Below are positions 1 through 64,000 of a stretch of 64,000 nt of DNA, in pieces. The stretch comes from Pedobacter lusitanus. GTDB lineage: Bacteria > Bacteroidota > Bacteroidia > Sphingobacteriales > Sphingobacteriaceae. How positions within the stretch are numbered: the first letter of the stretch is position 1; every line of letters starts with the position of its first letter. Below the pieces are notes generated by a model that saw only the letters and a list, made by a program, of their open reading frames with translations, ran no database searches and had not been told where the DNA came from. A program made the position numbers and the translations under genes. The stretch is from assembly GCF_040026395.1 (NCBI RefSeq), contig NZ_CP157278.1, positions 558,001 through 622,000 on the forward strand, read 5' to 3'.

Positions 1-70
1 CTATATCGCTCCGTTGAGTAGGCTTAAGCTAAAAGGTACTAAACAGGACGCTAAAACCGGTAAAATTGAA

Positions 71-1537
71 CTAGAGCTCCTTTGCAATCATTTTTAAACC
101 CATTTCCATTTCATCTTTAGTTAGTGAAGCATAACCAAGTCTTAATGCCCCTAATGAGTTTGAATGGAAAGAAAACGGTTCTGTTGGCATTACTGAAACT
201 CCCTTTTCCAGTAAGCGGGCAGCTAAATCCACTGTATTTCTGTTTTCTTTAAACTGTACCCAGTAAGCCAATCCGCCTTCCGGTTTCTTAAAAGAGACAT
301 ATGAACCTAAATGTTCATATAGCATTTTCTCCATGTACTCTCTGCGATCTTTATAAATGGTATAAGCTTTTTTTGCATGTTTTTTGACTGCTCCCTCTTC
401 CATCAGTTCTGCTACGGCATGTTCCATTACATTATCGCCCTGCACATCTATCATTTTTCTCAATGCAGCCAGTGCATCTATAAATTTCTGTGGCCCCCTG
501 ACATAACCTATCCTTAAGGCCGGTGCAACAATTTTACTCAGCGAGCCAATATAAATCACATTGAGTGCATTTTTATGACTGGCCAGCGGAAAAAGACTTT
601 TTGAACTGAAATGAAACTCATGATCATAATCATCTTCAATAATCGCAAAACCATATTGATTTGACAATTCAATCAGCTTTAGACGTCTGTCAATTTTCAG
701 ACTTACTGTGGTTGGAAACTGGTGGTGAGGAGTAACATATATGGCCTTAATTCTGGTTTTTGCACAAAGAATTTCCAGCTCATCCACGCAAAGACCATTC
801 TCATCTGTCTTTACCGGGATCAGCGTCGCTCCTGCACGTTCAAAGACTTTCCATGCGGGCGCATAACCGGGATCTTCTATCACGATACGATCTCCTTTTT
901 CGACCAGCACGTTTGCAATCAGATATAAAGCCATCTGGCTACCTCTGGTGATACAGAGTTGCCCGGTATCCACACTTACTCCTCTGTCATGTATGAGCAT
1001 GCTGGCTACAGCCTCCCTGATCCGGTCTGTCCCTCTTGGATCACCATAACCCATCATCCGCCATTTCGCATTCTGCTGAAATATTCTTTTATAAGCTCTC
1101 ATCAGCTCATTCATCGGGGCAAGACGAACATCTGGTAATCCATCATTAAAAACAACCAGACTATTTGCTTTATCCAGGTGAGCAGTCATTTGCTGCTCAC
1201 GATACCTGAAAGGAATGCGCTTATCTTCTACAGCTGTCTTATGATCTCTGTAAAGTTTGATGTTTTGCGGAAGTGTGGCTGAGACGAATGTTCCCTGCTT
1301 ATATGCACTGGTTAGCCAGCCTTCGGCAATTAAGCTGTCATAGGCGAGGATAACAGTCTTCCTGTTTAAGTTAAGGTCTGTAGCTAATTGTCTTGTTCCG
1401 GGTAAGGCCATACCCGGTTTTAGCCTCCCCCTTTTAATTTCTTCAATAATTCCCGTAGCAATCTGACGGTACACAGCCTCCCCGCTGGCTAAAGCGACAG
1501 GCAGGATTGTTTTCCAAGGACGTAGGATCTGGACCAT
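71..1537 (-). CDS. MocR/PdxR-family transcriptional regulator with aminotransferase-like domain
   Basis: This 488-residue protein has an N-terminal GntR-type winged helix (about residues 15-85, with the GMALPGTRQLATDLNLNRKT recognition region) fused to a fold-type I aminotransferase domain. The PLP-binding lysine lies in YIGSLSK, and an FNDGLPD linker motif is present. Family members sense PLP or PLP-amino acid adducts and control vitamin B6, GABA or other amino-acid genes. It is divergent from the cupin gene, so it probably controls that gene and itself from the 91-bp gap. A sequence in that gap resembles one beside the second MocR gene at 31.5-33.0 kb. The effector is unknown. Confidence 0.92.
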   Translation of the reverse strand: MVQILRPWKTILPVALASGEAVYRQIATGIIEEIKRGRLKPGMALPGTRQLATDLNLNRKTVILAYDSLIAEGWLTSAYKQGTFVSATLPQNIKLYRDHKTAVEDKRIPFRYREQQMTAHLDKANSLVVFNDGLPDVRLAPMNELMRAYKRIFQQNAKWRMMGYGDPRGTDRIREAVASMLIHDRGVSVDTGQLCITRGSQMALYLIANVLVEKGDRIVIEDPGYAPAWKVFERAGATLIPVKTDENGLCVDELEILCAKTRIKAIYVTPHHQFPTTVSLKIDRRLKLIELSNQYGFAIIEDDYDHEFHFSSKSLFPLASHKNALNVIYIGSLSKIVAPALRIGYVRGPQKFIDALAALRKMIDVQGDNVMEHAVAELMEEGAVKKHAKKAYTIYKDRREYMEKMLYEHLGSYVSFKKPEGGLAYWVQFKENRNTVDLAARLLEKGVSVMPTEPFSFHSNSLGALRLGYASLTKDEMEMGLKMIAKEL

Positions 1538-1568
1538 ATGTTTATATCAATTCTGGAGTATTAATAGG

Positions 1569-1585
1569 GGTCCAATATAGGCTAT
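1569..1585. promoter_or_regulatory. Putative MocR operator in the divergent gap
   Basis: Read on the minus strand this is ATAGCCTATATTGGACC. It closely matches ATAGCCTGATTATTGGTCC at 33097-33115, next to the other MocR gene, apart from a 2-base gap. Both lie between a MocR gene and its divergent partner. It touches the -7 box of the cupin promoter, which would suit repression. Inference from similarity only. Confidence 0.4.
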
Positions 1586-1590
1586 TTTTG
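1583..1590 (+). promoter_or_regulatory. Bacteroidota -7 promoter box for the cupin gene
   Basis: TATTTTTG fits the TAnnTTTG -7 consensus of Bacteroidota sigma factor and lies 38 bases before the cupin ATG. No clear -33 TTG is seen at the proper distance. Confidence 0.45.
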
Positions 1591-1628
1591 TGGTATAAAT
1601 AATTAATAACCTTTAAATAATAAGAGAA

Positions 1629-2099
1629 ATGGAAACTACAGAAAAAACAAAACCAGCATTTACTTCAAAAGATTTTCATCAAACTTTCGCAAGACCAACC
1701 TTTGTCATGCCAGATAAACTGATTCACAGAAATGTTGAACAGGCTGGCGAGCATAACCAATTTTCAACAGAAAGAAAACACCCGGTTTTCTTTGTTGATC
1801 TGCCAACAAAAAATGTAAGTATGACTATAGGAGGTCTGCTTCCAGGACAGCTGACCAACAAACACAGGCATACTTACGAGACTGTTCTTTTTGTATTGGA
1901 AGGACACGGTTATACAGAAGTTGAAGGTGTAAAGGTTGAATGGACCGCAGGTGACGCCGTATATATCCCAAGCTGGGCATGGCACCGTCACCAGAATCTG
2001 AACGATACTGAGCCGGCAAAATATCTGGCCTGTGAAAATGCACCTCAATTACAAAACCTGGGTGTGGCATTGCGTGAAGAAGAAGGAAGAGACTTATAG
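1629..2099 (+). CDS. Cupin-domain protein
   Basis: This 156-residue protein has a single cupin barrel. The metal-site motif is recognisable as HRHTYETVLFVLEGHGYTEVEG followed by GDAVYIPSWAWHRHQN, giving His and Glu ligands for a divalent metal. It has no signal peptide, so it is cytoplasmic. Cupins of this size can be dioxygenases, isomerases or binding proteins, and the substrate cannot be read from the sequence. It is divergent from a MocR regulator and followed by a hairpin terminator before the DapA-like gene, so it may be transcribed alone or with attenuated read-through. Confidence 0.85.
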   Translation: METTEKTKPAFTSKDFHQTFARPTFVMPDKLIHRNVEQAGEHNQFSTERKHPVFFVDLPTKNVSMTIGGLLPGQLTNKHRHTYETVLFVLEGHGYTEVEGVKVEWTAGDAVYIPSWAWHRHQNLNDTEPAKYLACENAPQLQNLGVALREEEGRDL

Positions 2100-2111
2100 A
2101 GATGTGATTTA

Positions 2112-2142
2112 AAAGGCTTTAATAAAAGATTAAAGCCTTTTT
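2112..2142 (+). terminator. Rho-independent terminator after the cupin gene
   Basis: Arms AAAGGCTTTAAT (2112-2123) and ATTAAAGCCTTT (2129-2140) are perfectly complementary around a 5-base loop, and T residues follow. Confidence 0.8.
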
Positions 2143-2176
2143 CATAACGTTCAGGTATTAATTTAATTAGAAACAT

Positions 2177-3070
2177 ATGAATCAAAATACAATAAAAGGC
2201 ATAATTGCCTATCCCATTACTCCGTTTAATGCACAGGAGCAGGTTGATATCACATTATTTAAAGTCCTGGTAGAAAGGTTAATTGCTTCTGGTTCGCATG
2301 CAATTGCGCCATTAGGAAGTACCGGAGTTTTACCTTATTTAACAGACGAAGAAAAAGAAGCTGTTACCGAAGCTACTGTTCAGCAGGTTGCTGGCAGAGT
2401 ACCGGTTGTTACCGGAGTATCGAATCTGACCACAGAAAGAACTGTTCACCACGCAAAATTTGCTGAAAAAGCCGGGTCTTCGGCAGTGATGATTATCCCG
2501 ATGTCTTACTGGAAACTAACCGATGATGAAATCTTTACACATTATGAAAAGGTTGCCAATTCGATTTCTATTCCCATTATGGCCTATAATAATCCTGCAA
2601 CAGGCGGTGTGGATATGTCTCCTGCCCTGCTTAAAAGATTACTTCAGATACCCAATGTAACGATGATCAAAGAAAGCACAGGGGATTTGCAGAGAATGCA
2701 TTATCTGCGCAGAGAAATCGGTGAAGATGTAGCTTTTTTCAACGGTTCCAACCCGCTTGCTTTAGCAGCCTTTGCAGCGGGTGCAACGGGCTGGTGTACT
2801 GCAGCACCAAACTTAATTCCTGAACTGACCCTGGATTTATATAATGCTGTTCAGGATAACAATTATGATCTGGCCAGGGATATATTCTATAAACAGGTCA
2901 GATTATTGCAGTTTATTGTCAGTAAAGGCCTTCCACGGGCAATTCAGGCCGGCCTTGAATTGACAGGTATACCGGCGGGTTACCTCAGATCGCCATTAAA
3001 ACCATTGGAAAATACAGATAAAGATCAGTTAAAAGCGATTTTAAAAGAGTGCTCAATGGCCCTGGTATAA
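2177..3070 (+). CDS. Dihydrodipicolinate synthase/N-acetylneuraminate lyase family aldolase
   Basis: This 297-residue TIM-barrel protein belongs to the DapA/NanA superfamily. Visible motifs are GSTGVLPYLT near residue 47, the tyrosine motif YNNPATGG, and the Schiff-base lysine in MIKESTGD at about residue 165. Such enzymes catalyse pyruvate-dependent aldol addition or cleavage. The family contains lysine biosynthesis enzymes as well as many catabolic keto-sugar or hydroxyproline lyases. Its place beside a cupin and an FMN reductase, away from lysine biosynthesis genes, favours a catabolic or unknown substrate, so no dapA symbol is given. Confidence 0.88.
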   Translation: MNQNTIKGIIAYPITPFNAQEQVDITLFKVLVERLIASGSHAIAPLGSTGVLPYLTDEEKEAVTEATVQQVAGRVPVVTGVSNLTTERTVHHAKFAEKAGSSAVMIIPMSYWKLTDDEIFTHYEKVANSISIPIMAYNNPATGGVDMSPALLKRLLQIPNVTMIKESTGDLQRMHYLRREIGEDVAFFNGSNPLALAAFAAGATGWCTAAPNLIPELTLDLYNAVQDNNYDLARDIFYKQVRLLQFIVSKGLPRAIQAGLELTGIPAGYLRSPLKPLENTDKDQLKAILKECSMALV

Positions 3071-3094
3071 AATGGACAATAATAGTTAGCGAAT

Positions 3095-3124
3095 TACAAT
3101 GGAGCTTTTCGGAACTCCATTGTA
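3095..3124 (+). terminator. Hairpin after the DapA-like gene
   Basis: TACAATGGAG (3095-3104) and CTCCATTGTA (3115-3124) form a perfect 10-bp stem around a 10-base loop, 25 bases after the stop codon. No strong T-run follows, so termination may be partial. Confidence 0.55.
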
Positions 3125-3154
3125 CCTGTTGCTTTCATTGTGTAATATTGTGTG

Positions 3155-3694
3155 ATGGAAAATCAGAGAAAAAATATTATTGCGATTTCAGGGAGTACCA
3201 GACAGAACTCTACCAATCATCTTTTAATCAAAGCGATAGCTGATTTATCGGCCGATATTTTTAAGCTGATAGTTTTTGAAGACCTGATAGCCTTACCTGC
3301 ATTCAATCCTGACGAAAGTTTCGAAAATACTCCTCAGAAAGTTATAGCTTTCAGAGCGTTGCTTCAAAACGCCGATGGCGTATTGATCTGTACACCCGAG
3401 TATGCTCACGGCGTTCCCGGAGTATTAAAAAATGCCATAGACTGGACAGTCTCCAGTGCGGAATTTTCATCCAAGCCGACGGTGTTAATTACGGCAGCTA
3501 CTGACGGACAATATGCACACCAATCTTTAATGGGAACCTTAAAAGTCATAGAAGCAAAGAATATTGAAAATCTTCAGTTGCTCATCCCCTATGCAAAAAC
3601 AAAAGTCAGCGCAGAAGGCAGAATTACAGAAGAAAAAACGCTTGGCGAAATTCGGGCGCTGATTGACCGGTTTAACCAAACCCTAAAAAATTAA
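3155..3694 (+). CDS. NADPH-dependent FMN reductase family protein
   Basis: This 179-residue flavodoxin-like protein shows the flavin phosphate loop ISGSTRQNSTNHLL at the N terminus and CTPEYAHGVPGVLKNAIDW near residue 85, both typical of PF03358 NAD(P)H:FMN or quinone reductases. It is soluble. I chose the ATG at 3155 over the GTG one codon earlier. It follows the DapA-like gene after a hairpin. The physiological acceptor (FMN, quinone, azo compound, chromate) cannot be determined. Confidence 0.88.
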   Translation: MENQRKNIIAISGSTRQNSTNHLLIKAIADLSADIFKLIVFEDLIALPAFNPDESFENTPQKVIAFRALLQNADGVLICTPEYAHGVPGVLKNAIDWTVSSAEFSSKPTVLITAATDGQYAHQSLMGTLKVIEAKNIENLQLLIPYAKTKVSAEGRITEEKTLGEIRALIDRFNQTLKN

Positions 3695-3800
3695 TGAAAT
3701 CCTTAAAGAATCCGGACTGTCTGAATCCCGGACGTTCTGCTTTACTGCTAATCCGATAAAGGTGGAAAATGGCTCTTAAAAATGGCTAAAAAGGGTTAAA

Positions 3801-3815
3801 CGTATAAATACGCAT
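3801..3815. promoter_or_regulatory. Inverted repeat CGTAT-AA-ATACG and shared octamer
   Basis: CGTATAAATACG (3801-3812) is a 5-bp inverted repeat. It overlaps ATACGCAT (3808-3815), whose complement ATGCGTAT recurs at 6565-6572 ahead of the 104-residue peptide gene. Both could be sites for the LuxR-type regulator encoded between them. This is inference. Confidence 0.3.
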
Positions 3816-3863
3816 ATTTAAGGTCACGTGTTTTTACGCACAGTAATCTATGTTTTTCTATTA

Positions 3864-3871
3864 TATATTTG
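3864..3871 (+). promoter_or_regulatory. -7 promoter box ahead of the 162-residue hypothetical gene
   Basis: TATATTTG matches TAnnTTTG and sits 37 bases before the ATG at 3908, which would leave a leader of about 30 bases. The -33 element is not obvious. Confidence 0.4.
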
Positions 3872-3907
3872 GATGATAAATCAAAATCAGAACCAAATAT
3901 TTAATCT

Positions 3908-4396
3908 ATGGAAGAATTACAAACGCTCGAATTTTATTGGTTAAAGTACGAAGTTAGCGCTATTGAAGAGTTAATTCAAAACTCTGATGGAATAGACAGC
4001 TTTGTATTCTCTTATTACTTTCCTAAATCAGCTAACAGCGTAAAACTATTACAGCTGGTTGCCTACGCACATATGGTGAATAAGGCTCATCCCAAAGGGG
4101 TATTTAGTAAAACCTATGATATCCTGTCTGTTTATGAAAATCAGGCGGAAACAATCAGCGGGCCCGTTATTCTGAGTAATAACATCTTGTCACTGCAGCA
4201 AATGGAAGCATTGATCAATAAACCAGAAAAGCCTGATTATTTAATCTTTATCCCGCATTTAGATAAAGACAAACACATTTATTACAGGATAAGAGGATAT
4301 CATACCCCTGCTGAGCTGGAATTTGCTGCGCAGAGAATGGCAGTATTTGCAGATCCGCCACCCGAACAGACTAATCCTTCCCCGCCTGCTACTTAA
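3908..4396 (+). CDS. Hypothetical soluble protein
   Basis: This 162-residue protein is not recognised. It has no signal peptide or membrane span, a mixed alpha/beta look, a central hydrophobic strand (DYLIFIPHL) and a proline-rich tail (PPPEQTNPSPPAT). A -7 promoter box lies upstream. It ends 18 bases before the membrane-protein gene, so it may belong to the same transcript as the sensor operon, but a strong hairpin shortly downstream (4491-4531) would limit read-through. Confidence 0.6.
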   Translation: MEELQTLEFYWLKYEVSAIEELIQNSDGIDSFVFSYYFPKSANSVKLLQLVAYAHMVNKAHPKGVFSKTYDILSVYENQAETISGPVILSNNILSLQQMEALINKPEKPDYLIFIPHLDKDKHIYYRIRGYHTPAELEFAAQRMAVFADPPPEQTNPSPPAT

Positions 4397-4414
4397 TCAG
4401 AAAAACCATTTTAT

Positions 4415-5080
4415 ATGTTGCATATACTGCAAACTATTCTGGACTGGTCTGAAGTCTGGGCACTATTAATCCCGGCAGCTGTCCTGTTGTATAAAAAACA
4501 ACCGGTTATTCATAAACCGGTTGTTTTTTATGTATGGCTGGCTTTGGTTATTAATATAAGTATTGACACGATCTGGAAATTCAGGAAATATCTTCCCGCC
4601 AGTCTCAGCTCTAACAATTACTTGTATAATCTGCATTCAGTAATCACATTCTTTTTATTCAGTTCATTTTTTATTGGTCTTAAGCAACCATTTATAGTAA
4701 AGATCAAGAAAATTATCCCTTTTGTCTTTATCGTTTTTCTTTTGGTGAATTTTGTTTTTTACGAAAACTTTTTTGATTACTGGCGATTGAGCAGCAGGTT
4801 ATTGTCGGTTGAAGCAATTTTACTCCTGTTTTATTCACTTAGTTATTTTCTGTTTAAGGTTCACGAAAATGTAAATGTGAACATATTCACTACCGACTTC
4901 TGGATTGTCACCGGTCTGGGGTTGTATGTAGCCGTTAATTTTTTTATTTTCCTGTTATACAATGAATTAACGACACACATGATAAATTTCGCAATCAATC
5001 TATGGAATGTACATAATATCTCTTACATCGTTTTTAACCTATTTATAGCTAAAGGATTTTATGGATCTGATAAGCATTGA
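4415..5080 (+). CDS. Seven-span hypothetical membrane protein
   Basis: The 221 residues contain about seven hydrophobic segments separated by short, often charged loops, for example SEVWALLIPAAVLLY, SVITFFLFSSFFIGL and FWIVTGLGLYVAVNFFIFLL. It overlaps the histidine kinase gene by 20 bp, so the two are translationally coupled. The likely role is a membrane sensor or partner of that kinase, which has only one span of its own. I kept the ATG at 4415 because the first segment reads as a real span and no later in-frame ATG exists near the start. A perfect 17-bp terminator-like hairpin lies inside its codons 26-39. Confidence 0.7.
   Translation: MLHILQTILDWSEVWALLIPAAVLLYKKQPVIHKPVVFYVWLALVINISIDTIWKFRKYLPASLSSNNYLYNLHSVITFFLFSSFFIGLKQPFIVKIKKIIPFVFIVFLLVNFVFYENFFDYWRLSSRLLSVEAILLLFYSLSYFLFKVHENVNVNIFTTDFWIVTGLGLYVAVNFFIFLLYNELTTHMINFAINLWNVHNISYIVFNLFIAKGFYGSDKH
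4491..4531 (+). terminator. Perfect terminator hairpin inside a coding region
   Basis: ATAAAAAACAACCGGTT (4491-4507) and AACCGGTTGTTTTTTAT (4515-4531) are exactly complementary over 17 bp around a 7-base loop, with the T6 run of a classical intrinsic terminator. It lies within the membrane-protein gene, about 95 bases after the stop of the preceding gene. Confidence 0.6.
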
Positions 5081-5852
5081 CATCAGGCTTTTTGTTGTGG
5101 TTGGGATTGCAGCGATGTTACTGCTGTTTATAAGCTTTCTATTGATCTTCATCTTTACACAACGCAAAAAATTACAATATCAGAATTCCCTTCAGGCTTT
5201 GAATGAGCAACAAAAGAATCAATTGATAGAAGCTGCAATAAAAAGTGAAGAAACGGAACGTCATCGTATTGCGGAAGAGCTTCATGATGAGGTTGGCGCT
5301 ATACTCGCATCCTCAAAACTGCATTTTCATAGTATCAAACTAGGTACAGGTGAATATAATGAGAGCATTTATAATAAAGCCAGAGAATTACTGGATGAAG
5401 GGATCAAAAAAGTAAGAAACATGTCACACAGCCTGCATTCTGCCATTTTGCAGGAATTTGGGCTGAATGAGGCGATCAGTCACTTTGCCAGTAAAATTGC
5501 ACATGAATCTCTGATCGAGGTAACAACACAACTTGATCATGAGTGTTATCATGACCTTAAAAATGATATCAGTATCTACCGTATTATTCAGGAATTGTTT
5601 AATAATATTATTACGCACGCCAAAGCTTCTAAGATTCACATTGTATCGGAGTATACTGATCAGCAATTACTGATGAAAATTTCACATAACGGTAAAGGTC
5701 TTACCCAGCAGCGTTTTGAAGAACTCAGGTTCGAGAAAAATGGTCTGGGGCTTAAAAACATACAAAACAGGGTTATATTTTTAAAGGGTAAGCTTCTTTT
5801 TTCAGTACAGGAAACAGGTTATCAGATAGACATCTGTATTCCGGTTAATTAA
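5061..5852 (+). CDS. NarL-type sensor histidine kinase
   Basis: This 263-residue protein has one membrane span (about residues 9-33), a short coiled linker, then a HisKA_3 dimerisation domain with the phospho-acceptor His75 in RIAEELHDEVGA. The C-terminal HATPase domain has the N-box QELFNNIITHAK and the G-box NGLGLKNIQNR. It autophosphorylates and signals to the LuxR-type regulator encoded 8 bases downstream. There is no periplasmic sensor domain, so sensing probably uses the seven-span protein whose gene overlaps it by 20 bp. Confidence 0.93.
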   Translation: MDLISIDIRLFVVVGIAAMLLLFISFLLIFIFTQRKKLQYQNSLQALNEQQKNQLIEAAIKSEETERHRIAEELHDEVGAILASSKLHFHSIKLGTGEYNESIYNKARELLDEGIKKVRNMSHSLHSAILQEFGLNEAISHFASKIAHESLIEVTTQLDHECYHDLKNDISIYRIIQELFNNIITHAKASKIHIVSEYTDQQLLMKISHNGKGLTQQRFEELRFEKNGLGLKNIQNRVIFLKGKLLFSVQETGYQIDICIPVN

Positions 5853-5860
5853 ATAAAATC

Positions 5861-6508
5861 ATGGATAAAATAAAAATTGCTATAGCGGATGATTATGCCA
5901 TATTCAGGGACGGCTTAAAAGTAGGCCTGAATCAGGATCAGAATATGGAGGTAACCGTGGAAGCAGGTAACGGGACTGAATTACTGGAAAGACTGGAAAA
6001 AAATGTAGTTGATGTTATCCTGATGGATTTAAGAATGCCTGGTATGGATGGCATGGAAGCCACCAAACGGATCAGAGAGAGATTTGTACAGACGAAAATC
6101 ATTGCTGTCACCTTACATGATGAAGATAGCTTTATAGTCCATTTAATGGAAATAGGTGCAAATGCTTATTTACTAAAAGATGCCGATCCGCTGGATATCA
6201 GAGAAGCAATTTATGCCGTTCACCTGCATGGTTACTACTTTAATGACCTGGTTAATAAAGCTCTTTTGAAAAAATTAATCACCAAAGGGAACTTCAAACC
6301 TGCTTTTAATCAAAAAGTGGAACTTTCAGATCGCGAGCTGGAAGTATTGCAGTTAATCTGTGATGAAAAGACGGCAATTGAAATAGGTACGGAAATATTT
6401 TTAAGTCCGCGCTCCGTAGAAGGTATCAAACAGCGTCTTATTGATAAAATCGGGGTACGCAATACTGCAGGCCTTGTACTGTTTGCGGTAAAAAATGGGT
6501 TGATCTAA
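5861..6508 (+). CDS. LuxR/NarL-family response regulator
   Basis: This 215-residue regulator has a receiver domain with acidic pocket ADDYAIFRDG, phosphorylation site Asp56 in VILMDLRMPGMDG, and a C-terminal LuxR helix-turn-helix from about residue 150 (LSDRELEVLQLI ... SPRSVEGIKQRLIDKIG). It is the cognate partner of the upstream kinase. The likely target is the neighbouring peptide operon beginning at 6674, whose upstream region has repeats but no consensus -7 box, as expected for an activator-dependent promoter. Confidence 0.94.
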   Translation: MDKIKIAIADDYAIFRDGLKVGLNQDQNMEVTVEAGNGTELLERLEKNVVDVILMDLRMPGMDGMEATKRIRERFVQTKIIAVTLHDEDSFIVHLMEIGANAYLLKDADPLDIREAIYAVHLHGYYFNDLVNKALLKKLITKGNFKPAFNQKVELSDRELEVLQLICDEKTAIEIGTEIFLSPRSVEGIKQRLIDKIGVRNTAGLVLFAVKNGLI

Positions 6509-6568
6509 CCTTAGCCGCAAGTTAGTTTAACCCTGTAACTAAGTAGAATTACTCATTTTTTTTAATGC

Positions 6569-6604
6569 GTATATCCACTATGGTGACAACCAGGTTATAT
6601 CCAC
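6569..6604. promoter_or_regulatory. Direct repeats upstream of the peptide operon
   Basis: TATATCCAC occurs at 6570-6578 and again at 6596-6604, 26 bases apart, 70-105 bases upstream of the peptide ATG. The octamer ATGCGTAT (6565-6572), also present inverted at 3808-3815, overlaps the first copy. These are candidate binding sites for the adjacent response regulator. Confidence 0.35.
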
Positions 6605-6673
6605 AACTTTATTCTGTGCAATGAAGCTTCAAATTAACGCACCTAAACAACAATTTATTTAAAAAATTAAATT

Positions 6674-6988
6674 ATGGCAAAGTTAAAATTAACTCATTCA
6701 GAATTAGCAGCACTTGACGCCCTTATTGCAGAATTGCAGGGAGACCACAAAGGAGTCGAAGCTGAAGTTGGAGATCTTAAAGCATTTATTACTGCGGTAG
6801 TAAGAACAGCTGTTCAGGCTACTAAAGTTGCAATAAAAGCTACTCCTTATGTAACTGACATTGTAGAAGTAGCAACTGCTATTTTAGGAAAAGAAACACA
6901 TGATGAAGCCAGCAAATCTTTAGAGAAACATGCTAAAGCTGGTATCAACGTTCAGCAACTAATAGAACTTCGTAAAAAGTTTAATTAA
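6674..6988 (+). CDS. Cysteine-free 104-residue peptide, candidate precursor or cargo of an Sdp-like system
   Basis: I do not recognise a family. The protein has no Cys or Trp, no classical signal peptide and no double-Gly leader. Residues 36-72 form a long amphipathic to hydrophobic stretch (AFITAVVRTAVQATKVAIKA then PYVTDIVEVATAIL), flanked by acidic N-terminal and Lys-rich C-terminal helices. It is the first gene of a unit with an FFAPNP membrane protein, an HTTM/SdpB-like protein and a DCC protein, right after a two-component system. A stable hairpin separates it from the next gene, as in peptide operons where the precursor is made in excess. A toxin or signal role is inference only. Confidence 0.6.
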   Translation: MAKLKLTHSELAALDALIAELQGDHKGVEAEVGDLKAFITAVVRTAVQATKVAIKATPYVTDIVEVATAILGKETHDEASKSLEKHAKAGINVQQLIELRKKFN

Positions 6989-6994
6989 TTACTG

Positions 6995-7030
6995 TTTTAA
7001 GGGCGGGCCTGATTGCACCCGCCTTTAAAA
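6995..7030 (+). terminator. Attenuator-like hairpin between the peptide gene and downstream genes
   Basis: TTTTAAGGGCGGG (6995-7007) pairs with CCCGCCTTTAAAA (7018-7030) over 13 bp with one G-U wobble around a 10-base loop. It starts 6 bases after the peptide stop codon. No long T-run follows, so it may act as a partial terminator or an mRNA 3'-end stabiliser. Confidence 0.6.
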
Positions 7031-7045
7031 TTTAACCTTAACCAC

Positions 7046-7594
7046 ATGACTTCTTCAACAGACATCAGCATTATCTATGAATCCATAGTAGCATGTATTC
7101 TTGCCATATGGTTTCTGCTTACTATTTTGTGTCAGTTCAGGGATACAAAATTTTCAGCCTATATCAGACATACGATTGATATTTTCGGACTAATTCCTTT
7201 ATGGACTTTTTTTGCACCTAATCCCGGAAAAAGTGATTATCATTTATTGTACAGAGATAAAATCGACGATGAAACCAACGGCGACTGGGAAGAAATGGAT
7301 ATCACCGAAGAGCGTTCTTTATGGTCATGGTGCTGGAATCCTGATAAAAGGGATAAAAAAATATTATCAGATGTAATCCAGAGCCTGATCTCAAATATCC
7401 CCCATTATAAAACCGAAAATGGATATGATCTGCTCATGTTTTCTATGCCATACCTGATTGTATTACATGCAGTAAGTCATTGCCGTTGTGAATCGGGCAG
7501 CGCCCAAAGACAGTTTATGCTGGCCGAAACGTCAGGATATCTGAAAGAAGCCCCTCCTTCTGTTATCTTATTATCAGTATTTCACCAAATATAA
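7046..7594 (+). CDS. SdpA-like single-span membrane protein
   Basis: The 182-residue protein has an N-terminal membrane span (about residues 9-29), then the motif PLWTFFAPNPGKSDYHLLYRD (about 51-71), resembling the FF-x-x-NP region of SdpA proteins and of other proteins encoded beside HTTM genes. The rest is soluble, with paired Trp and Cys residues (SLWSWCW, SHCRCES). I placed the start at the ATG at 7046; a TTG 11 codons earlier falls inside the upstream hairpin. In Bacillus, SdpA and SdpB together mature the SDP toxin. The resemblance is by motif and neighbourhood and is not proven homology. Confidence 0.6.
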   Translation: MTSSTDISIIYESIVACILAIWFLLTILCQFRDTKFSAYIRHTIDIFGLIPLWTFFAPNPGKSDYHLLYRDKIDDETNGDWEEMDITEERSLWSWCWNPDKRDKKILSDVIQSLISNIPHYKTENGYDLLMFSMPYLIVLHAVSHCRCESGSAQRQFMLAETSGYLKEAPPSVILLSVFHQI

Positions 7595-7603
7595 ATTTGA
7601 CTT

Positions 7604-8425
7604 ATGATATCTATTATAGAAACCAATCAGCTTATTCTGATTATCCTGAGTATTGGATTATTTATTTCAACGATGGAGTATATCAAAAAGATTCAGATAT
7701 TTTCTTCAACCGGACTGCTTTCCTGGAATGTAATGCAGCTGCGATGGGAGAAAAAAGATCAGGAATCTGTTTTCAGCCCATTATTCAAGCTATTTAATGA
7801 AAAAGGCCTGGCCATTATTTTCGCACTCAGATGCCTGATTATTTTTGGATTATTATTCTTCCCGCTCGAAACAACTTATGGATGGATATTAATCGGTTTG
7901 CTTGGATGCAGCCTGCTGGCAAGCTCAATGATCACCTTTTATGGCAGTGATGGTTCAGATCAGATGAACATGCTGATCATTATTACTTTGTTTCTGTGCC
8001 ATTTCCCTGTAGTTACGGGTTCACGTCTGGCTACTATCGGACTCTGGTTTATAGCTTTACAAACCTGTCTTTCTTATACTGTCGCTGGTATTGCCAAATT
8101 AGTTTCTGCAGAATGGCGTGCTTCTACAGCGATCAAGGATGTATTTTCTACCAAGACTTATGGCTCAAGATGGGCAGCAGTGCTGCTGAAAAAATATCCC
8201 GGAGTAAATGTATTCTTATGCTGGAATGTGATGATTATGGAGACCTTATTTCCTTTATGTCTGATATTGCCTTCCAATTATGCATTGATATTTATTATCT
8301 GGGGATTTTTGTTTCATCTTTTGACGGCTATAATTATGGGGTTAAACTCATTCTTCTGGGCCTTTATGGCAGCATATCCAGCCCTGTTTTATGTCAATCA
8401 TCAAATTCAGGCCTACCTTTATTAA
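7604..8425 (+). CDS. HTTM/SdpB-like polytopic membrane protein
   Basis: This 273-residue protein has about seven hydrophobic segments. Features typical of the HTTM superfamily (vitamin K-dependent carboxylase-like membrane domain, which includes SdpB) are YGSDGSDQM after the third span, SYTVAGIAKLVSAEW followed by a conserved polar stretch, and a late His in FHLLTAIIMGLNSFFWAFMAAYPALF. SdpB helps mature the SDP toxin in Bacillus; other members accompany DCC proteins. It follows the FFAPNP gene by 9 bases and precedes the DCC gene by 14, so they form one unit. The chemistry is unknown. Confidence 0.65.
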   Translation: MISIIETNQLILIILSIGLFISTMEYIKKIQIFSSTGLLSWNVMQLRWEKKDQESVFSPLFKLFNEKGLAIIFALRCLIIFGLLFFPLETTYGWILIGLLGCSLLASSMITFYGSDGSDQMNMLIIITLFLCHFPVVTGSRLATIGLWFIALQTCLSYTVAGIAKLVSAEWRASTAIKDVFSTKTYGSRWAAVLLKKYPGVNVFLCWNVMIMETLFPLCLILPSNYALIFIIWGFLFHLLTAIIMGLNSFFWAFMAAYPALFYVNHQIQAYLY

Positions 8426-8439
8426 ATCAAAAAAGACAA

Positions 8440-8859
8440 ATGGCATCTGCTTTAACTATAAAAAAGGATATTATACTATTTGACGGAATATGCAATTTCT
8501 GTAATAGTTATATCAATTATGTAATCAGTCATGATGAGCATAACAGATTTGTTTTTGCGTCATTGCAAAGTGATACGGCAAAAGAACTATCTGCAGCTCA
8601 TCAGATTGATCTGCAAAGTCTGAACAGCATTATTGTCATACATCATAAAAAGATATTTACCCGGTCTGATGGTATTATCCATATTGCAAAACATTTAAAA
8701 AGTAAATGGTCATGGCTCTTGCTGCTGGCCGGATATATACCTCAGTCAGTCAGAGATTACTTTTACACTTTATTTGCCAACAGACGATATAGCTGGTTTG
8801 GACAGGCAGACAGCTGTATGATCCCGACCAAAGAGGTCAGAGAAAAATTTCTGACCTGA
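8440..8859 (+). CDS. DCC-family (DUF393) thiol-disulfide protein
   Basis: This 139-residue protein begins KDIILFDGICNFCNSYINYV, the defining D-x-x-C-x-x-C motif of DUF393/DCC proteins (Asp15, Cys18, Cys21), and keeps the usual later region RYSWFG near the C terminus. Members are thioredoxin-like and frequently occur with HTTM proteins. I placed the start at the ATG at 8440, directly before the conserved domain. The cargo peptide in this operon lacks cysteine, so the redox partner may be the Cys-containing FFAPNP or HTTM protein instead. That partner assignment is inference. Confidence 0.85.
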   Translation: MASALTIKKDIILFDGICNFCNSYINYVISHDEHNRFVFASLQSDTAKELSAAHQIDLQSLNSIIVIHHKKIFTRSDGIIHIAKHLKSKWSWLLLLAGYIPQSVRDYFYTLFANRRYSWFGQADSCMIPTKEVREKFLT

Positions 8860-8876
8860 ACTCAAAGCCGGATAAA

Positions 8877-9554
8877 TTACCAGCTCATTAAATCCATTAC
8901 TCTTTTAAATTCATCCTGCACAGTCGCCTGTATATGTATATCTTCCTGCGTAACAGGATGTTTAAACTGAAGTTCTGAAGCATGTAATAACATGGTCGTC
9001 ATTTCCCACTGTTCTTTAAAAAATCTGTTCTGCTTATTACAACCGTGTTTGCGGTCACCGATAATCGGATAAAAGATATGGGCAAAATGTTTGCGAAGCT
9101 GATGCATTCTTCCGGTTGTCGGACTGGCTTCAACCAATGAATACCTGGATGTAGGATGTTTACCAAATGCAACCTCAAGTTCTGCTCTTTTGAGTGTAAC
9201 AAAGGCAGTAAAAGCTTCCTGAATAGTCCCGTTTTCTTTAGCCAGCGGATAATCTATTTCTTCACTGTCAGGCGCATAACCTCTCACTATGGCAAGGTAT
9301 TTCTTTTTCACCTCTCCATTCTGGAACTGCTGCTGCATAGCAATTTCAACGTCTTTCTCAAAAGCAAATAATAATAAACCGCCGGTTTTCCTGTCTAAAC
9401 GATGTACCGGACTCACGCGTCTGTCTACCTGATCTCTTAGCATCTGCAAAGCAAATTCTTTTGCATCATTGGCTATAGATGAGCGGTGTACAAGTAATCC
9501 GTGTGGTTTATTGATCGCAATTAAATGATCGTCCTGGTATACAATTTCAAGCAT
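8877..9554 (-). CDS. truC: tRNA pseudouridine synthase C
   Basis: This 225-residue RluA-family pseudouridine synthase begins MLEIVYQDDHLIAINKPHGLLVHRS, closely like E. coli TruC, and has the catalytic Asp in VHRLDRKTGGLL. Later conserved segments include TGRMHQLRKHFAHIFYPIIGDRKHG. TruC modifies U65 of tRNA in the cytoplasm. There is no S4 domain, which fits TruC rather than RluC or RluD. It converges on the DCC gene with an 17-base gap. Confidence 0.88.
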   Translation of the reverse strand: MLEIVYQDDHLIAINKPHGLLVHRSSIANDAKEFALQMLRDQVDRRVSPVHRLDRKTGGLLLFAFEKDVEIAMQQQFQNGEVKKKYLAIVRGYAPDSEEIDYPLAKENGTIQEAFTAFVTLKRAELEVAFGKHPTSRYSLVEASPTTGRMHQLRKHFAHIFYPIIGDRKHGCNKQNRFFKEQWEMTTMLLHASELQFKHPVTQEDIHIQATVQDEFKRVMDLMSW

Positions 9555-9608
9555 TATTTTTTTTCGCGAATATAGGTTTTTATATACAGATTCATATATT
9601 GCCCCTTA

Positions 9609-10346
9609 ATGGAATCAGACCAAAAGATCATCAGACAAAGCAAATGGATGTGGGAAAACTGTTTACCCCACATTTCTCTGGACTGCGTAGTATTCGGTTT
9701 TCATGATAATCAGCTCAAAGTGCTGTTGCTGAAAATGGAGGCCACTCAGAAATGGTTATTACCGGGTGGTTTTGTGCTCAAAAATGAACATCTGCAGGAT
9801 GCTGCTCACCGGGTATTATTTGAACGCACAGGAGCTGAACGTATATATCTGCAGGAATTTGGTGTATTTGGAAGTTTAAACCGTTCTGAAGGATTCTTTG
9901 AAAGCTATCCTGATGATTTGTGGTATAAGCAGCGCTTTATCTCTGCAGGGTTTTACGCACTGGTAGATTATACTGCAGTTAATGTAACACCTGATGAATA
10001 TAGCGATACCTGTCAGTGGAGCAATATTGATGATTTACCTGAACTGGCAATGGATCATCAGTTAATCTATGACAATGCTTTAGCTATATTAAGACAGCAG
10101 CTCAGTCATAAACCCATTGGTTTAAATCTTCTTCCGGAAAGATTTACAATTTCAGAACTACAAAAACTATATGAAACCATATTGGGCAGGTCACTGAACA
10201 GAGGCAATTTTTACCGCCGTATTATGCGGTTTGGTATCCTGGTTAAACAGGAAGATCCCCGTAAAGGCGGGGCACATAAAGCGCCCTACCTTTACAGCTT
10301 TGATCCTCTGAAATATCAGGAGTCCCTGCAGGGACTTGATTGGTAG
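9609..10346 (+). CDS. Nudix-domain protein with C-terminal winged helix (NrtR-like regulator)
   Basis: This 245-residue protein has an N-terminal Nudix fold (DCVVFGFHDNQLKVLLLKME, then LPGGFVLKNEHLQDAAHRVLFERTGAE). The Nudix box is degenerate compared with catalytic GX5EX7REUXEE, because the REVxEE glutamates are missing. A C-terminal winged helix follows (FTISELQKLYETILGRSLNRGNFYRRI). This architecture is that of NrtR-type regulators, which sense ADP-ribose or related nucleotides and control NAD, arabinose or other genes. No target can be named from the neighbours, since it converges on the efflux operon. Confidence 0.85.
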   Translation: MESDQKIIRQSKWMWENCLPHISLDCVVFGFHDNQLKVLLLKMEATQKWLLPGGFVLKNEHLQDAAHRVLFERTGAERIYLQEFGVFGSLNRSEGFFESYPDDLWYKQRFISAGFYALVDYTAVNVTPDEYSDTCQWSNIDDLPELAMDHQLIYDNALAILRQQLSHKPIGLNLLPERFTISELQKLYETILGRSLNRGNFYRRIMRFGILVKQEDPRKGGAHKAPYLYSFDPLKYQESLQGLDW

Positions 10347-10349
10347 TGG

Positions 10350-11756
10350 CTATTTCCAGCCACCACCTAATGCGCGGTAAAGATTAACCACCGCTTGTAA
10401 TTTCTGTAAATGGTCACTCACACCACTTAACTGTGCAGCCAGTAAACTTTGTTCTGATGTTAATACATCGGTATAATTTGTGGCAGAGCTATAGCGCAAT
10501 AAATCCTGTGTATAGTCTACTGCTTTAACCAGTGCAGCAACTTGTTTGGCTCTTGAGTCCTGTTTCTCTACTGCAGTCTGATATGCGTAAAGTGCATTTG
10601 ATACCTCCTGCCCTGCAACCAGCAAACTTTGCTGAAAGTTATTCATGGCCTGTATTTGTTGTGACTGAGCCGTTTTTAAACGGGCTTTGTTTAAACCCTG
10701 GTTAAAAATTGGCTGGGTCAGTCCTCCTACTAAATTATAAAAGACAGATTTATCAAAAAAGTTTTTCAGTGTCAGATTGGAGAATCCACCACTGGCTGTT
10801 AATGTTAAACTTGGATAGAAATAAGTTCTGGCCAGATTGGTATTTTCAAAAGCACCTCTGAAGGCAAGTTCAGCCTGCTGAACATCAGGGCGGTTTTGCA
10901 ATAACTGAGCTGGAACACCAGTAGCCAATGCTGCAGGAACTGACTGCGATTCCATTGTACTTCTGTCAACAGTTCCAGGATTCTCGGCCAGCAGGATATG
11001 CATGGCATTTTCTGCTTCCCTGATACTCTTTTTCAGATCTGGTATAGAAACTTCAGTTGCATAACGGCTTGCTTCACTTTGTACTACAGCTGCTCCGTTA
11101 ACTACTGCACCTTCTTTTAAGGTTTTCATAGTTTCTACATTGATAATTCTGCTTTTAAGCGTTTCCTGTGTGATAGCCAGCTGCTGATCTAAAGCCAGTA
11201 AACTATAATAGTTATTGGCAATATCTGCAATCAGCTGTGTCTGAATTGCTTTTTTAGCTGCATCTGTTTCCAGGTATTTTGCTAAAGCTGCTCTTTTACT
11301 ACTGCTTAGTTTTCCCCAGATATCTGCTTCCCAGGATGTACTTAAGGACAATTTATAAGTATTGGTCAGCGTATTAATATTAATCCCGGGAGGAAAATTC
11401 AATCCTGCAGAAGACTGTTTACTTCTGGTTACACTGGCATCAGCACTTAAAGTAGGCAGATAAGCCAGTTTCGCCTGTTGCAGCGTAGCCTGTGCCTGTA
11501 ATATGTTCTGGATTGCATTTTTCAGATTCACATTCTGATCCAGACCTCTCTGAATTAAAACCTTCAGCTTCTCATCGGTAAACAGGGTCTGCCATGGCTG
11601 GGAAGCCATGGTTGCAGAATCTGTTACATTTTGTCCGCGATACAGTCCGTCGGTATTCACTTTCGGTGTTTCGTAGGTTTTCGTTACTGAACACGCACTG
11701 AAAAGAGCTGCAGCGGCCAGCAGGGCAAAAACCTGTTTGTTATATTTATGAGTCAT
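10350..11756 (-). CDS. TolC/NodT-family outer membrane efflux lipoprotein
   Basis: The 468 residues start with a lipoprotein signal (LLAAAALFSACSVTK, with the lipobox Cys near 22) and contain two OEP repeats, with the alpha-barrel coiled regions and LLQNRPDVQQAELAFRGAF typical of OprM/NodT-type channels. It forms the outer-membrane exit duct of the tripartite pump encoded directly upstream. It is the last gene of the operon, 17 bases after the RND gene. Export range is probably hydrophobic toxic compounds. Confidence 0.93.
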   Translation of the reverse strand: MTHKYNKQVFALLAAAALFSACSVTKTYETPKVNTDGLYRGQNVTDSATMASQPWQTLFTDEKLKVLIQRGLDQNVNLKNAIQNILQAQATLQQAKLAYLPTLSADASVTRSKQSSAGLNFPPGININTLTNTYKLSLSTSWEADIWGKLSSSKRAALAKYLETDAAKKAIQTQLIADIANNYYSLLALDQQLAITQETLKSRIINVETMKTLKEGAVVNGAAVVQSEASRYATEVSIPDLKKSIREAENAMHILLAENPGTVDRSTMESQSVPAALATGVPAQLLQNRPDVQQAELAFRGAFENTNLARTYFYPSLTLTASGGFSNLTLKNFFDKSVFYNLVGGLTQPIFNQGLNKARLKTAQSQQIQAMNNFQQSLLVAGQEVSNALYAYQTAVEKQDSRAKQVAALVKAVDYTQDLLRYSSATNYTDVLTSEQSLLAAQLSGVSDHLQKLQAVVNLYRALGGGWK

Positions 11757-11773
11757 TTTATTCGTTCTAAAAT

Positions 11774-14700
11774 TTATAATTCTTCTTCCTCATCATCCTC
11801 ATCATAGCTTTTCTTAGCCGGACCACTGATTTTTTCCTGTAGATTCTGGAAAATGATAAACAATACCGGGATTACAAATACACCGAGTAATGTTCCGATC
11901 AGCATTCCTCCTACTGCACCGGTACCAATGGATTTGTTACCCACCGCACCTGCACCAGTAGAAAACATCAGCGGCACTAATCCGAAGATAAAGGCAAATG
12001 AAGTCATCAGAATTGGTCTCAGACGGGCAACGGCACCTTCAATAGCCGACTGTACCACTGGCATTCCGTTTCTTCTTCTGTCTAAGGCAAATTCTACGAT
12101 CAGAATACCGTTTTTGGCCAGTAATCCGATGAGCATGATCAGTGAGATCTGGAGATAAATATTACTGTTCAGCTTAAAGATGATAGAGAACAGATAAGCT
12201 CCTGCCAGTCCGAAAGGAATAGATAATAGAACTGCGAAAGGCAGAATATAACTTTCATACTGCGCACTTAACAGGAAGTACACGAAAATAAGACATAAAA
12301 CAAAGATGAATATAGTTTCACTGCCCGAGGCCAGCTCTTCTCTGGTCAGACCGGAGAACTCATATCCATAACCGGCTGGCAATGTTGTAGCAGCTACTTC
12401 CTGAATGGCTTTAATTGCATCACCAGAACTGAAACCCGGATTAGGTGCGCCAGTGATAGATATAGAGCTGAAAAGGTTAAACCTTGAAATAGATTCCGGA
12501 CCATATACCCTTGTCATTTTCACAAATTCTGTAATCGGCGCCATATTACCAGCGTTATTTCTGACAAATATTTTATTTAATCCTTCTGGGTTAGCACGGA
12601 ATTCGGCCGCTGCCTGTACCATGACTCTGTATTGCTTTCCAAACTTATTGAAGTTGGAAGCATACAACCCGCCATAATAACCTTGCATGGTTTGCAGAAC
12701 CGCGTTTACACTAACCCCTGCATCTTTACATTTTTCCAGATTTACATCCATCAGGTATTGCGGGAAACCAGGGTTAAATGGTGTTGTCGCATACTGAATT
12801 TCCGGACGTTTGGACAGTGCAGCAATAAACTGGTTATTGATCTTGAAGAACTCGTCTGTGGTATGTCCGCCTTTATCCTGAAGCTGGAATTCAAATCCTC
12901 CACTCTGACCAAATCCCTGTATCGTTGGCGGAGAAATAAAGAAGATACTCGCTTCTCTGATTCCTGCAGTTTTAGCAAAAAGCTGTCCGATTACCTCATT
13001 AACACTCAGTTTACGTTCATCCCAGGTTTTTAGCTTCAGGATAACCATACTATATGCACTACCGGCACCGGCAGTAAAGTTCTGCCCTACAATACGCAGG
13101 GTATTCTGAACACCGGGTATGGTATTGGCAATACTGTCAACCTGTTTGGTCACTTCTGCTGTACGCTCCATAGAGGATGAAGGTGGCAAACTGATATTGG
13201 CAAATACGGTTCCCTGATCTTCTGCCGGTACAAAAGCCGAAGGCGTAGTTTTCATCATATAAAACAAAGCAGCTGCTGCTATGACAATACTGCCTAAAAC
13301 AATCCATTTTTTAACAGAAAGAAACTGTACTGAACGTTTATACTTGTTGGTTACGTTATCGAAAGCAACGTTAAAAGCAGTATAGAATCTTTGTATAAAA
13401 CTCTGATGTTTATGATCATCTGCATGTGGCTTTAATAGCAGTGCGCAGAGTGCCGGACTTAATGTTAAAGCATTTATTGCCGACAGAATAATTGCTACGG
13501 CAAGTGTGATACCAAATTGCTTATAAAATACTCCAGTAGAGCCTGTAATAAAGGTAACCGGAATAAATACCGCTGCCATTACCAGGGTAATCGAGATAAT
13601 CGCACCTGATATTTCGCCCATGGCATCTATAGTTGCCTTTTTAGCTGATTTATAACCATGATCCAGTTTGGCATGAACCGCTTCGACGACCACAATCGCA
13701 TCATCCACCACAATACCAATGGCCAGTACGAGAGCGAAAAGTGTTAGCAGATTGATTGTAAAACCAAATAAATTCAGGAAGAAGAAAGTACCCACAATAG
13801 CCACGGGAACTGCAATTGCAGGCACCAGTGTTGATCTCAAATCCTGTAAAAAGATAAATACTACGATAAACACGAGAATAAATGCCTCGATCAGAGTATG
13901 AATTACTTTATCAATTGAAGCGTCAAGATTCTCATTGACGTCTACCAGTGTGGTATATTTTATTCCCTTAGGAAAGGTCTTTGCAGCGTCTTCAATAATC
14001 TTTTTCGAATTGTTGATTACATCTCTTGCATTGGAACCCGGAGTCTGACTGATAGCTACTGCTACAGATTCTTTACCATTGGTTTCAATGGTAGCGGTAT
14101 AACTTAATGCGCCTAATTCTACTTTAGCTATATCTTTTAAGCGTAGTACCTGTCCTTTACCAACTGATTTAATGATAATATTTTCAAACTCAGTTGCTGT
14201 AGTTAAACGGCCTTTATATTTAATTACGTATTGAAATGCCTGGTTCCCATTTTCACCAAATTTACCTGGTGCAGCCTCAATATTCTGTTCAGCCAGTGCT
14301 GCAGAAATATCACTCGGTATCAGACTGTATTGCTGCATCATATCAGGTTTTAACCAGATACGCATGGAGTAATCTTTGGAACCGAAAACAGTTGCGTTAC
14401 CAACCCCGGTAACACGCTGAATTTGCGGCACCAGATTGATCTTGGCATAATTCTGTAAAAAAGTCTGATCATATGTCTTATCATCACTGTATAAGGAGAA
14501 GATCAGCAGGTTACTGCTTTGACTTTTGGTTACTGTTACTCCTGCCTGAGTTACCTCTGCAGGCAATAAACTGGTTGCCCTGGATACCCTGTTCTGTACG
14601 TTGACAGCCGCTAAATCCGGGTCAGTTCCTACTTTAAAGTAAATTGAAATACTTGCCGCACCATCGTTTGTAGCGGTAGAAGTCATGTAGGTCATGTTCT

Positions 14701-14917
14701 CTACCCCATTAATCTGCTCTTCGAGCGGGATAACGATACTTTTTAAAACCACATCGGCATTTGCACCGGTATAACTGGCAGCAACATTAACCGTAGGCGG
14801 TGCTATATCTGGATACTGCGCTATTGGCAGTGACGTGAGTCCGAGTATCCCCAGAATAACAATAATCACAGAGATTACTGTTGAGAGTACCGGTCTTTGT
14901 ATGAATATTTTAAACAT
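11774..14917 (-). CDS. RND-family (HAE1) efflux pump inner-membrane subunit
   Basis: This 1047-residue protein has the normal AcrB length and twelve-span layout. It begins MFKIFIQRPVLSTVISVIIVILGILG, has SLPIAQYPDIAPPTV at the start of the porter domain, and in TM4 the proton-relay acidic pair GIVVDDAIVVVE. A second GxxAKNGILIVEFA segment lies in TM10. It uses the proton gradient to expel hydrophobic or amphiphilic toxicants. It lies between adaptor and outer-membrane genes, 6 bases after the adaptor gene. An acidic tail (YDEDDEEEEL) ends the protein. Confidence 0.96.
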   Translation of the reverse strand: MFKIFIQRPVLSTVISVIIVILGILGLTSLPIAQYPDIAPPTVNVAASYTGANADVVLKSIVIPLEEQINGVENMTYMTSTATNDGAASISIYFKVGTDPDLAAVNVQNRVSRATSLLPAEVTQAGVTVTKSQSSNLLIFSLYSDDKTYDQTFLQNYAKINLVPQIQRVTGVGNATVFGSKDYSMRIWLKPDMMQQYSLIPSDISAALAEQNIEAAPGKFGENGNQAFQYVIKYKGRLTTATEFENIIIKSVGKGQVLRLKDIAKVELGALSYTATIETNGKESVAVAISQTPGSNARDVINNSKKIIEDAAKTFPKGIKYTTLVDVNENLDASIDKVIHTLIEAFILVFIVVFIFLQDLRSTLVPAIAVPVAIVGTFFFLNLFGFTINLLTLFALVLAIGIVVDDAIVVVEAVHAKLDHGYKSAKKATIDAMGEISGAIISITLVMAAVFIPVTFITGSTGVFYKQFGITLAVAIILSAINALTLSPALCALLLKPHADDHKHQSFIQRFYTAFNVAFDNVTNKYKRSVQFLSVKKWIVLGSIVIAAAALFYMMKTTPSAFVPAEDQGTVFANISLPPSSSMERTAEVTKQVDSIANTIPGVQNTLRIVGQNFTAGAGSAYSMVILKLKTWDERKLSVNEVIGQLFAKTAGIREASIFFISPPTIQGFGQSGGFEFQLQDKGGHTTDEFFKINNQFIAALSKRPEIQYATTPFNPGFPQYLMDVNLEKCKDAGVSVNAVLQTMQGYYGGLYASNFNKFGKQYRVMVQAAAEFRANPEGLNKIFVRNNAGNMAPITEFVKMTRVYGPESISRFNLFSSISITGAPNPGFSSGDAIKAIQEVAATTLPAGYGYEFSGLTREELASGSETIFIFVLCLIFVYFLLSAQYESYILPFAVLLSIPFGLAGAYLFSIIFKLNSNIYLQISLIMLIGLLAKNGILIVEFALDRRRNGMPVVQSAIEGAVARLRPILMTSFAFIFGLVPLMFSTGAGAVGNKSIGTGAVGGMLIGTLLGVFVIPVLFIIFQNLQEKISGPAKKSYDEDDEEEEL

Positions 14918-14923
14918 CTTCTC

Positions 14924-16087
14924 TTATTTTAAATCTGCGTAAACAGTTTCCGGATTTTCGGCATTCGCTTTAATCTGCGTACCATCTTTTAAAGTTGCAA
15001 CTCCCTCGAGTACAATCTGATCTCCTGCTTTCAGGCCATTTTCTACCACAAAGAAATTTCCTGCTGTATTTTCCATTACTGTAACGGCTACATTTTTGGT
15101 TTTTCCATCTGCTCCGACTACGACTACAAAACGTTTATCCTGTAATTCAAAAGTGGCACTCTGCGGAACCAGAATTACATCTTTCAAAGCATTTGGAATT
15201 CTTACTGTTGCACTGCTTCCACTGCGGATAATACCTTTAGGGTTTGGAAAACGGGCTCTGATATTGGCCGATCCTGTGGCTGTATTAATCAGGCCATTTA
15301 CAGTTTCAATATTCCCTTCTTCTGTGTAAGGAGAACCATCAGAAAGTAACAGCGAAACTTTAGGCAGTTTAGCCAGTTTTTGTGCAAATGAACCACTACC
15401 GTCTTTAGTGAAATCTAATAAAAGCTTCTCATTCAATGCGAAATAAGCGTAGACATTCCCAATGCTTGAAACTGTCGTTAAAGGATCTGCAGTAGTGCTG
15501 CTCACCAGACTTCCCAAACGGAAAGGGATAGATCCAACTACACCATTAACCGGACTGATCACTGTTGTAAATCCCAAATTAGTTTTAGCATTAACCAGAC
15601 TTGCTTTTGCTGTAGCAACTGCTGCCTGAGCAGATTCATAAGTATATTGAGCAGATTCCAGCTCATATTTACTTACTATATCTTTTTCTACCAGTGGCTT
15701 AACTTTATTGATAGCCAGTTTGGCCGCATTGAGTTTAGCCAGTGCGTCTGCTATACTTGCATTTGCTGTTCTGACTTCCTGCTCATACTGAGGTGCACTG
15801 ATTTTAAAAAGTGGCTGACCAACTTTGACAACAGCACCTTCATCCACAAATATTTTATCAATGTATCCGTCTACTCTTGGTCTGATTTCAATATTCTGCT
15901 GTCCTTGTATACTGGCAGGGTAATCTGTGTTTAAAGTGGCAGATCTGGGCTCCAGTTTCAGAACTTTATATTCCTTCACCTGCCCAGCTGCGGCGGCGGC
16001 CTGAGCGGCCTTGTTTTTATCGTTGCCACATGAGGCGAGGGTTAATCCTGCAATGAACAGGAGCCCAATCTGTATTGATGTTTTCAT
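14924..16087 (-). CDS. RND efflux periplasmic adaptor (membrane fusion) lipoprotein
   Basis: This 387-residue protein has a lipoprotein signal (LLFIAGLTLASCGND), then a biotinyl-lipoyl half-motif (IRPRVDGYIDKIFVDEGAVVKVGQPLF), an alpha-helical hairpin, the second lipoyl half (LGFTTVISPVNGVVGS) and beta-barrel domains. It links the RND pump to the outer-membrane channel. First structural gene of the efflux operon, placed 57 bases after the TetR gene in the same direction. Confidence 0.94.
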   Translation of the reverse strand: MKTSIQIGLLFIAGLTLASCGNDKNKAAQAAAAAGQVKEYKVLKLEPRSATLNTDYPASIQGQQNIEIRPRVDGYIDKIFVDEGAVVKVGQPLFKISAPQYEQEVRTANASIADALAKLNAAKLAINKVKPLVEKDIVSKYELESAQYTYESAQAAVATAKASLVNAKTNLGFTTVISPVNGVVGSIPFRLGSLVSSTTADPLTTVSSIGNVYAYFALNEKLLLDFTKDGSGSFAQKLAKLPKVSLLLSDGSPYTEEGNIETVNGLINTATGSANIRARFPNPKGIIRSGSSATVRIPNALKDVILVPQSATFELQDKRFVVVVGADGKTKNVAVTVMENTAGNFFVVENGLKAGDQIVLEGVATLKDGTQIKANAENPETVYADLK

Positions 16088-16144
16088 ATTATTATTACTT
16101 GCTGATGGGTTTTCTATTGTTTATTAATTATTTAATACGATTTA

Positions 16145-16735
16145 TTATTCTGGGTAGATCATTTCTAAAATGAGTTGTTTTCTTTGTTTCATGAGTTTAG
16201 CATATTCATGATCATCTATTTTCATAAATCCTTTGCTTAAGGTAGAAGTGAGTAAAGGGTATGCCATTAAAGAAAACAGGTTCATCATAAAATGACGGGG
16301 GTCCATAGCCTTAATATTTCCCTTATCCATTTCAGCTTTTACTTCTTCAAGAAATGGCTTGGTATGACTGTCATGAACCTGATCAGCATGTCCCTGGTCA
16401 TAACGGTTGGTTTCTGTAATCAGGAATAACTCCCGGTAAGGAAAAGCAATAGTCTGATCCATAAAAACGTGAATTAGTTTTTTCAGTTTTTCTTTAAAAC
16501 TTTGTTTTCCTATAAATGCATCTCCCATAATCTGACGTAATTCGTCCAAAGCTTCTTCAGTAACCAGTTCAAACAGATGTTTTCTGGATCTGAAATAGTA
16601 ATGGACAAGAGTTCTGTTCACACCGGCTGCATCAGCAATATCCTGAGTGGTTGCATGTAATTTTCCTTCTGCAAAGAATATCTTTTTGGCAGTGTCTTTA
16701 ATTAGCTGTTCAGTTCCTTTGTCTTTTACTGGCAT
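16145..16735 (-). CDS. TetR-family repressor of the efflux operon
   Basis: This 196-residue protein has an N-terminal TetR helix-turn-helix (TTQDIADAAGVNRTLVHYYFRSRKHLFELV, about residues 28-57) and a helical ligand-binding domain. It is encoded immediately upstream of, and in the same direction as, the RND operon, so it most likely represses itself and the pump. A near-palindrome upstream of its start is a candidate operator. The inducer is unknown. Confidence 0.92.
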   Translation of the reverse strand: MPVKDKGTEQLIKDTAKKIFFAEGKLHATTQDIADAAGVNRTLVHYYFRSRKHLFELVTEEALDELRQIMGDAFIGKQSFKEKLKKLIHVFMDQTIAFPYRELFLITETNRYDQGHADQVHDSHTKPFLEEVKAEMDKGNIKAMDPRHFMMNLFSLMAYPLLTSTLSKGFMKIDDHEYAKLMKQRKQLILEMIYPE

Positions 16736-16746
16736 CTGTCTGTTGT

Positions 16747-16787
16747 TTAATATTAATGTTTGACAATTTTGTTAAGTATTAATATTA
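16747..16787. promoter_or_regulatory. Candidate TetR operator upstream of the efflux operon
   Basis: TTGACAATTTTGTTAA (16760-16775) is a 16-bp near-palindrome with 6 of 8 pairs matching. It is flanked by two AT palindromes, TTAATATTAA (16747-16756) and TTAATATTA (16779-16787). The set lies just upstream of the TetR start codon. Confidence 0.4.
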
Positions 16788-16957
16788 GTGATTGCCCGGA
16801 TTTTAACCTGAGAATGCAGTCAAACCTGAAAAGATTCTCTCCTTTTATTGATATTAACCGGGAATGTGGGCAAATTAGGCAAAGCAGGTACGTTAAAAAA
16901 GAGAAATTGACCAGCAGGCAAAACACACCGACGAAAAGCAGTTTTGACAGGATTTAG

Positions 16958-17764
16958 CTAATCAGCAGTTTTCAGTAGTTTACTGACGTGACTTTCATCT
17001 GTCAGTCCGAATTCACTGGCAATTTGTTTAAGACTATAGTGTCCGCTGGCCATTCTTTTACGGATCAGAACCTTACGATAGTTACCGATATATTCACGAA
17101 GTGTCAGCCCTGCATTTCTCTTAAAATAAGGGCCGATATAATCAGCGGTAGTATGAAAATGTTTAGCCATCACCCCTGCTTTGAGTTTGTCTGGCGTGTA
17201 GATATGTTCATGGATATAGGCAAATACATTCTCCATTGCCCTGCTCCTGGCAACTGAAGAAGTGATTTCAGGAAGATTTCTTCTCAGGATTGTGGCAATT
17301 GCCATAATTTGCAGCCAGATAAGCCGCTCATTGGTTTGAATATCAGGTTTCAGCCCAATAATTACTTCATAGATCAGATCTATCAGATACTGATCAGTTG
17401 TACTTAATTGAAAACCTGATAAACGGGTTTCCCTGTTTTTAATCAGATATTCCATTTCCTGTACCCACTGATCTTTTATTTTTTCCTCGCCATGCAGATA
17501 GAAATCTGTAAACTTCAGAAAAACAAAACGGGTACTTTCTGTAATATCAAAGTAGTGTTCATCTTCGGGCCCCAGAAGAAACAGGTTGCCTTGCTGATAA
17601 CTGATGATTTCTTTATTGAGATGATGGCTGCCTGTCCCTTTTTTAATATAAATCAGCTCATAATGATTGTGATTATGAACCGGATGCGGCCAGGTCTTAA
17701 TTTCAAAATCCGAAATAATAACCGGCAGGAACTGGCGATAGCGTTTCATAGCGGAAAGATACAA
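16958..17764 (-). CDS. AraC-family transcriptional regulator
   Basis: This 268-residue protein has an N-terminal cupin-like sensing domain (HNHYELIYIKKGTGSHHLN) and a C-terminal AraC/XylS double helix-turn-helix (MAKHFHTTADYIGPYFKRNAGLTLREYIGNYRKVLIRKRM ... SLKQIASEFGLTDESHVSKLLK). It is divergent from the DoxX/deacetylase/SDR operon, with a 55-bp gap holding two phased direct repeats, which marks it as the probable regulator of that operon. The C terminus is slightly short for the second HTH. Confidence 0.9.
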   Translation of the reverse strand: MYLSAMKRYRQFLPVIISDFEIKTWPHPVHNHNHYELIYIKKGTGSHHLNKEIISYQQGNLFLLGPEDEHYFDITESTRFVFLKFTDFYLHGEEKIKDQWVQEMEYLIKNRETRLSGFQLSTTDQYLIDLIYEVIIGLKPDIQTNERLIWLQIMAIATILRRNLPEITSSVARSRAMENVFAYIHEHIYTPDKLKAGVMAKHFHTTADYIGPYFKRNAGLTLREYIGNYRKVLIRKRMASGHYSLKQIASEFGLTDESHVSKLLKTAD

Positions 17765-17775
17765 AAACTTATCAG

Positions 17776-17807
17776 TGTTTTACCAGATCACAGCACTGTT
17801 TTACCTG
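17776..17807. promoter_or_regulatory. Direct repeats, probable AraC-family operator
   Basis: TGTTTTACCAG (17776-17786) and TGTTTTACCTG (17797-17807) are repeated head-to-tail with a 21-bp period, two helical turns, in the gap between the AraC gene and the DoxX gene. This spacing is typical of AraC-family half-sites. Confidence 0.6.
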
Positions 17808-17819
17808 CAAATTTGAATC

Positions 17820-18221
17820 ATGAAAGAGATCAATATAACTTATCTGCTTGCCCGTCTGCCTATCGGCATGAGTATGCTTGGACATGGACTGGTGCGTTTA
17901 CCTAAACTGGCTGCATTCAGCGAATGGATGGTCAGTTCTTTTAGTAAATCTGTATTGCCCGGGCTGCTGGTTTTGCCATTCAGCTATTTACTTCCTGTAC
18001 TGGAGATGATTACAGGACTATTATTGCTATCCGGACTTTTTACACGTTTTGCTGTTCTGCTGGGCTCAGCAATTATGCTGGCACTGGTTTTTGGCTCCTG
18101 CATGATCGAACAATGGGAAAATGTCTTTATACAGGTATTATATGGTGCCTATTTTAGTCTGCTATACCGTTATCTGAATTTCAACAGCTTATCTGCTGAT
18201 CAATTAATTATCAAAAAATAA
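17820..18221 (+). CDS. DoxX-family membrane protein
   Basis: This 133-residue protein has four hydrophobic segments of the DoxX type, including RLPIGMSMLGHGLVRL near the N terminus and LPVLEMITGLLLLSGLFTRFAVLLG. DoxX-like proteins are inner-membrane proteins of uncertain function, often linked to quinone or thiol redox stress. It is the first gene of an operon with a deacetylase-like protein (1-base gap) and an SDR, divergent from an AraC regulator. Confidence 0.8.
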   Translation: MKEINITYLLARLPIGMSMLGHGLVRLPKLAAFSEWMVSSFSKSVLPGLLVLPFSYLLPVLEMITGLLLLSGLFTRFAVLLGSAIMLALVFGSCMIEQWENVFIQVLYGAYFSLLYRYLNFNSLSADQLIIKK

Positions 18222-18222
18222 A

Positions 18223-19185
18223 ATGAGTACAAGAAAAGATTTTATCAGGCAGTCAGCAATTTTAGGCGCAAGCTCTCTGCTGCTGCCAGGAAATACATTT
18301 TCAATAGAACAATCAGCTATGCAAAATTCATTAAAAGAATCCCGGTGGGCAGATGGTTCACGTCTGGTCATTTCTATTTCCATGCAGTTTGAAGCAGGCG
18401 GAGAGCCGGAAACCGGTTTTGATAGTCCATTCCCTGCTAATATGGAAAAAGGGTTTACAGATATACCTGCTAAAACCTGGTTTCAGTATGGTTATAAACA
18501 GGGTATTCCCCGGTTATTGGATTTATGGGATAAACACAGGATTAAAGTAACCAGTCATATGATTGGTGAGGCGGTAAAACACAGCCCTGAACTAGCCAGA
18601 GAAATTGTGAAACGCGGACATGAAGCTGCTGCGCATGGCCTGAACTGGACGCCGCAGTATAATCTTTCTTATGAACAGGAGAAAAAATTCATCAGTGATG
18701 GAGTGGCTATTATTAAAGAGGTAACAGGGGAAACGCCCAAAGGCTATAATTGTAACTGGTTAAGAAGAAGCAAAAATACACTGGCTATTTTGCAGGAACT
18801 TGGTTTTACTTATCATATCGATGACCTGAGCAGAGATGAACCTTTTCTGATTCCGGTAAACGGGAAGAATCTCGGGGTGGTTCCTTATACCCTGCGTTGC
18901 AATGACATTCAATTACTGGAGGGCCGGTATTTCTCTTCACAACAATTTGGAGAACAGCTTAGACTGGAGTTTGATCAGCTGTATGCAGAAGGTGCAAAAT
19001 ACCGCAGACAAATGTCAATCAGTACGCATGACAGAATCAGTGGAACTCCGGCTCAGGTCAGGGTACTGGACGAATTTCTGGCTTATGCAGCTAAACAGCC
19101 TGGTGTTAAGTTTATGCGGAAAGATGAAATTGCCAGGCTCGCCCTTCAGGATAAAACTACAGTCATTGATCAGGATTACCGTTAA
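18223..19185 (+). CDS. Polysaccharide deacetylase (NodB)/PuuE-like family protein
   Basis: This 320-residue protein begins with a Tat-like but non-canonical leader (TRKDFIRQSAILGASSLLLPG), followed by a NodB-homology domain of the allantoinase PuuE type: VISISMQFEAGGEPE, a KVTSHMIGEAV segment, and RGHEAAAHGLNWTP near residue 130. The classical metal Asp-Asp and HxxxH pattern is only partly present, so the substrate may be non-carbohydrate. It lies between DoxX and the SDR gene in one operon. Confidence 0.75.
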   Translation: MSTRKDFIRQSAILGASSLLLPGNTFSIEQSAMQNSLKESRWADGSRLVISISMQFEAGGEPETGFDSPFPANMEKGFTDIPAKTWFQYGYKQGIPRLLDLWDKHRIKVTSHMIGEAVKHSPELAREIVKRGHEAAAHGLNWTPQYNLSYEQEKKFISDGVAIIKEVTGETPKGYNCNWLRRSKNTLAILQELGFTYHIDDLSRDEPFLIPVNGKNLGVVPYTLRCNDIQLLEGRYFSSQQFGEQLRLEFDQLYAEGAKYRRQMSISTHDRISGTPAQVRVLDEFLAYAAKQPGVKFMRKDEIARLALQDKTTVIDQDYR

Positions 19186-19250
19186 AAATCTGCTGTTAAA
19201 CATAAAATTTAAAATAGGATCAGCTTAAGCATGGTCATAAATATTTAAAA

Positions 19251-20327
19251 ATGATGAATAATTCATTATCAGGTTATAAACAGAAAACAGCACTGATAGT
19301 TGGTGCCAATGGCGTAATCGGAAGTAAGCTGATCTCACATTTATGTGCTGCAGGCAGCTGGGATATTATCGGGCTATCGCGTCGCGGAGGGGTAAATAAA
19401 GACAGGTTGAGTTTTATCGCAGTTGATCTGTTAAACGCTGAAGATACAGTAGCAAAACTGACTGCACTAATAGAGGTTACGCATGTTTTTTATGCTGCTT
19501 TTCAGGATCGTCCCAGCTGGGCAGAAATGGTTGCTCCTAATCTGGCTATGCTGGTTAATGTAGTCAATGCGATAGAACCTGTTGCTAAAAATCTGGAACA
19601 TATCAGTCTGATGCAGGGCTATAAAGTATATGGCGCGCACCTTGGCCCATTTAAAACACCTGCAAAAGAGACTGATGGTGGTCACATGCCACCAGAGTTT
19701 AACGTGGATCAGCAGCAGTTTTTAATGCAGCGTCAGCAAGGGAAGAAATGGACATGGTCAGCTATCAGACCTTCGGTAGTTGGTGGTACAGCATTGGGTA
19801 ATCCTATGAATTTAGCGCTGGTAATTGCTATGTATGCTTCAATATCGAAAGAACTGGGCATACCATTGAGGTTTCCTGGAAAGCCGGGAGCTTATGACAA
19901 GCTTATGGAAGTAACAGATGCGGGGCTTTTGGCAAAAGCTACAGTCTGGGCGGCAACAGAGCCACAAGGCTCAAACCAGGCATTTAATATCAATAATGGT
20001 GATTTATTCAGGTGGAATGAATTATGGCCTAAAATTGCTGCTTTCTTTGAGATTGAAACTGCTCCTCCTTTGCAGTTACAATTGCAAACTGTAATGGCCG
20101 CTCAAAAACATTTATGGGCTGACATGCAGCAGAAGTATCAGTTAGCTCCATTTGATTATGATTATTTATCCTCCTGGGCATTCGGTGATTTTGTGTTTTC
20201 ATGGGATTATGACTTCTTCGCCGATGGCTCTAAAGCCCGCCGGGCAGGATTCCATGAATATGAAGATACTGAAGAAATGTTTATCCGCTTGTTTAAAGAG
20301 TTTCGCTTAAATAAGATTATACCATAA
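19251..20327 (+). CDS. PRISE-like short-chain dehydrogenase/reductase
   Basis: This 358-residue extended SDR has an N-terminal Rossmann motif (ALIVGANGVIGSKLISHL) and the distinctive SLMQGYKVYGAHLGPFKTPAKE segment, where Lys and Tyr in GYKVYG replace the usual YxxxK, followed by WSAIRPSVVGG. This pattern is that of PRISE enzymes (progesterone 5-beta-reductase/iridoid synthase-like), which reduce enone double bonds with NADPH. I chose the second Met codon region as start; the first two codons are both Met. Last gene of the AraC-controlled operon. Confidence 0.82.
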   Translation: MMNNSLSGYKQKTALIVGANGVIGSKLISHLCAAGSWDIIGLSRRGGVNKDRLSFIAVDLLNAEDTVAKLTALIEVTHVFYAAFQDRPSWAEMVAPNLAMLVNVVNAIEPVAKNLEHISLMQGYKVYGAHLGPFKTPAKETDGGHMPPEFNVDQQQFLMQRQQGKKWTWSAIRPSVVGGTALGNPMNLALVIAMYASISKELGIPLRFPGKPGAYDKLMEVTDAGLLAKATVWAATEPQGSNQAFNINNGDLFRWNELWPKIAAFFEIETAPPLQLQLQTVMAAQKHLWADMQQKYQLAPFDYDYLSSWAFGDFVFSWDYDFFADGSKARRAGFHEYEDTEEMFIRLFKEFRLNKIIP

Positions 20328-20363
20328 TTGCTGATATTGCGAAGCCGCTGGTAAACAAAATTC

Positions 20364-20394
20364 AGCTCCGGATCATCCTTTATCCGGAGCTTTT
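20364..20394. terminator. Bidirectional terminator between SDR and SGNH genes
   Basis: AGCTCCGGAT (20364-20373) and ATCCGGAGCT (20382-20391) form a perfect 10-bp stem with an 8-base loop and a following T-run. It lies between convergent genes. Confidence 0.85.
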
Positions 20395-20395
20395 A

Positions 20396-21073
20396 TTAAT
20401 CCTTTAACAAATAGGGTTTCAGTAATTTATTCCAGATCTCATAGCCTGTCGCATTCATATGCAGCATGTCCTCTTTGAATAACTTAGGCTGCATCTCGCC
20501 TTTCTGATCCAGCATTGGCTGATAAATGTCAATAAATCTGATATTCTCCTCTCCTTTTAGAAATTCCTTAACCAAAGCATTGGCTCTTATCCCCTTTGAT
20601 AAGTATTGAACTCTTGAAGGACTGGCTTTGATCGACAGATAAATAATTGGAACTGCAGGTAATTTAACTCTTATATGGCTGTAAAGCTTTTTGAAATCTT
20701 CAAATACAACGTCTCCGCTTACTGCTTTAATCAAATCGTTTTCACCTACATAAATAACCAGCTGTTTTGGATGATAAGGAAAAACAATGTCCTCCAGATA
20801 ACGATCGACATCGGTTGTTACCGCACCGCCAATTCCTCTGTTTAATACAGTATAGTCTTTAAATGTTTTGGTAAAATCAACCCATAACCTGATTGAAGAG
20901 CTCCCAATAAACAATATAGGATCTTTTGGAGGTGCATAGACCCGGTCATATTGTTTGATCGCTTGTATATCATCCCAGAATGCAGGTTTATCCTGCGAAA
21001 ATGAATTGTAATTAAACAATAAAAGGAATGTGGAGCTAAATGCAATTACTTTTAAAACTTTCAACATGTTCAA
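20396..21073 (-). CDS. Exported SGNH/GDSL hydrolase
   Basis: This 225-residue protein has an N-terminal signal peptide (VIAFSSTFLLLFNYNSFSQ) and all four SGNH blocks: FIGSSSIRLW (nucleophile Ser), NRGIGGA (Gly), YVGENDL (Asn) and the C-terminal DMLHMNATGY (catalytic Asp and His). It is probably a periplasmic esterase or acyl-ester hydrolase acting on lipids or acetylated sugars. Monocistronic by context, converging on the SDR operon. Confidence 0.9.
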   Translation of the reverse strand: MNMLKVLKVIAFSSTFLLLFNYNSFSQDKPAFWDDIQAIKQYDRVYAPPKDPILFIGSSSIRLWVDFTKTFKDYTVLNRGIGGAVTTDVDRYLEDIVFPYHPKQLVIYVGENDLIKAVSGDVVFEDFKKLYSHIRVKLPAVPIIYLSIKASPSRVQYLSKGIRANALVKEFLKGEENIRFIDIYQPMLDQKGEMQPKLFKEDMLHMNATGYEIWNKLLKPYLLKD

Positions 21074-21167
21074 AAATATCCATTATATCGGTAATCCTGT
21101 AAAAATTGGCTCTGTCGATACTTAAATTCGGTAAAATATTGGTTACTCCGGCTCATCCCTGTCTGGG

Positions 21168-22058
21168 TCAGGTCAGCATTTCCAGTAAATATGGTAATGC
21201 GGGATTATCATTACTTTTCTTCCATACGGCGTATAATTCTGTTTGCTGCGGTATGTTTTTCAATTCTATAAATTTAACCCCTCGATTTTCTGAAGTAGCC
21301 AATGAGGTCGGAATAATGGAAAGCCCCATTCCATTTTCTACCAGTTTAAATATGGTTGGTGCATGAATAGAACGATGAGAGAGTTTAGGCGTAAAACCCT
21401 GATCTGCACATAAGTTCACAATCTGCTGATAATAAAGCTGACTCTGGTCATTCGGAAAAAGTATAAAATATTCGTCTTTTAATTCTCCCACATGCTTAAA
21501 ATTCGAAACAGACAACGGATAATCTGCGGGCAATACAAGTGTAAAAGTTTCTTTATAAACGCTTTTGATCATCATATCCTGCCCAACCTGATTGGACCGC
21601 ATAAAGCCAAGATCAATATCTCCCTTTTCCAGGGCAAAAAGCTGTTCTTTATTGGTTAATTCTTCCAGGTGGAATTCAATATTCGGACAATCACTGTTAA
21701 ATTGTTTAAGCAAGACTGGTAATACAGACTGCATCGCCGAAGCAACAAAGCTGATTGCCAGCTGTCCGGTATTCCCTTTTTGCAGCAATTGCACATTATT
21801 AACTGCTATCTGCATTTTTTGAATTACCTGAACAGTATCTTTATAAAAGAGTTTTCCAGCTTCATTTAAAACAACGCGTTTATTAGTCCGGTCAAATAAA
21901 GAATGGCCAAGGTATTGTTCTAACTGTTTAATTTGCTGGCTCAAAGCTGATTGAGATATAAACAGCTTTTCGGCAGCCTTCCGGTAGTGCAGTTCTTCGG
22001 CCAGTACTTTAAAATAATTTAAATGTCGCAGCTCTATTTGATTAGTGATACTTATCAT
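21168..22058 (-). CDS. LysR-family regulator, probable controller of the lysine-catabolic operon
   Basis: This 296-residue protein has an N-terminal LysR winged helix (LRHLNYFKVLAEELHYRKAAEKLFISQSALSQQIKQLEQYLGHSLF) and a periplasmic-binding-protein-like effector domain. It is divergently transcribed from the four-gene 22.1-28.6 kb operon across 76 bp that hold a perfect inverted repeat, the usual LysR arrangement. It therefore probably regulates this operon in response to lysine or an intermediate such as 2-aminoadipate. The effector is inference. Confidence 0.92.
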   Translation of the reverse strand: MISITNQIELRHLNYFKVLAEELHYRKAAEKLFISQSALSQQIKQLEQYLGHSLFDRTNKRVVLNEAGKLFYKDTVQVIQKMQIAVNNVQLLQKGNTGQLAISFVASAMQSVLPVLLKQFNSDCPNIEFHLEELTNKEQLFALEKGDIDLGFMRSNQVGQDMMIKSVYKETFTLVLPADYPLSVSNFKHVGELKDEYFILFPNDQSQLYYQQIVNLCADQGFTPKLSHRSIHAPTIFKLVENGMGLSIIPTSLATSENRGVKFIELKNIPQQTELYAVWKKSNDNPALPYLLEMLT

Positions 22059-22064
22059 AGTTTA

Positions 22065-22083
22065 AGTAATCAGTATTATTACT
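22065..22083. promoter_or_regulatory. Inverted repeat, probable LysR operator
   Basis: AGTAAT (22065-22070) and ATTACT (22078-22083) form a perfect inverted repeat with a 7-base spacer, 52 bp upstream of the operon's first ATG and next to the divergent LysR start. Confidence 0.55.
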
Positions 22084-22134
22084 AATGGTAAAACTAATGA
22101 TATTTGAGATTGTAAACCAAAAATAAACTTTATA

Positions 22135-23196
22135 ATGATCAATAAAATTTTAAGCCTGGGCCTTGGCAAGGTGGGTACGCTAGTGGCAACATTGCTGAGC
22201 GACCAGTTCGAAGTTACCGGAATGGACAAACAAGCTCCGCATTATGATTATGAACTTCCATTTAGTATAACCACAGGAGATGTATCTGACCTGGTTTTAA
22301 TGGAAAAAATGATCGGTCAGTTTGATGCAGTTGTTTCTGCCCTGCCATTTTTCTTAAACAGTCCTATTGCAAGAATCGCGCATAAACTGGGAAAACATTA
22401 TTTTGATTTAACTGAAGACGTTCCTACAACAAATGAAATCATAAAACTGAGTGAAACCGCAACTTCGGTTATGGCTCCGCAATGTGGTCTGGCACCGGGA
22501 CTAATTGGTATTATTGGTGCTCACCTGGGTAATGAATTTGAAAAACTAAGATCAATTGATATGCGGGTTGGTGCTTTACCCAAGTACCCGAATGGTGCAA
22601 TGGGTTATGCATTTAACTGGTCTGCGGCTGGGGTAGTCAATGAGTATATCAATGATGCGGAGGCTATTCATCATGGTCAGCGGAAAATGGTACCGTCATT
22701 ACAAGGCAAAGAGACTATCAATATCAATGGTGGAATATATGAAGCTTTTTATACTTCTGGCGGACTGGGTACAATGTGTGAAACTTATGCCGGTAAACTG
22801 GACAGACTTGACTATAAAACTATCCGTTATCCGGGCCATTGTGATCTGATGAACTTTCTGATCAACGAATTACACCTGAAAGAAGATAAACAACAACTGG
22901 AAGATATTCTTAAAAACGCAAAACCTCCTGTAGATGAAGATGTTGTTATTATCTATGCAAATGCTGAAGGATGGAAAAACAAGGAGTTAAAGCGTAATGA
23001 ATTCTGTAAGTCATATGGCCCGATTGAGCTGAACGGTAACTCATGGAGAGCTATCTCCTGGACGACTGCAGCAAGTATTGTGGCTGTTGTGGAAATGGTT
23101 GCCAGCGGCGCATTACCTTCAAAAGGCTTTATCAAACAGGAAGAAATATCTTTTGAAGCGCTTTTAAACACCAGATGCGGAAGCCTCTTTAAATAA
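22135..23196 (+). CDS. Saccharopine dehydrogenase-family oxidoreductase (saccharopine dehydrogenase or lysine 6-dehydrogenase)
   Basis: This 353-residue protein has an N-terminal Rossmann domain (SLGLGKVGTLVATLL) and a C-terminal saccharopine-reductase-like domain with the characteristic KTIRYPGHCD. The length and single-domain pair fit both NAD-dependent saccharopine dehydrogenase and the related lysine 6-dehydrogenase. Each would yield 2-aminoadipate semialdehyde (or its cyclic imine). No lysine-ketoglutarate reductase is encoded nearby, which favours direct lysine 6-dehydrogenase activity. First gene of a tightly spaced catabolic operon (gaps of 5, 13 and 12 bases). Confidence 0.78.
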   Translation: MINKILSLGLGKVGTLVATLLSDQFEVTGMDKQAPHYDYELPFSITTGDVSDLVLMEKMIGQFDAVVSALPFFLNSPIARIAHKLGKHYFDLTEDVPTTNEIIKLSETATSVMAPQCGLAPGLIGIIGAHLGNEFEKLRSIDMRVGALPKYPNGAMGYAFNWSAAGVVNEYINDAEAIHHGQRKMVPSLQGKETININGGIYEAFYTSGGLGTMCETYAGKLDRLDYKTIRYPGHCDLMNFLINELHLKEDKQQLEDILKNAKPPVDEDVVIIYANAEGWKNKELKRNEFCKSYGPIELNGNSWRAISWTTAASIVAVVEMVASGALPSKGFIKQEEISFEALLNTRCGSLFK

Positions 23197-23201
23197 TTAC
23201 T

Positions 23202-24107
23202 ATGAATTTTAACAATAACAGCCCTTTAGATATTTTCCTTACCGAACTTTTTAACCGGTACCGGGAAGCTGTACCGGAAGTTGATCAGATCACAGCCGCT
23301 TTACTCAAAAATGACGTTGTCAGTTCTCAGGATGATATCGTAAATGATCATATTGCTTTCAGAACAATGGGAGTGCCGAATCTCGGTATACAATCTTTTG
23401 AAAAGATCTTTCTGTTTCATGGTTATCAAAAGAGAGATCACTATTATTTTGAAGAAAAGAAGCTGGATGCTTATTGGTATGCTCCTCCTTCTCCTGAATA
23501 TCCACGGATCTTTTTAAGTGAGCTTAAAGTGGATCAGCTTAGTCAGGGTACACAGGAAATTATCAAAAAATATACTGCTGGTATTACCTCAGATCCGGTA
23601 GATGCACTCGATCTGAATAATGGAGAGGCTATTGCTGCATTTTTACATCACCCTTTATGGAGGCTGCCAGATCTGAAAGATTATATCGCCCTGCTGGAAG
23701 AAAGTGAATATGCCGCCTGGGTAATTTACAATCGTTATTACCTGAACCATTATACCATCAGCGTTCATGCTTTAGGCAAAGGTTATCAGTCCCTGCCAGA
23801 TTTTAATCAGTTTGTAGAAAGTCTGGGCATTAAACTGAATGATGCCGGAGGAAAAATTAAAACAAGCGCTGACGGACTGTTAAGTCAGAGCAGCACTGTA
23901 GCAGGAACACATGAGGTTGTATTTGCTGATGGCGAAAAAACACAAATTGCAGGTAGCTATGTAGAATTTGCTGAGCGTTCTGTTCTGCCTGCCTTTAGTC
24001 ATCTGAAACCGGAAGAAATTCTCCCGGTACACAGAAGAGAAGGTTTTGAAACAAGCAATGCCGATAAAATTTTTGAAAGTACTTATACCGGACAGATAAA
24101 GTCCTGA
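23202..24107 (+). CDS. 2-oxoadipate dioxygenase/decarboxylase (DUF1338, HglS-like)
   Basis: This 301-residue DUF1338 protein matches the family shown in Pseudomonas to convert 2-oxoadipate to D-2-hydroxyglutarate with Fe(II) and O2. Candidate iron ligands are His50 in NDHIAFRTMG, His183/His189 in LNHYTISVHALG, and a Glu in SYVEFAER (255 or 258). Its placement between a saccharopine-type dehydrogenase, an aminoadipate semialdehyde dehydrogenase and a D-2-hydroxyglutarate dehydrogenase-like gene fits the role exactly. Cytoplasmic. The reaction is known for the family; its assignment here is inference. Confidence 0.88.
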   Translation: MNFNNNSPLDIFLTELFNRYREAVPEVDQITAALLKNDVVSSQDDIVNDHIAFRTMGVPNLGIQSFEKIFLFHGYQKRDHYYFEEKKLDAYWYAPPSPEYPRIFLSELKVDQLSQGTQEIIKKYTAGITSDPVDALDLNNGEAIAAFLHHPLWRLPDLKDYIALLEESEYAAWVIYNRYYLNHYTISVHALGKGYQSLPDFNQFVESLGIKLNDAGGKIKTSADGLLSQSSTVAGTHEVVFADGEKTQIAGSYVEFAERSVLPAFSHLKPEEILPVHRREGFETSNADKIFESTYTGQIKS

Positions 24108-24120
24108 AATTATTAAAGAT

Positions 24121-25650
24121 ATGGATATCAAAAAAGTATTAAAAGAGTTAGGAATCACTGAAAATAACAGTGGTACTTCTACCGGTCATCAATGGATGGA
24201 TACTGGTGCAAAGATTATTGTTTCTTCTTCACCGGTAGATGGTAAAGAAATAGCGAAAGTAAGTACAACCACAGCTGAAGATTATGAAAAAGTAATCCGT
24301 ACAAGTGCAGATGCCTTTTTATTCTGGCGCAATGTACCTGCTCCGAAAAGAGGTGAAATTGTCAGACAACTGGGTGAAGCACTCCGTCATCATAAAGAGA
24401 ATCTGGGTGTTCTGGTTTCTTACGAAATGGGAAAAAGTTTACAGGAAGGACTTGGCGAGGTTCAGGAAATGATAGATATCTGTGACTTTGCTGTTGGATT
24501 GTCCAGACAATTATATGGCCTGACTATGCATTCTGAAAGACCGGGACACAGAATGTACGAGCAATGGCACCCACTGGGTATTGTTGGTATAATTTCGGCC
24601 TTTAACTTTCCGGTAGCTGTATGGAGCTGGAATGCTGCTTTAGCCCTGGTTTGTGGAAACGTTTGTGTCTGGAAGCCTTCTTCCAAAACACCACTTTGTG
24701 CTGTTGCCTGTCAGCATATCATTGCTACTGTTCTGAAAGCAAATGATATGCCTGAAGGAATCAGCTCATTAATTACAGGGAATCCAGTTGGTGACCTGAT
24801 GAATAATGACCCGAGAATTCCAATGGTATCATTCACTGGTTCTACCAGAGTTGGGCGTTTGGTTTCTTCAGCTGTTGCCGGCCGTTTTGGAAGAACAATT
24901 CTGGAGCTTGGAGGTAATAATGCTATCATCGTATCTAAAGATGCAGATCTGGATATCGCAATTATAGGAGCTGCATTTGGCGCTGTCGGCACTGCAGGAC
25001 AAAGATGTACTTCAACCAGACGATTAATCATTCATGAAGATATTTATGAGGAGTTTAAAAAGAAACTGATAAAAGCCTATGCACAGCTTCGCATTGGTGA
25101 TCCTTTAGATCAGAACAATCATGTTGGACCGCTAATTGATAAGGCCGCCGTTGAAGTCTATTTAGAGGCTATTGAAAAAGGCAGGGCTGAAGGCGCTAAC
25201 TTCATTGTAGAGGGTGGTGTTCTTGCTGGCGGACCTTATACCTCAGGATGTTATGTATCTCCATGCGTGGCTGAAGTTAAAAATCACTATCAGATTGTAC
25301 AGGAAGAGACTTTTGCCCCTATTTTATATGTGATGAGCTATAAAACCCTGGACGAAGCTATTGCACTGCAAAACGGTGTTCCGCAAGGGCTTTCATCTGC
25401 TATCATGACCCTGAATTTAAGGGAAGCTGAATTATTCCTTTCTGCCAATGGATCTGACTGCGGCATCGCTAACGTAAATATTGGTACTTCCGGTGCTGAA
25501 ATTGGTGGTGCTTTTGGTGGTGAAAAAGAAACAGGTGGTGGAAGAGAAAGCGGATCTGATGCCTGGAAAGGATACATGCGCAGACAAACCAATACAATTA
25601 ATTACGCTGATAAATTACCGCTTGCACAAGGCATCAAATTTGATCTTTAG
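24121..25650 (+). CDS. 2-aminoadipate 6-semialdehyde dehydrogenase (ALDH7/AmaB-type)
   Basis: This 509-residue aldehyde dehydrogenase has oxyanion Asn162 in ISAFNFPVAVWSWN, general base Glu262 in LELGGNN and catalytic Cys296 in GTAGQRCTSTRR. The FNFPVAVWSWN and GQRCTSTRRLI signatures are those of ALDH7A1/antiquitin and bacterial AmaB. It oxidises 2-aminoadipate 6-semialdehyde to 2-aminoadipate with NAD(P). It follows the HglS-like gene by 13 bases. An aminotransferase from 2-aminoadipate to 2-oxoadipate is needed but not encoded in this operon. Confidence 0.9.
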   Translation: MDIKKVLKELGITENNSGTSTGHQWMDTGAKIIVSSSPVDGKEIAKVSTTTAEDYEKVIRTSADAFLFWRNVPAPKRGEIVRQLGEALRHHKENLGVLVSYEMGKSLQEGLGEVQEMIDICDFAVGLSRQLYGLTMHSERPGHRMYEQWHPLGIVGIISAFNFPVAVWSWNAALALVCGNVCVWKPSSKTPLCAVACQHIIATVLKANDMPEGISSLITGNPVGDLMNNDPRIPMVSFTGSTRVGRLVSSAVAGRFGRTILELGGNNAIIVSKDADLDIAIIGAAFGAVGTAGQRCTSTRRLIIHEDIYEEFKKKLIKAYAQLRIGDPLDQNNHVGPLIDKAAVEVYLEAIEKGRAEGANFIVEGGVLAGGPYTSGCYVSPCVAEVKNHYQIVQEETFAPILYVMSYKTLDEAIALQNGVPQGLSSAIMTLNLREAELFLSANGSDCGIANVNIGTSGAEIGGAFGGEKETGGGRESGSDAWKGYMRRQTNTINYADKLPLAQGIKFDL

Positions 25651-25662
25651 TCTAATCTGTTT

Positions 25663-28596
25663 ATGACTATCAGCAATGACAAAATGGAATCCCTGTCCGT
25701 TTCGCTGGACGGGGATTTCTTTACTGACAACCAGACCCGCATACTCTATGCTACTGATGCTTCGGCCTACCGTGAAATGCCACTGGCTGTTGCCATCCCC
25801 AAATCTGTTTCAGATCTTAAAAAGCTAATTCTATTTGCGGCAAACCATGGGATATCGCTGATTCCGCGGACTGCCGGTACCTCGCTTGCCGGTCAGGTAG
25901 TAGGCAAAGGTATTGTTGTTGATGTTTCTAAATATTTTAACGGCATACTGGAACTTAATACGGAAGAAAGATGGGTTAAAGTACAGCCTGGTGTAGTTCG
26001 TGACGAACTTAACCAGTACCTGAAACCTTTCGGATTATACTTTGGGCCTGAAACCTCAACTGCTAACCGCGCAATGATTGGAGGAATGGTTGGTAATAAT
26101 TCTTGTGGTTCCAATAGTCTGGTCTATGGAAGTACCCGTGAACATACACTGGAAATCAAAGCTCTGTTAGCTGACGGGTCCGAAGCCGAGTTTAAATCTC
26201 TTGGATTTGAAGAGTTTATCGACAAGTGTCAGGGAGATACTCTGGAAAATGATCTGTACAGAAATATAAGGTCTTTATTGGGTAATTATGAAAATCAACT
26301 CAGCATCCGGGAGCAGTTTCCTGTTAAAACTATTCAGAGACGAAATACCGGTTATGCTATTGATATTTTACTGGACTCCGCTCCTTTTACAGCGGACACA
26401 CCTGACTTTAACTTCTGTAAACTTATTGCCGGTTCTGAAGGAACACTGGCATTTATGACAGAAATAAAGCTGAACCTGGAACCCCTGTTAAAAGATGAAA
26501 CAGCCTTACTCTGTATACATTTTAATAGTATTGATGAGGCACTAATGGCCAATCTGATTGCCTTAAAATACAGTCCGATAGTAAGCGAGCTGATAGATCA
26601 TCTTATTCTTGAATGTACAAAAGAGAATATTGAACAGTCCAAAAACAGATTTTTTGTTTCGGGTGATCCTGCTGCAATCCTGGTCGTGGAATATTCAGGA
26701 AGAGACAAACAGGAAATTACGGAAAAAGCAGCAAGAGTTGAGGCAGAAATGAGATCAAATGGCCTGGGATATCATTTTCCTTTAGTATTTGGTCCGGATA
26801 TGTCCAGGATCTGGTCCTTAAGGAAAGCTGGTTTAGGTTTATTGAGTAATCTTCCCGGAGACGAAAAAGCGGTTGCTGTAATTGAAGACACAGCAGTTGA
26901 TGTGAAAGATCTGCCTGCCTATATTCGTGATTTTAATGAGATCCTTAAAAAACACGGTCTGTTCTCTGTTCATTATGCACATGCAGGTTCAGGAGAAATA
27001 CATCTGCGTCCTATATTAAATCTGAAAACAGCAGAAGGTAATCGTCTGTTCAGGGTAATTGCAGAAGAAATAGCCGGACTTGTTAAAAGATACAACGGTT
27101 CACTAAGTGGAGAACACGGTGATGGCAGATTGCGTGGCGAATTTATAGAACAAATGATTGGGCCGCGTAATTATAAAATGCTCCGCGAGATTAAAGCCAC
27201 CTGGGACCCTAAACATATATTTAACCCCGGAAAGATAACTGATACACCTGCCATGGATACCATGCTCAGGTATGAACCCAATCAGCAGACGCCAGAGATT
27301 AAAACAGTATTCCGTTATCAGAATCAGAATATTCTGCAGCATGCTGAACAATGCAATGGTTCAGGAGACTGCCGTAAGTCACATTTGGCTGGTGGTACGA
27401 TGTGTCCGTCTTTCATGGCTACCAGGAATGAGAAAGACACGACAAGAGCCAGAGCTAATATGCTGCGCGAAATGCTGACCCATTCTACTAAAATCAATAG
27501 ATTTGATCACCAGGAGCTTAAAGACGTTATGGATTTATGTCTCAGTTGTAAGGGTTGTAAGTCTGAATGTCCGTCCAATGTAGATATGGCTAAACTTAAA
27601 GCTGAATTTTTACAGGGTTATTATGATGCTAACGGAGTTCCGTTAACGACAAGAATTGTAGCCGGTTTTAACCAGATAAACAGACTGGCTTCTCTGACAC
27701 CAGGTTTATACAACTGGAGCATAGGTAATCAAACGATAAACAGCTTGATTAAAAGTACCTGTGGTTTTGCAGCAGAACGCTCTCTCCCATTATTGTATAA
27801 AACAACTTTGAAGAAATGGTATATGCAGCATAAGCCTGTTGCTAAATCAGTGACTGGTGGTGCAAAAAAAACTGTGTATTTTTTCTGTGATGAATTTACC
27901 AATTATTCAGATACAGAAATTGGTATTAAAGCTGTTCTTTTATTAGAGAAACTTGGCTATCAGGTTATTATCCCTAAACATCTGGAGAGCGGAAGAACAT
28001 GGATTTCCAAAGGGCTGCTGCGCAAAGCCAAGAAAATTGCTCAGCATAATGTATTTCAGCTCAGCAAACTGATCACCAGTGATACTCCTCTAATAGGTGT
28101 AGAACCTTCAGCTATATTAACTTTCAGAGACGAATACGTTGATCTGGTAGATTTACCACAATTATCTATGGCACAGGAATTAGCTAAAAACTGCTTGTTA
28201 GTTGATGAATTTCTGGCCGGAGAAATTGCAGCGGGAAATATTTCCCGGGATAGTTTTAGTAAAGAAAGTAAACTGATTAAACTTCACGGCCACTGTCAGC
28301 AAAAAGCCTGGGGTGCCGTGGATGCTTCCAGACAAATTCTGGCTTTTCCGGAGAATTATAAGGTAGAAGTGATTCCTTCTGGCTGCTGTGGTATGGCCGG
28401 CTCATTCGGCTATGAAAAGAAACATTATGGGTTATCCATGCAAATTGGAGAATTAGTCTTGTTTCCTGAGGTCAGAAAAGCAGCAGAAAATGTGATTATC
28501 ACCGCAACAGGTACAAGTTGCCGGCATCAGATTAAGGATGGCACGAGTAAAAAAGCCTTGCATCCTATAGAAGTACTTTATGAATCTCTAATCTGA
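25663..28596 (+). CDS. D-2-hydroxyglutarate dehydrogenase-like FAD/Fe-S oxidoreductase (YdiJ-type)
   Basis: This 977-residue protein has a PCMH-type FAD domain (IPRTAGTSLAGQVVG, about residues 40-230), an FAD-linked oxidase C-terminal domain (SGEHGDGRLRGEF), a ferredoxin domain with CLSCKGCKSECPSN near residue 626, and a C-terminal CCG domain (PSGCCGMAGSFGYEKKH, near 907). This YdiJ-type architecture oxidises D-2-hydroxy acids; here D-2-hydroxyglutarate to 2-oxoglutarate is the natural reading, closing lysine catabolism. It starts 12 bases after the semialdehyde dehydrogenase. A D-lactate role remains possible. Confidence 0.88.
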   Translation: MTISNDKMESLSVSLDGDFFTDNQTRILYATDASAYREMPLAVAIPKSVSDLKKLILFAANHGISLIPRTAGTSLAGQVVGKGIVVDVSKYFNGILELNTEERWVKVQPGVVRDELNQYLKPFGLYFGPETSTANRAMIGGMVGNNSCGSNSLVYGSTREHTLEIKALLADGSEAEFKSLGFEEFIDKCQGDTLENDLYRNIRSLLGNYENQLSIREQFPVKTIQRRNTGYAIDILLDSAPFTADTPDFNFCKLIAGSEGTLAFMTEIKLNLEPLLKDETALLCIHFNSIDEALMANLIALKYSPIVSELIDHLILECTKENIEQSKNRFFVSGDPAAILVVEYSGRDKQEITEKAARVEAEMRSNGLGYHFPLVFGPDMSRIWSLRKAGLGLLSNLPGDEKAVAVIEDTAVDVKDLPAYIRDFNEILKKHGLFSVHYAHAGSGEIHLRPILNLKTAEGNRLFRVIAEEIAGLVKRYNGSLSGEHGDGRLRGEFIEQMIGPRNYKMLREIKATWDPKHIFNPGKITDTPAMDTMLRYEPNQQTPEIKTVFRYQNQNILQHAEQCNGSGDCRKSHLAGGTMCPSFMATRNEKDTTRARANMLREMLTHSTKINRFDHQELKDVMDLCLSCKGCKSECPSNVDMAKLKAEFLQGYYDANGVPLTTRIVAGFNQINRLASLTPGLYNWSIGNQTINSLIKSTCGFAAERSLPLLYKTTLKKWYMQHKPVAKSVTGGAKKTVYFFCDEFTNYSDTEIGIKAVLLLEKLGYQVIIPKHLESGRTWISKGLLRKAKKIAQHNVFQLSKLITSDTPLIGVEPSAILTFRDEYVDLVDLPQLSMAQELAKNCLLVDEFLAGEIAAGNISRDSFSKESKLIKLHGHCQQKAWGAVDASRQILAFPENYKVEVIPSGCCGMAGSFGYEKKHYGLSMQIGELVLFPEVRKAAENVIITATGTSCRHQIKDGTSKKALHPIEVLYESLI

Positions 28597-28640
28597 AAAA
28601 GAAAATAGCTGTCCATTTTTTTGAGATGGCTATTTTCTTT
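28597..28640 (+). terminator. Terminator of the lysine-catabolic operon
   Basis: AAAAGAAAATAGC (28597-28609) plus CCAT pairs with ATGGCTATTTTCTTTT ending at 28640; a 3-base bulge separates the two stem parts and a T-rich stretch is in the loop and 3' arm. Confidence 0.7.
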
Positions 28641-28846
28641 TAGCTGATGATTATAGCTCTATGTTTACGTTCCATTCGTTTAAATACCTCATCATTGTTT
28701 TGTCATTTTAATGTAATCCAACTTGTGAATAATTGCTGATGTAGTACATTTGACCAAAATGCAGCTATAGTCAGCATAAAACAAAAACAATTTTATAGTT
28801 TTATTGCTTTCATATTATTAGAACAAATAAAAACCCTGATTTAAAT

Positions 28847-28854
28847 TATATTTG
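28847..28854 (+). promoter_or_regulatory. -7 promoter box for the Mla operon
   Basis: TATATTTG fits TAnnTTTG and lies 19 bases before the ATG of the permease gene. The 230 bases before it hold the previous operon's terminator and AT-rich sequence with no gene. Confidence 0.4.
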
Positions 28855-28873
28855 GCTGCATCAAACCTAAAGA

Positions 28874-29680
28874 ATGGATCCTAACACAGAAAATCCGAAT
28901 ATCACGCCTCGCAAATATGTCATCTCTAAAAAACTTGACAGCATGTTCTTCGGTATATATCACGCTTATCAATTTGTAGCTCGCTTTTTCAGAGAAGTCT
29001 TTGTACCACCCTACGAGTTTAAAGAAATTATACATCAATGTTATGAAGTAGGTTATAAATCCCTGCCACTCATTTCACTCACCGGCTTTATTACTGGTGT
29101 CGTATTTACGAATCAATCAAGACCATCACTGGCAAATTTCGGAGCAACTTCCTGGTTACCTTCATTGATTTCCATTGCAATTATACGTGCATTAGCTCCG
29201 CTGGTTACTGCGTTAATTGCTGCTGGAAAAGTAGGCTCCAATATGGGTGCAGAACTGGGTTCTATGAAAGTTACTGAACAGATTGACGCGATGGAAGTGT
29301 CGGCAACAAATCCATTTAAATACCTGGTAGTTAGCAGAATATTAGCCACTACCTTTATGATCCCTATACTGGTAATGTATACTGCATGTGTAGCATTAAT
29401 GGGCGCCTTTTTAAGTGTTCACAGTAATGAACAAACGAGTTTTTCAATGTTCTTTTCACAGGTATTTGATACAATCAGCTTTTTAGATATATTTTCTACT
29501 ACCTTTAAGTCAACCGTTTTTGGCTTTACCATTGGTGTAGTTGGATGCTATCATGGATATAATTCATCAAAAGGTACTGAGGGAGTTGGAAGAGCAGCCA
29601 ATTCGGCGGTTGTTGCAGCGATGTTCCTGATCTTTGTTGAAGAAATTATTATTGTTCAAATTGTAAATGCTTTCCGTTAA
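28874..29680 (+). CDS. mlaE: MlaE/YrbE-family ABC transporter permease
   Basis: This 268-residue protein has the MlaE permease fold, with several membrane spans and the conserved core ALAPLVTALIAAGKVGSNMGAELGSMKVTEQIDAMEVSATNP (about residues 107-150), diagnostic for phospholipid-transport permeases. With MlaF and MlaD encoded next, it forms an inner-membrane complex moving phospholipids between membranes to preserve outer-membrane asymmetry. First gene of a three-gene unit with gaps of 2 and 0 bases. Confidence 0.92.
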   Translation: MDPNTENPNITPRKYVISKKLDSMFFGIYHAYQFVARFFREVFVPPYEFKEIIHQCYEVGYKSLPLISLTGFITGVVFTNQSRPSLANFGATSWLPSLISIAIIRALAPLVTALIAAGKVGSNMGAELGSMKVTEQIDAMEVSATNPFKYLVVSRILATTFMIPILVMYTACVALMGAFLSVHSNEQTSFSMFFSQVFDTISFLDIFSTTFKSTVFGFTIGVVGCYHGYNSSKGTEGVGRAANSAVVAAMFLIFVEEIIIVQIVNAFR

Positions 29681-29682
29681 TT

Positions 29683-30456
29683 ATGATCAGACAACAGAAA
29701 GCAATAGACAGAAATAATGCTGTTATTTCAATCAAAGGCTTAAAGAAAGCTTTTGGGGACCTGCAGGTATTAAGAGGTGTAGATCTGGAAGTATATCAGG
29801 GAGAAAACCTGGTTGTACTGGGACGCTCAGGTACAGGAAAATCGGTATTGATTAAAGTTATCTCAGGTCTGCTCCTTCCCGATCAGGGTGATGTAGATGT
29901 GCTGGGTTTAAAAGTAGAGCATTTAAGTACTAAAGAGCTGATGGCATTAAGACTTAAGGTGGGATTTTCTTTTCAGAACAGTGCTTTATATGATAGTATG
30001 ACTGTACGTCAGAATCTTGAATTTCCATTGGTAAGAAACTCCAGAAATCTGAGACGTAAGCAGATTAATCATGAAGTTGAAAATGTACTGGATGCCGTTG
30101 GTTTGTCACAAACGATAGAACAAATGCCTTCAGAACTTTCCGGCGGACAGCGTAAACGGATCGGTATTGCACGTACTTTAATTCTGAGACCGGAGATCAT
30201 GCTTTATGATGAGCCCACTGCCGGCCTTGACCCTATCACCTGTATCGAAATTAATAACCTGATCAATGAAGTTCAGGAAAAATACAAAACAACATCTATC
30301 ATTATTACACACGATTTAACCTGTGCTAAAGAAACTGGCGACAGAATTGCTATGTTGCTGGATGGTCAGTTTGCTATACAGGGAACATTTGACGAAGTCT
30401 TTGCAAGCAAAGACGAACGTGTTCAATCTTTTTACAATTATAATTTTACACAATAA
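29683..30456 (+). CDS. mlaF: MlaF-family ABC transporter ATP-binding protein
   Basis: This 257-residue ATPase shows Walker A GRSGTGKSV, Q-loop FSFQNSALYDSMTV, signature ELSGGQRKRIGIART, Walker B EIMLYDEPTAGLD and the switch His in IIITHD. It energises the MlaE permease. It begins 2 bases after mlaE and ends directly before the MCE gene. Confidence 0.94.
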   Translation: MIRQQKAIDRNNAVISIKGLKKAFGDLQVLRGVDLEVYQGENLVVLGRSGTGKSVLIKVISGLLLPDQGDVDVLGLKVEHLSTKELMALRLKVGFSFQNSALYDSMTVRQNLEFPLVRNSRNLRRKQINHEVENVLDAVGLSQTIEQMPSELSGGQRKRIGIARTLILRPEIMLYDEPTAGLDPITCIEINNLINEVQEKYKTTSIIITHDLTCAKETGDRIAMLLDGQFAIQGTFDEVFASKDERVQSFYNYNFTQ

Positions 30457-31458
30457 ATGAGCGCTACAGAAAACAAAAGGTCAATAGTTGTAGGAATTTT
30501 CATCTTTATCGGACTTGTTATATTCATCGCCGGAGTACTAACTTTAGGCGGAAAGCAAAAACGATTTGTAAGTAGTATTACCTTAAAAGCTATTTTCAAC
30601 AACGTTAATGGTATCCAGGCTGGTAATAATATCTTCTTTTCGGGAGTAAAAATCGGGACTGTCAGTAAAATCAACTTTTACGGTAATGCACAGGTAGAAG
30701 TTACCATGCATATTGAGCAGGCTGCACAAAAATACATCCATAAGAATTCAGTAGCTAAACAAGGGTCTGAAGGTTTTATCGGTAATAAGATGATTGAAAT
30801 CCTGCCGGGTCAGGGTGATGCCCCACAGGTTGAAGATGGAGACCGTATCAATGTGGCTACAGCTTTAGGTCCTGAGGATATTATGAAGACCTTACAGGCC
30901 AACAATAAAAATATTCTTGCTATTACAGATGATTTCAAAAAAGTAACGACTGATATGCTTGCAGGAAAAGGAACCTTAGGAACTTTACTGGCAGATACAG
31001 CGATGGCCGGACGTTTACGTCAGATGACAATTAACCTGGAAAATGCTTCGGCGAGTACAGCAAGAGTAACATCGGCAGTTGCCCAATATACTTCTAAACT
31101 GAATACCAAAGGTACTTTGACCAACGAATTGCTAACTGATACCACAGTATTTGCAAGTCTGAAAACAGCAGTTAAAAGTCTGCAGAATACAGCAGCATCA
31201 GCTTCAGAAATGACAAATAACCTAAAGGTGACCAGTAATAAGCTGAACTCAGATAAAAATGCCGTTGGTGTTTTACTGAATGACGAGCAGACTGCTGCCA
31301 AATTAAAAAACACGGTAAGTAACCTGGAATCAAGCACTAAAAAGCTGGATGAGAATATGGAAGCTTTACAGCACAACTTCCTGCTAAGAGGATTCTTCAA
31401 AAAGAAAGCTAAAACTGAAGCTGCTGCAAAGGAAAAAGCAGAACAGGAACAAAAATAA
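30457..31458 (+). CDS. mlaD: MlaD/MCE-domain lipid-transport protein
   Basis: This 333-residue protein has one N-terminal span (IVVGIFIFIGLVIFIAGVLTLGG), an MCE domain (about residues 38-112; FNNVNGIQAGNNIFFSGVKIGTV) and a long helical C-terminal tail with repeated NLE/SLQ heptads. It is much longer than E. coli MlaD, as usual for Bacteroidota. It binds phospholipid in the periplasm as a ring on the MlaEF complex. MlaB and MlaC homologues are not encoded here. The start codon directly abuts the mlaF stop. Confidence 0.92.
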   Translation: MSATENKRSIVVGIFIFIGLVIFIAGVLTLGGKQKRFVSSITLKAIFNNVNGIQAGNNIFFSGVKIGTVSKINFYGNAQVEVTMHIEQAAQKYIHKNSVAKQGSEGFIGNKMIEILPGQGDAPQVEDGDRINVATALGPEDIMKTLQANNKNILAITDDFKKVTTDMLAGKGTLGTLLADTAMAGRLRQMTINLENASASTARVTSAVAQYTSKLNTKGTLTNELLTDTTVFASLKTAVKSLQNTAASASEMTNNLKVTSNKLNSDKNAVGVLLNDEQTAAKLKNTVSNLESSTKKLDENMEALQHNFLLRGFFKKKAKTEAAAKEKAEQEQK

Positions 31459-31480
31459 AATATATAACTTATTTAATGAG

Positions 31481-31514
31481 ACCGGCCATATAGTAATATA
31501 TGGCCGGTTTTTTT
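31481..31514 (+). terminator. Terminator of the mla operon
   Basis: ACCGGCCATATA (31481-31492) and TATATGGCCGGT (31497-31508) form a perfect 12-bp stem with a GTAA loop and a seven-T run. It may serve the convergent MocR gene as well. Confidence 0.92.
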
Positions 31515-33000
31515 ATTGCTTTTTTGAAAGAACTGTAATGCTATGAAGGAGCTCAACAGCACGATACATTTCAGCTTCCTTTAACGAAGCAAATCCAAAC
31601 CTTATACCATTGTGTTTTTGGTCTGTGCCCTGATAATATGCTCCTCCAACTAGGATTAAGCCTAATGACTGTGCTTTTGGAATCACATCAGCCAAAGGAT
31701 AATCAGCGTTAAATTTCAGCCAGAGTGCCAGTCCTCCCTGCGGTTTTGTAAAATCTACCACATCAGCAAGCTGATCTTTGATAACCAGCGCAGTCTGATC
31801 ACAGCGTTCACTATATATCTTCTTTGATTTTTTGATATGTCTGTCAAGTTCACCACTATTGATAATCACAGATAAAGCCTCTTCCATCAGCGTATCTCCT
31901 CTTAAATCAATCATGCGTTTTAAGTTCGTGGCCTGAATAATAAAATCAGCAGGTCCTATTAAATAGCCTATCCTGCATGACGGTGCTAAAAGTTTGGTAA
32001 AAGAACCAATATAGATTACATTACTGTCATGTGATGAGCTTGCAAGCGGAAGAACCGGACTATTACCGTAGTGAAAATCATAATCGTAATCATCCTCAAT
32101 GACTGGTAACTGATATGATTTTATCAGTTCAAGCAGTTTAGTCCTTCGGGACTGACTCATTGTTACCGTTGTTGGATGATGGTGATGAGGAATAACATAT
32201 AGCAAACTAATCTTAAAGCTTTTTAAAGCAATCTCCACGGCTTCAATATCCATTCCGTCTTCATCTACCGGTACACGGATAAGATTCGCTCCCATTTGTT
32301 TAAATACACTATCAGCAATCAAATAGTTAGGGTCAGTAACCAGAACATTGTCTCCTGGTTTAAGAATCATCGCAGCTGCAAGATAGATAGCCATCTGCGC
32401 GCCTCTGGTGATCAATAAATTATCAGTTGAGATGTTCAGACCTCTGGAATTATTCAGAAAATGAACAGTAGACTCTTTCAGCGCCGCTGTACCTCCAAAA
32501 TCTTTGAGATACATTAACTTTTTAATCTTTGCACCTCTGAGTAATTTACGGTATTCTTTAAGCATCCCATCATAAGGAGCCAGATCAGCATCAGGGAAAC
32601 CGTCATTAATAATGATTGATGAACGCTTTAGCGAATAAGCGCTGGTTGTCAAGCCGGGAATATTTTGCTTAAAACTGAATTTTGCAGGGCTCGAATAGGT
32701 CAGTTTTTTTCCGCTTTCCTGAAAAGATCTCGGCTTGATTACCGGCAGATTTAATGAGACTCTGATCCCAATTCTGGGTAGTGTTTCAATCCAGTCCTGC
32801 GTAATCAGTTCCTCATAAGCAGCAACTATCGTATTACGATGTTTATCAAGTAAAGCAGCCATCTCTCTGGTGCTGGGCAAAAATGTACCCGGCTTCATCA
32901 CTCCATCTCTGATCATAACAATTAACTGATCAGCTATTTGTCTATATATAGCTATAGTACTGCTTTCATCAATTACTATCAGAGTTTTAAAGGGAAGCAT
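31513..33000 (-). CDS. Second MocR/PdxR-family regulator
   Basis: This 495-residue protein has a GntR winged helix (residues ~15-80, GTFLPSTREMAALLDKHRNTIVAAYEEL) and an aminotransferase-like domain with the PLP lysine in YIGSFTKLLAPSCRIGY. It is a paralogue of the regulator at 71-1537 by layout and motifs (INDGFPD, DDYDYDFHY). It is divergent from DoxX and GNAT genes, which are its probable targets. The 200-bp gap contains a motif shared with the first MocR locus. Confidence 0.92.
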   Translation of the reverse strand: MLPFKTLIVIDESSTIAIYRQIADQLIVMIRDGVMKPGTFLPSTREMAALLDKHRNTIVAAYEELITQDWIETLPRIGIRVSLNLPVIKPRSFQESGKKLTYSSPAKFSFKQNIPGLTTSAYSLKRSSIIINDGFPDADLAPYDGMLKEYRKLLRGAKIKKLMYLKDFGGTAALKESTVHFLNNSRGLNISTDNLLITRGAQMAIYLAAAMILKPGDNVLVTDPNYLIADSVFKQMGANLIRVPVDEDGMDIEAVEIALKSFKISLLYVIPHHHHPTTVTMSQSRRTKLLELIKSYQLPVIEDDYDYDFHYGNSPVLPLASSSHDSNVIYIGSFTKLLAPSCRIGYLIGPADFIIQATNLKRMIDLRGDTLMEEALSVIINSGELDRHIKKSKKIYSERCDQTALVIKDQLADVVDFTKPQGGLALWLKFNADYPLADVIPKAQSLGLILVGGAYYQGTDQKHNGIRFGFASLKEAEMYRAVELLHSITVLSKKQ

Positions 33001-33070
33001 CTGTTATATTTATCATAAGAACTTATTAAATTATAAAACTACTGATTTTAAATATACAAATTTCCGGATG

Positions 33071-33127
33071 CCAATATAGCTTTATACGTCATCAGTATAG
33101 CCTGATTATTGGTCCTGAAATCTGGAC
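33071..33127. promoter_or_regulatory. Putative MocR operator region
   Basis: CCAATATAG (33071-33079) and ATAGCCTGATTATTGGTCC (33097-33115) resemble the 1569-1585 site at the other MocR locus. CCAATA (33071-33076) and TATTGG (33107-33112) form an inverted pair, and GTCC/GGAC (33112-33127) forms another. Confidence 0.4.
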
Positions 33128-33200
33128 TATTGCATTATACAAATCTGGTACATTAAGCGGGTGATATCCTGGCGTAATTTTGAATCATAAAATCAAGAAA

Positions 33201-33647
33201 ATGAAAAACGAATTTTCACTGCCTCAATTATTTTTGCGTTTAGCACTGGGCATCAGTTATATCCTTCCTGTTTTAGACCGGCTGGGAATTTTAGGACCAG
33301 CAGGTACACCTAACATTGCCTGGGGTAACTGGAGTAACTTTGTTGGTTACACGAATATCCTGCTGCCGTTTTTAAATAAATCTGCCGCCGGATTCATGGG
33401 CCTCATTGCTACCCTGGCAGAGGTAGTTTTTGCCATATTACTGATTACAGGTTATAAAACAAGACTAGCCGCTCAAGGCAGTTTCCTGTTAACCATCACT
33501 TTCGGACTTTGTATGGCTATTTTTACCGGTATAAAAGCCCCTTTTAATTATTCTGTATTTACAGCTGGCGGAGCAAGTCTTTTGCTGGCCTGTGTCCCTG
33601 TTTATAAATGGAGTATAGATCATTACCTTTCTAAAGAAACCTTATAG
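33201..33647 (+). CDS. DoxX-family membrane protein
   Basis: This 148-residue protein has four hydrophobic segments (LFLRLALGISYILPVLDRLGILG, FMGLIATLAEVVFAILLITGYKTRLAAQGSFLL) of the DoxX/TQO type. I placed the start at the ATG at 33201; the longer frame begins at a TTG seven codons earlier. It is transcribed away from the MocR regulator and followed after 6 bases by a GNAT gene. Confidence 0.78.
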   Translation: MKNEFSLPQLFLRLALGISYILPVLDRLGILGPAGTPNIAWGNWSNFVGYTNILLPFLNKSAAGFMGLIATLAEVVFAILLITGYKTRLAAQGSFLLTITFGLCMAIFTGIKAPFNYSVFTAGGASLLLACVPVYKWSIDHYLSKETL

Positions 33648-33653
33648 TATATT

Positions 33654-34079
33654 ATGGAAATTTTAAGATTAAAACCAACAGACGATTTGTCCGCCTTCTG
33701 GACTATACTAAGTACATTCCGTACCAATTTAAGTAATGAAACCTATAAAGAAGTCGTATCGGAAATGATGGAGGATGGTTTTCACCTGATTTATATCTTG
33801 GACAACCTGGAGATTGCCGCTTTTGCCGGATACCGTTATGTACAAAAGCTTTTTACAGGTAAGACTATATACATTGATGACTTGTTTACGCTACCAACTT
33901 ATCGTGGTAAGGGTTATGCTGCTTCATTGCTGAAATATATTCATGAGGAAGCTGAAGCAACAGGAATGAATAAAGTTGAGCTGGATAGTGGCCCAACCAG
34001 AAACGATGCACACAGGTTATATTTAAACAGCGGCTATATCATTTCCAGTATGCACTTCTCCCGCCCGGTTTCCATCTAA
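33654..34079 (+). CDS. GNAT-family N-acetyltransferase
   Basis: This 141-residue protein has a GNAT fold with the acetyl-CoA loop YRGKGYAASLLKYIHEEA (R-G-x-G-x-A) near residue 83 and a following EAEATGMNKVELDSGPTRNDAHRLYLNSGY. Substrate is unknown. It is probably co-transcribed with DoxX under the MocR regulator, and its end overlaps the convergent HxlR gene by 4 bases. Confidence 0.88.
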   Translation: MEILRLKPTDDLSAFWTILSTFRTNLSNETYKEVVSEMMEDGFHLIYILDNLEIAAFAGYRYVQKLFTGKTIYIDDLFTLPTYRGKGYAASLLKYIHEEAEATGMNKVELDSGPTRNDAHRLYLNSGYIISSMHFSRPVSI

Positions 34080-34408
34080 CTCTTTTCAATCAATAATTTA
34101 CCCCAGTCATTTAATGACCATAAAACAATTACAAGCTTCTCTCCCAGATCGGTCAATGCATACTCGACTCTGGGTGGAAGCTCATTAAAGACAGCTTTAC
34201 TCAGAATCCCATCCTGTTCCATTTCTTTCAGCTGCTGATTTAATACTCTTCTGTCTACTTTTGCAATTCCTCTAAGGAATTCACTCGGACGTTTCTTTCC
34301 TTCATTAATCTGCCAGACAATCGGGATTTTCCATTTTCCGCTAATTGTATTCACTGCCATTTCTAATGGACAAATTTTATTTTCTTCTGCTATCTCTCTG
34401 GATTTCAT
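34076..34408 (-). CDS. HxlR-family winged-helix regulator
   Basis: This 110-residue protein has the HxlR hallmark CPLEMAVNTISGKWKIPIVWQ with a conserved N-terminal Cys, followed by RPSEFLRGIAKVDRRVLNQQLKEMEQDGI and ALTDLGEKL. Family members often respond to electrophiles or oxidants through that Cys. It is divergent from the AlkD-like gene across a gap that holds a perfect 18-bp palindrome. Confidence 0.9.
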   Translation of the reverse strand: MKSREIAEENKICPLEMAVNTISGKWKIPIVWQINEGKKRPSEFLRGIAKVDRRVLNQQLKEMEQDGILSKAVFNELPPRVEYALTDLGEKLVIVLWSLNDWGKLLIEKS

Positions 34409-34448
34409 ACAAATGTCTTTTCCGGTCCTATGGGATAAAAATATGCGG

Positions 34449-34466
34449 TATTGTAGGTCTACAATA
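34449..34466. promoter_or_regulatory. Perfect palindrome, probable HxlR operator
   Basis: TATTGTAGGTCTACAATA has two perfectly complementary 8-bp arms around a GT centre. It lies in the divergent gap between the HxlR gene and the AlkD-like gene. Confidence 0.65.
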
Positions 34467-34520
34467 TCTTTATAAATCTTTGCAAAACAGATAAAATAAA
34501 CAAATCAGCAAGGACTAGCA

Positions 34521-35327
34521 ATGAGTAAACCAGCCAAACGCAAAGGAGCCAGATCAACTAAAGATATTCCCCGGGACATTTTAGAACAGCTAAATTCCGG
34601 ATTTATAGAAACTGCCAATTTAGTAGAGTGGTTAGCTGTTGATCAGAAATTTCTGCTACAGAATTTTCTAACTCAGACTGCAAGAATATTATATTTTGAA
34701 CCGGTGATTCAACAGATCACCCAGCTCAAAAAACAAACTGTAAATACGATCAATGAGACTATAGGAACAACCATTTTGAAACAGGCGGCTATTCATGAGG
34801 ACCAGGAGATATTTGAGCTGATGGCGCAACATCAGGCTGATTTAGTCCGGTGCTGGGCTACCTATATGATTGGTAAAAATACAGACTTATCAATTTTGCA
34901 GGTCCTTGATGCGATACAACCGTTTGCTGCCGATCAACATTTTGGTGTAAGGGAAATATGCTGGATGGCAGTCAGACAGCCTATTACACAAAACCTTATT
35001 CAGAGTATTCATATCCTGTCCGGGTGGACCACGATGGCTGATGAAAACATCAGGCGCTTCAGCACTGAAGCGACACGTCCAAGAGGAGTTTGGTGTAATC
35101 ATATAGACCAGTTGAAAGACAATCCGGTATTAGGTCTTACTATTTTAGAACCATTAAAATCAGATCCGTCAAAATACGTACAGGATAGTGTTGGCAACTG
35201 GTTGAATGATGCCAGCAAAACCCGGCCGGATTTTGTGATCGCAACCACTGCAAAATGGGAAAAGGAAAGCGGCTCTAAAGAAACCGCTTATATCCTGAAA
35301 AAAGCATTAAGAACAGTTAACAAATAG
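34521..35327 (+). CDS. AlkD-like HEAT-repeat DNA alkylation repair family protein
   Basis: This 268-residue all-helical protein belongs to the DNA alkylation repair (AlkC/AlkD) HEAT-repeat superfamily, shown by FGVREICWMAVRQPI, RRFSTEATRPRGVW and the C-terminal KYVQDSVGNWLNDASKTRPDFV. Such proteins remove bulky or charged N3/N7 alkyl lesions without base flipping. The TEATRPRGVW stretch fits AlkC-type members. It is divergent from an HxlR regulator that may control it in response to electrophiles. Confidence 0.82.
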   Translation: MSKPAKRKGARSTKDIPRDILEQLNSGFIETANLVEWLAVDQKFLLQNFLTQTARILYFEPVIQQITQLKKQTVNTINETIGTTILKQAAIHEDQEIFELMAQHQADLVRCWATYMIGKNTDLSILQVLDAIQPFAADQHFGVREICWMAVRQPITQNLIQSIHILSGWTTMADENIRRFSTEATRPRGVWCNHIDQLKDNPVLGLTILEPLKSDPSKYVQDSVGNWLNDASKTRPDFVIATTAKWEKESGSKETAYILKKALRTVNK

Positions 35328-35333
35328 ATCCGG

Positions 35334-35837
35334 TTATCTGCCTAAGCCATCAGGTTCAAAGTCAAGAGATACTGAATTCATACAGAAGCGCTTATGCGTT
35401 GGTGCCGGCCCGTCATCAAAGATATGTCCCAGATGTGAACCACAACGTGCACACAGCACTTCTGTTCTTTGCATACCCAGAGAATTATCTTCTCTGTATA
35501 CCGTACTTTTTTTTCTGACAGGCTCGAAAAAACTGGGCCATCCGCAGGTACTTGCAAACTTCGCATCAGACTTGAACAGGGCATTTCCGCAAACAGCACA
35601 GTAATAAGTTCCTTTACGTTCCGAATTCCAGAGACTGCCGGTAAAAGCCTGCTGGGTAGCCCCCGTCCTGGCAACCGCATAAAGCTCGGCCGGAAGAATC
35701 TTTTTCCATACGGTGTTACTTACCTTTAATACAGTGGTATCTGTTCTGGAATAATAAGGGTTTTTTGTGGTTTTATTTTGACTGTAGCCAGAGAAAAACA
35801 ACAATAAAAGCACCATGGAGTTTAATATAGTTTTCAT
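35334..35837 (-). CDS. msrB: Exported peptide-methionine (R)-S-oxide reductase
   Basis: This 167-residue protein has an N-terminal signal peptide (LNSMVLLLLFFSGYSQ) followed by an MsrB domain. Two zinc CxxC pairs are visible (CAVCG and CARCG), as are STCGWPSFFEP, and the catalytic Cys in HKRFCMNSVSLDF. It reduces methionine-R-sulfoxide in exported proteins. The signal sequence places it outside the cytoplasm. It is encoded close to a TlpA-like protein and a SAM-riboswitch-controlled uptake locus, a methionine- and redox-related context. Confidence 0.94.
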   Translation of the reverse strand: MKTILNSMVLLLLFFSGYSQNKTTKNPYYSRTDTTVLKVSNTVWKKILPAELYAVARTGATQQAFTGSLWNSERKGTYYCAVCGNALFKSDAKFASTCGWPSFFEPVRKKSTVYREDNSLGMQRTEVLCARCGSHLGHIFDDGPAPTHKRFCMNSVSLDFEPDGLGR

Positions 35838-36089
35838 AAATCTTCTTTTATCTTTTAGTCGTTAAAAAACACAGAACCTTACAAGTCAGTTAAAAATATC
35901 TTTTGATATGCTTAACTGATAGCTAACTAAACCTACGTCAGATCTGATTGCCCTGGTTTTTAAAAGAATAAAAACAATCGTAACTTACTGTCAGTTAATT
36001 ATTTTATTTCTAATTACGGGACAATCCAGGTCAAATTACTTAAAAAAAGAAATATCAAAATAAAGTATACTAATTTTATAGTATTTATT

Positions 36090-36097
36090 TACCTTTG
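36090..36097 (+). promoter_or_regulatory. -7 promoter box before the TlpA-like gene
   Basis: TACCTTTG fits TAnnTTTG, 28 bases before the ATG. An inverted repeat ATACTA/TAGTAT (36067-36084) lies just upstream. The 287-base gap between msrB and this gene holds nothing else I can name. Confidence 0.4.
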
Positions 36098-36124
36098 CTG
36101 ATGAACCACCTAAAAATATTACCT

Positions 36125-37258
36125 ATGATAAAAAAAACTACACTACTTGCCGCCGGAGCCCTGCTCCCATTTGCCCTGTTTGCTCAACAACCATTTAGCA
36201 TAAAAGGAGAAATTAAAAGCCTGCAGCCAGGGGATAAAATTTTCCTGAACTACATTGCAGACGGAAAGAGTGTTCTGGACTCTGCGATAGCAGCAAAAGG
36301 CACATTTACTTTCAATGGCAAAATTAAAGATCCAGCCAGAGGTGTTTTATACAAAAAATCAAATGTAAAGGGAGTTAAAAGTGATGCACTTCCCTTTTAT
36401 CTGGAATCAGGCAACATTGAAGTAGCTGCAACTGACTCACTAAAAAAAGCCACAATAAACGGTTCATTGATCAATAGAGACAACAGCAAACTCAAATCCC
36501 AGTCAAAAACAGTTCAGGATCAGATTGACATACTCAATGCTGAATATGCTAAATTCACTCCCGAACAGAAAAAAGATAAAGCTTTTATAGATAGTTTTGA
36601 AAAGCGTTATGAAAATATTTCAGCAGGACTAACCCCTATTTATCTTGATTACGCACGTAATAACCCGGATTCATACATAAGTATTGTAGTGCTGTCTCAG
36701 TTAGCTACAAATGACAAAGTTCACTCTGATGCAGAACAACTGTTTCAGGCTCTTTCACCAAAAGTCAGAGAGACCAGTACCGGAAAAAGCATAGCAGGCT
36801 ACTTTGAGGCAGCAAAAAAGACAAAAGTCGGATTGCAGGCTATAGACTTCACGCAGAATGATGTTAACGATAAACCAGTGAAATTATCAGACTTCAAAGG
36901 GAAGTACGTATTGGTAGACTTCTGGGCATCATGGTGTGGTCCCTGCAGACAGGAAAACCCCAATGTAGTTAGTGCTTACAACCAGTATAAAGACAAAGGA
37001 TTTACTGTGCTGGGTGTTTCACTGGACCAGCCAGGAAAAAAAGCGGCATGGCTAAAAGCTATTGAAGATGATAAACTAGCCTGGACGCAGGTTTCCGATC
37101 TGAAATTCTGGGATAATGCTGTGGCAAAATTATATGGAATCAGATCTATACCATCAAACTTCCTGATTGATCCTTCCGGCAAAATTATCGCAAAAGGATT
37201 AAGAGAAGAAGCTCTGCATAACAAACTTGCAGAAATTTTTGATGCAAAATCCAAATAG
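36125..37258 (+). CDS. TlpA-family thiol-disulfide protein with DUF4369 domain
   Basis: This 377-residue protein starts with a signal peptide (MIKKTTLLAAGALLPFALFA), has a DUF4369 domain (FSIKGEIKSLQPGDKIFLNY, about residues 20-115), a helical linker, and a C-terminal thioredoxin fold with the redox site FWASWCGPCRQENP and a cis-Pro at RSIPSNFLIDPSG. It is a periplasmic disulfide reductase or oxidase typical of Bacteroidota. I chose the ATG at 36125, which begins the signal peptide, over two upstream starts. It ends 60 bases before the SAM riboswitch. Confidence 0.92.
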   Translation: MIKKTTLLAAGALLPFALFAQQPFSIKGEIKSLQPGDKIFLNYIADGKSVLDSAIAAKGTFTFNGKIKDPARGVLYKKSNVKGVKSDALPFYLESGNIEVAATDSLKKATINGSLINRDNSKLKSQSKTVQDQIDILNAEYAKFTPEQKKDKAFIDSFEKRYENISAGLTPIYLDYARNNPDSYISIVVLSQLATNDKVHSDAEQLFQALSPKVRETSTGKSIAGYFEAAKKTKVGLQAIDFTQNDVNDKPVKLSDFKGKYVLVDFWASWCGPCRQENPNVVSAYNQYKDKGFTVLGVSLDQPGKKAAWLKAIEDDKLAWTQVSDLKFWDNAVAKLYGIRSIPSNFLIDPSGKIIAKGLREEALHNKLAEIFDAKSK

Positions 37259-37317
37259 CTATTTATACCGTTCGTAAATAAATATTTATTACGTACAATC
37301 AGTTCTTAAAATTATAA

Positions 37318-37420
37318 TTCTTATCAAGAAAGACGGAGGGAAAGGCCCATCGATGTCTTAGCAACCTGTCCGCGACAAGGTGCTAATTCCTTATTATTGC
37401 GCAAGTAATAAAGATAAGTA
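37318..37420 (+). ncRNA. SAM-I (S-box) riboswitch
   Basis: The core features of the S-box aptamer are present in order: P1 arms CTTATC (37320-37325) and GATAAG (37413-37418), kink-turn GACGGAGGGA (37332-37341), GCAACC (37361-37366), P3 stem CCTGTC-CGC-GACAAGG (37365-37380), the conserved AAGGTGCTAATTCC (37377-37390), and a P4 hairpin TTATTA/TAATAA. It senses S-adenosylmethionine. The next coding genes downstream on this strand are a SusC/SusD uptake set, about 400 bases away. Confidence 0.96.
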
Positions 37421-37550
37421 TGAATACCCTTTCGATGGAGAATTCATCCCCTGCCTGAAAAATCAGTTAATATTATTCACCCTTTCAGAAAGGAGTATTA
37501 TGCAATAAATTACAATTCTTAAAATTTCAAAAAAACGATACCGTAAAACA

Positions 37551-37579
37551 ATAAGGAGCGGTTAGAGCCCGCTCCTTAT
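37551..37579 (+). terminator. Expression-platform hairpin downstream of the SAM riboswitch
   Basis: ATAAGGAGCGG (37551-37561) and CCGCTCCTTAT (37569-37579) form a perfect 11-bp stem with a 7-base loop, about 130 bases after the aptamer. No U-tract follows. It could be the regulated terminator or an RNA structure blocking translation of a downstream short ORF. Confidence 0.5.
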
Positions 37580-37646
37580 GAAAGTGATATACCACGGTTA
37601 CGTGACCATAAATGCGAATTAATGTTTAACCACCAAAACAAATATA

Positions 37647-37730
37647 ATGAAAATTATAAATACATATTCCATACCCCTGTATGGAGAGAATTTCATTGAT
37701 GTGCCTTCAGCTCGTCATTGTTGGGGTTAG
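37647..37730 (+). CDS. Possible 27-residue leader peptide ending in RHCWG
   Basis: A short ATG-to-TAG frame between the SAM riboswitch and susC encodes a 27-residue peptide starting MKIINTYSIPLYGENF and ending SARHCWG. It has no membrane or export signal. Its place in a sulfur-controlled leader and its terminal Cys-Trp-Gly suggest a leader peptide or attenuator, similar in idea to other Cys-containing leaders, but this is inference and the frame could be chance. It ends 93 bases before the susC ATG. Confidence 0.35.
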   Translation: MKIINTYSIPLYGENFIDVPSARHCWG

Positions 37731-37823
37731 CATAACAAATTAACATTTCAGTTTATCAATAAAGTCATTTAGTTCAATAAACGACCTGGAAGACTACACC
37801 CCAAACTTTACTAACACTATGCA

Positions 37824-40800
37824 ATGAGAAAGACTCTACTTAAACTTTTTATATTCCTGTTTATACTTGCTACAACAACTATTGCAGAGGCACAACAAGA
37901 AAAAACAATCACCGGAATAATAACCTCGCAGGAGGATGGCTTACCCTTACCCGGAGTAAGTATAAAATTAAAAAACACCAATCTGGGAGCTACAACAGCT
38001 GCAAATGGAAGGTTCACATTCACTATCAAAAGATCAGAACCTTCGGATATACTGATTATCAGTTTTATAGGTTTTAAAAGATATGGATACAAACTAAACG
38101 GAAAAACTACCATTGACGTTAGCCTGGTTCCTGATGATAACAACCTCAACGAAGTCGTAGTTTCGGCCGGAGGTATCCTTCGTAAACCTAAAGAGCAGGG
38201 TTATACGGCAACCAGGATTAATAGCGAAGAGCTAACCAGCGGCAAATCCCCTACAATTGCCGGGGGACTGGTCGGTAAGATTGCCGGCTTACAGGCAAAT
38301 GCGATTACAAGTGGTGTAAATCCAAATTACAGGTTAGTATTAAGAGGTAACCGCTCTCTTACGGGTGATAATACAGCACTTGTCGTTGTGGACAACGTTG
38401 TTGTTCCCAGTTCCATACTTGGTAACCTGAACCCCGAAGATGTAGATGAAATTTCTGTATTAAACGGAGCTGCCGGAGCTACCCTATATGGCTCTGAAGC
38501 CTCTAATGGAGTTTTACTGATCACAACTAAAAAAGGCAAGGACGGAAAACCACTTATCCGTTTCTCCAATACCACAACTCTGGAAAAAGTCAGTTTCTTC
38601 CCTAAACTCCAAACCAGATTTGGTGCCGGGTCAACAGCTGACGCCCAGATTTTCAGTCCTACCGAGAATCAGCAATATGGTCCTGCATTTGATGGTAGTT
38701 TAAGACCACTTGGATTCCCGCTGGCCAACGGAGAGCAGCAGCAGGCTCTTTATTCCCCAAGAACAGACAGAAATGATTTCTGGCAAACCGGCCTGAGCAA
38801 TCAGACTGATTTCTCGGTCTCTTCGGGAGATACCAAATCAACTACTTATGTTGCTGCTCAATACCTGAATGGCAGAGGAACAACACCTGGCGATAAATAT
38901 ACCAGAACATCACTGAGGTTTAACGGAACCAGAAAAATCATTCCTACATTCAATATAGATTATTCGGCCAACTATGTAGAGAATAATTATGATATTACCA
39001 GCGCTACCTCTACTGTATATGCAGATCTGATTAACGTTCCGGCAAATATCCCAATACTGGATTACAAGGACTGGCAGAATAATAAATATGCAACTCTTGA
39101 TGGCTTTTACAGCCCTTTTTACCTGAGTCCTTACTGGGATGCTGCCAATAACCGTCAGAAATCCAAAAACTCCTATCTAACGGGAAAAGTAGAATTGAAA
39201 TGGACTCCGCTCCCATGGTTAAACTTCACCTACAGAGCTGGTCTGTCGAATCGTTACTATACTCAAAAAACAAGTAATGCTATAGGTATATATACCGATT
39301 ATTCACAATCATTAGGTAAAACAAATTTTGCAGGAACTGTATCAGATGATGCCAATCAAACTTCAAGATTCAGCAATGATTTCCTGGTCAATATCAAAAA
39401 GGACATTAAGGACTTCTCCCTCAATTTAATTCTGGGTGCATCTTCTGTCAATAAAACATCTAAAGATGTAGGTGTTGGAGCTAACGGACTTATTATTCCA
39501 GGCCTTTACAATGTAGGTAACCGTACAGGAGTGGCCGATGCTTCAGAAGGTAATTATAAGAGTAAATTATATGGCTTATGGGCCGATGCCACAATTGGTT
39601 ACAAAGATTACCTTTATCTTCACCTCAGCGGAAGAAACGATTGGACATCACTGTTAAGTCAGGAAAACAGATCGTTTTTCTACCCTTCTGCAGACTTATC
39701 ATTTGTTGTATCAGATGCATTCCCGCAGTTAAAGGAAACCAGGTATATCAATTATCTGAAAATCAGAGGAGCTGTATCCAAAACCGGATTGGTGAATATA
39801 GGCCCTTACAGTCTTGATCCTGTATTTAATTCTGTCACAGGCTTTACCAATGGCACATATTTTACACAAAGCGGCACCCTGGCTTCAAAAAATCTGAAAC
39901 CGGAAACCACTAACGGTTATGAACTTGGAACTGATTTCAGACTGCTGGATAATCGCATTGATGCCAGTCTGAGCTATTATTACACCAGTACTAAAGGTCA
40001 GGCTATTTATGCTGGTATACCAGTATCCACAGGCTTTTCAAGTTATCTGATCAATACCGGAGAAGTAACCAATAAAGGTCTGGAAACATCCCTGCATATT
40101 ACCCCGGTCAGATCACATGACTGGAAATTAGTAGTCGGCGGTAATTTCACCAGTAATAAAAATCTCCTGAAGTCTCTGCATCCTACCTTAAAAACAATCA
40201 GTATCAACAGTAGTAGTGTAATCTATGCCGTTGAAGGCCAGCAGGTCAACTCAATCATAGTAACTGACTATCTGCGGGATGATCAGGGCCGTGTTATCGT
40301 AGATGCCAATACCGGATATCCTTCAAAAGCTCCTCAGTCACAGAACCTGGGTAATACCTCACCAAAGTACCGTCTTGGTCTTGATATGCAGGTTACCTGG
40401 AAAGATTTTACATTATCAACTCTTTTCGAATACAGAGGAGGTTATAAAGTAGCTTCCATATCCCTGGGTAATAACCTTGATTTTGCCGGCGCATCAGCAA
40501 GAAGTACTTATTATAACAGAGAGCGTTTTGTATTTCCAAATTCATCCTATCTGGATCCTGCTACCGGAACCTATGTAGCGAATAACAGCGTTACGATTTC
40601 TGATGGAGGAACCGGCTTCTGGACCAGTGGTGCACCGAACAGAAGTATCTCAAGTAATTATGTGTATTCTGGAAATTACTGGAAATGGAGAGAACTTTCT
40701 TTAGCCTATAATCTACCTAAAAGCCTATTAACCAATATTAAAGCGGTCAAAGCGGTTACAATTAGCGTACAGGGCAGAAATCTGCTGTTGTGGGTTCCCA

Positions 40801-40922
40801 AATCCAATGAATACACAGATCCTGATTACAGTGCAAACGATAACAATGCAGTTGGTGTCTCTACACTGTCACAAACACCGCCTACCAGATATTTTGGCGC
40901 AACATTATCCGTAACCCTTTAA
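37824..40922 (+). CDS. SusC/RagA-family TonB-dependent outer-membrane transporter
   Basis: This 1032-residue protein has a signal peptide (LFIFLFILATTTIAEAQ), a carboxypeptidase-regulatory-like domain (ITGIITSQEDGLPLPGVSIKLKNTNLGATTAANGRF), a plug domain (LRGNRSLTGDNTALVVVDNVVV, GAAGATLYGSEASNGVLLITTKKG) and a 22-strand barrel ending ATLSVTL. It lacks a FecR-type signalling domain, so no anti-sigma partner is expected. With the adjacent SusD it imports a large or scarce nutrient using TonB. A SAM-I riboswitch upstream suggests sulfur or methionine-related substrate rather than a glycan. Confidence 0.95.
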   Translation: MRKTLLKLFIFLFILATTTIAEAQQEKTITGIITSQEDGLPLPGVSIKLKNTNLGATTAANGRFTFTIKRSEPSDILIISFIGFKRYGYKLNGKTTIDVSLVPDDNNLNEVVVSAGGILRKPKEQGYTATRINSEELTSGKSPTIAGGLVGKIAGLQANAITSGVNPNYRLVLRGNRSLTGDNTALVVVDNVVVPSSILGNLNPEDVDEISVLNGAAGATLYGSEASNGVLLITTKKGKDGKPLIRFSNTTTLEKVSFFPKLQTRFGAGSTADAQIFSPTENQQYGPAFDGSLRPLGFPLANGEQQQALYSPRTDRNDFWQTGLSNQTDFSVSSGDTKSTTYVAAQYLNGRGTTPGDKYTRTSLRFNGTRKIIPTFNIDYSANYVENNYDITSATSTVYADLINVPANIPILDYKDWQNNKYATLDGFYSPFYLSPYWDAANNRQKSKNSYLTGKVELKWTPLPWLNFTYRAGLSNRYYTQKTSNAIGIYTDYSQSLGKTNFAGTVSDDANQTSRFSNDFLVNIKKDIKDFSLNLILGASSVNKTSKDVGVGANGLIIPGLYNVGNRTGVADASEGNYKSKLYGLWADATIGYKDYLYLHLSGRNDWTSLLSQENRSFFYPSADLSFVVSDAFPQLKETRYINYLKIRGAVSKTGLVNIGPYSLDPVFNSVTGFTNGTYFTQSGTLASKNLKPETTNGYELGTDFRLLDNRIDASLSYYYTSTKGQAIYAGIPVSTGFSSYLINTGEVTNKGLETSLHITPVRSHDWKLVVGGNFTSNKNLLKSLHPTLKTISINSSSVIYAVEGQQVNSIIVTDYLRDDQGRVIVDANTGYPSKAPQSQNLGNTSPKYRLGLDMQVTWKDFTLSTLFEYRGGYKVASISLGNNLDFAGASARSTYYNRERFVFPNSSYLDPATGTYVANNSVTISDGGTGFWTSGAPNRSISSNYVYSGNYWKWRELSLAYNLPKSLLTNIKAVKAVTISVQGRNLLLWVPKSNEYTDPDYSANDNNAVGVSTLSQTPPTRYFGATLSVTL

Positions 40923-40931
40923 CATCAGACC

Positions 40932-42527
40932 ATGAAAAAATACTTTAACATATTCACTCTGCTGGTCTTATTCAGTTCCCTTACAGGCTGCAAGAAAGAT
41001 CTGGATATTAACAATAATCCAAACAGTGCTACAGGCTCAACAGTGAAACCGGCACTGATTTTACCCAATGCCCTTACTGTGACAGCTGCAAATACAATAA
41101 CCTACAATACCTATGCTTCTTTTATTGTCGGTTACCAATTACCAGGCAGAGGTGTAAGTGGTTTTAGCGATACTTACTCCTATAACTTCACTTCCGCGTC
41201 CAATAATTCACTATGGGATAACGTATTTGGCAATTTAAAAGACTATCAATACATAATTACCAGTTCTCAGAATGATCCCCAGCAAGCATTATTCAATGCT
41301 ATAGCTCATATAGGCAGAGTATATAATTATCAGAAATTAGTAGATGCCTATGGCGATGTTCCCTATACAGATGCATTACAGGGAGCTGAGAACGTAGCTC
41401 CAAAATTTGACAGTGCCACTTCGGTTTATCAGAACCTGGTTAAAGAACTGGACGATGCGATTGCTAAAATAAAAAGTAATGCTGGTAATGCCGGAACAAC
41501 AGTTACAGCCCTTAACGGTTCTTCTGATGTGCTATTTGGTGGGAATCTGACCAAGTGGATTCAGTTTGCCAACAATATCAAACTGAGAATACTGGTCCGT
41601 GCAGAGGGTTCTTCCATTAATAACTTTGTAAGCAGTGCTTATACCACCTTTTCCACAGAAGGTTTTCTGCTGGAAAATGCACTGGTTAATCCGGGTTATA
41701 ACGCCGCATCCAAACAAAACCCTTTCTGGAGTTATTACCATAGTAGCGTAACCGGTTCAGCAAGCAGTGCAGCTACCTATTATATCCCATCAAAATATAT
41801 ATATACTTTTTACAATGGTCCCCTACTAACTGATGCTAAAAGAGGTGCGCTGATTTACAGAAACTTCCCATCTACACCAACTGGTCAGCTTGGAGATGAG
41901 AAAAACAATCCTGGTGCAATACCTACCTATTCGGCCTGGTTTACCGGAACTGGCACAGGATTAGCCGCGTCCAATACTATTGGGGTACTGAAAGGACGCG
42001 CTTTTGGAGTTCCGGTTTTCCTGGCATCTGATATTTACTTCTTACTGGCCGAAGCAGCATTGAATGGTCATATCTTATCAGGCGATGCAAAATCTAACTT
42101 TGATAAAGGTATCCTGGCTTCTTATCAGTATCTGGAAACCAATGTCAGTAACGTGATTGAAAGTGGGCAGAACCCATCGGCTGATGCCAAAGCATATCAG
42201 ACAGCAAATGCTGGAAATTATCTGGCTAATTATGAGCTGGCCGGAAGTAAAGAGCAGCGTCTGGAAGCTATTATTACTCAAAAATATATCGCATCCAATA
42301 CGATAAACAGCTTTGAAGCCTGGTCAGATTTCAGAAGGACAACCTACCCGAAAATACAAGCTAACGGATCAGCTACAACCACTTTTGTTTCTATCTCTTC
42401 TGCCTCTTCAAGACCTGATAAGCTGCCGGTACGTGATATTTACCCACAAACCGAATACAACCTGAATCCCAATACACCACAGATCAATAATGCATTTTCC
42501 AGTCCGATCTTCTGGGATCTCAATTAA
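40932..42527 (+). CDS. SusD/RagB-family nutrient-binding outer-membrane lipoprotein
   Basis: This 531-residue lipoprotein has a signal with lipobox LLVLFSSLTGCKKDLD and then the SusD-like_2 type alpha-rich fold with TPR-like helices. Conserved spots include IAHIGRVYNYQKLVDAYGDVPYTDAL and the C-terminal DKLPVRDIYPQTEYNLNP. It forms the lid over the SusC channel. It starts 9 bases after susC. No glycoside hydrolase or polysaccharide lyase is encoded nearby, so a glycan substrate is unlikely. Confidence 0.94.
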   Translation: MKKYFNIFTLLVLFSSLTGCKKDLDINNNPNSATGSTVKPALILPNALTVTAANTITYNTYASFIVGYQLPGRGVSGFSDTYSYNFTSASNNSLWDNVFGNLKDYQYIITSSQNDPQQALFNAIAHIGRVYNYQKLVDAYGDVPYTDALQGAENVAPKFDSATSVYQNLVKELDDAIAKIKSNAGNAGTTVTALNGSSDVLFGGNLTKWIQFANNIKLRILVRAEGSSINNFVSSAYTTFSTEGFLLENALVNPGYNAASKQNPFWSYYHSSVTGSASSAATYYIPSKYIYTFYNGPLLTDAKRGALIYRNFPSTPTGQLGDEKNNPGAIPTYSAWFTGTGTGLAASNTIGVLKGRAFGVPVFLASDIYFLLAEAALNGHILSGDAKSNFDKGILASYQYLETNVSNVIESGQNPSADAKAYQTANAGNYLANYELAGSKEQRLEAIITQKYIASNTINSFEAWSDFRRTTYPKIQANGSATTTFVSISSASSRPDKLPVRDIYPQTEYNLNPNTPQINNAFSSPIFWDLN

Positions 42528-42551
42528 TGAATTAACCTAACAAATGATAAA

Positions 42552-43517
42552 ATGAAAAGATATATAAGCAAATACACGACTATCGCACTGATTGCCTCCA
42601 TAATAACCTCTTCCTGCACAAAGGAAGAGGGCGTATTTGCCGATGGCGGATCAAGCGGAATTGTAGAACTTCAGTTGCCTGCAAGATCAACGTCAACTAT
42701 TTATTCCATTACAAGCCGCTCATTTGCTGCTCAGGATGTAGTTGATTTTCCGGTAACGCTAAACTATACCGGTGTAAACGGAACTCCGGAAGACGTAACG
42801 GTAAATGTAGAAGTTAATAATCTTGCAGTTACGCAATACAATACTGCGCTGAACACATCATACACACCACTTCCCCAGGAGCTCTACATTGTTGCAGCTA
42901 ACAATGTCAGTATTCCCAAAGGAACAAAAACCGGTACTTTCCTGATCAAACTGAAAACCGCCTCATTTGATTTTACCAAATCATATGCATTGGGAGTAAC
43001 GATCAGAACAGCATCATCAGGAACAGTAAGTGGTAACTATAGCACCGGGATTTATCGGGTAACAGCTAAAAATGCTTACGAAGGTGATTATAAAGTTACC
43101 GGCTGGTTTTTCCATCCTACAGCAGGGAGAGCAATAAATGTTGTTAAAAAACTGGTTACTACCGGTAAACAGAGTGTATCTGCTCCACTTGGAGATTTGG
43201 GAAGTTCAAATTATGCTATCGAATTTACAGTAGATGGCTCAAAACTTACAGGTTATAAAGCTTCTGGCGCTACACCAGGCGGATTAAACTCCGGTTTTTT
43301 CACTGCAGACCATCCTGAAGCAAGTGCAGCAGGTTGGATTAATAATCCAGCCAGTGCTGATCAGCCCGGACAGGGTCAGTGGAAGATATCTGGTTATAAT
43401 AATTCATATGATGCAGCAACAGGTACTTTTAATCTGGCCTACGGTTATATAGGTTCAGGTGGCACAGGAGAATCAAGCTGGAGTCGTCAGGTTTACGAAA
43501 AATGGGTAAAACAATAA
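42552..43517 (+). CDS. DUF1735-domain surface lipoprotein
   Basis: This 321-residue protein has a lipoprotein signal (ASIITSSCTKEE), an N-terminal DUF1735 (BT_3987-like) beta-sandwich domain of the kind found with SusCD systems (FPVTLNYTGVNGTPEDVTVNVEV, SLPKGTKTGTFLIKL-like segment), and a C-terminal domain with YEGDYKVTGWFFHPT and IEFTVDGS resembling DUF4361. It is probably a cell-surface binding accessory for the SusCD transporter. The ORF overlaps the next gene by 16 bases, so they are translationally coupled. Confidence 0.85.
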   Translation: MKRYISKYTTIALIASIITSSCTKEEGVFADGGSSGIVELQLPARSTSTIYSITSRSFAAQDVVDFPVTLNYTGVNGTPEDVTVNVEVNNLAVTQYNTALNTSYTPLPQELYIVAANNVSIPKGTKTGTFLIKLKTASFDFTKSYALGVTIRTASSGTVSGNYSTGIYRVTAKNAYEGDYKVTGWFFHPTAGRAINVVKKLVTTGKQSVSAPLGDLGSSNYAIEFTVDGSKLTGYKASGATPGGLNSGFFTADHPEASAAGWINNPASADQPGQGQWKISGYNNSYDAATGTFNLAYGYIGSGGTGESSWSRQVYEKWVKQ

Positions 43518-44182
43518 TCCTGCTATCACTAATAGTATATTTTCTGGTCTCCGCATGTTCAAACGGAGGCCAGAAAATATCAGTTTATCCCAAAACAGGG
43601 ATCGGTGAAAAGATCTATCTGAGTACAGTTACTATAGATGGAGCATACAAGAAAAAAGATTCAGCCATTGTGCTTGAAAATGGAAAAGAAATTACTTTTC
43701 ATATCTATTCGGCAGAACAGCAGATTTATGCAATAAGTTCATCTTTCAATGACTTTACTGTGTTTTTTATTAATGATCAGGGAAATAAGACGATACATAC
43801 TGATAGCTTTTCCAGAACATATAAAGTAAATGGATCTGCTGCTACAAACTCTCTGATTCATTTTCAGAAGAAACAGGATGCATTGCTGAAAAAGATTTGC
43901 CTGATAAAAGATTATACCCTGAGCCAGTTATTGAAACACAGATACAATCAGAATTACATCAATTATGCCGATACGGTACAAAATCCGGTAGCTTTTCTGA
44001 TTGTCAATGACAAAGTTGATTTTGGTTCTGATCTGAATGGATTGGAAAGATTTATCAAAAAGGCTCATAAAAAGTTTAAAGGAAACCGCCAGTTTGATCA
44101 GATTTATGCTCATGCACTCAATTATCTTCAGCAAAAAAAAGAAACCCGGCTTATTACTTATCAAAAAAAACTGTATTATTAA
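43502..44182 (+). CDS. DUF4369-like lipoprotein lacking a thioredoxin domain
   Basis: This 226-residue lipoprotein has the lipobox YFLVSACSNGG. Residues ~22-110 resemble the DUF4369 beta-domain of TlpA proteins (KIYLSTVTIDGAYKKKDSAIVLENGKEITFHIY), and a helical stretch follows (SLIHFQKKQDALLKKI ... AHALNYLQQKKETRL). The CxxC thioredoxin domain that normally follows is absent, and the frame simply ends. It is the last gene of the SusCD unit. It could be a degenerate or specialised TlpA relative acting as a binding module. The domain call is by appearance only. Confidence 0.65.
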   Translation: MGKTIILLSLIVYFLVSACSNGGQKISVYPKTGIGEKIYLSTVTIDGAYKKKDSAIVLENGKEITFHIYSAEQQIYAISSSFNDFTVFFINDQGNKTIHTDSFSRTYKVNGSAATNSLIHFQKKQDALLKKICLIKDYTLSQLLKHRYNQNYINYADTVQNPVAFLIVNDKVDFGSDLNGLERFIKKAHKKFKGNRQFDQIYAHALNYLQQKKETRLITYQKKLYY

Positions 44183-44301
44183 TATGTAAGACAGATCAGT
44201 CGGCTCCGGTTAAAATTTTAATAACCAGACCTGCCAGCCTGTTATTTAACAGCAATCTATAAAATTCTGCAATACCGGATATTCAAAATACGGGCATAAA
44301 A

Positions 44302-44330
44302 AAACCGGTTATCGAGGTGATAACCGGTTT
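44302..44330. terminator. Bidirectional terminator of the SusCD operon and ferritin gene
   Basis: AAACCGGTTATC (44302-44313) and GATAACCGGTTT (44319-44330) form a perfect 12-bp stem with a GAGGT loop. On the minus strand it is followed by a T-run, serving ferritin. Confidence 0.88.
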
Positions 44331-44349
44331 GATATATATATATTTCAAA

Positions 44350-44880
44350 CTATGCTTCGCTGTCGTAAACAATAGTACCCACATGTTTGTCAATTTGCCA
44401 TCTGCCTGTACCTTCTTCACCGATAACGTCAAACAATTCAAGGGCACGTCTTGCTTTGTATTCTTCTTCACGTTGTTCTTTAAAGAACCAGTTTAAGAAT
44501 TCAACAGTAACATAATCCTGTTCTTTATGGCAGTTAGCTGCAATATTTTTAAGAGACTGGGTTACACTGATTTCCTGATCCAAAGCTTCTTCAAAGACTT
44601 CTCTGAAAGAGTTGTATTCCAATTTGATATTAGCTACTTCAGGAGAGATAGCAGTACCGCCCATATCTAAAACATATTTATAGATTTTAAGCTGGTGTTG
44701 TCTTTCTTCGTCTGATTGTTTAAAGAAATAATCAGACGAAAAATCGTAACCGTGTTGGTTACACCATGATGCCATTGCTAAATATGCTGATGAAGATTGA
44801 GCTTCTTTTTTTATTTGTTGATTTAAGAGTTTTTCTACTTCAGTAGAAAGCAAACACTTAACGCGGATGATGTCTTTCAT
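44350..44880 (-). CDS. ftnA: Non-haem ferritin
   Basis: This 176-residue protein is a four-helix-bundle ferritin with iron-site motifs KEAQSSSAYLAMASWC, KQSDEERQHQLKIYKYV and NWFFKEQREEEYKARRAL. These carry the Glu, His and Gln ligands of the diiron ferroxidase centre. It stores iron in the cytoplasm as a 24-mer. Its start is MKDIIRVKCLLSTEVEKLLN, as in other Bacteroidota ferritins. A TACTTTTG box on the minus strand (44916-44923) is a good -7 promoter element. Confidence 0.95.
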   Translation of the reverse strand: MKDIIRVKCLLSTEVEKLLNQQIKKEAQSSSAYLAMASWCNQHGYDFSSDYFFKQSDEERQHQLKIYKYVLDMGGTAISPEVANIKLEYNSFREVFEEALDQEISVTQSLKNIAANCHKEQDYVTVEFLNWFFKEQREEEYKARRALELFDVIGEEGTGRWQIDKHVGTIVYDSEA

Positions 44881-44915
44881 ATGATTATAAATTAATTATT
44901 ACCTATATCGTATGA

Positions 44916-44923
44916 CAAAAGTA
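44916..44923 (-). promoter_or_regulatory. -7 promoter box of the ferritin gene
   Basis: The minus strand reads TACTTTTG, a match to TAnnTTTG, 36 bases before the ferritin ATG. Confidence 0.45.
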
Positions 44924-44987
44924 GTGCTATAAATCAACTTTATTGCATTTAAGAGAAATATGGAAAGATTCTAAGTCTAAAGAAAGA

Positions 44988-45359
44988 TTAGGCCATCAGG
45001 CGATAAATTCTGTCGTGTAAAATACGGTTGAGTTCCAGCATGACAAAGGTACCTTCTATGAGTTCTTTGAAGGCAATGATTTCTAATAAGGTTAATACAT
45101 AACAATGATCACAGGCGCAGATAAAAACGATCTCCAGATCAGGTGCTTTATCAGAGCTCAGTAATAAAGCCTCAATATCGATACCGTAAATGGCTTTTCT
45201 GAGTTTCATAATCGAACGGTAGTCGAAACGATTATGATGTCCTGCGAAATTAACATACCAGCAATTCTGAGAGTCCGACTGAAAAACAGACCCATTCCTG
45301 GTTTGGAATACTTCTAATAAATCAACTGAAGGTGCTACGGTTATGTTTTGCATTAACAT
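44988..45359 (-). CDS. Conserved hypothetical small protein
   Basis: The 123-residue protein is soluble, with two Cys in a CACDHCYVLTLLEI motif and an N-terminal segment FQSDSQNCWYVNFAGHHNRFDYRSIMKLRK. It resembles short Bacteroidota-specific proteins of unknown function, perhaps metal-binding through the CxCxxC. It is upstream of ferritin on the same strand but separated by 108 bases with a ferritin promoter, so it is probably independent. I cannot assign a function. The second Met (two codons in) may be the real start. Confidence 0.6.
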   Translation of the reverse strand: MLMQNITVAPSVDLLEVFQTRNGSVFQSDSQNCWYVNFAGHHNRFDYRSIMKLRKAIYGIDIEALLLSSDKAPDLEIVFICACDHCYVLTLLEIIAFKELIEGTFVMLELNRILHDRIYRLMA

Positions 45360-45566
45360 GTATTATTATAATGCAAAGATTCACATTATTTAGACTTGAT
45401 ACAAATAAATTCACAAAATAATTTGTCTTTTTTTTATTATTCCTGTTTAGTATATGATAAAATTCAATTTTTGCTATCTTGTTACCGCCTAAACTCAAGC
45501 CGTATTTACTGGGATTTACCACCCGATAAACAAATTGAAAAACATTAAATTTTAAACCTTACCCCT

Positions 45567-46067
45567 ATGTACCGTAGTATTGAAGATTTCGAAAATGACT
45601 GGAAGAACGAAGAGAGTAGTACACTTCAAATATTCCGAAACATTACGGATGAAACTAAATCCATCAAAATCCACGAAAATGTAAGAGCTCTTGACAGATT
45701 AGCCTGGCACATTACCCAAACTATTCCTGAAATGGGATCACATGCTGGCCTGATGACCGAAAGCCCGCTTAATGGACTGCCAATACCAGAGCGCTTTGAA
45801 GAAATTATTAAGATTTACCAGGAATACAACACCATTCTGCTAAAAAGAGTAAAATCTAAATGGACTGACTCTACTTTAAGTGATAAAGTGGATATGTATG
45901 GACAGGTTTGGACTAAGGGCCAGGTATTGTCTGTATTTGTTGCCCATCAGACACATCACCGTGGCCAGATGACGGTAATTATGCGTATGGTAGGTTTACC
46001 TGTTCCCGGAGTATATGGCCCGGCTAAAGAAGAATGGGTAAACATGGGTGTACCTGCAATGGAATAA
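45567..46067 (+). CDS. DinB-family metal-binding protein
   Basis: This 166-residue four-helix-bundle protein shows DinB/YfiT features: the first His in DRLAWHITQTIPEM and the C-terminal pair in FVAHQTHHRGQMTVIMRMVGLPVPGVYGP, which together form a three-His metal site. DinB-like proteins include thiol-dependent transferases (bacillithiol or mycothiol dependent) and many uncharacterised ones. It is transcribed alone, with a hairpin terminator 40 bases downstream. Confidence 0.88.
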   Translation: MYRSIEDFENDWKNEESSTLQIFRNITDETKSIKIHENVRALDRLAWHITQTIPEMGSHAGLMTESPLNGLPIPERFEEIIKIYQEYNTILLKRVKSKWTDSTLSDKVDMYGQVWTKGQVLSVFVAHQTHHRGQMTVIMRMVGLPVPGVYGPAKEEWVNMGVPAME

Positions 46068-46108
46068 ACGACAGACTACCCTTGTCAAGAACTTTCTTAT
46101 TTCCCTGT

Positions 46109-46143
46109 AAAAGGCCTGAACATGTCAATTGTCCGGGCCTTTT
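46109..46143. terminator. Terminator between DinB and AraC genes
   Basis: AAAAGGCC (46109-46116) and GGCCTTTT (46136-46143) form a perfect 8-bp stem around a 19-base loop, with a T-run. Confidence 0.6.
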
Positions 46144-46297
46144 GCTTTAGCTTGCAGCAGCAATCCACTAATTCGTTTTTTTTATTCCGTTCCGATATAA
46201 AGAAGGCCAAAATTACCTGGAAAAACAGATATGCCTGTTGCCAGCCTGATTTCAGCTTTGGGTGTCAATTATCAAATCCTTTTAGATATTGTTAAAA

Positions 46298-47200
46298 TCA
46301 AACATTCCTAAAGTGACCTGGTGTGTAGGCGGTCTGTTTCTTGAAAAAGTTATTAAAATGCGCTGCTTCTTCAAAACCCAGGCAGTAGCCAATTTCAGAA
46401 ATATTCCAGTCTGTGTGTTTCAGTAAAGACTTGGCTTCTGTCAGTACACGCTCAGAGATCAGATCTGTTGTTGTTTTACCAGTAGTAACCTTGATAGACC
46501 TGTTTAAGTGATTTACGTGCACTGCGAGCTTTTCTGCGAAGTCTTTAGCCGAGCGAAGTGCAAATCTCTGAGAAGGTGTTTCAATAGGAAACTGACGCTC
46601 TAATAGCTCCGTAAAAACAGCAGTGATTCTGGATTGTGCATTTGGATGCTGATATAAATTCTCCGAAGGTTCTGATTTCAGTGCATAATGAGTTAATTCA
46701 GTAACATAATTGCGTAGCAGATCATATTTGAACACATAATCAGAGTTGATTTCTTCCAGCATTTTTTCAAAGATGCCAGCTACAAACTGTTCTTGTGTAT
46801 CATCTAAAAAGTAGGCAGGCTTCCCTCCTATATGAAACATAGGCAGTTCATTCAGGCTCCCCCTGATTTTTTCAGTGAAGAAAGATTCAGTGAAGATGCA
46901 GAAGTATCCTGTTGTATCGTCAGAAAGCGCCTGAACAGTATAAGGAACATTCGGGTTGAAAAATATTAGCGTAGTACCTTTAATGATTATACTTTTATCC
47001 GCGTAGTGGTACAAATACTCTCCGCGTACAAGGCTGACTTTATAAAAATCTCTGCGGCTGTAGGTAACAGGTGCATTACTGGGTTTGTGGAAATCTTCTA
47101 TTCGGAAAACATTAAAATGACCTACGCTGTTTTGCAGAGTCTGTGGAACACTATTAAACTTTGTCTGATAAAAATGTTCTAATGTTTGTGTCTTATCCAT
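46298..47200 (-). CDS. AraC-family transcriptional regulator
   Basis: This 300-residue protein has an N-terminal cupin-like domain (YKVSLVRGEYLYHYADKSIIIKGTTLIFFNPNVPYTV) and a C-terminal AraC DNA-binding domain (FAEKLAVHVNHLNRSIKVTTGKTTTDLISERVLTEAKSLLKHTDWNISEIGYCLGFEEAAHFNNFFKKQTAYTPGHFR). It is a solitary gene with no obvious target nearby. The 300 bases between it and the tRNA hold AT-rich sequence and a run of seven G, with no gene I can support. Confidence 0.92.
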   Translation of the reverse strand: MDKTQTLEHFYQTKFNSVPQTLQNSVGHFNVFRIEDFHKPSNAPVTYSRRDFYKVSLVRGEYLYHYADKSIIIKGTTLIFFNPNVPYTVQALSDDTTGYFCIFTESFFTEKIRGSLNELPMFHIGGKPAYFLDDTQEQFVAGIFEKMLEEINSDYVFKYDLLRNYVTELTHYALKSEPSENLYQHPNAQSRITAVFTELLERQFPIETPSQRFALRSAKDFAEKLAVHVNHLNRSIKVTTGKTTTDLISERVLTEAKSLLKHTDWNISEIGYCLGFEEAAHFNNFFKKQTAYTPGHFRNV

Positions 47201-47465
47201 GATATGAATTTAAGCAAATAATAAACAAATATAGCGGGATAATGGTTTAGAGAAATTGCGCTAATCAAACTGTTAATTGCAAAATTCAAACAATTAGAGT
47301 GGGATTTTATTAAGATTTTAAGATGCAGGATAAGTTGAATTGCAAAAACACGAGGTCTTCCGGGGGGGTATCATCTTTTAAAAGAAAAAAAATGGGTTTT
47401 TATACGGTTAAAAGCATTTTTTATAATTCATAATGAGGTTGTTAAACAATTAGCTCAGGTTATTG

Positions 47466-47496
47466 TTTGCAGAAATGGTGCTTTTTTGTACTTTTG
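47466..47496 (+). promoter_or_regulatory. Promoter of the tRNA-Ser gene
   Basis: TTTG (47466-47469) and TACTTTTG (47489-47496), 19 bases apart, match the Bacteroidota -33/-7 consensus, and the tRNA begins 5 bases later. This is the cleanest promoter in the window. Confidence 0.8.
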
Positions 47497-47500
47497 TGAC

Positions 47501-47590
47501 GGAGAGTTGTCAGAGTGGTCGATTGAGGCAGTCTTGAAAACTGTTGATCTGTCAAAGGATCCGCGGGTTCGAATCCCCCACTCTCCGCCA
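47501..47590 (+). tRNA. tRNA-Ser(TGA)
   Basis: The acceptor stem GGAGAGT pairs with ACTCTCC, the anticodon loop CTTGAAA carries TGA, a long variable arm typical of serine tRNA is present, and the T-loop GGTTCGAATCC is intact. The CCA tail is encoded (47588-47590). A palindromic element begins at the next base. Confidence 0.97.
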
Positions 47591-47709
47591 GGCAAAAATG
47601 CTACCCCAAAGGGGTGGCATTTTTTGTTTTAAATCGGCCTGAGCTCTTCAGCTCACAGGCCAGATTTAAAACAAAAAATTGCCAGGAGCGCAGCGACAGC
47701 ATTTTTGCC
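47591..47709. repeat. 119-bp palindromic element abutting the tRNA-Ser 3' end
   Basis: GGCAAAAATGCT (47591-47602) and AGCATTTTTGCC (47698-47709) are perfect 12-bp terminal inverted repeats. Inside are a 17-bp pair (47619-47635 with 47663-47679) and a GGCCTG/CAGGCC core. The first part also holds a tRNA terminator hairpin (ATGCTACCCC-AAA-GGGGTGGCAT). It resembles a MITE or fold-back repeat rather than a gene. Confidence 0.7.
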
Positions 47710-47727
47710 TGAAGCCTCCCCCAAAAG

Positions 47728-47754
47728 GGATCAGCGAGAGTAACGAGCTAATCC
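47728..47754. repeat. REP-like inverted repeat
   Basis: GGATCAGC (47728-47735) and GCTAATCC (47747-47754) form a near-perfect stem with one wobble around an 11-base loop, just past the 119-bp palindrome, in an otherwise gene-free stretch up to 47828. Confidence 0.45.
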
Positions 47755-47828
47755 CCACTGAAGGATTAGTTAAATTACGGTAAGCTTTATTGAAAAATCT
47801 ACTCTAATATTACACCTTGATATTTTTA

Positions 47829-48119
47829 TTAACAATTTTCAATTTCTTTTCTTAGATCATTAGCAATATTTGTCCATACTGTTTGCTCAGACAGAATTAG
47901 TTTACAATCACATTCATTTTTAACAACTTCAATTATATGCCTGTACCAGTCAAAATATGTCCATCCTCTTGGTTCTGGTGAATAAAGAAAAAGTCCCTTA
48001 TCATCCCAATGCACTTCTGTCGCTGTCCTGTAGATAAGAACAAAACGCTCTGTGACAGGCTTGATATATAGTCTTTTTTTGTCATCAATCCCCAATTCTA
48101 ATATCTGATCATCTATCAT
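47829..48119 (-). CDS. Small immunity-like hypothetical protein
   Basis: The 96-residue protein is acidic and beta-strand rich (MIDDQILELGIDDKKRLYIK, ATEVHWDDKGLFLYSPEPRGWTYFDWYRHI), without signal or membrane segment. It resembles short polymorphic-toxin immunity proteins, though I do not recognise the family. I chose the ATG at 48119, which overlaps the previous gene by 11 bases; a longer TTG start overlaps 32 bases. It is last in a minus-strand array of similar small genes with low GC. Confidence 0.55.
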   Translation of the reverse strand: MIDDQILELGIDDKKRLYIKPVTERFVLIYRTATEVHWDDKGLFLYSPEPRGWTYFDWYRHIIEVVKNECDCKLILSEQTVWTNIANDLRKEIENC

Positions 48120-48537
48120 TATTTCTGTATAGTTCTTCAAGTAAAGAATCGGTTAGTTTTCTCTCTTTTATATCTGACCATGAGTTGTTTGTTTCAGGGA
48201 AGCCATTTCTGCAATATCCCGCATGATTCTGAAAGTCAAACACAGCATGGTAATAGTCATTTATGGAAAGAAAAGCTTTTGATAATTTTTCGTTCCATAA
48301 TATTTTAACTGTCGATGGTTTATGCCTATCAGTTACATTGGCAACATTGTAAATATGAAGTCCGTCCAAAACTTTCAAACCGTTATTACTTCTATCAACT
48401 GCATAAAAATAGCCTGTTTCACAATTATCTTCAAATACAACAGCATTATCATTTTCCACAGTACTTTCAATAAAAGTATCTTGACCGACATGAAATGTCT
48501 GCTTTTCGTAAATTACTAGTAATGTCTTGTCCATCAT
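48109..48537 (-). CDS. DUF2251-family immunity-like protein
   Basis: This 142-residue protein matches my recollection of DUF2251: VGQDTFIESTVENDNAVVFEDNCETGYFYAVD, LKVLDGLHIYNVANVTDRHKPSTVKILWNE and HAVFDFQNHAGYCRNGFPE. The family is found in contact-dependent and Rhs-type toxin immunity neighbourhoods. It is soluble. It is followed by the 96-residue gene with overlap. The toxin it might neutralise is not in the window. Confidence 0.75.
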   Translation of the reverse strand: MMDKTLLVIYEKQTFHVGQDTFIESTVENDNAVVFEDNCETGYFYAVDRSNNGLKVLDGLHIYNVANVTDRHKPSTVKILWNEKLSKAFLSINDYYHAVFDFQNHAGYCRNGFPETNNSWSDIKERKLTDSLLEELYRNNDR

Positions 48538-48579
48538 AAATTAGCGATTAACCCTCTTTGGCGTCTTAAAATTATACAG

Positions 48580-48909
48580 TCAATCCAAGTTGATATTTCC
48601 GTTCATAATTATATCCGGATGATTTTCCAGCTCCTCATTTGTTAAACTTGGATCAGCTTCACCAAGTTTGAAGTCTATTGTATCGGTCACATAGGTGCTA
48701 ATATTGTAGATATGACTGATATCTTTATCCAATAGATATTCAAGTAATTCATAAACCACAGCGGAAGCATTCAATGCGTAACTGCTATCGAAATCGCCAA
48801 ATTCATTTCTACAGAAACTAATAGAATCTTTTAATACTCCTACATCTCCCCAACTGCGATTTTCTGAAAATGACACATAATCTGACAATAGTCGCTTGTA
48901 AATATCCAT
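48580..48909 (-). CDS. DUF416-like small protein
   Basis: This 109-residue protein resembles the C-terminal half of DUF416 (YjaG) proteins in the stretch SAVVYELLEYLLDKDISHIYNISTYVTDTIDFKLGEAD and LTNEELENHPDIIM. DUF416 proteins are usually about 190 residues, so this one is short, which may mean truncation or a compact variant. Such proteins are often found in immunity gene arrays. Function unknown. Confidence 0.65.
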   Translation of the reverse strand: MDIYKRLLSDYVSFSENRSWGDVGVLKDSISFCRNEFGDFDSSYALNASAVVYELLEYLLDKDISHIYNISTYVTDTIDFKLGEADPSLTNEELENHPDIIMNGNINLD

Positions 48910-49047
48910 AAACTGAAATCGACAAGCACATCTGAACTAGATTTGTCAATTTTACTTTTAAATAATATTGTAAATTCTGAACCAGTCATGTTTTTTTCTT
49001 ATACTCATTAGTGGTGATTTATCTTAAGTTACTTAATCAAAATATAA

Positions 49048-49533
49048 TTAATTGTTCTTCATCCACTCAATTGCTTTCTTGGTTACTAATTCTTCTATGT
49101 TGTCTCTGGTAGCTTCTGGAACATAATTTTGATAACTCTCACCGTAATCTAAATCGCACCATGCCCAGTAAAATAGATAAAATTCGAAGATTGGTTTTTC
49201 ATAATCAAAAGCTAGACCTGTAGAATACAATGCTTCCAGATTAGTCTTAACATCAGCCGATTTTGCAATTTTTTCAATGAAATTTCTACAATATCCAATT
49301 ATTGCTTCTTGTTTTTCAGGCACTGCGATTCCGAGCTCTTTTAGTGAATTTAAAAGATATTTTTCTGCTTCAAAGAAACTTGTTGGCTTTGATATTCCTG
49401 ATAAGATTAGCAACGAGGGGGTTTCATAGCCTTTCAATAGCATTTCGAGTGCCCAATCGACAGCATGATCGATGTTAAAATCTTTGAGGTGCTGATAAGC
49501 CAACATTTTACTCGTTAAATCACTTGTTTGCAT
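49048..49533 (-). CDS. Helical immunity-like hypothetical protein
   Basis: This 161-residue protein is mostly helical and acidic, with FNIDHAVDWALEMLLKGYETPSLLILSGISKP near the N terminus and FEFYLFYWAWCDLDYGESYQNYVPEATRDN near the C terminus. Sequence style and neighbours match bacterial toxin-immunity proteins, but I cannot name the family. It lies 19 bases downstream of the next gene in the array. Confidence 0.6.
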   Translation of the reverse strand: MQTSDLTSKMLAYQHLKDFNIDHAVDWALEMLLKGYETPSLLILSGISKPTSFFEAEKYLLNSLKELGIAVPEKQEAIIGYCRNFIEKIAKSADVKTNLEALYSTGLAFDYEKPIFEFYLFYWAWCDLDYGESYQNYVPEATRDNIEELVTKKAIEWMKNN

Positions 49534-49552
49534 TTGGATCTTTACTTATGGC

Positions 49553-49876
49553 CTATTTATCAAGTTTCACTTCATTATAAAGTCGCTCTAATATCCAATT
49601 AAGCTCGCTTTGCTCACATGCATATTCGCTAATCCGCCCATAAGTCTCGTATGATGAGATATTAAATCCATCCTCGATATCATTGTAGAAAATAACAGAA
49701 TTACCGAAAATGGCAACAACCCAAAATCCACCGCCCTCGTCTCCATATGATGTTTCCTGCCACTTTTGTGGTTGAATTTTAATCAGCTTCCAGAAGTTCA
49801 ATAATGCACCTTCAAGTTTCAATTCACCACGTGAAAGCCATTCTTCAAGTTCTTTTAATGAAATTGGTGTCCACAT
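49553..49876 (-). CDS. Small immunity-like hypothetical protein
   Basis: The 107-residue protein has a compact alpha/beta appearance with IKIQPQKWQETSYGDEGGGFWVVAIFGNSVIFYNDIEDGFNISSY, a conserved-looking core of the kind seen in Bacteroidota Rhs/T6SS immunity proteins. No signal or membrane segment. It precedes the 161-residue gene by 19 bases, so the two are probably co-transcribed. The family name is not known to me. Confidence 0.6.
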   Translation of the reverse strand: MWTPISLKELEEWLSRGELKLEGALLNFWKLIKIQPQKWQETSYGDEGGGFWVVAIFGNSVIFYNDIEDGFNISSYETYGRISEYACEQSELNWILERLYNEVKLDK

Positions 49877-50087
49877 GCTAAAAGTGATAAACTGTTACAA
49901 TAATATATATTCATTACTTTGTCTATATTCCGCGGACTTCCGGAAACTTTTAAGCCTATTTTCTTTAGCTCTTTTTCACTTGTTAAAAGATTCCTATTTA
50001 CCATAAAAATTAAAGGCAATGATATATTATTTTGCACTGCTCTAACTTTAGCAGATTGTCTTTTTTAGTGTCATCAGGTTGTTGTTT

Positions 50088-50663
50088 TTATTGAACGGCA
50101 TTCTCGCCAATTAGACAATTGCGCTCTGGATTTAAATAATCCAATTGCTTATCTTCAAACAACTGTTCCAATTGCTCTACTCCATGTTCAATCTTAAAAT
50201 CTCTTTCCTTCTGTGTGATAGGAATAAACCAACAACACTCAATCTCCTTACCATCATATTCAAACAACTCTAGTTTAGGACCATCAAGATATGGAGTAGA
50301 GATAAAGCCGTAGTCACATTTTGAATTGTCTAACCAAGGCTGCCCAATATTAACCGTATGATTTATGTTCAGTGGCAATCTGTTTCTATGATATGAGGCA
50401 CAGACAGTCAAAAGCTCGACCAAGCTCTCGTCTGCTTTAGGCGAGTAAACAAACAACTCTATTAAATTATCATCCAAACGGTCTTCAGACATACCTACCG
50501 TACAATAACAAACCATAGCATGCTTTTTATTGGGAGGAAATTCTAAAATAAAAAAATCTGGATGCAATTTATCCTCTGGTCCTTTCCCAAGTTTTAAACT
50601 TTTACCAGATACACCAAAATAACGTACATAATGATCAACTAGTTCTGTAATATATGTTTTCAA
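50088..50663 (-). CDS. SuFu-domain (suppressor-of-fused-like) immunity protein
   Basis: This 191-residue protein resembles the bacterial SuFu superfamily in HPDFFILEFPPNKKHAMVCYCTVGMSEDRLDDNLIELFVYSPKADESLVELL and YDGKEIECCWFIPITQKERDFKIEHGVEQLEQLFEDKQLDYLNPERNCLI. Bacterial SuFu proteins are common immunity proteins of polymorphic toxin systems. It is soluble and cytoplasmic. It lies in the AT-rich array, 31 bases downstream of a lipoprotein gene. Confidence 0.75.
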   Translation of the reverse strand: MKTYITELVDHYVRYFGVSGKSLKLGKGPEDKLHPDFFILEFPPNKKHAMVCYCTVGMSEDRLDDNLIELFVYSPKADESLVELLTVCASYHRNRLPLNINHTVNIGQPWLDNSKCDYGFISTPYLDGPKLELFEYDGKEIECCWFIPITQKERDFKIEHGVEQLEQLFEDKQLDYLNPERNCLIGENAVQ

Positions 50664-50693
50664 ATTATCTGAATTTATTATAATCTAAGATTG

Positions 50694-51665
50694 TTAAAAG
50701 TTGTCTACCCGAAGCTTAATATTATCAAACAATGCATGCAGAAAGCTAATTTGTTTTGGAGAAAAATTCTCCAGTTCAGCTTTTTTCAAAATTCGTTTAT
50801 TTTTCTCCAGATGTTTTTTCATTCTATCTTTCGGTGCATATGCAGACATATATTCCTCCATACTTAGTTTCAGTTTTCCTCTCAAACATGAATTTGGATT
50901 TGCCATATAATAATTAGTAAAACTGGCCATGTGGCTGTAAAACAGATCTTCAACAGTCGTAGTAAAAGATTGCATAGTAAAATCATCTGTCTTCACTTTA
51001 GCACATATCTCTTCTAATTTAAGAACAGCAGGAACATCAAACTTTCCATTCATAAGTACTGTAGCAGCACTATCTGATTTTTCTCTAAGACTTAATACTT
51101 TTTTTACAGCCGAATATTTAGTTGAATCAATCACCAGGACAAGGTTTGACCTTTTGCCAGAATGTTCATAATCGTTTTCAGACTGTTCATATATTTCATG
51201 TTCCGATTTGGACTTAGTTTTAGTAATTGATTCCAGCTCTGATATAATCTCTTCATGAAATCGTTTAGAAATTATTTTCTGCTCTACTTCGTCTAATTCT
51301 ACTTTTCTGGACCACTTCCCATTTTTAAAAACTGATCTTAGAGCAATTCTAGTTGAAACTCCATTTTGATCTTCAACTCTTGGCATATAAGAGAAAAAAT
51401 ACATTTCCTCCCGACCTTTATTCAGATATAAAACGTCTCCTTCTAAAGCGCCTGTACCTTTCTGCCAATAATCTGAATCATATTGCCATTTCTCAGGAAT
51501 TACATTTTCCGGGTGTGCCTTTCTAAAGCTATCTACAGCTAGTTTAAATTTATTCTTCTGTATTGGGAACGTAAAATAAGACCATCCACCCAGACTTCCT
51601 TTCCCTGGATAATTACAGGAAAACAAGCACATAAATATTAAAAGGAAGAACAGATTTTTAAACAT
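50694..51665 (-). CDS. Hypothetical lipoprotein
   Basis: This 323-residue protein has a lipoprotein signal (LFFLLIFMCLFSCNYPG). The mature part is hydrophilic, with KGTGALEGDVLYLNKGREEMYFFSYMPRVEDQ and a charged helical middle (KTKSKSEHEIYEQSENDYEHSGKRS). I do not recognise a family. Its low GC and its place in the immunity-like array suggest accessory origin; it may protect the envelope or be part of an exported effector set. The stop overlaps no other gene. Confidence 0.6.
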   Translation of the reverse strand: MFKNLFFLLIFMCLFSCNYPGKGSLGGWSYFTFPIQKNKFKLAVDSFRKAHPENVIPEKWQYDSDYWQKGTGALEGDVLYLNKGREEMYFFSYMPRVEDQNGVSTRIALRSVFKNGKWSRKVELDEVEQKIISKRFHEEIISELESITKTKSKSEHEIYEQSENDYEHSGKRSNLVLVIDSTKYSAVKKVLSLREKSDSAATVLMNGKFDVPAVLKLEEICAKVKTDDFTMQSFTTTVEDLFYSHMASFTNYYMANPNSCLRGKLKLSMEEYMSAYAPKDRMKKHLEKNKRILKKAELENFSPKQISFLHALFDNIKLRVDNF

Positions 51666-51989
51666 TGGATCAATTTTATTCCGTCAATAAACAAATAATC
51701 TGGATTCTTTCGACTTTGACAGTCTCACTATTCCTCAGCATATACTATTCTGAATACTTCGGCTGTTTAATATTACATATACCTTTTGTAAAGGTAACAA
51801 AGAATTTTGCAAATGAGTTTGGTTTGGTGATCCTCTATCATCAGCATTTTACTCACCCTTTATTTCTGGTCAAGGTGTAAACAACCGGACAGCCACCTGA
51901 GTAATTTATCCCTGATAAGAATGCGTTATTTAGAATTATCAATAATATTTTTCAAGAAAGATACCCATCAACTATAAAAAATTCAATAT

Positions 51990-52478
51990 ATGAAAAACAA
52001 AGCTGAGTACTGGATAGAACGCCTGGATCTTTAGCCACATCCCGAAGGTGGTTATTACAGAGAGATTTTCAGATCTCGTGCCAGAGTTCATCGTGATTAT
52101 GAAAGTGAATTTAGAAGCTCCTGCACATCCATTTATTATTTGCTTGAAGGCAATGATTTCTCTAGCTTTCATCGGTTAAAGTCTGACAAGCTTTGGTACT
52201 TTCATGTGGGTCAGCCTATAAATATTAACGTTTTAGATACAGATGGGAGTTACAAGTGTATAGAACTCAATGACTCAGAAACTGGTAATATGCAGGCTTT
52301 CATCGAACCGAATTGTTGGTTTACTGCAGAGGTTTCATCAAAATCGGATTTTGCGTTGGTGAGCTGTGCAGTCGCACCAGGCTTCGACTTTTCAGAGTTC
52401 GAGATGGCAACTAAAAGTTCGTTGACCAGCGTTTACCCGGCTCAGAAAAATCTGATCGAGAAATTATGCCGGTTTTAA
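51990..52478 (+). pseudogene. Cupin_5-family gene interrupted by an in-frame TAG
   Basis: From the ATG at 51990 the frame reads MKNKAEYWIERLDL, then a TAG (52032-52034), then PHPEGGYYREIFRSRARV and continues to 52478 without further stops, for 162 codons. Cupin_5 proteins normally read LDLQPHPEGG here, so a single CAG-to-TAG change explains the break. The rest (SIYYLLEGNDFSSFHRL, FIEPNCWFTAEV, ALVSCAVAPGFDFSEFEMA) is intact. A shortened protein could restart inside, but it would lose the N-terminal strand. Confidence 0.85.
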
Positions 52479-52500
52479 AACATAATATTGTGGCTTATCT

Positions 52501-52532
52501 GCTACTATGCAGACGAAATTCCGCATAGTAGC
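52501..52532 (+). terminator. Hairpin after the cupin_5 pseudogene
   Basis: GCTACTATGC (52501-52510) and GCATAGTAGC (52523-52532) form a perfect 10-bp stem with a 12-base loop, 22 bases after the stop codon. No long T-run follows. Confidence 0.55.
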
Positions 52533-52696
52533 AAATAGAATTTCCTGTATAACTGAATAGTCTATAGCATTTGCAGCTAAAAAGAAATTAAGATTGGTGA
52601 GTCAATAATCACAAAACATCCCTCCCTATTAATTATATAAAAAGAATAAAAACTAATAAACGATATCAGGATACGTGACGGTTTCAAAAACGGAGT

Positions 52697-52704
52697 TATA
52701 TTTG
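52697..52704 (+). promoter_or_regulatory. -7 promoter box unusually close to the AraC ATG
   Basis: TATATTTG matches TAnnTTTG but ends only 5 bases before the ATG at 52710. If used, transcription would start at or near the ATG, giving a leaderless mRNA, or translation would start further in. Confidence 0.35.
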
Positions 52705-52709
52705 TAACC

Positions 52710-53549
52710 ATGGTTTTCGAAAACGACTCGAAGGATTTTCTCTGCCTTACTGAACTTGATAGTGAAAATCAGGACAGTGTTTTTCATGCTCGGAAAATGG
52801 ACAAGACTTTTATCTGGAATACGGCAGACAATTTAGCAATAACCATTGATAAGGTTCCCTATCAACTTTCAAGAAATGAGATTATCTTTTTAACCGAATT
52901 TCACAAAATCGATGAGGTAAGACTCTGTAGTGCCCGAATGATTCGGTTCAATAAATCCTTTTTTTGCATGATTGATCAAGATAGTCAGGTAGGAAGCAAA
53001 GGCTTGCTGTTTTATAGTGCAACACATGTTCCAAGGCTGGTTTTAAATGAAAGTGAAGCCGATGATTTTGAAATCTCATGGAAAATTTTCTGTAAAGAAA
53101 TGCATAACGAAAGTCTTCTGAAGAAAGAAATGTTGGAAACTATGCTTAAGAGAATGCTAATTCTCTCTGTCAGAATTTTAAGTAAATCCACCTATTTGCA
53201 AGACTTAGAGAAAAAACAGCTGGATATCGTCAGGGAATTTAATTATCTGGTCGATTCCTACTTCCTCAAACATCATGACGTTGCGTTTTATGCGTCAAAA
53301 TTAAACAAGTCACCAAAGACATTGGCTAATTTATTTTCTACTATTTTAAACCGTAGTCCACGTGAAATTATTCATGACAGGATTATGATTCATGCCAGAA
53401 GGCAGATTCATTACGGTAATTGCTCAATCAAGGAAATTGCCCATCAATTGGGTTATAATGATATTCAGACATTTAGTCGGTTTTTTCGCAAGAGAGAAGG
53501 TATATCTCCCGTTCAATATCGCGATAAATTCACGTCGCAGCACAAGTAA
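52710..53549 (+). CDS. AraC-family transcriptional regulator
   Basis: This 279-residue protein has an N-terminal beta-rich sensing domain (MDKTFIWNTADNLAITIDKVPYQLSRNEIIFL) and a C-terminal AraC domain with DVAFYASKLNKSPKTLANLFSTILNRSPREIIHDRIMIHARRQIHYGNCSIKEIAHQLGYNDIQTFSRFFRKREGISPVQYR. It is followed 135 bases later by the metallo-hydrolase/MFS/hydrolase set on the same strand and may regulate it. A possible internal start is the Met at residue 30. Confidence 0.92.
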   Translation: MVFENDSKDFLCLTELDSENQDSVFHARKMDKTFIWNTADNLAITIDKVPYQLSRNEIIFLTEFHKIDEVRLCSARMIRFNKSFFCMIDQDSQVGSKGLLFYSATHVPRLVLNESEADDFEISWKIFCKEMHNESLLKKEMLETMLKRMLILSVRILSKSTYLQDLEKKQLDIVREFNYLVDSYFLKHHDVAFYASKLNKSPKTLANLFSTILNRSPREIIHDRIMIHARRQIHYGNCSIKEIAHQLGYNDIQTFSRFFRKREGISPVQYRDKFTSQHK

Positions 53550-53683
53550 TCCCTCTTAAATTTCTATATTATTTCCATTTATCCAGCGCAGGAAGAATTG
53601 CTAACTCTTAAGGAATATCTGCCTATCAATGGTCTCTTTTTTACTTGCACATTTGGCTAGTCAATAAAAGAAGAGAAAAAATT

Positions 53684-54487
53684 ATGAGTAAAGAAAAAGT
53701 TAGGATGAGAAGGCTGGGTTGGGCCGGGCTTGAAATTGAATGCGCAGGAGAAACGCTTTTGATAGATTATGTTCAGGAGATTTCACAGTTGGCGGTGATG
53801 CGTAGTGTTAATGAGCGGTTTCCAGTATCTTCTAAAACAGGCGGAGCTTCAGTCGCATTATTAACGCATTTACACAATGATCACGCAGACCCTGGAGCAT
53901 TAAATGTGGCACTCAGCAAAGATGCCCCGGTTTTTAGGCCGATTACGGCCATGGGCAACGATGCGGATATGGCACTGACAAAACATGCGGAGATCGAATT
54001 CAAAAAGTACAAGCTCAGAACTGAAATAGTTGCGGAGTGGGAAGAAAGAAAGGTCGGTCCGTTTCGGATTTTTTCAGTGCCTGCTGTTGATGGATTCGGT
54101 GATCCCCAGCTTAGCTGGGTTGTAGAATGCGGAGGGTTTAGAATCTTTCATGCAGGAGATACCTTGTATCATGGTTTGTGGTGGAGGATTTTTCACAGAT
54201 TTGGTCCCTTCAATGTTGTATTCTTGCCAATAAATGCACCAGTTGTAGATTTTCCACCGCTTAGGCCAATGAGTTCCATTGAGGCTGTAATGACTCCGGA
54301 GCAGGCTGCTGTAGCTGCAAATATCCTTAAGGCTGACTTTGTGGTTCCAATACATTATAATACCCTGCATAAACCACCTGTCTATATCGAGACTCCAAAT
54401 CCAGTAGAGCGATTGCGTGCCAGCGTAACAGATTTAGATGTAGGTATAATGATTAAAGAACCTGGTCATTGGTTTCAATTGTGGTAA
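53684..54487 (+). CDS. MBL-fold metallo-hydrolase (UlaG-like)
   Basis: This 267-residue protein has the metallo-beta-lactamase fold with HxHxDH in LLTHLHNDHADPGAL, a later FHAGDTLYHG (Asp and His ligands) and VVPIHYNT near the C terminus. It resembles UlaG-type lactonases and related phosphodiesterases. I chose the ATG at 53684. It is followed by an MFS gene 11 bases later, so both are likely co-transcribed as a small detoxification or catabolic unit. Confidence 0.88.
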   Translation: MSKEKVRMRRLGWAGLEIECAGETLLIDYVQEISQLAVMRSVNERFPVSSKTGGASVALLTHLHNDHADPGALNVALSKDAPVFRPITAMGNDADMALTKHAEIEFKKYKLRTEIVAEWEERKVGPFRIFSVPAVDGFGDPQLSWVVECGGFRIFHAGDTLYHGLWWRIFHRFGPFNVVFLPINAPVVDFPPLRPMSSIEAVMTPEQAAVAANILKADFVVPIHYNTLHKPPVYIETPNPVERLRASVTDLDVGIMIKEPGHWFQLW

Positions 54488-54498
54488 TAACTAACAAA

Positions 54499-55659
54499 AT
54501 GTCAAAAGAAAAATTTCCTTTTTTTGCACTACTAGCCTTTACAATGGTTGCTTTTTCGGCTATCATAACAGAACTTCTACCTGCAGGAGTACTGCTTGGT
54601 ATGGCGCATGATCTGCAAGTTCGTGAATCAAGCATCGGAAGACTGGTTTCATATTATGCGTTAGGTACAGTTTTAACAGCTTTTCCCGCCACTGCATTAA
54701 CAAGCGGCTTTTCCCGTAAGCCTTTGCTGATGACTGTTATTTTTTGCTTTTTTTTATCAAATATTATTACAGCTTTTTCACAAAACTACTGGCTTACCGT
54801 GGCTATGCGAATACTGGCAGGAGGTTTTGGCGGTATCCTATGGCCACTCCTGGCTGGTTATGCGGCGAGATTGGTAAATGGAAAGAATACAGGGAAGGCC
54901 ATATCAATGGTAATGGCCGGTAGTACAATAGCGCTTTCCGTTGGATTGCCCATAGGAGCTTTTTTAGGTCAGATCATCGGATGGCGAGGCACTTTTGCGA
55001 CCTTGTCTGCATTGATATTTATACTCATTGTGTGGATAGCATGGAAAATTCCAGGCCTTAATGCTGATGAAAAGAAGATGAGTATACCAGTTAACCTATT
55101 TAAGATCCCAGGTGTGTTTCTGGTTATGATCACGACATTTACAGCCTCACTTGCGACATATGTAGCCTACACTTATCTTTCACCAATTATGGTCACTAAT
55201 GGAATTAAAGATAATACAGGTTTTGCTTTGGGATTATTCGGTATAGGGGCAGTATTGGGAATTCTCCTTACTGCGAGGTTTATTGATACGCATATGAGAT
55301 CAGCATTACTATTATCCATGCTTCTCGGAGCGAGCGCATTATTCATCGTTTCTTTGGCAGGCCATTTTTATTTTGTTTTCTATACGTGTATCGTATTCTG
55401 GGGCATTTCCTTCGGAGGCCTACCCTCGCTATTGCAGACCGCAACTATCAATGCTACTAAGGGCCTTCCTGAAATAGGAAGCTCCATAACTGTTACTGTT
55501 TATAATATAGGGGTTTTTTCCGGAGCATTTATCGGTGGGCTGATTTTAGATTATACAGGTCCTTGTGCAATATCCTGGACAAGTTTTCTATTGATGGCTA
55601 TCGTGATTTCACTGGTGGTTATGGGGCGTAGGTTTGCTTTCCCAGGCCGAAAAATTTAA
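54499..55659 (+). CDS. MFS-family efflux transporter (AraJ/DHA1-like)
   Basis: This 386-residue protein has about twelve membrane spans. ELLPAGVLLGMAHDLQVRESSIGRLVSYYALGTVLTAFPATALTSGFSRKPLLM carries the first-half MFS loop motif, with G-x-x-x-D-type spacing altered. It begins MSKEKFPFFALLAFT at the ATG at 54499. DHA1-type members export drugs, sugars or metabolites using protons. It is encoded between a metallo-hydrolase and an alpha/beta hydrolase. Confidence 0.88.
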   Translation: MSKEKFPFFALLAFTMVAFSAIITELLPAGVLLGMAHDLQVRESSIGRLVSYYALGTVLTAFPATALTSGFSRKPLLMTVIFCFFLSNIITAFSQNYWLTVAMRILAGGFGGILWPLLAGYAARLVNGKNTGKAISMVMAGSTIALSVGLPIGAFLGQIIGWRGTFATLSALIFILIVWIAWKIPGLNADEKKMSIPVNLFKIPGVFLVMITTFTASLATYVAYTYLSPIMVTNGIKDNTGFALGLFGIGAVLGILLTARFIDTHMRSALLLSMLLGASALFIVSLAGHFYFVFYTCIVFWGISFGGLPSLLQTATINATKGLPEIGSSITVTVYNIGVFSGAFIGGLILDYTGPCAISWTSFLLMAIVISLVVMGRRFAFPGRKI

Positions 55660-55714
55660 TAAAAAACAAAATAACTAATTGATCAAAATTTTGAACTTTT
55701 AAAATAATCGAAAA

Positions 55715-56413
55715 ATGAAAACAAAAGATTTAACCATTATATTAGTACATGGGGCCTGGTCGGATGGTTCTAATTGGAGATACATTATTCCGCTGTTACA
55801 CCAGGAAGGATATAAAGTCAGGAGTGTCCAAAATCCCCTAACCTCTTTAGAGGACGATATCCAAAAAACAAACGATTTAATTGATGCGCAAGATGGCAAG
55901 GTTTTGTTAGTGGGTCATTCTTATGGCGGGGCAGTAATTTCTGGTGCCGGAAATAATGGTAAGGTAGTAGGTCTGGTTTACGTTGCAGCATTTGCACCCG
56001 ATAAAGGGGAGAGTTTAGGAAGTATATCTGCAGAAAAGATAAAGCAGCCAGCTGGAAGAACAAGTATATATCCGGATAGCAAAGGCTTTCTGTGGATTAA
56101 ATATGATGAACACCACAAAAATTTTTGTCATGATGTAAATGAAGCTGATGCCTTAGTGGCATCGCTGGCGCAAAAACCAATCCACAGTAAATGTTTTGGC
56201 GGAATCATGGGCGATCCTGCCTGGAGGAATAAACCAACCTGGTATCAGGTGTCTTTAAATGATCAGATGATTTTGCCAGAAACACAGAGAGAAATGGCAG
56301 AAAGAATGAAACCTGAAAAAATAATTTATTTAGAAGCCAGTCATTTTTCATTAGTTTCCAAACCTCAGGAGGTAGCCCGGTTGATTCTTGAAGCTGCAAA
56401 ATCATCCGAATAA
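55715..56413 (+). CDS. Alpha/beta hydrolase
   Basis: This 232-residue protein has the alpha/beta-hydrolase core: oxyanion motif LVHGAWSDGSNW, nucleophile elbow GHSYGGAVI, and a C-terminal His in LEASHFSLVSKP. It is close in style to EstC/pyrethroid-hydrolase-like esterases. No signal peptide, so cytoplasmic. It precedes the epoxide hydrolase gene by 15 bases, and the two may act on the same compound. Confidence 0.9.
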   Translation: MKTKDLTIILVHGAWSDGSNWRYIIPLLHQEGYKVRSVQNPLTSLEDDIQKTNDLIDAQDGKVLLVGHSYGGAVISGAGNNGKVVGLVYVAAFAPDKGESLGSISAEKIKQPAGRTSIYPDSKGFLWIKYDEHHKNFCHDVNEADALVASLAQKPIHSKCFGGIMGDPAWRNKPTWYQVSLNDQMILPETQREMAERMKPEKIIYLEASHFSLVSKPQEVARLILEAAKSSE

Positions 56414-56428
56414 ATCCTGATTGAATTT

Positions 56429-57682
56429 ATGACAATGAATCAACTAACCAGACGAGAATTAATTAGGAAGGGCGGCTTAGCCTTAATCGGTATTTCATTA
56501 CCTTCCATAAAAAAAATAAATCATTCATTTATAGAGATGTCAACAGCAACCAATAGAATTAAACCATTTTCAGTCTATGTTCCACAACAAGTTCTGGATG
56601 ATCTAAAATTAAGATTAAATCTAACCCGATGGCCAGATCAGATAACAGGATCCGATTGGAATTATGGTACTGATCTTTCTTATATGAAAGAATTGACAAA
56701 GTACTGGCAGAAAACATTTGACTGGCGAAAAGTTGAAGCTGAAATCAATTCTTATCCAAATTTCATGGCTGATATTGATGGGCACAAGATTCATTTTATG
56801 CATGTCAAAGGAAAGGGCAAGCGATCAGTACCATTGATAATTACCCATGGATGGCCAGGATCATTTCTGGAAATGATGAAACTTATCCCCCTATTGACCG
56901 AAGACCCTCACTTTTCTTTTGACCTGGTTATCCCGTCCATTCCAGGATTTGGCTTTTCTGATAAAATTATTCATCCCGGTTGCAACAGTGAATTTGTTGC
57001 CGACATTTGGCATCAGTTAATGACGGAACTTGGGTATCAACGTTATGGAGCACAAGGTGGTGATATAGGCTCTGGAATCAGCACATGGTTGTCTTTAAAA
57101 TATCCATCTAATATTATTGGTTTGCATCTCAATTATATCTCTGGTTCTTATAAACCCTATATAGCGGATGGCGAACAACTTTCTGAGGAAGTATTAGCTT
57201 TTCAGAAAACTGCAGCGGAGTGGTCTGCCAGGGAAGGTGCATATGCTTATATACATGCTACGAAACCACTGACAGCTGCATATGGGCTAAATGATTCTCC
57301 TGTTGGACTATGTGCATGGATTGTTGAAAAATTCAAGGGCTGGAGTGATAATAACGGAAATATTGAAAATAGTTTTACCAAAGATGAGCTACTTGCCAAT
57401 ATCACCTTATACTGGATAACGCAAACGATACATTCCTCTATGCGAATTTATAATGAAAACAGTAAAAAACCATTGGTATTTAAAAATAATGAGCAAGTAA
57501 CAGTCCCGGTTGGCTTTGCTAAATTTCCAAAAGAATTGCCCACTCCTCCCCGGTCATATATTGAAAGGGGTTTTAATATCCGCCACTGGACAACAATGCC
57601 TGCCGGCGGGCACTTTGCTGCAGTGGAACGGCCAGAATTACTTTCAAAAGATATTATAAATTTCTTCTCAGGATTGAAATAA
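56429..57682 (+). CDS. Epoxide hydrolase (EHN-domain) with a Tat-like leader
   Basis: This 417-residue protein begins with LTRRELIRKGGLALIGISL, a twin-arginine-like export signal, then an epoxide hydrolase N-terminal domain (IKPFSVYVPQQVLDDLKLRLNLTRWPDQI), the oxyanion motif THGWPGS, the nucleophile Asp in GAQGGDIGSG and the catalytic His in PAGGHFAAVERPELL. It opens epoxides to diols, possibly in the periplasm. It is the last gene of the MBL/MFS/hydrolase set and ends before a strong hairpin. Confidence 0.9.
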   Translation: MTMNQLTRRELIRKGGLALIGISLPSIKKINHSFIEMSTATNRIKPFSVYVPQQVLDDLKLRLNLTRWPDQITGSDWNYGTDLSYMKELTKYWQKTFDWRKVEAEINSYPNFMADIDGHKIHFMHVKGKGKRSVPLIITHGWPGSFLEMMKLIPLLTEDPHFSFDLVIPSIPGFGFSDKIIHPGCNSEFVADIWHQLMTELGYQRYGAQGGDIGSGISTWLSLKYPSNIIGLHLNYISGSYKPYIADGEQLSEEVLAFQKTAAEWSAREGAYAYIHATKPLTAAYGLNDSPVGLCAWIVEKFKGWSDNNGNIENSFTKDELLANITLYWITQTIHSSMRIYNENSKKPLVFKNNEQVTVPVGFAKFPKELPTPPRSYIERGFNIRHWTTMPAGGHFAAVERPELLSKDIINFFSGLK

Positions 57683-57716
57683 AGAATAATGTAAAAAGCA
57701 GATTGCTTAAATATTT

Positions 57717-57755
57717 AGACGCTTTAGTTACTAAACCAACGCAACTAAGGCGTCT
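57717..57755. terminator. Terminator after the epoxide hydrolase gene
   Basis: AGACGCTTTAGTT (57717-57729) pairs with AACTAAGGCGTCT (57743-57755) over 13 bp with one wobble, around a 13-base loop. Confidence 0.65.
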
Positions 57756-57778
57756 CCATAAATCGTACAAAAAGTTAA

Positions 57779-58942
57779 TTATTCAGCTTTCACCCCTATT
57801 TCATGTGTATTAAAATCCAGTAGATAAGAGTTTTTATAGAAGAAATTAATACTATAAATTCCATCTCTTGAAGGATTGGATACTAGCGGATGAAGTTTAG
57901 TCACATTACGCTTCATGTCATTAATATAACTATAAGTATATCCCTGAGCAGTGCTAAAACTCACCGTCGTACCAGTATCCATCGTTGTTTCACTGGCAAC
58001 ATCTGTATAAATTGTATTGTCATTAGAAGTACCGGTATCCAATAAGATCGATTTTGCTACTGCTGGCTTACCATCAAGACTCACCATAGCTGCCAGGTTA
58101 GGACTAAATGAACCGCTTGTTTTTAAGCTTTGCGCCTGAAATACAAATCCCACTCTTGATTGATCATTTATACCCACACTGAGTAAAGACTGTCCCGGCG
58201 AATCCGTATATGAAGTTACCTTATCCCAGTCAACCAAGCTAAGCTGTGACAATTTAAATCCCGCATGAAGACCTTCAATAAGGTTGAGATAACTAAACGG
58301 ACCTTTGAGATCTGAACGTTTGGTTACCAGCCCTTTTAAAGGGGTACCCGAAGAATATACACCTGCTATCCCATCTGCCTGCGGATCTACAGGTATAACC
58401 GCAAGTGACTTATTATCAACACCTTTATAAATCAGTAAGAAAGGCATTCGCTGTGTCTTGACAGCCCCTGAATCATCACCTATTTTAAAAGTTGCATAAG
58501 CAATATTTCCATAAAATGTACGTGCGTTATCTTTACCATAACTGGCACTAAGTTTCGTTCTGGTCACTGTAATTCCATTTGAAACTAAAGAATCTTTATC
58601 AGTGATAACGATTCCGGTATCGGCTATCAGAGCAGGTGCCAATATAGATTTAGCTTGCAGTACGATACCCTCTGACCCGGTATCGAACATCATTTTAAGT
58701 TTAACATCACTTGACCCTACCTGCATAACAGGAAGATAGATTCTTCTACTATAGCCTGCTTTAGACTGACCGGGAAAAAGGTTTATACATACCGGGTTTG
58801 TAAGCTGGTCAGAGGCCGTTTTTACTGACAGCTGATTAATCTGAGGCTCTGGGATAGAAGATTTTTTACAGGAATAAATGGCTGTAAAAAATAAAACAGC
58901 GAATAGTTTACTGAATGGCGATTTTAAGATAGGTTTTTTCAT
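57779..58942 (-). CDS. Pepsin-like (bilobal aspartic protease) lipoprotein
   Basis: This 387-residue lipoprotein (lipobox FTAIYSCKKS) has two DTG motifs, MMFDTGSEGIVL (Asp87) and ILLDTGTSNDNTIY (Asp302), at the spacing expected for a bilobal pepsin-type aspartic protease. Pepsin-like proteins are rare in bacteria. It ends with a beta-rich domain (YSINFFYKNSYLLDFNTHEIGVKAE). It is probably anchored to the inner or outer membrane. It is transcribed alone. Catalytic activity cannot be judged from sequence alone. Confidence 0.65.
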   Translation of the reverse strand: MKKPILKSPFSKLFAVLFFTAIYSCKKSSIPEPQINQLSVKTASDQLTNPVCINLFPGQSKAGYSRRIYLPVMQVGSSDVKLKMMFDTGSEGIVLQAKSILAPALIADTGIVITDKDSLVSNGITVTRTKLSASYGKDNARTFYGNIAYATFKIGDDSGAVKTQRMPFLLIYKGVDNKSLAVIPVDPQADGIAGVYSSGTPLKGLVTKRSDLKGPFSYLNLIEGLHAGFKLSQLSLVDWDKVTSYTDSPGQSLLSVGINDQSRVGFVFQAQSLKTSGSFSPNLAAMVSLDGKPAVAKSILLDTGTSNDNTIYTDVASETTMDTGTTVSFSTAQGYTYSYINDMKRNVTKLHPLVSNPSRDGIYSINFFYKNSYLLDFNTHEIGVKAE

Positions 58943-59022
58943 AGATAAGTAGTTAGTTTTACATAAGTAAGACAGCTAATCCAGATCAAACAGGTAGGAA
59001 CATGAATAATAAATCCTCGTTT

Positions 59023-59970
59023 CTAAAGCATGGAATATTTTTTAGGCTTTATGCCGATATGCTTCTCGAAAACTCTGGAAAAGTGACTTAGATTTTCAAA
59101 TCCCAATTGGTAACCAACTTCTGAAACCGAAAATCTTTCTTCCCGGAGAAGCCGGGTAGCTTCTTTCATTCTCCTGTACTGGTAATAATCATAAATGCCC
59201 ATGCCAAATACCTGCGTAAAAATATTGCGCATTTTCAATTCGTTCATTCCGGCAATAAGTTTTAATTCTAAAACAGAAGTGGGTTTACTCAAAGATGAAA
59301 TTAGTTTGTTGCGCACCTTATAAATGGACTTTATATCGTTTTCGTTCAATCTGTTATGGACATGCCTTTCGCGTTTACTCAGACTTATAAACAAATGAAA
59401 AAGTAATTCCATTGCTTTAAGCTTATAATGATAATCAATCAGAGCACCGGGCTCCTCTTTTTTCACGAAGTCATTAACCGTGCGTACAATATCATCGGTC
59501 ATGATTTCTTCTATTAAAAAATCATGACGGTTGTTAAACAAAAATCCGAACTGTTCAATATCATTCTTTAAAAAGCTTTTCAGATAGCTCGCACTAAGAA
59601 ATATAGTAACAATATTTACCTGATTACCCTTTTCGAAATAACTTTCAAACGAATACGAAGATGAAAATACATGCACGCACGGAGGTGCTGATTGTGTATT
59701 TGACTCTCCTCCCGCACCTGTTGATTGATTATCCCGCAATATATTTTTAAAGTAAAAACAAATGCTGTCTTTGATAAACCGGGGTGCCTGTGTTTGGCGC
59801 GAGAATGTTTTCTTCACTGTATAACCGGTGATGAACATAGCTAATTCGGGCATAAAATCGAAAGTTCTCTGATAATGAACTTCCAGGTTTTTCTCTGCCT
59901 TTTTCCCAATATCATACCCGATTTTATTCATGAACTGCAAAAAGGTACTCATGTCTTTCTCCGTTTCCAT
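59023..59970 (-). CDS. AraC-family transcriptional regulator
   Basis: This 315-residue protein has an N-terminal sensing region and a C-terminal AraC domain (LELKLIAGMNELKMRNIFTQVFGMGIYDYYQYRRMKEATRLLREERFSVSEVGYQLGFENLSHFSRVFEKHIGIKPKKY). It is divergent from the hydrolase gene starting at 60080 and shares with it a 109-bp gap holding a perfect inverted repeat, so it probably controls that gene. Confidence 0.92.
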   Translation of the reverse strand: METEKDMSTFLQFMNKIGYDIGKKAEKNLEVHYQRTFDFMPELAMFITGYTVKKTFSRQTQAPRFIKDSICFYFKNILRDNQSTGAGGESNTQSAPPCVHVFSSSYSFESYFEKGNQVNIVTIFLSASYLKSFLKNDIEQFGFLFNNRHDFLIEEIMTDDIVRTVNDFVKKEEPGALIDYHYKLKAMELLFHLFISLSKRERHVHNRLNENDIKSIYKVRNKLISSLSKPTSVLELKLIAGMNELKMRNIFTQVFGMGIYDYYQYRRMKEATRLLREERFSVSEVGYQLGFENLSHFSRVFEKHIGIKPKKYSML

Positions 59971-60017
59971 ATTTTCAGGACTATTATTATTAGCTAAACG
60001 GCTATTTTAATCCTAAA

Positions 60018-60037
60018 GATACAATCAATTTTGTATC
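60018..60037. promoter_or_regulatory. Inverted repeat in the AraC/hydrolase gap
   Basis: GATACAA (60018-60024) and TTGTATC (60031-60037) are perfectly complementary with a 6-base spacer. Confidence 0.45.
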
Positions 60038-60079
60038 AACGAAAAGGTTAAAAACATACATCAAATAAAATACTGACAG

Positions 60080-61270
60080 ATGAATACACAGAATCTAAAA
60101 AATACTGCCCCTGATGCAGATTATTCAACACAACGCCTTAGTCAACGCTATCGTTTTGCTGATCCTAATATGGATCTCTTTTTTCTGGGCGCATTAGGAT
60201 GGGGACCAGCTGGCGGCTTATCTGCCGGCGAAGCCTTTTACATTGCCTCTCAAATTGAAGACGGTAATGCTGAATCGTGGACATGTGCATTCGAGCATCA
60301 GGGTGAAGTCCTGAGTGCACAAGCCAACATCTGGCTGAAACGCGGGTGTACGCTTGCTGCCGGTGAAGCCCGGTTAAAAGCATTCGCATGCTACCGTTCA
60401 GCATGGCAGTTTGTCGTTCCCGGCAAACGCTTCACAGCATTGTTCCGCACCAGTCAAAAGCACTTTGATCAAGCTCTGGAGGAGTTGGGAATTCCAGCTA
60501 CGCGATTTACTATTCCTTACGCAGGCGGTGAGCTACCGGGACATTTCTTCCAGGCGAGTGACCCTACAGTGCCGACAATTCTGGTTATCGGTGGTGCTGA
60601 TACCTGCCATGAGGATAGGTTCTTATCGCAAGGTCGCTATTACCTGAATCGTGGCTATTCGGTTGCACTTGTTGACCTGCCAGGACAGGGACTCGTACAA
60701 GAGCAGGGACTTTACTGGGAACCGGAGACTGAGCTACCGATCGCGGCGGTAATCGATGAATTAATTACCCGCTTCCGGGTGGAACCGCAAAGACTGGCGT
60801 TATTAGGCATGAGTCTTGGTGGTTATTTCGCCAGCCGGGCAGCAGCGTATGAACCCCGGATCGCTGCGGTTATAGCCACTCCGGTACTTACCAACCCTAT
60901 CGAACTATTTAAAGGAGTAGAAAAGCAGGAAGCAGAGTCTGACAAGACTAAAGCATCTGAGGCAGGAAAAAACAATCTTCAGGTACTAATGTGGAAGGCT
61001 GGCGCGACCGACTTTTCAGAGATGGCACAGCGTTGGGATGGCGTGGTAGTAAATCCGCTTAACATACATGTCCCCTTTCTTTCCGTGCTAGGCAACCAGG
61101 AAGGAAGTATCTGGAAGAAACAGACTGAGGAATGGCATACCAATATCGCATCTGCCAAAAAAAGTCTCGTGATTCTTGATGCGGAATCAGGTGCTGATGC
61201 GCATTGCCAGGGAAACAACCCGCTTCGGTTAGTTCAGGAGGTCGATGCATGGCTACGCGAGGTTCTGTGA
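60080..61270 (+). CDS. Alpha/beta hydrolase of the FrsA/DUF1100 type
   Basis: This 396-residue protein has a helical N-terminal domain (FFLGALGWGPAGGLSAGEAFYIASQIEDGNAESW) and a C-terminal alpha/beta hydrolase core with the nucleophile motif LGMSLGGYFASRAA and the C-terminal His in DAHCQGNN. It resembles the FrsA and 2,6-dihydroxypseudooxynicotine hydrolase group. Its base composition is visibly GC-richer (about half G+C by eye) than its neighbours, which suggests acquisition from another lineage. It is divergent from AraC. Confidence 0.85.
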   Translation: MNTQNLKNTAPDADYSTQRLSQRYRFADPNMDLFFLGALGWGPAGGLSAGEAFYIASQIEDGNAESWTCAFEHQGEVLSAQANIWLKRGCTLAAGEARLKAFACYRSAWQFVVPGKRFTALFRTSQKHFDQALEELGIPATRFTIPYAGGELPGHFFQASDPTVPTILVIGGADTCHEDRFLSQGRYYLNRGYSVALVDLPGQGLVQEQGLYWEPETELPIAAVIDELITRFRVEPQRLALLGMSLGGYFASRAAAYEPRIAAVIATPVLTNPIELFKGVEKQEAESDKTKASEAGKNNLQVLMWKAGATDFSEMAQRWDGVVVNPLNIHVPFLSVLGNQEGSIWKKQTEEWHTNIASAKKSLVILDAESGADAHCQGNNPLRLVQEVDAWLREVL

Positions 61271-61399
61271 AATTGGTTAAAGCCAGGTAAAAATGGCCGG
61301 AACTTTTTAAAATCATTTTACCCAGACAAAAACGTAACATATATAATACAATATACGTATGTATTTTCTCGTTTTTCACTATATTTTAATCATACACAA

Positions 61400-62248
61400 A
61401 TGAATCATCAGAAATCAACTTTATTATTATTCGCATTCATGACCACATTTGTGGCATGCAAAAAAGACATCAGCATTGACACGTCTGTGAATGACACCTC
61501 TCAACCTGCTGGAAATAAAACTACCTGGTGGCAACCAGTTGCCGGCGTCAGTTTTGACTGGGAACTTGATGATATCAGCAGCACTGCAAATTTCTCAGCT
61601 GATGTAGTGGATGTTGATGCATTTACCACCAGTGCAGAGACAGTAGCGGCTTTGCACGCCAAAGGGAAAAAGGTAATTGCCTATCTCTCTGTTGGCACTA
61701 TAGAGAATGACCGTAATGATGCTTCGTTAATTCCTGCTGAGCTTATTGGAAAACAATACCGGGAATGGCCAAAAGAAAAATGGCTGGATATCACTCAGCT
61801 AGACAAACTCAAACCATGGTTAAACTCCAGATTCAATATGATAATAAAAAAGGGATTTGACGGTATTGAACCAGATAACATGGACAGTTATGATAATGAG
61901 TCCGGTTTTGACATACAGTTACCCGATACAAAGAAATATGCAGATTACCTTATTAATCTGGCGCATAGCAATGGCTTATCTATAGGACAGAAAAATGTTA
62001 AAGAATTAACAGCAGATTATGCTTCCAAATTTGACTGGGCCTTAACAGAAGATGCTTTTGCTCAAGGCTGGCAAGATCAATTATCTGGTTATATCAAATT
62101 AAACAAGCCTGTTTTTGCCGTTGAATATACCGACAAAATGTCCCAATCGAAATTTCAGACCAGCGTTTGTCCTCCAGCCAAACAGTTGAAATACACTGCA
62201 ATATTAAAAAAACGGGATCTATCGCAATGGGTAGATCGCTGTAATTAA
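61400..62248 (+). CDS. GH114-like (endo-alpha-1,4-polygalactosaminidase family) lipoprotein
   Basis: This 282-residue protein has a lipoprotein signal (LLLFAFMTTFVACKKD) and the GH114/DUF297 TIM-barrel signatures WWQPVAGVSFDWELDD, VIAYLSVGTIEN, FDGIEPDNMDSYDN and FDWALTEDAFAQ. Family members cleave polygalactosamine or related polymers. It probably acts outside the cytoplasm, anchored to a membrane. It is followed by a large hairpin shared with the convergent response-regulator gene. Confidence 0.85.
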   Translation: MNHQKSTLLLFAFMTTFVACKKDISIDTSVNDTSQPAGNKTTWWQPVAGVSFDWELDDISSTANFSADVVDVDAFTTSAETVAALHAKGKKVIAYLSVGTIENDRNDASLIPAELIGKQYREWPKEKWLDITQLDKLKPWLNSRFNMIIKKGFDGIEPDNMDSYDNESGFDIQLPDTKKYADYLINLAHSNGLSIGQKNVKELTADYASKFDWALTEDAFAQGWQDQLSGYIKLNKPVFAVEYTDKMSQSKFQTSVCPPAKQLKYTAILKKRDLSQWVDRCN

Positions 62249-62258
62249 TTTATTTACA

Positions 62259-62327
62259 GAAGGGCAATCCAAATCTTATTCCAGACCTTCACTAAATTTG
62301 CTGGCAGAAGGTCTGGAACTGCCCTTC
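62259..62327. terminator. Large bidirectional terminator between GH114 and OmpR genes
   Basis: GAAGGGCA (62259-62266) and TCCAGACCTTC (62280-62290) pair with GAAGGTCTGGA (62307-62317) and TGCCCTTC (62320-62327), giving a long interrupted stem between convergent genes. Confidence 0.75.
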
Positions 62328-62361
62328 AATAACTTGTAAATGCTTAAAAGCATCGATAACT

Positions 62362-63054
62362 TTAACAAAACAACTTGTACCCCACTCCACGCAAACTCAT
62401 GATCTGTACATCCGGGTCATCCCTTAGCAGCTTTCTCAGATGTGCCATAAAAACATCCAGACTTCTGGTGTTATAATAGGTGTCATCTTTCCAGATTTTA
62501 AGCAGTACCTCCTGCCGCTCCAGTACATTATTTTTTCGATTGAGCAATAATTCGAGTAAAGCGGCCTCCTTATAAGATAAAAGATAAGTAGATAAAGGAG
62601 TAATTAATTGCTGATGTGCCGCGTCAAACCGGCAATTTGCAAATTCGTATATTCCGTCTTCCTCATTAGTGCCAAACCCTGATAAACTGTTAAACCTGGA
62701 TAATAAGGATTCAATCCGTACCAGCAGTTCATCCATGCTGAATGGTTTTTTAAGATAGTCGTTTCCCCCGGTCTTAAAACCTCTGACCACATCTTCTGTC
62801 AGTGATTTGGCGCTTACAAATATGATTGGAACATGAACGTCAATTTTACGTATTTCTGCCGTTAACGAATAACCATCCACAGTGGGCAGCATAATGTCCA
62901 TCACACAGATATCAGGTCTGAATTGTTCAAATTCCTTTATCACAAGCTTTCCGTCAGCAACAGTTTTCACGATATAACCACTGTCAGTAAGACCTTCACT
63001 AACAATTTGTGCTATGAATGGCTCGTCCTCGACGTATAATATTTTAGAATTCAT
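62362..63054 (-). CDS. OmpR/PhoB-family response regulator
   Basis: This 230-residue regulator has a receiver domain (ILYVEDEPFIAQIVSEGL; phospho-Asp in VCVMDIMLPTVDG; Lys in YLKKPFSMDEL) and a C-terminal winged helix with LSYKEAALLELLLNRKNNVLERQEVLLKIW and the YYNTRSLDVFMAHLRKLL loop. I chose the ATG at 63054, 16 codons inside the longer frame, because the receiver fold starts there. It overlaps the kinase gene by 11 bases. Confidence 0.92.
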   Translation of the reverse strand: MNSKILYVEDEPFIAQIVSEGLTDSGYIVKTVADGKLVIKEFEQFRPDICVMDIMLPTVDGYSLTAEIRKIDVHVPIIFVSAKSLTEDVVRGFKTGGNDYLKKPFSMDELLVRIESLLSRFNSLSGFGTNEEDGIYEFANCRFDAAHQQLITPLSTYLLSYKEAALLELLLNRKNNVLERQEVLLKIWKDDTYYNTRSLDVFMAHLRKLLRDDPDVQIMSLRGVGYKLFC

Positions 63055-64000
63055 GACTTGCGGCGAGTTTAATTGTAAATGTACTTCCTGCACCATACTC
63101 ACTGTTTACCGTGATTGTGCCCCCATGACTTTTAATGACACTCATAACATAATTTAAACCCAGACCCGACCCTTTTACCGGGTGAACATTTTCTGGTTGC
63201 GGAACTCTGAAAAACCGGTCAAAAATCTTTTCCTTATATATCTCCGGAATTCCAGGGCCATTATCTTTGAAACTAATTGTTACCCATTCCCGGTTGCGCT
63301 TACAAGTGATCAGCAATTCCAATGGCTTAACTGCATATTTAATTGCATTTTCTATCAGATTATAAAACACAGCTGTAAGATGCAGCGCATCTCCTTCAAT
63401 AAAGCAGGGTTCGGGAGATACAATCAGCCTGCAAACCGCACCGGCATTTAATAGTGGTAATTCCATAGAGCGGATAACATCCGACAGTCCTGACTGAACA
63501 TCATAAAAAACCGGGCTAAGTATAATTTTACCATCATCTGCGCTTAAACTCAATACCTTTTCTACCATTTGTGTAAGTCTTTGTAATTCCTGTCTGCCCA
63601 TATTTAAATAGCGCTGCAATTTTGCAGGATCTTTTGTAAGCTCATATTTACTGATAGATTCCAGTGCCAGAGCAACTGTAGCAATTGGGGTTTTGATTTC
63701 GTGAGTCATGTTGCTGATAAAAGCTACCCGGGCATCGGCATATAAGCGGCGGCTGATCATCAACTTAAATATAAAGTAAAATGCAATTCCTGTTAAACCA
63801 ATCATCAAAACAGAGGATAATAAAAAATAGCCCATTTTAAACCATACCACCTGTGTAACCGAATCTACAACAAGCTGAACATTATGGAGATGCATCAAAT
63901 TATAGGTGTATCTTTTACTTATAAATCCTGATGATGTTAGCCCTGGATCTGAATGCGCATTATCCCTGCCATAAGAATGGACCAGGAAAGAATAACCGGA
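63044..64000 (-). CDS. Sensor histidine kinase, 5' end beyond the window
   Basis: The frame stays open from 63898 to the window edge, so the gene is cut at its 5' end; about 318 codons are visible. It contains a sensor region, a membrane span (FLLSSVLMIGLTGIAFYFIFKLMI), the HisKA motif ISNMTHEIKTPIATVALALE and HATPase boxes NLIENAIKYA, DNGPGIP and GSGLGLNYVMSVIKSHGG. It phosphorylates the OmpR-type regulator encoded downstream. The true start lies beyond 64000. Confidence 0.92.
   Translation of the reverse strand, partial: SGYSFLVHSYGRDNAHSDPGLTSSGFISKRYTYNLMHLHNVQLVVDSVTQVVWFKMGYFLLSSVLMIGLTGIAFYFIFKLMISRRLYADARVAFISNMTHEIKTPIATVALALESISKYELTKDPAKLQRYLNMGRQELQRLTQMVEKVLSLSADDGKIILSPVFYDVQSGLSDVIRSMELPLLNAGAVCRLIVSPEPCFIEGDALHLTAVFYNLIENAIKYAVKPLELLITCKRNREWVTISFKDNGPGIPEIYKEKIFDRFFRVPQPENVHPVKGSGLGLNYVMSVIKSHGGTITVNSEYGAGSTFTIKLAASHEF

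Follow-up and report, generated by a model that had tools for sequence, protein, structure and literature searches.

The window, a 64,000-nucleotide stretch of the Pedobacter lusitanus genome, contained a cassette in which a two-component system accompanies a precursor peptide and homologues of the linaridin maturation proteins LinL and LinH. We suggest, with about as much confidence as doubt, that the homologous pair binds the ends of the precursor and likely dehydrates threonines in its middle, giving rise to a released and probably antimicrobial peptide. Because the two-component system precedes a cysteine-free peptide gene and two relatives of linaridin maturation proteins, the predicted product is a new modified peptide, likely threonine-dehydrated and probably antimicrobial; the dehydration and the antimicrobial use are what we infer.

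From the frames listed across the window, the cassette comprised eight genes spanning 3908-8859 on the forward strand, a larger unit than first noted. A membrane protein, a kinase, a regulator, a peptide and FFAPNP, HTTM-like and DCC proteins had been named in the sequence-only reading, and all of these frames were present. The gene set stood, with two corrections to the boundaries: the start of the DCC gene is at 8440, and a 162-residue gene (3908-4396) is also part of the unit. The 104-residue peptide was encoded in 23 of 400 genomes of the order, including that of P. lusitanus, and all eight genes stood together in each of the 22 others. Gene order was that of the window in 20 of these relatives and the two halves were swapped in two. 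Since the outer neighbours, a pseudouridine synthase and a NUDIX gene, were kept in only four of the 22 relatives (12.5-16 kb fetched per locus), the conserved togetherness of the eight genes exceeds chance. A survey for co-occurrence of the peptide gene with the membrane genes had been proposed, and their linkage held in 22/22 relatives. The wider claim was upheld with it: this is a Bacteroidota system in which a cysteine-free peptide is combined with a membrane protein of HTTM type, next to a two-component system. No match to the cassette was found in Rfam, and no paper on it was among the matches listed in literature searches.

The precursor gene (6674-6988, + strand) was recognised from its homologues and an alignment of 23 sequences. 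Its product consists of an N-end motif (residues 1-23), a linker, a middle block (38-72), a second linker and a C-end motif (91-104), with respective identities of 0.78, 0.46, 0.60, 0.46 and 0.83 among the 23 window-type precursors. The precursor is modular, its ends conserved and its middle more variable. Cysteine was absent from 23/23 window-type precursors and hydropathy revealed no hydrophobic segment, in agreement with the earlier description of a cysteine-free cargo lacking a signal peptide. The middle block (6785-6889, + strand) is the predicted core, a cationic amphipathic region by its charge of +1 to +3, its helical hydrophobic moment and the variable linkers on both sides. Within it Ala-Thr-Pro (56-58) was invariant. 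Threonine made up 17% of the core, against a background of 6.3%; Thr61 was kept in 19/23 sequences and the others, Thr57 apart, in 9 to 17 of 23. Counting against the proposed model are that Thr57 was the sole invariant core threonine, that the middle of the Polaribacter precursor held only 8% threonine and that both Pedobacter frigoris precursors contained cysteines.

In diverged loci, as far as Polaribacter, the conserved ends flanked another middle, and middles differed widely between subfamilies. A blind test of the precursor profile on 259 frames from 15 diverged loci gave four best frames (E 6e-7 to 0.003; the next at 0.58), each located just before a LinL-like gene. For the Polaribacter precursor the C-end match alone was not significant (-0.2 bits), which weighs against the model as well. 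The precursor had no match among plasmids, and its predicted structure (30 rows) had a mean pLDDT of 44, a quality insufficient for fold searching.

Upstream of the precursor gene, alignment of 23 regions yielded conserved elements (6538-6631, + strand) with the consensus ACTACGTAGAAATACT and CTTTATGTTGTGCAA-GAAGCTTCA, predicted to be a promoter and a regulator site. Inverted repeats were also considered as regulator sites and rejected, a clear dyad (AATACTCA...TGAGTATT) being present in only some of the 23 regions. Between the precursor and the LinL-like gene lies a terminator-like hairpin with a T tail (7002-7032, + strand). A hairpin 3′ of the precursor gene occurred in 23/23 window-type loci, compared with 53 of 920 shuffles. 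The hairpin was not listed by a stricter terminator scan and is predicted to be a partial terminator.

The gene at 7046-7594 (+ strand) encodes a protein with an FFAPNP motif and, by hydropathy, one N-terminal span. In profile comparison it matched LinL over 166 columns (hhalign 99.9%, E 3e-31), the LinL profile being 424 columns wide with the frames of loci L107 and L109 left untrimmed. The HTTM protein (7604-8425, + strand) matched the HTTM part of LinH over 259 columns (hhalign 100%, E 2e-49). Nine of its columns were invariant in 21/21 aligned rows, and its notable residues include Lys165, Trp171, His238 and G-x-D-G-x-D-Q. By these profiles the two proteins are homologous to LinL and to the HTTM portion of LinH, the pair that matures linaridins. 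Applied to the 654 frames of 11 plasmid loci, the LinL-like model hit a single LinL frame in each of 10 loci and nothing else. When used alone against plasmids, the LinL-like protein found 16 records (tblastn E to 1e-14), all among the 17 found with the HTTM protein alone. Profile searches of solved structures returned nothing for either protein, and the structure predicted for the LinL-like protein (2 rows), with a mean pLDDT of 37, was likewise of insufficient quality for a fold search. The last gene (8440-8859, + strand), present in 22/22 relatives and also in the Polaribacter locus, encodes a DCC1-like thiol-disulfide oxidoreductase (PF04134, E 5e-27).

Linaridin clusters contain LinL and LinH, or a separate HTTM protein and an alpha/beta hydrolase. 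They share with the cassette the LinL-like and HTTM proteins, whose homology extends along almost the whole chain. The precursor in both is short, abundant in Ala, Val and Thr and marked by an A-T-P or F-T-P site, and neither has a dedicated protease. In linaridins Thr and Ser are dehydrated, and PMC9927463 holds HTTM, hydrolase and LinL homologues responsible, while calling the exact mechanism unclear. That the plasmid loci are of linaridin nature is supported by their hydrolase, methyltransferase and ABC transporter, and by PxxxTP precursors in 5 of 11. A small PxxxTP or PxxxSP frame lay near the HTTM gene in eight of the 11; five were counted as precursors by eye, and three random-looking frames (L101, L103 and L106) were left out. 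Unlike linaridin clusters, the cassette has no hydrolase, methyltransferase or ABC transporter, has a DCC protein and a two-component system, resides in Bacteroidota and encodes a sequence-unrelated 104-residue precursor with a conserved C-end. Pfam detected no alpha/beta hydrolase, separate or fused, among the cassette proteins, and the ABC transporter LinT is not among the eight conserved genes. Thr-Pro was kept in 23/23 precursors, but the Pro four residues before Thr was absent, and the precursor profiles gave no match among linaridin precursors (E 0.07 at best). Lacking the hydrolase, the transporter and the PxxxTP motif, the cassette is, as judged from its genes, linaridin-like and not a linaridin by definition. 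These absences and the unmatched precursor also tell against the dehydration model, and no export route or immunity gene was identified.

The pair might instead only excise and release the precursor middle without side-chain chemistry, as SdpA and SdpB do with SdpC, which we regard as unlikely. SDP (SdpA, SdpB, SdpC) and its paralogue YitPOM of Bacillus subtilis likewise combine a peptide, an SdpB-family HTTM-type protein and a small partner. The SDP toxin is excised from a larger precursor, and YitM and SdpC have the remainder in common but not the toxin part (PMC6818787); the conserved ends and variable middle seen here resemble them. The HTTM protein did match true SdpB (hhalign 98.6%, E 1e-15) and the SdpB model TIGR04033 (E 7e-7), as had been anticipated, but at 29.1 bits it fell short of the curated cut-off of 178.4 bits. 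A tree grouped it with LinH, apart from SdpB (support 99/98). The partner is closer to LinL than to SdpA: TIGR04034 and PF17418 did not match, and the SdpA search suggested for 7046-7594 yielded no significant hit to SdpA or DUF5819 (DUF5819 E 0.088). Against true SdpA, hhalign gave 6.2% for a 13-row family and 64% for a seven-row subset against one SdpA, and an HMM reached E 0.006 at best, consistent with a remote kinship at most. Further differences from SDP are that the precursor lacks a signal peptide, that window-type precursors lack cysteine and that SdpI was not found in the genome. No SdpC-type precursor was recovered either, the peptide having no hydrophobic segment and no family match. 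The closeness to SDP first proposed was thus not sustained, as both membrane proteins match LinL and LinH far better; on sequence grounds SdpA and SdpB are distant kin only.

The cassette begins with p162 (3908-4396, + strand), a soluble protein of 162 residues found in 22/22 relatives. Searches of Pfam and other family models assigned it no family; an immunity or sensing partner would be a guess. The following three genes, also kept in 22/22 relatives, encode a multi-span membrane protein (4415-5080, + strand), a histidine kinase of HisKA_3 type with HATPase_c and one N-terminal span (5061-5852, + strand; Pfam, hydropathy), and a LuxR/NarL-type response regulator with Response_reg and GerE domains (5861-6508, + strand; Pfam). 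The multi-span protein, whose gene overlaps that of the kinase, showed five hydropathy peaks above 1.5, where seven spans had been noted earlier, and is likely the sensor part. It was matched in 50 of 301 genomes of the family (E<=0.001). The two-component system stood directly before the peptide gene in 20/22 loci, which would fit a peptide acting in signalling, regulation or immunity and not as an antimicrobial, with the pair modifying or exporting a pheromone. The middle, fairly conserved within the family (0.60), and the lack of a recognised immunity gene point the same way. However, in the family the multi-span protein had a strong match in 28 genomes; 13 of them lacked the precursor, and nine of these 13 carried p162, multi-span protein, kinase and regulator together, while diverged precursor loci lacked the module. 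Given its occurrence apart from the peptide genes, the module probably responds to some cue other than the peptide. With a middle that is cationic, amphipathic and widely different between subfamilies, such a non-antimicrobial role seems improbable.

It is very improbable that the HTTM protein carboxylates precursor glutamates with a quinol, as vitamin K carboxylase (VKGC, GGCX) does, even though Glu10, Glu29 and Glu98 were invariant in the 23 precursors. A chain of profiles places VKGC and the HTTM protein in one fold family with aligned Lys and His (FH) positions; Lys165 aligns with a lysine of Bacteroidota VKGC proteins that we take, by its motif, to be the counterpart of human Lys218. In the human enzyme Lys218 serves as active base (PMC9146348). 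The match of the HTTM protein to the VKGC membrane domain was weak (37.7%, E 3e-4), LinH gave none (0.6%), the other conserved His stretch (NHYYF) is replaced by G-x-D-G, and the lumenal domain had no counterpart (0.4%). Of the features that define VKGC (HTTM plus lumenal domain, catalytic Lys and His), the Lys was aligned, whereas the NHYYF His and the lumenal domain were missing. The idea that the LinL-like protein is a detached VKGC lumenal domain was dropped, with no signal for it (0.4%) or LinL (0.4%).

In the dehydration model, the regulator would activate the promoter of the precursor gene, and the hairpin would keep transcript of the precursor more abundant than that of the enzymes. 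Acting as leader and follower, the two conserved ends would guide the peptide to the membrane pair of LinL and HTTM proteins, where the HTTM protein would perform the chemistry with LinL as its partner and the DCC protein would maintain the pair's thiols in their proper state. What then leaves the cell would be either a core some 35 residues long or one starting at the invariant Ala-Thr-Pro. A bolder version, which we hold only tentatively and think somewhat less likely to be right than wrong, is that the pair alone forms a minimal two-protein membrane machine, dehydrating (or epimerising) and releasing a cationic helical core between leader and follower.

The HTTM fold is known for carboxylation in GGCX. 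If the minimal machine is real, it would represent a new class of RiPPs from Bacteroidota, and HTTM would be a general peptide-modifying fold common to linaridin, SDP and this system. By way of one membrane fold, the cassette also connects the maturation of SDP with that of linaridins and, at a greater distance, with vitamin K carboxylation. As the cassette keeps LinL and HTTM without the hydrolase, a pair of proteins and a single short substrate would suffice for testing the core reaction. The two-ended precursor motif may also serve as a search handle for unannotated peptides of Bacteroidota.

The window carries a real, conserved, linaridin-like peptide cassette of eight genes (3908-8859). 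They encode a 162-residue protein (p162, 3908-4396), a multi-span protein, a kinase, a regulator, a 104-residue precursor peptide (6674-6988), an FFAPNP protein (7046-7594), an HTTM protein (7604-8425) and a DCC protein; the seven after p162 are present as placed in the sequence-only reading. The host genome is a single contig of 6.05 Mb. Searches of Pfam and NCBIfam identified the kinase as HisKA_3-type, the regulator as LuxR-type and the last product as a DCC1 protein, while p162, the multi-span protein and the precursor had no significant family there. Of 400 genomes in the order, 23 encode the peptide; one is the source of the window, and the surroundings of the other 22 were all fetched. 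Each of these loci possessed all eight genes. Their arrangement was that of the window in 20, and in two the regulatory genes followed the peptide part. The survey proposed in the sequence-only reading thus found the peptide linked to the membrane genes in every other peptide-bearing genome of the order draw. Since the flanking pseudouridine synthase and NUDIX genes were seen in only 4/22 loci within the stretch fetched, the cassette limits were set at 3908 and 8859.

Close HTTM matches (E below 1e-90) were found in 15 of the 301 genomes of the family draw, all 15 with the precursor. The phylum draw yielded the precursor in 3 of 395 genomes, each with an HTTM gene. In a fourth genome of that draw, two HTTM copies (E below 1e-30) were present and the precursor was not matched; the locus contained two neighbouring HTTM genes on the same strand and one FFAPNP-type gene, with no recognised precursor. 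Among named genome contigs, a search that may exclude the window's own or near records, the sole peptide relative found was Pedobacter cryoconitis.

The multi-span protein was matched in 50/301 family genomes, in 28 of them at E below 1e-40. The precursor was present in 15 of these 28, and 12-14 kb was fetched from each of the remaining 13. There, p162, multi-span protein, kinase and regulator occurred together in nine genomes and as a partial set in four, and none of the peptide-cassette genes was found in the stretches around them. Because it is present without the peptide genes, this module (3908-6508) is independent and has been joined to them, and its input is probably a signal from outside the cell or from the envelope, not the peptide. 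That the peptide is itself a signal or regulator is accordingly doubtful, for all its linkage to the module. In P. cryoconitis S3M1 an in-frame stop interrupts the multi-span gene (L002:3761-4423), and only residues 1-86 of p162 are matched.

The likeness to the SDP maturation pair put forward in the sequence-only reading stood, as a distant one, for one protein only. The HTTM protein matched the SdpB model remotely (E 7e-7; 29 bits against 178), and hhalign of true SdpB against its family gave 98.6% (E 1e-15). The FFAPNP protein was at most remotely SdpA-like (6.2% for true SdpA against its family), and its DUF5819 match was below threshold (E 0.088). With matches accepted up to E 0.1, 20/23 aligned HTTM relatives were hit by the SdpB model, and 4/22 and 5/22 aligned partners by the SdpA model TIGR04034 and by DUF5819, respectively. 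As these models match only part of them, the aligned sets are a mixture of window-type pairs, DUF5819 pairs and true SdpAB pairs. Bacteroidota genomes contain pairs of true SdpA with SdpB (L023, L024, L053, L055; SdpA models to E 2.5e-32). In other Bacteroidota (L021, L022, L052, L056), DUF5819/SdpB-type pairs lie near a short upstream frame with a signal-like start on the same strand, possibly further peptide systems.

The comparison with plasmid records was decisive for the identity of the two proteins. As single queries, HTTM matched 17 records (best E 3e-26) and FFAPNP 16 (best E 1e-14), all within those 17, of which 11 were opened. Five, from Streptomyces, held small PxxxTP precursors, judged by eye. 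The Streptomyces loci encode a protein of ~180-195 residues bearing an FFAPNP-type motif; two have an HTTM-alpha/beta hydrolase fusion, four have a hydrolase annotated nearby, and methyltransferase and ABC transporter genes are both present in three. These loci are consistent with linaridin clusters as excerpts of PMC9927463 describe them: LinL, the HTTM protein crdG, the hydrolase crdE, PxxxTP, and dehydrated Thr and Ser, with 561 clusters cited, mainly from Actinobacteria. Dehydration in linaridins is thought to be the work of LinH or LinL (PMC7794033, in excerpt). Run on 654 frames from the opened loci, the FFAPNP model of the window family picked out a LinL frame in 10 of the 11, one per locus (E 7e-22 to 3e-31), with no other frame at E 0.05; a true-SdpA model detected none. 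The HTTM model detected 12 frames, a partly circular result since the loci were picked by HTTM match. In hhalign, LinL matched the FFAPNP family at 99.9% and LinH the HTTM family at 100%. A tree of 30 HTTM proteins, with several long branches and nine rows of odd letter composition, separated 13 window-type and 8 LinH proteins from 9 SdpB/DUF5819-linked rows (branch support 99/98). A LinL-HTTM pair on a Rhodococcus plasmid (L101) and a Paroceanicella plasmid HTTM gene behind a 139-residue gene (L104) had no hydrolase annotated within the stretch shown.

The peptide is a modular precursor. Across 23 loci (20 distinct rows), mean pairwise identity was 0.78 (residues 1-23), 0.46 (24-37), 0.60 (38-72), 0.46 (73-90) and 0.83 (91-104), and none of the 23 contained cysteine. 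dN was below dS wherever dS was computable and non-zero (four close relatives, 6 pairs). The first part is acidic (-3 to -4) and the middle is charged +1 to +3. The first 18 residues of the window precursor's middle had a helical hydrophobic moment of 0.52, reached by 1.1% of shuffles; in three relatives the figure was at most 0.4% (two) and 7% (one). Threonine makes up 17% of the middle versus 6.3% in the window's long frames. Ala-Thr-Pro 56-58 was conserved in 23/23, Thr61 in 19/23 and the remaining core threonines in 9-17/23. Similarity to linaridin precursors was not significant (best E 0.07).

Diverged loci had a different middle flanked by similar ends. A profile of window-type precursors only, searched against 259 frames from 15 such loci, gave four best frames (E 6e-7, 3e-5, 2e-4 and 0.003; next 0.58). 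These were exactly the frames immediately before the FFAPNP gene in Mucilaginibacter frigoritolerans (92 residues), Pedobacter frigoris (two tandem genes, one of 127 residues with a single cysteine and one of 141 residues with two) and Polaribacter huanghezhanensis (154 residues; its C-end by itself was not significant). Directly behind the precursor gene, a G+C-rich hairpin with a T tail was present in 23/23 window-type loci versus 53/920 dinucleotide shuffles, its sequence varying with base pairing preserved. It was absent from both diverged loci tested, and a stricter, shorter-loop scan of the window did not list it. Elsewhere in the window lies a SAM riboswitch (37318-37420; RF00162, E 6e-19).

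Gln153, Tyr158, Gly162, Lys165, Trp171, His238, Leu247, Phe250 and Pro259 of the HTTM protein were invariant across the 21 rows of window-type and LinH proteins, and each column of G-x-D-G-x-D-Q was conserved in 17-20 of these rows. Tyr158, Lys165, Trp171, His238 and Phe250 were also invariant in the mixed 23-row set with SdpB, and therefore mark the wider family. Lys165 aligns with a VKGC (vitamin K-dependent carboxylase) lysine, which by its motif would correspond to GGCX Lys218, and this suggests a deprotonating role for Lys165. GGCX Lys218 is the active base according to an excerpt of PMC9146348. Carboxylation by the HTTM protein is unlikely, since another sequence stands in place of the VKGC histidine stretch and a counterpart of the VKGC lumenal domain was not found. 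In all 10 fetched Bacteroidota VKGC loci (L059-L068), the VKGC gene is adjoined by a long frame that by eye is TonB-dependent-receptor-like. By homology, the targets of the FFAPNP-HTTM pair would be threonines of the precursor's middle, and the two conserved precursor ends may guide the pair.
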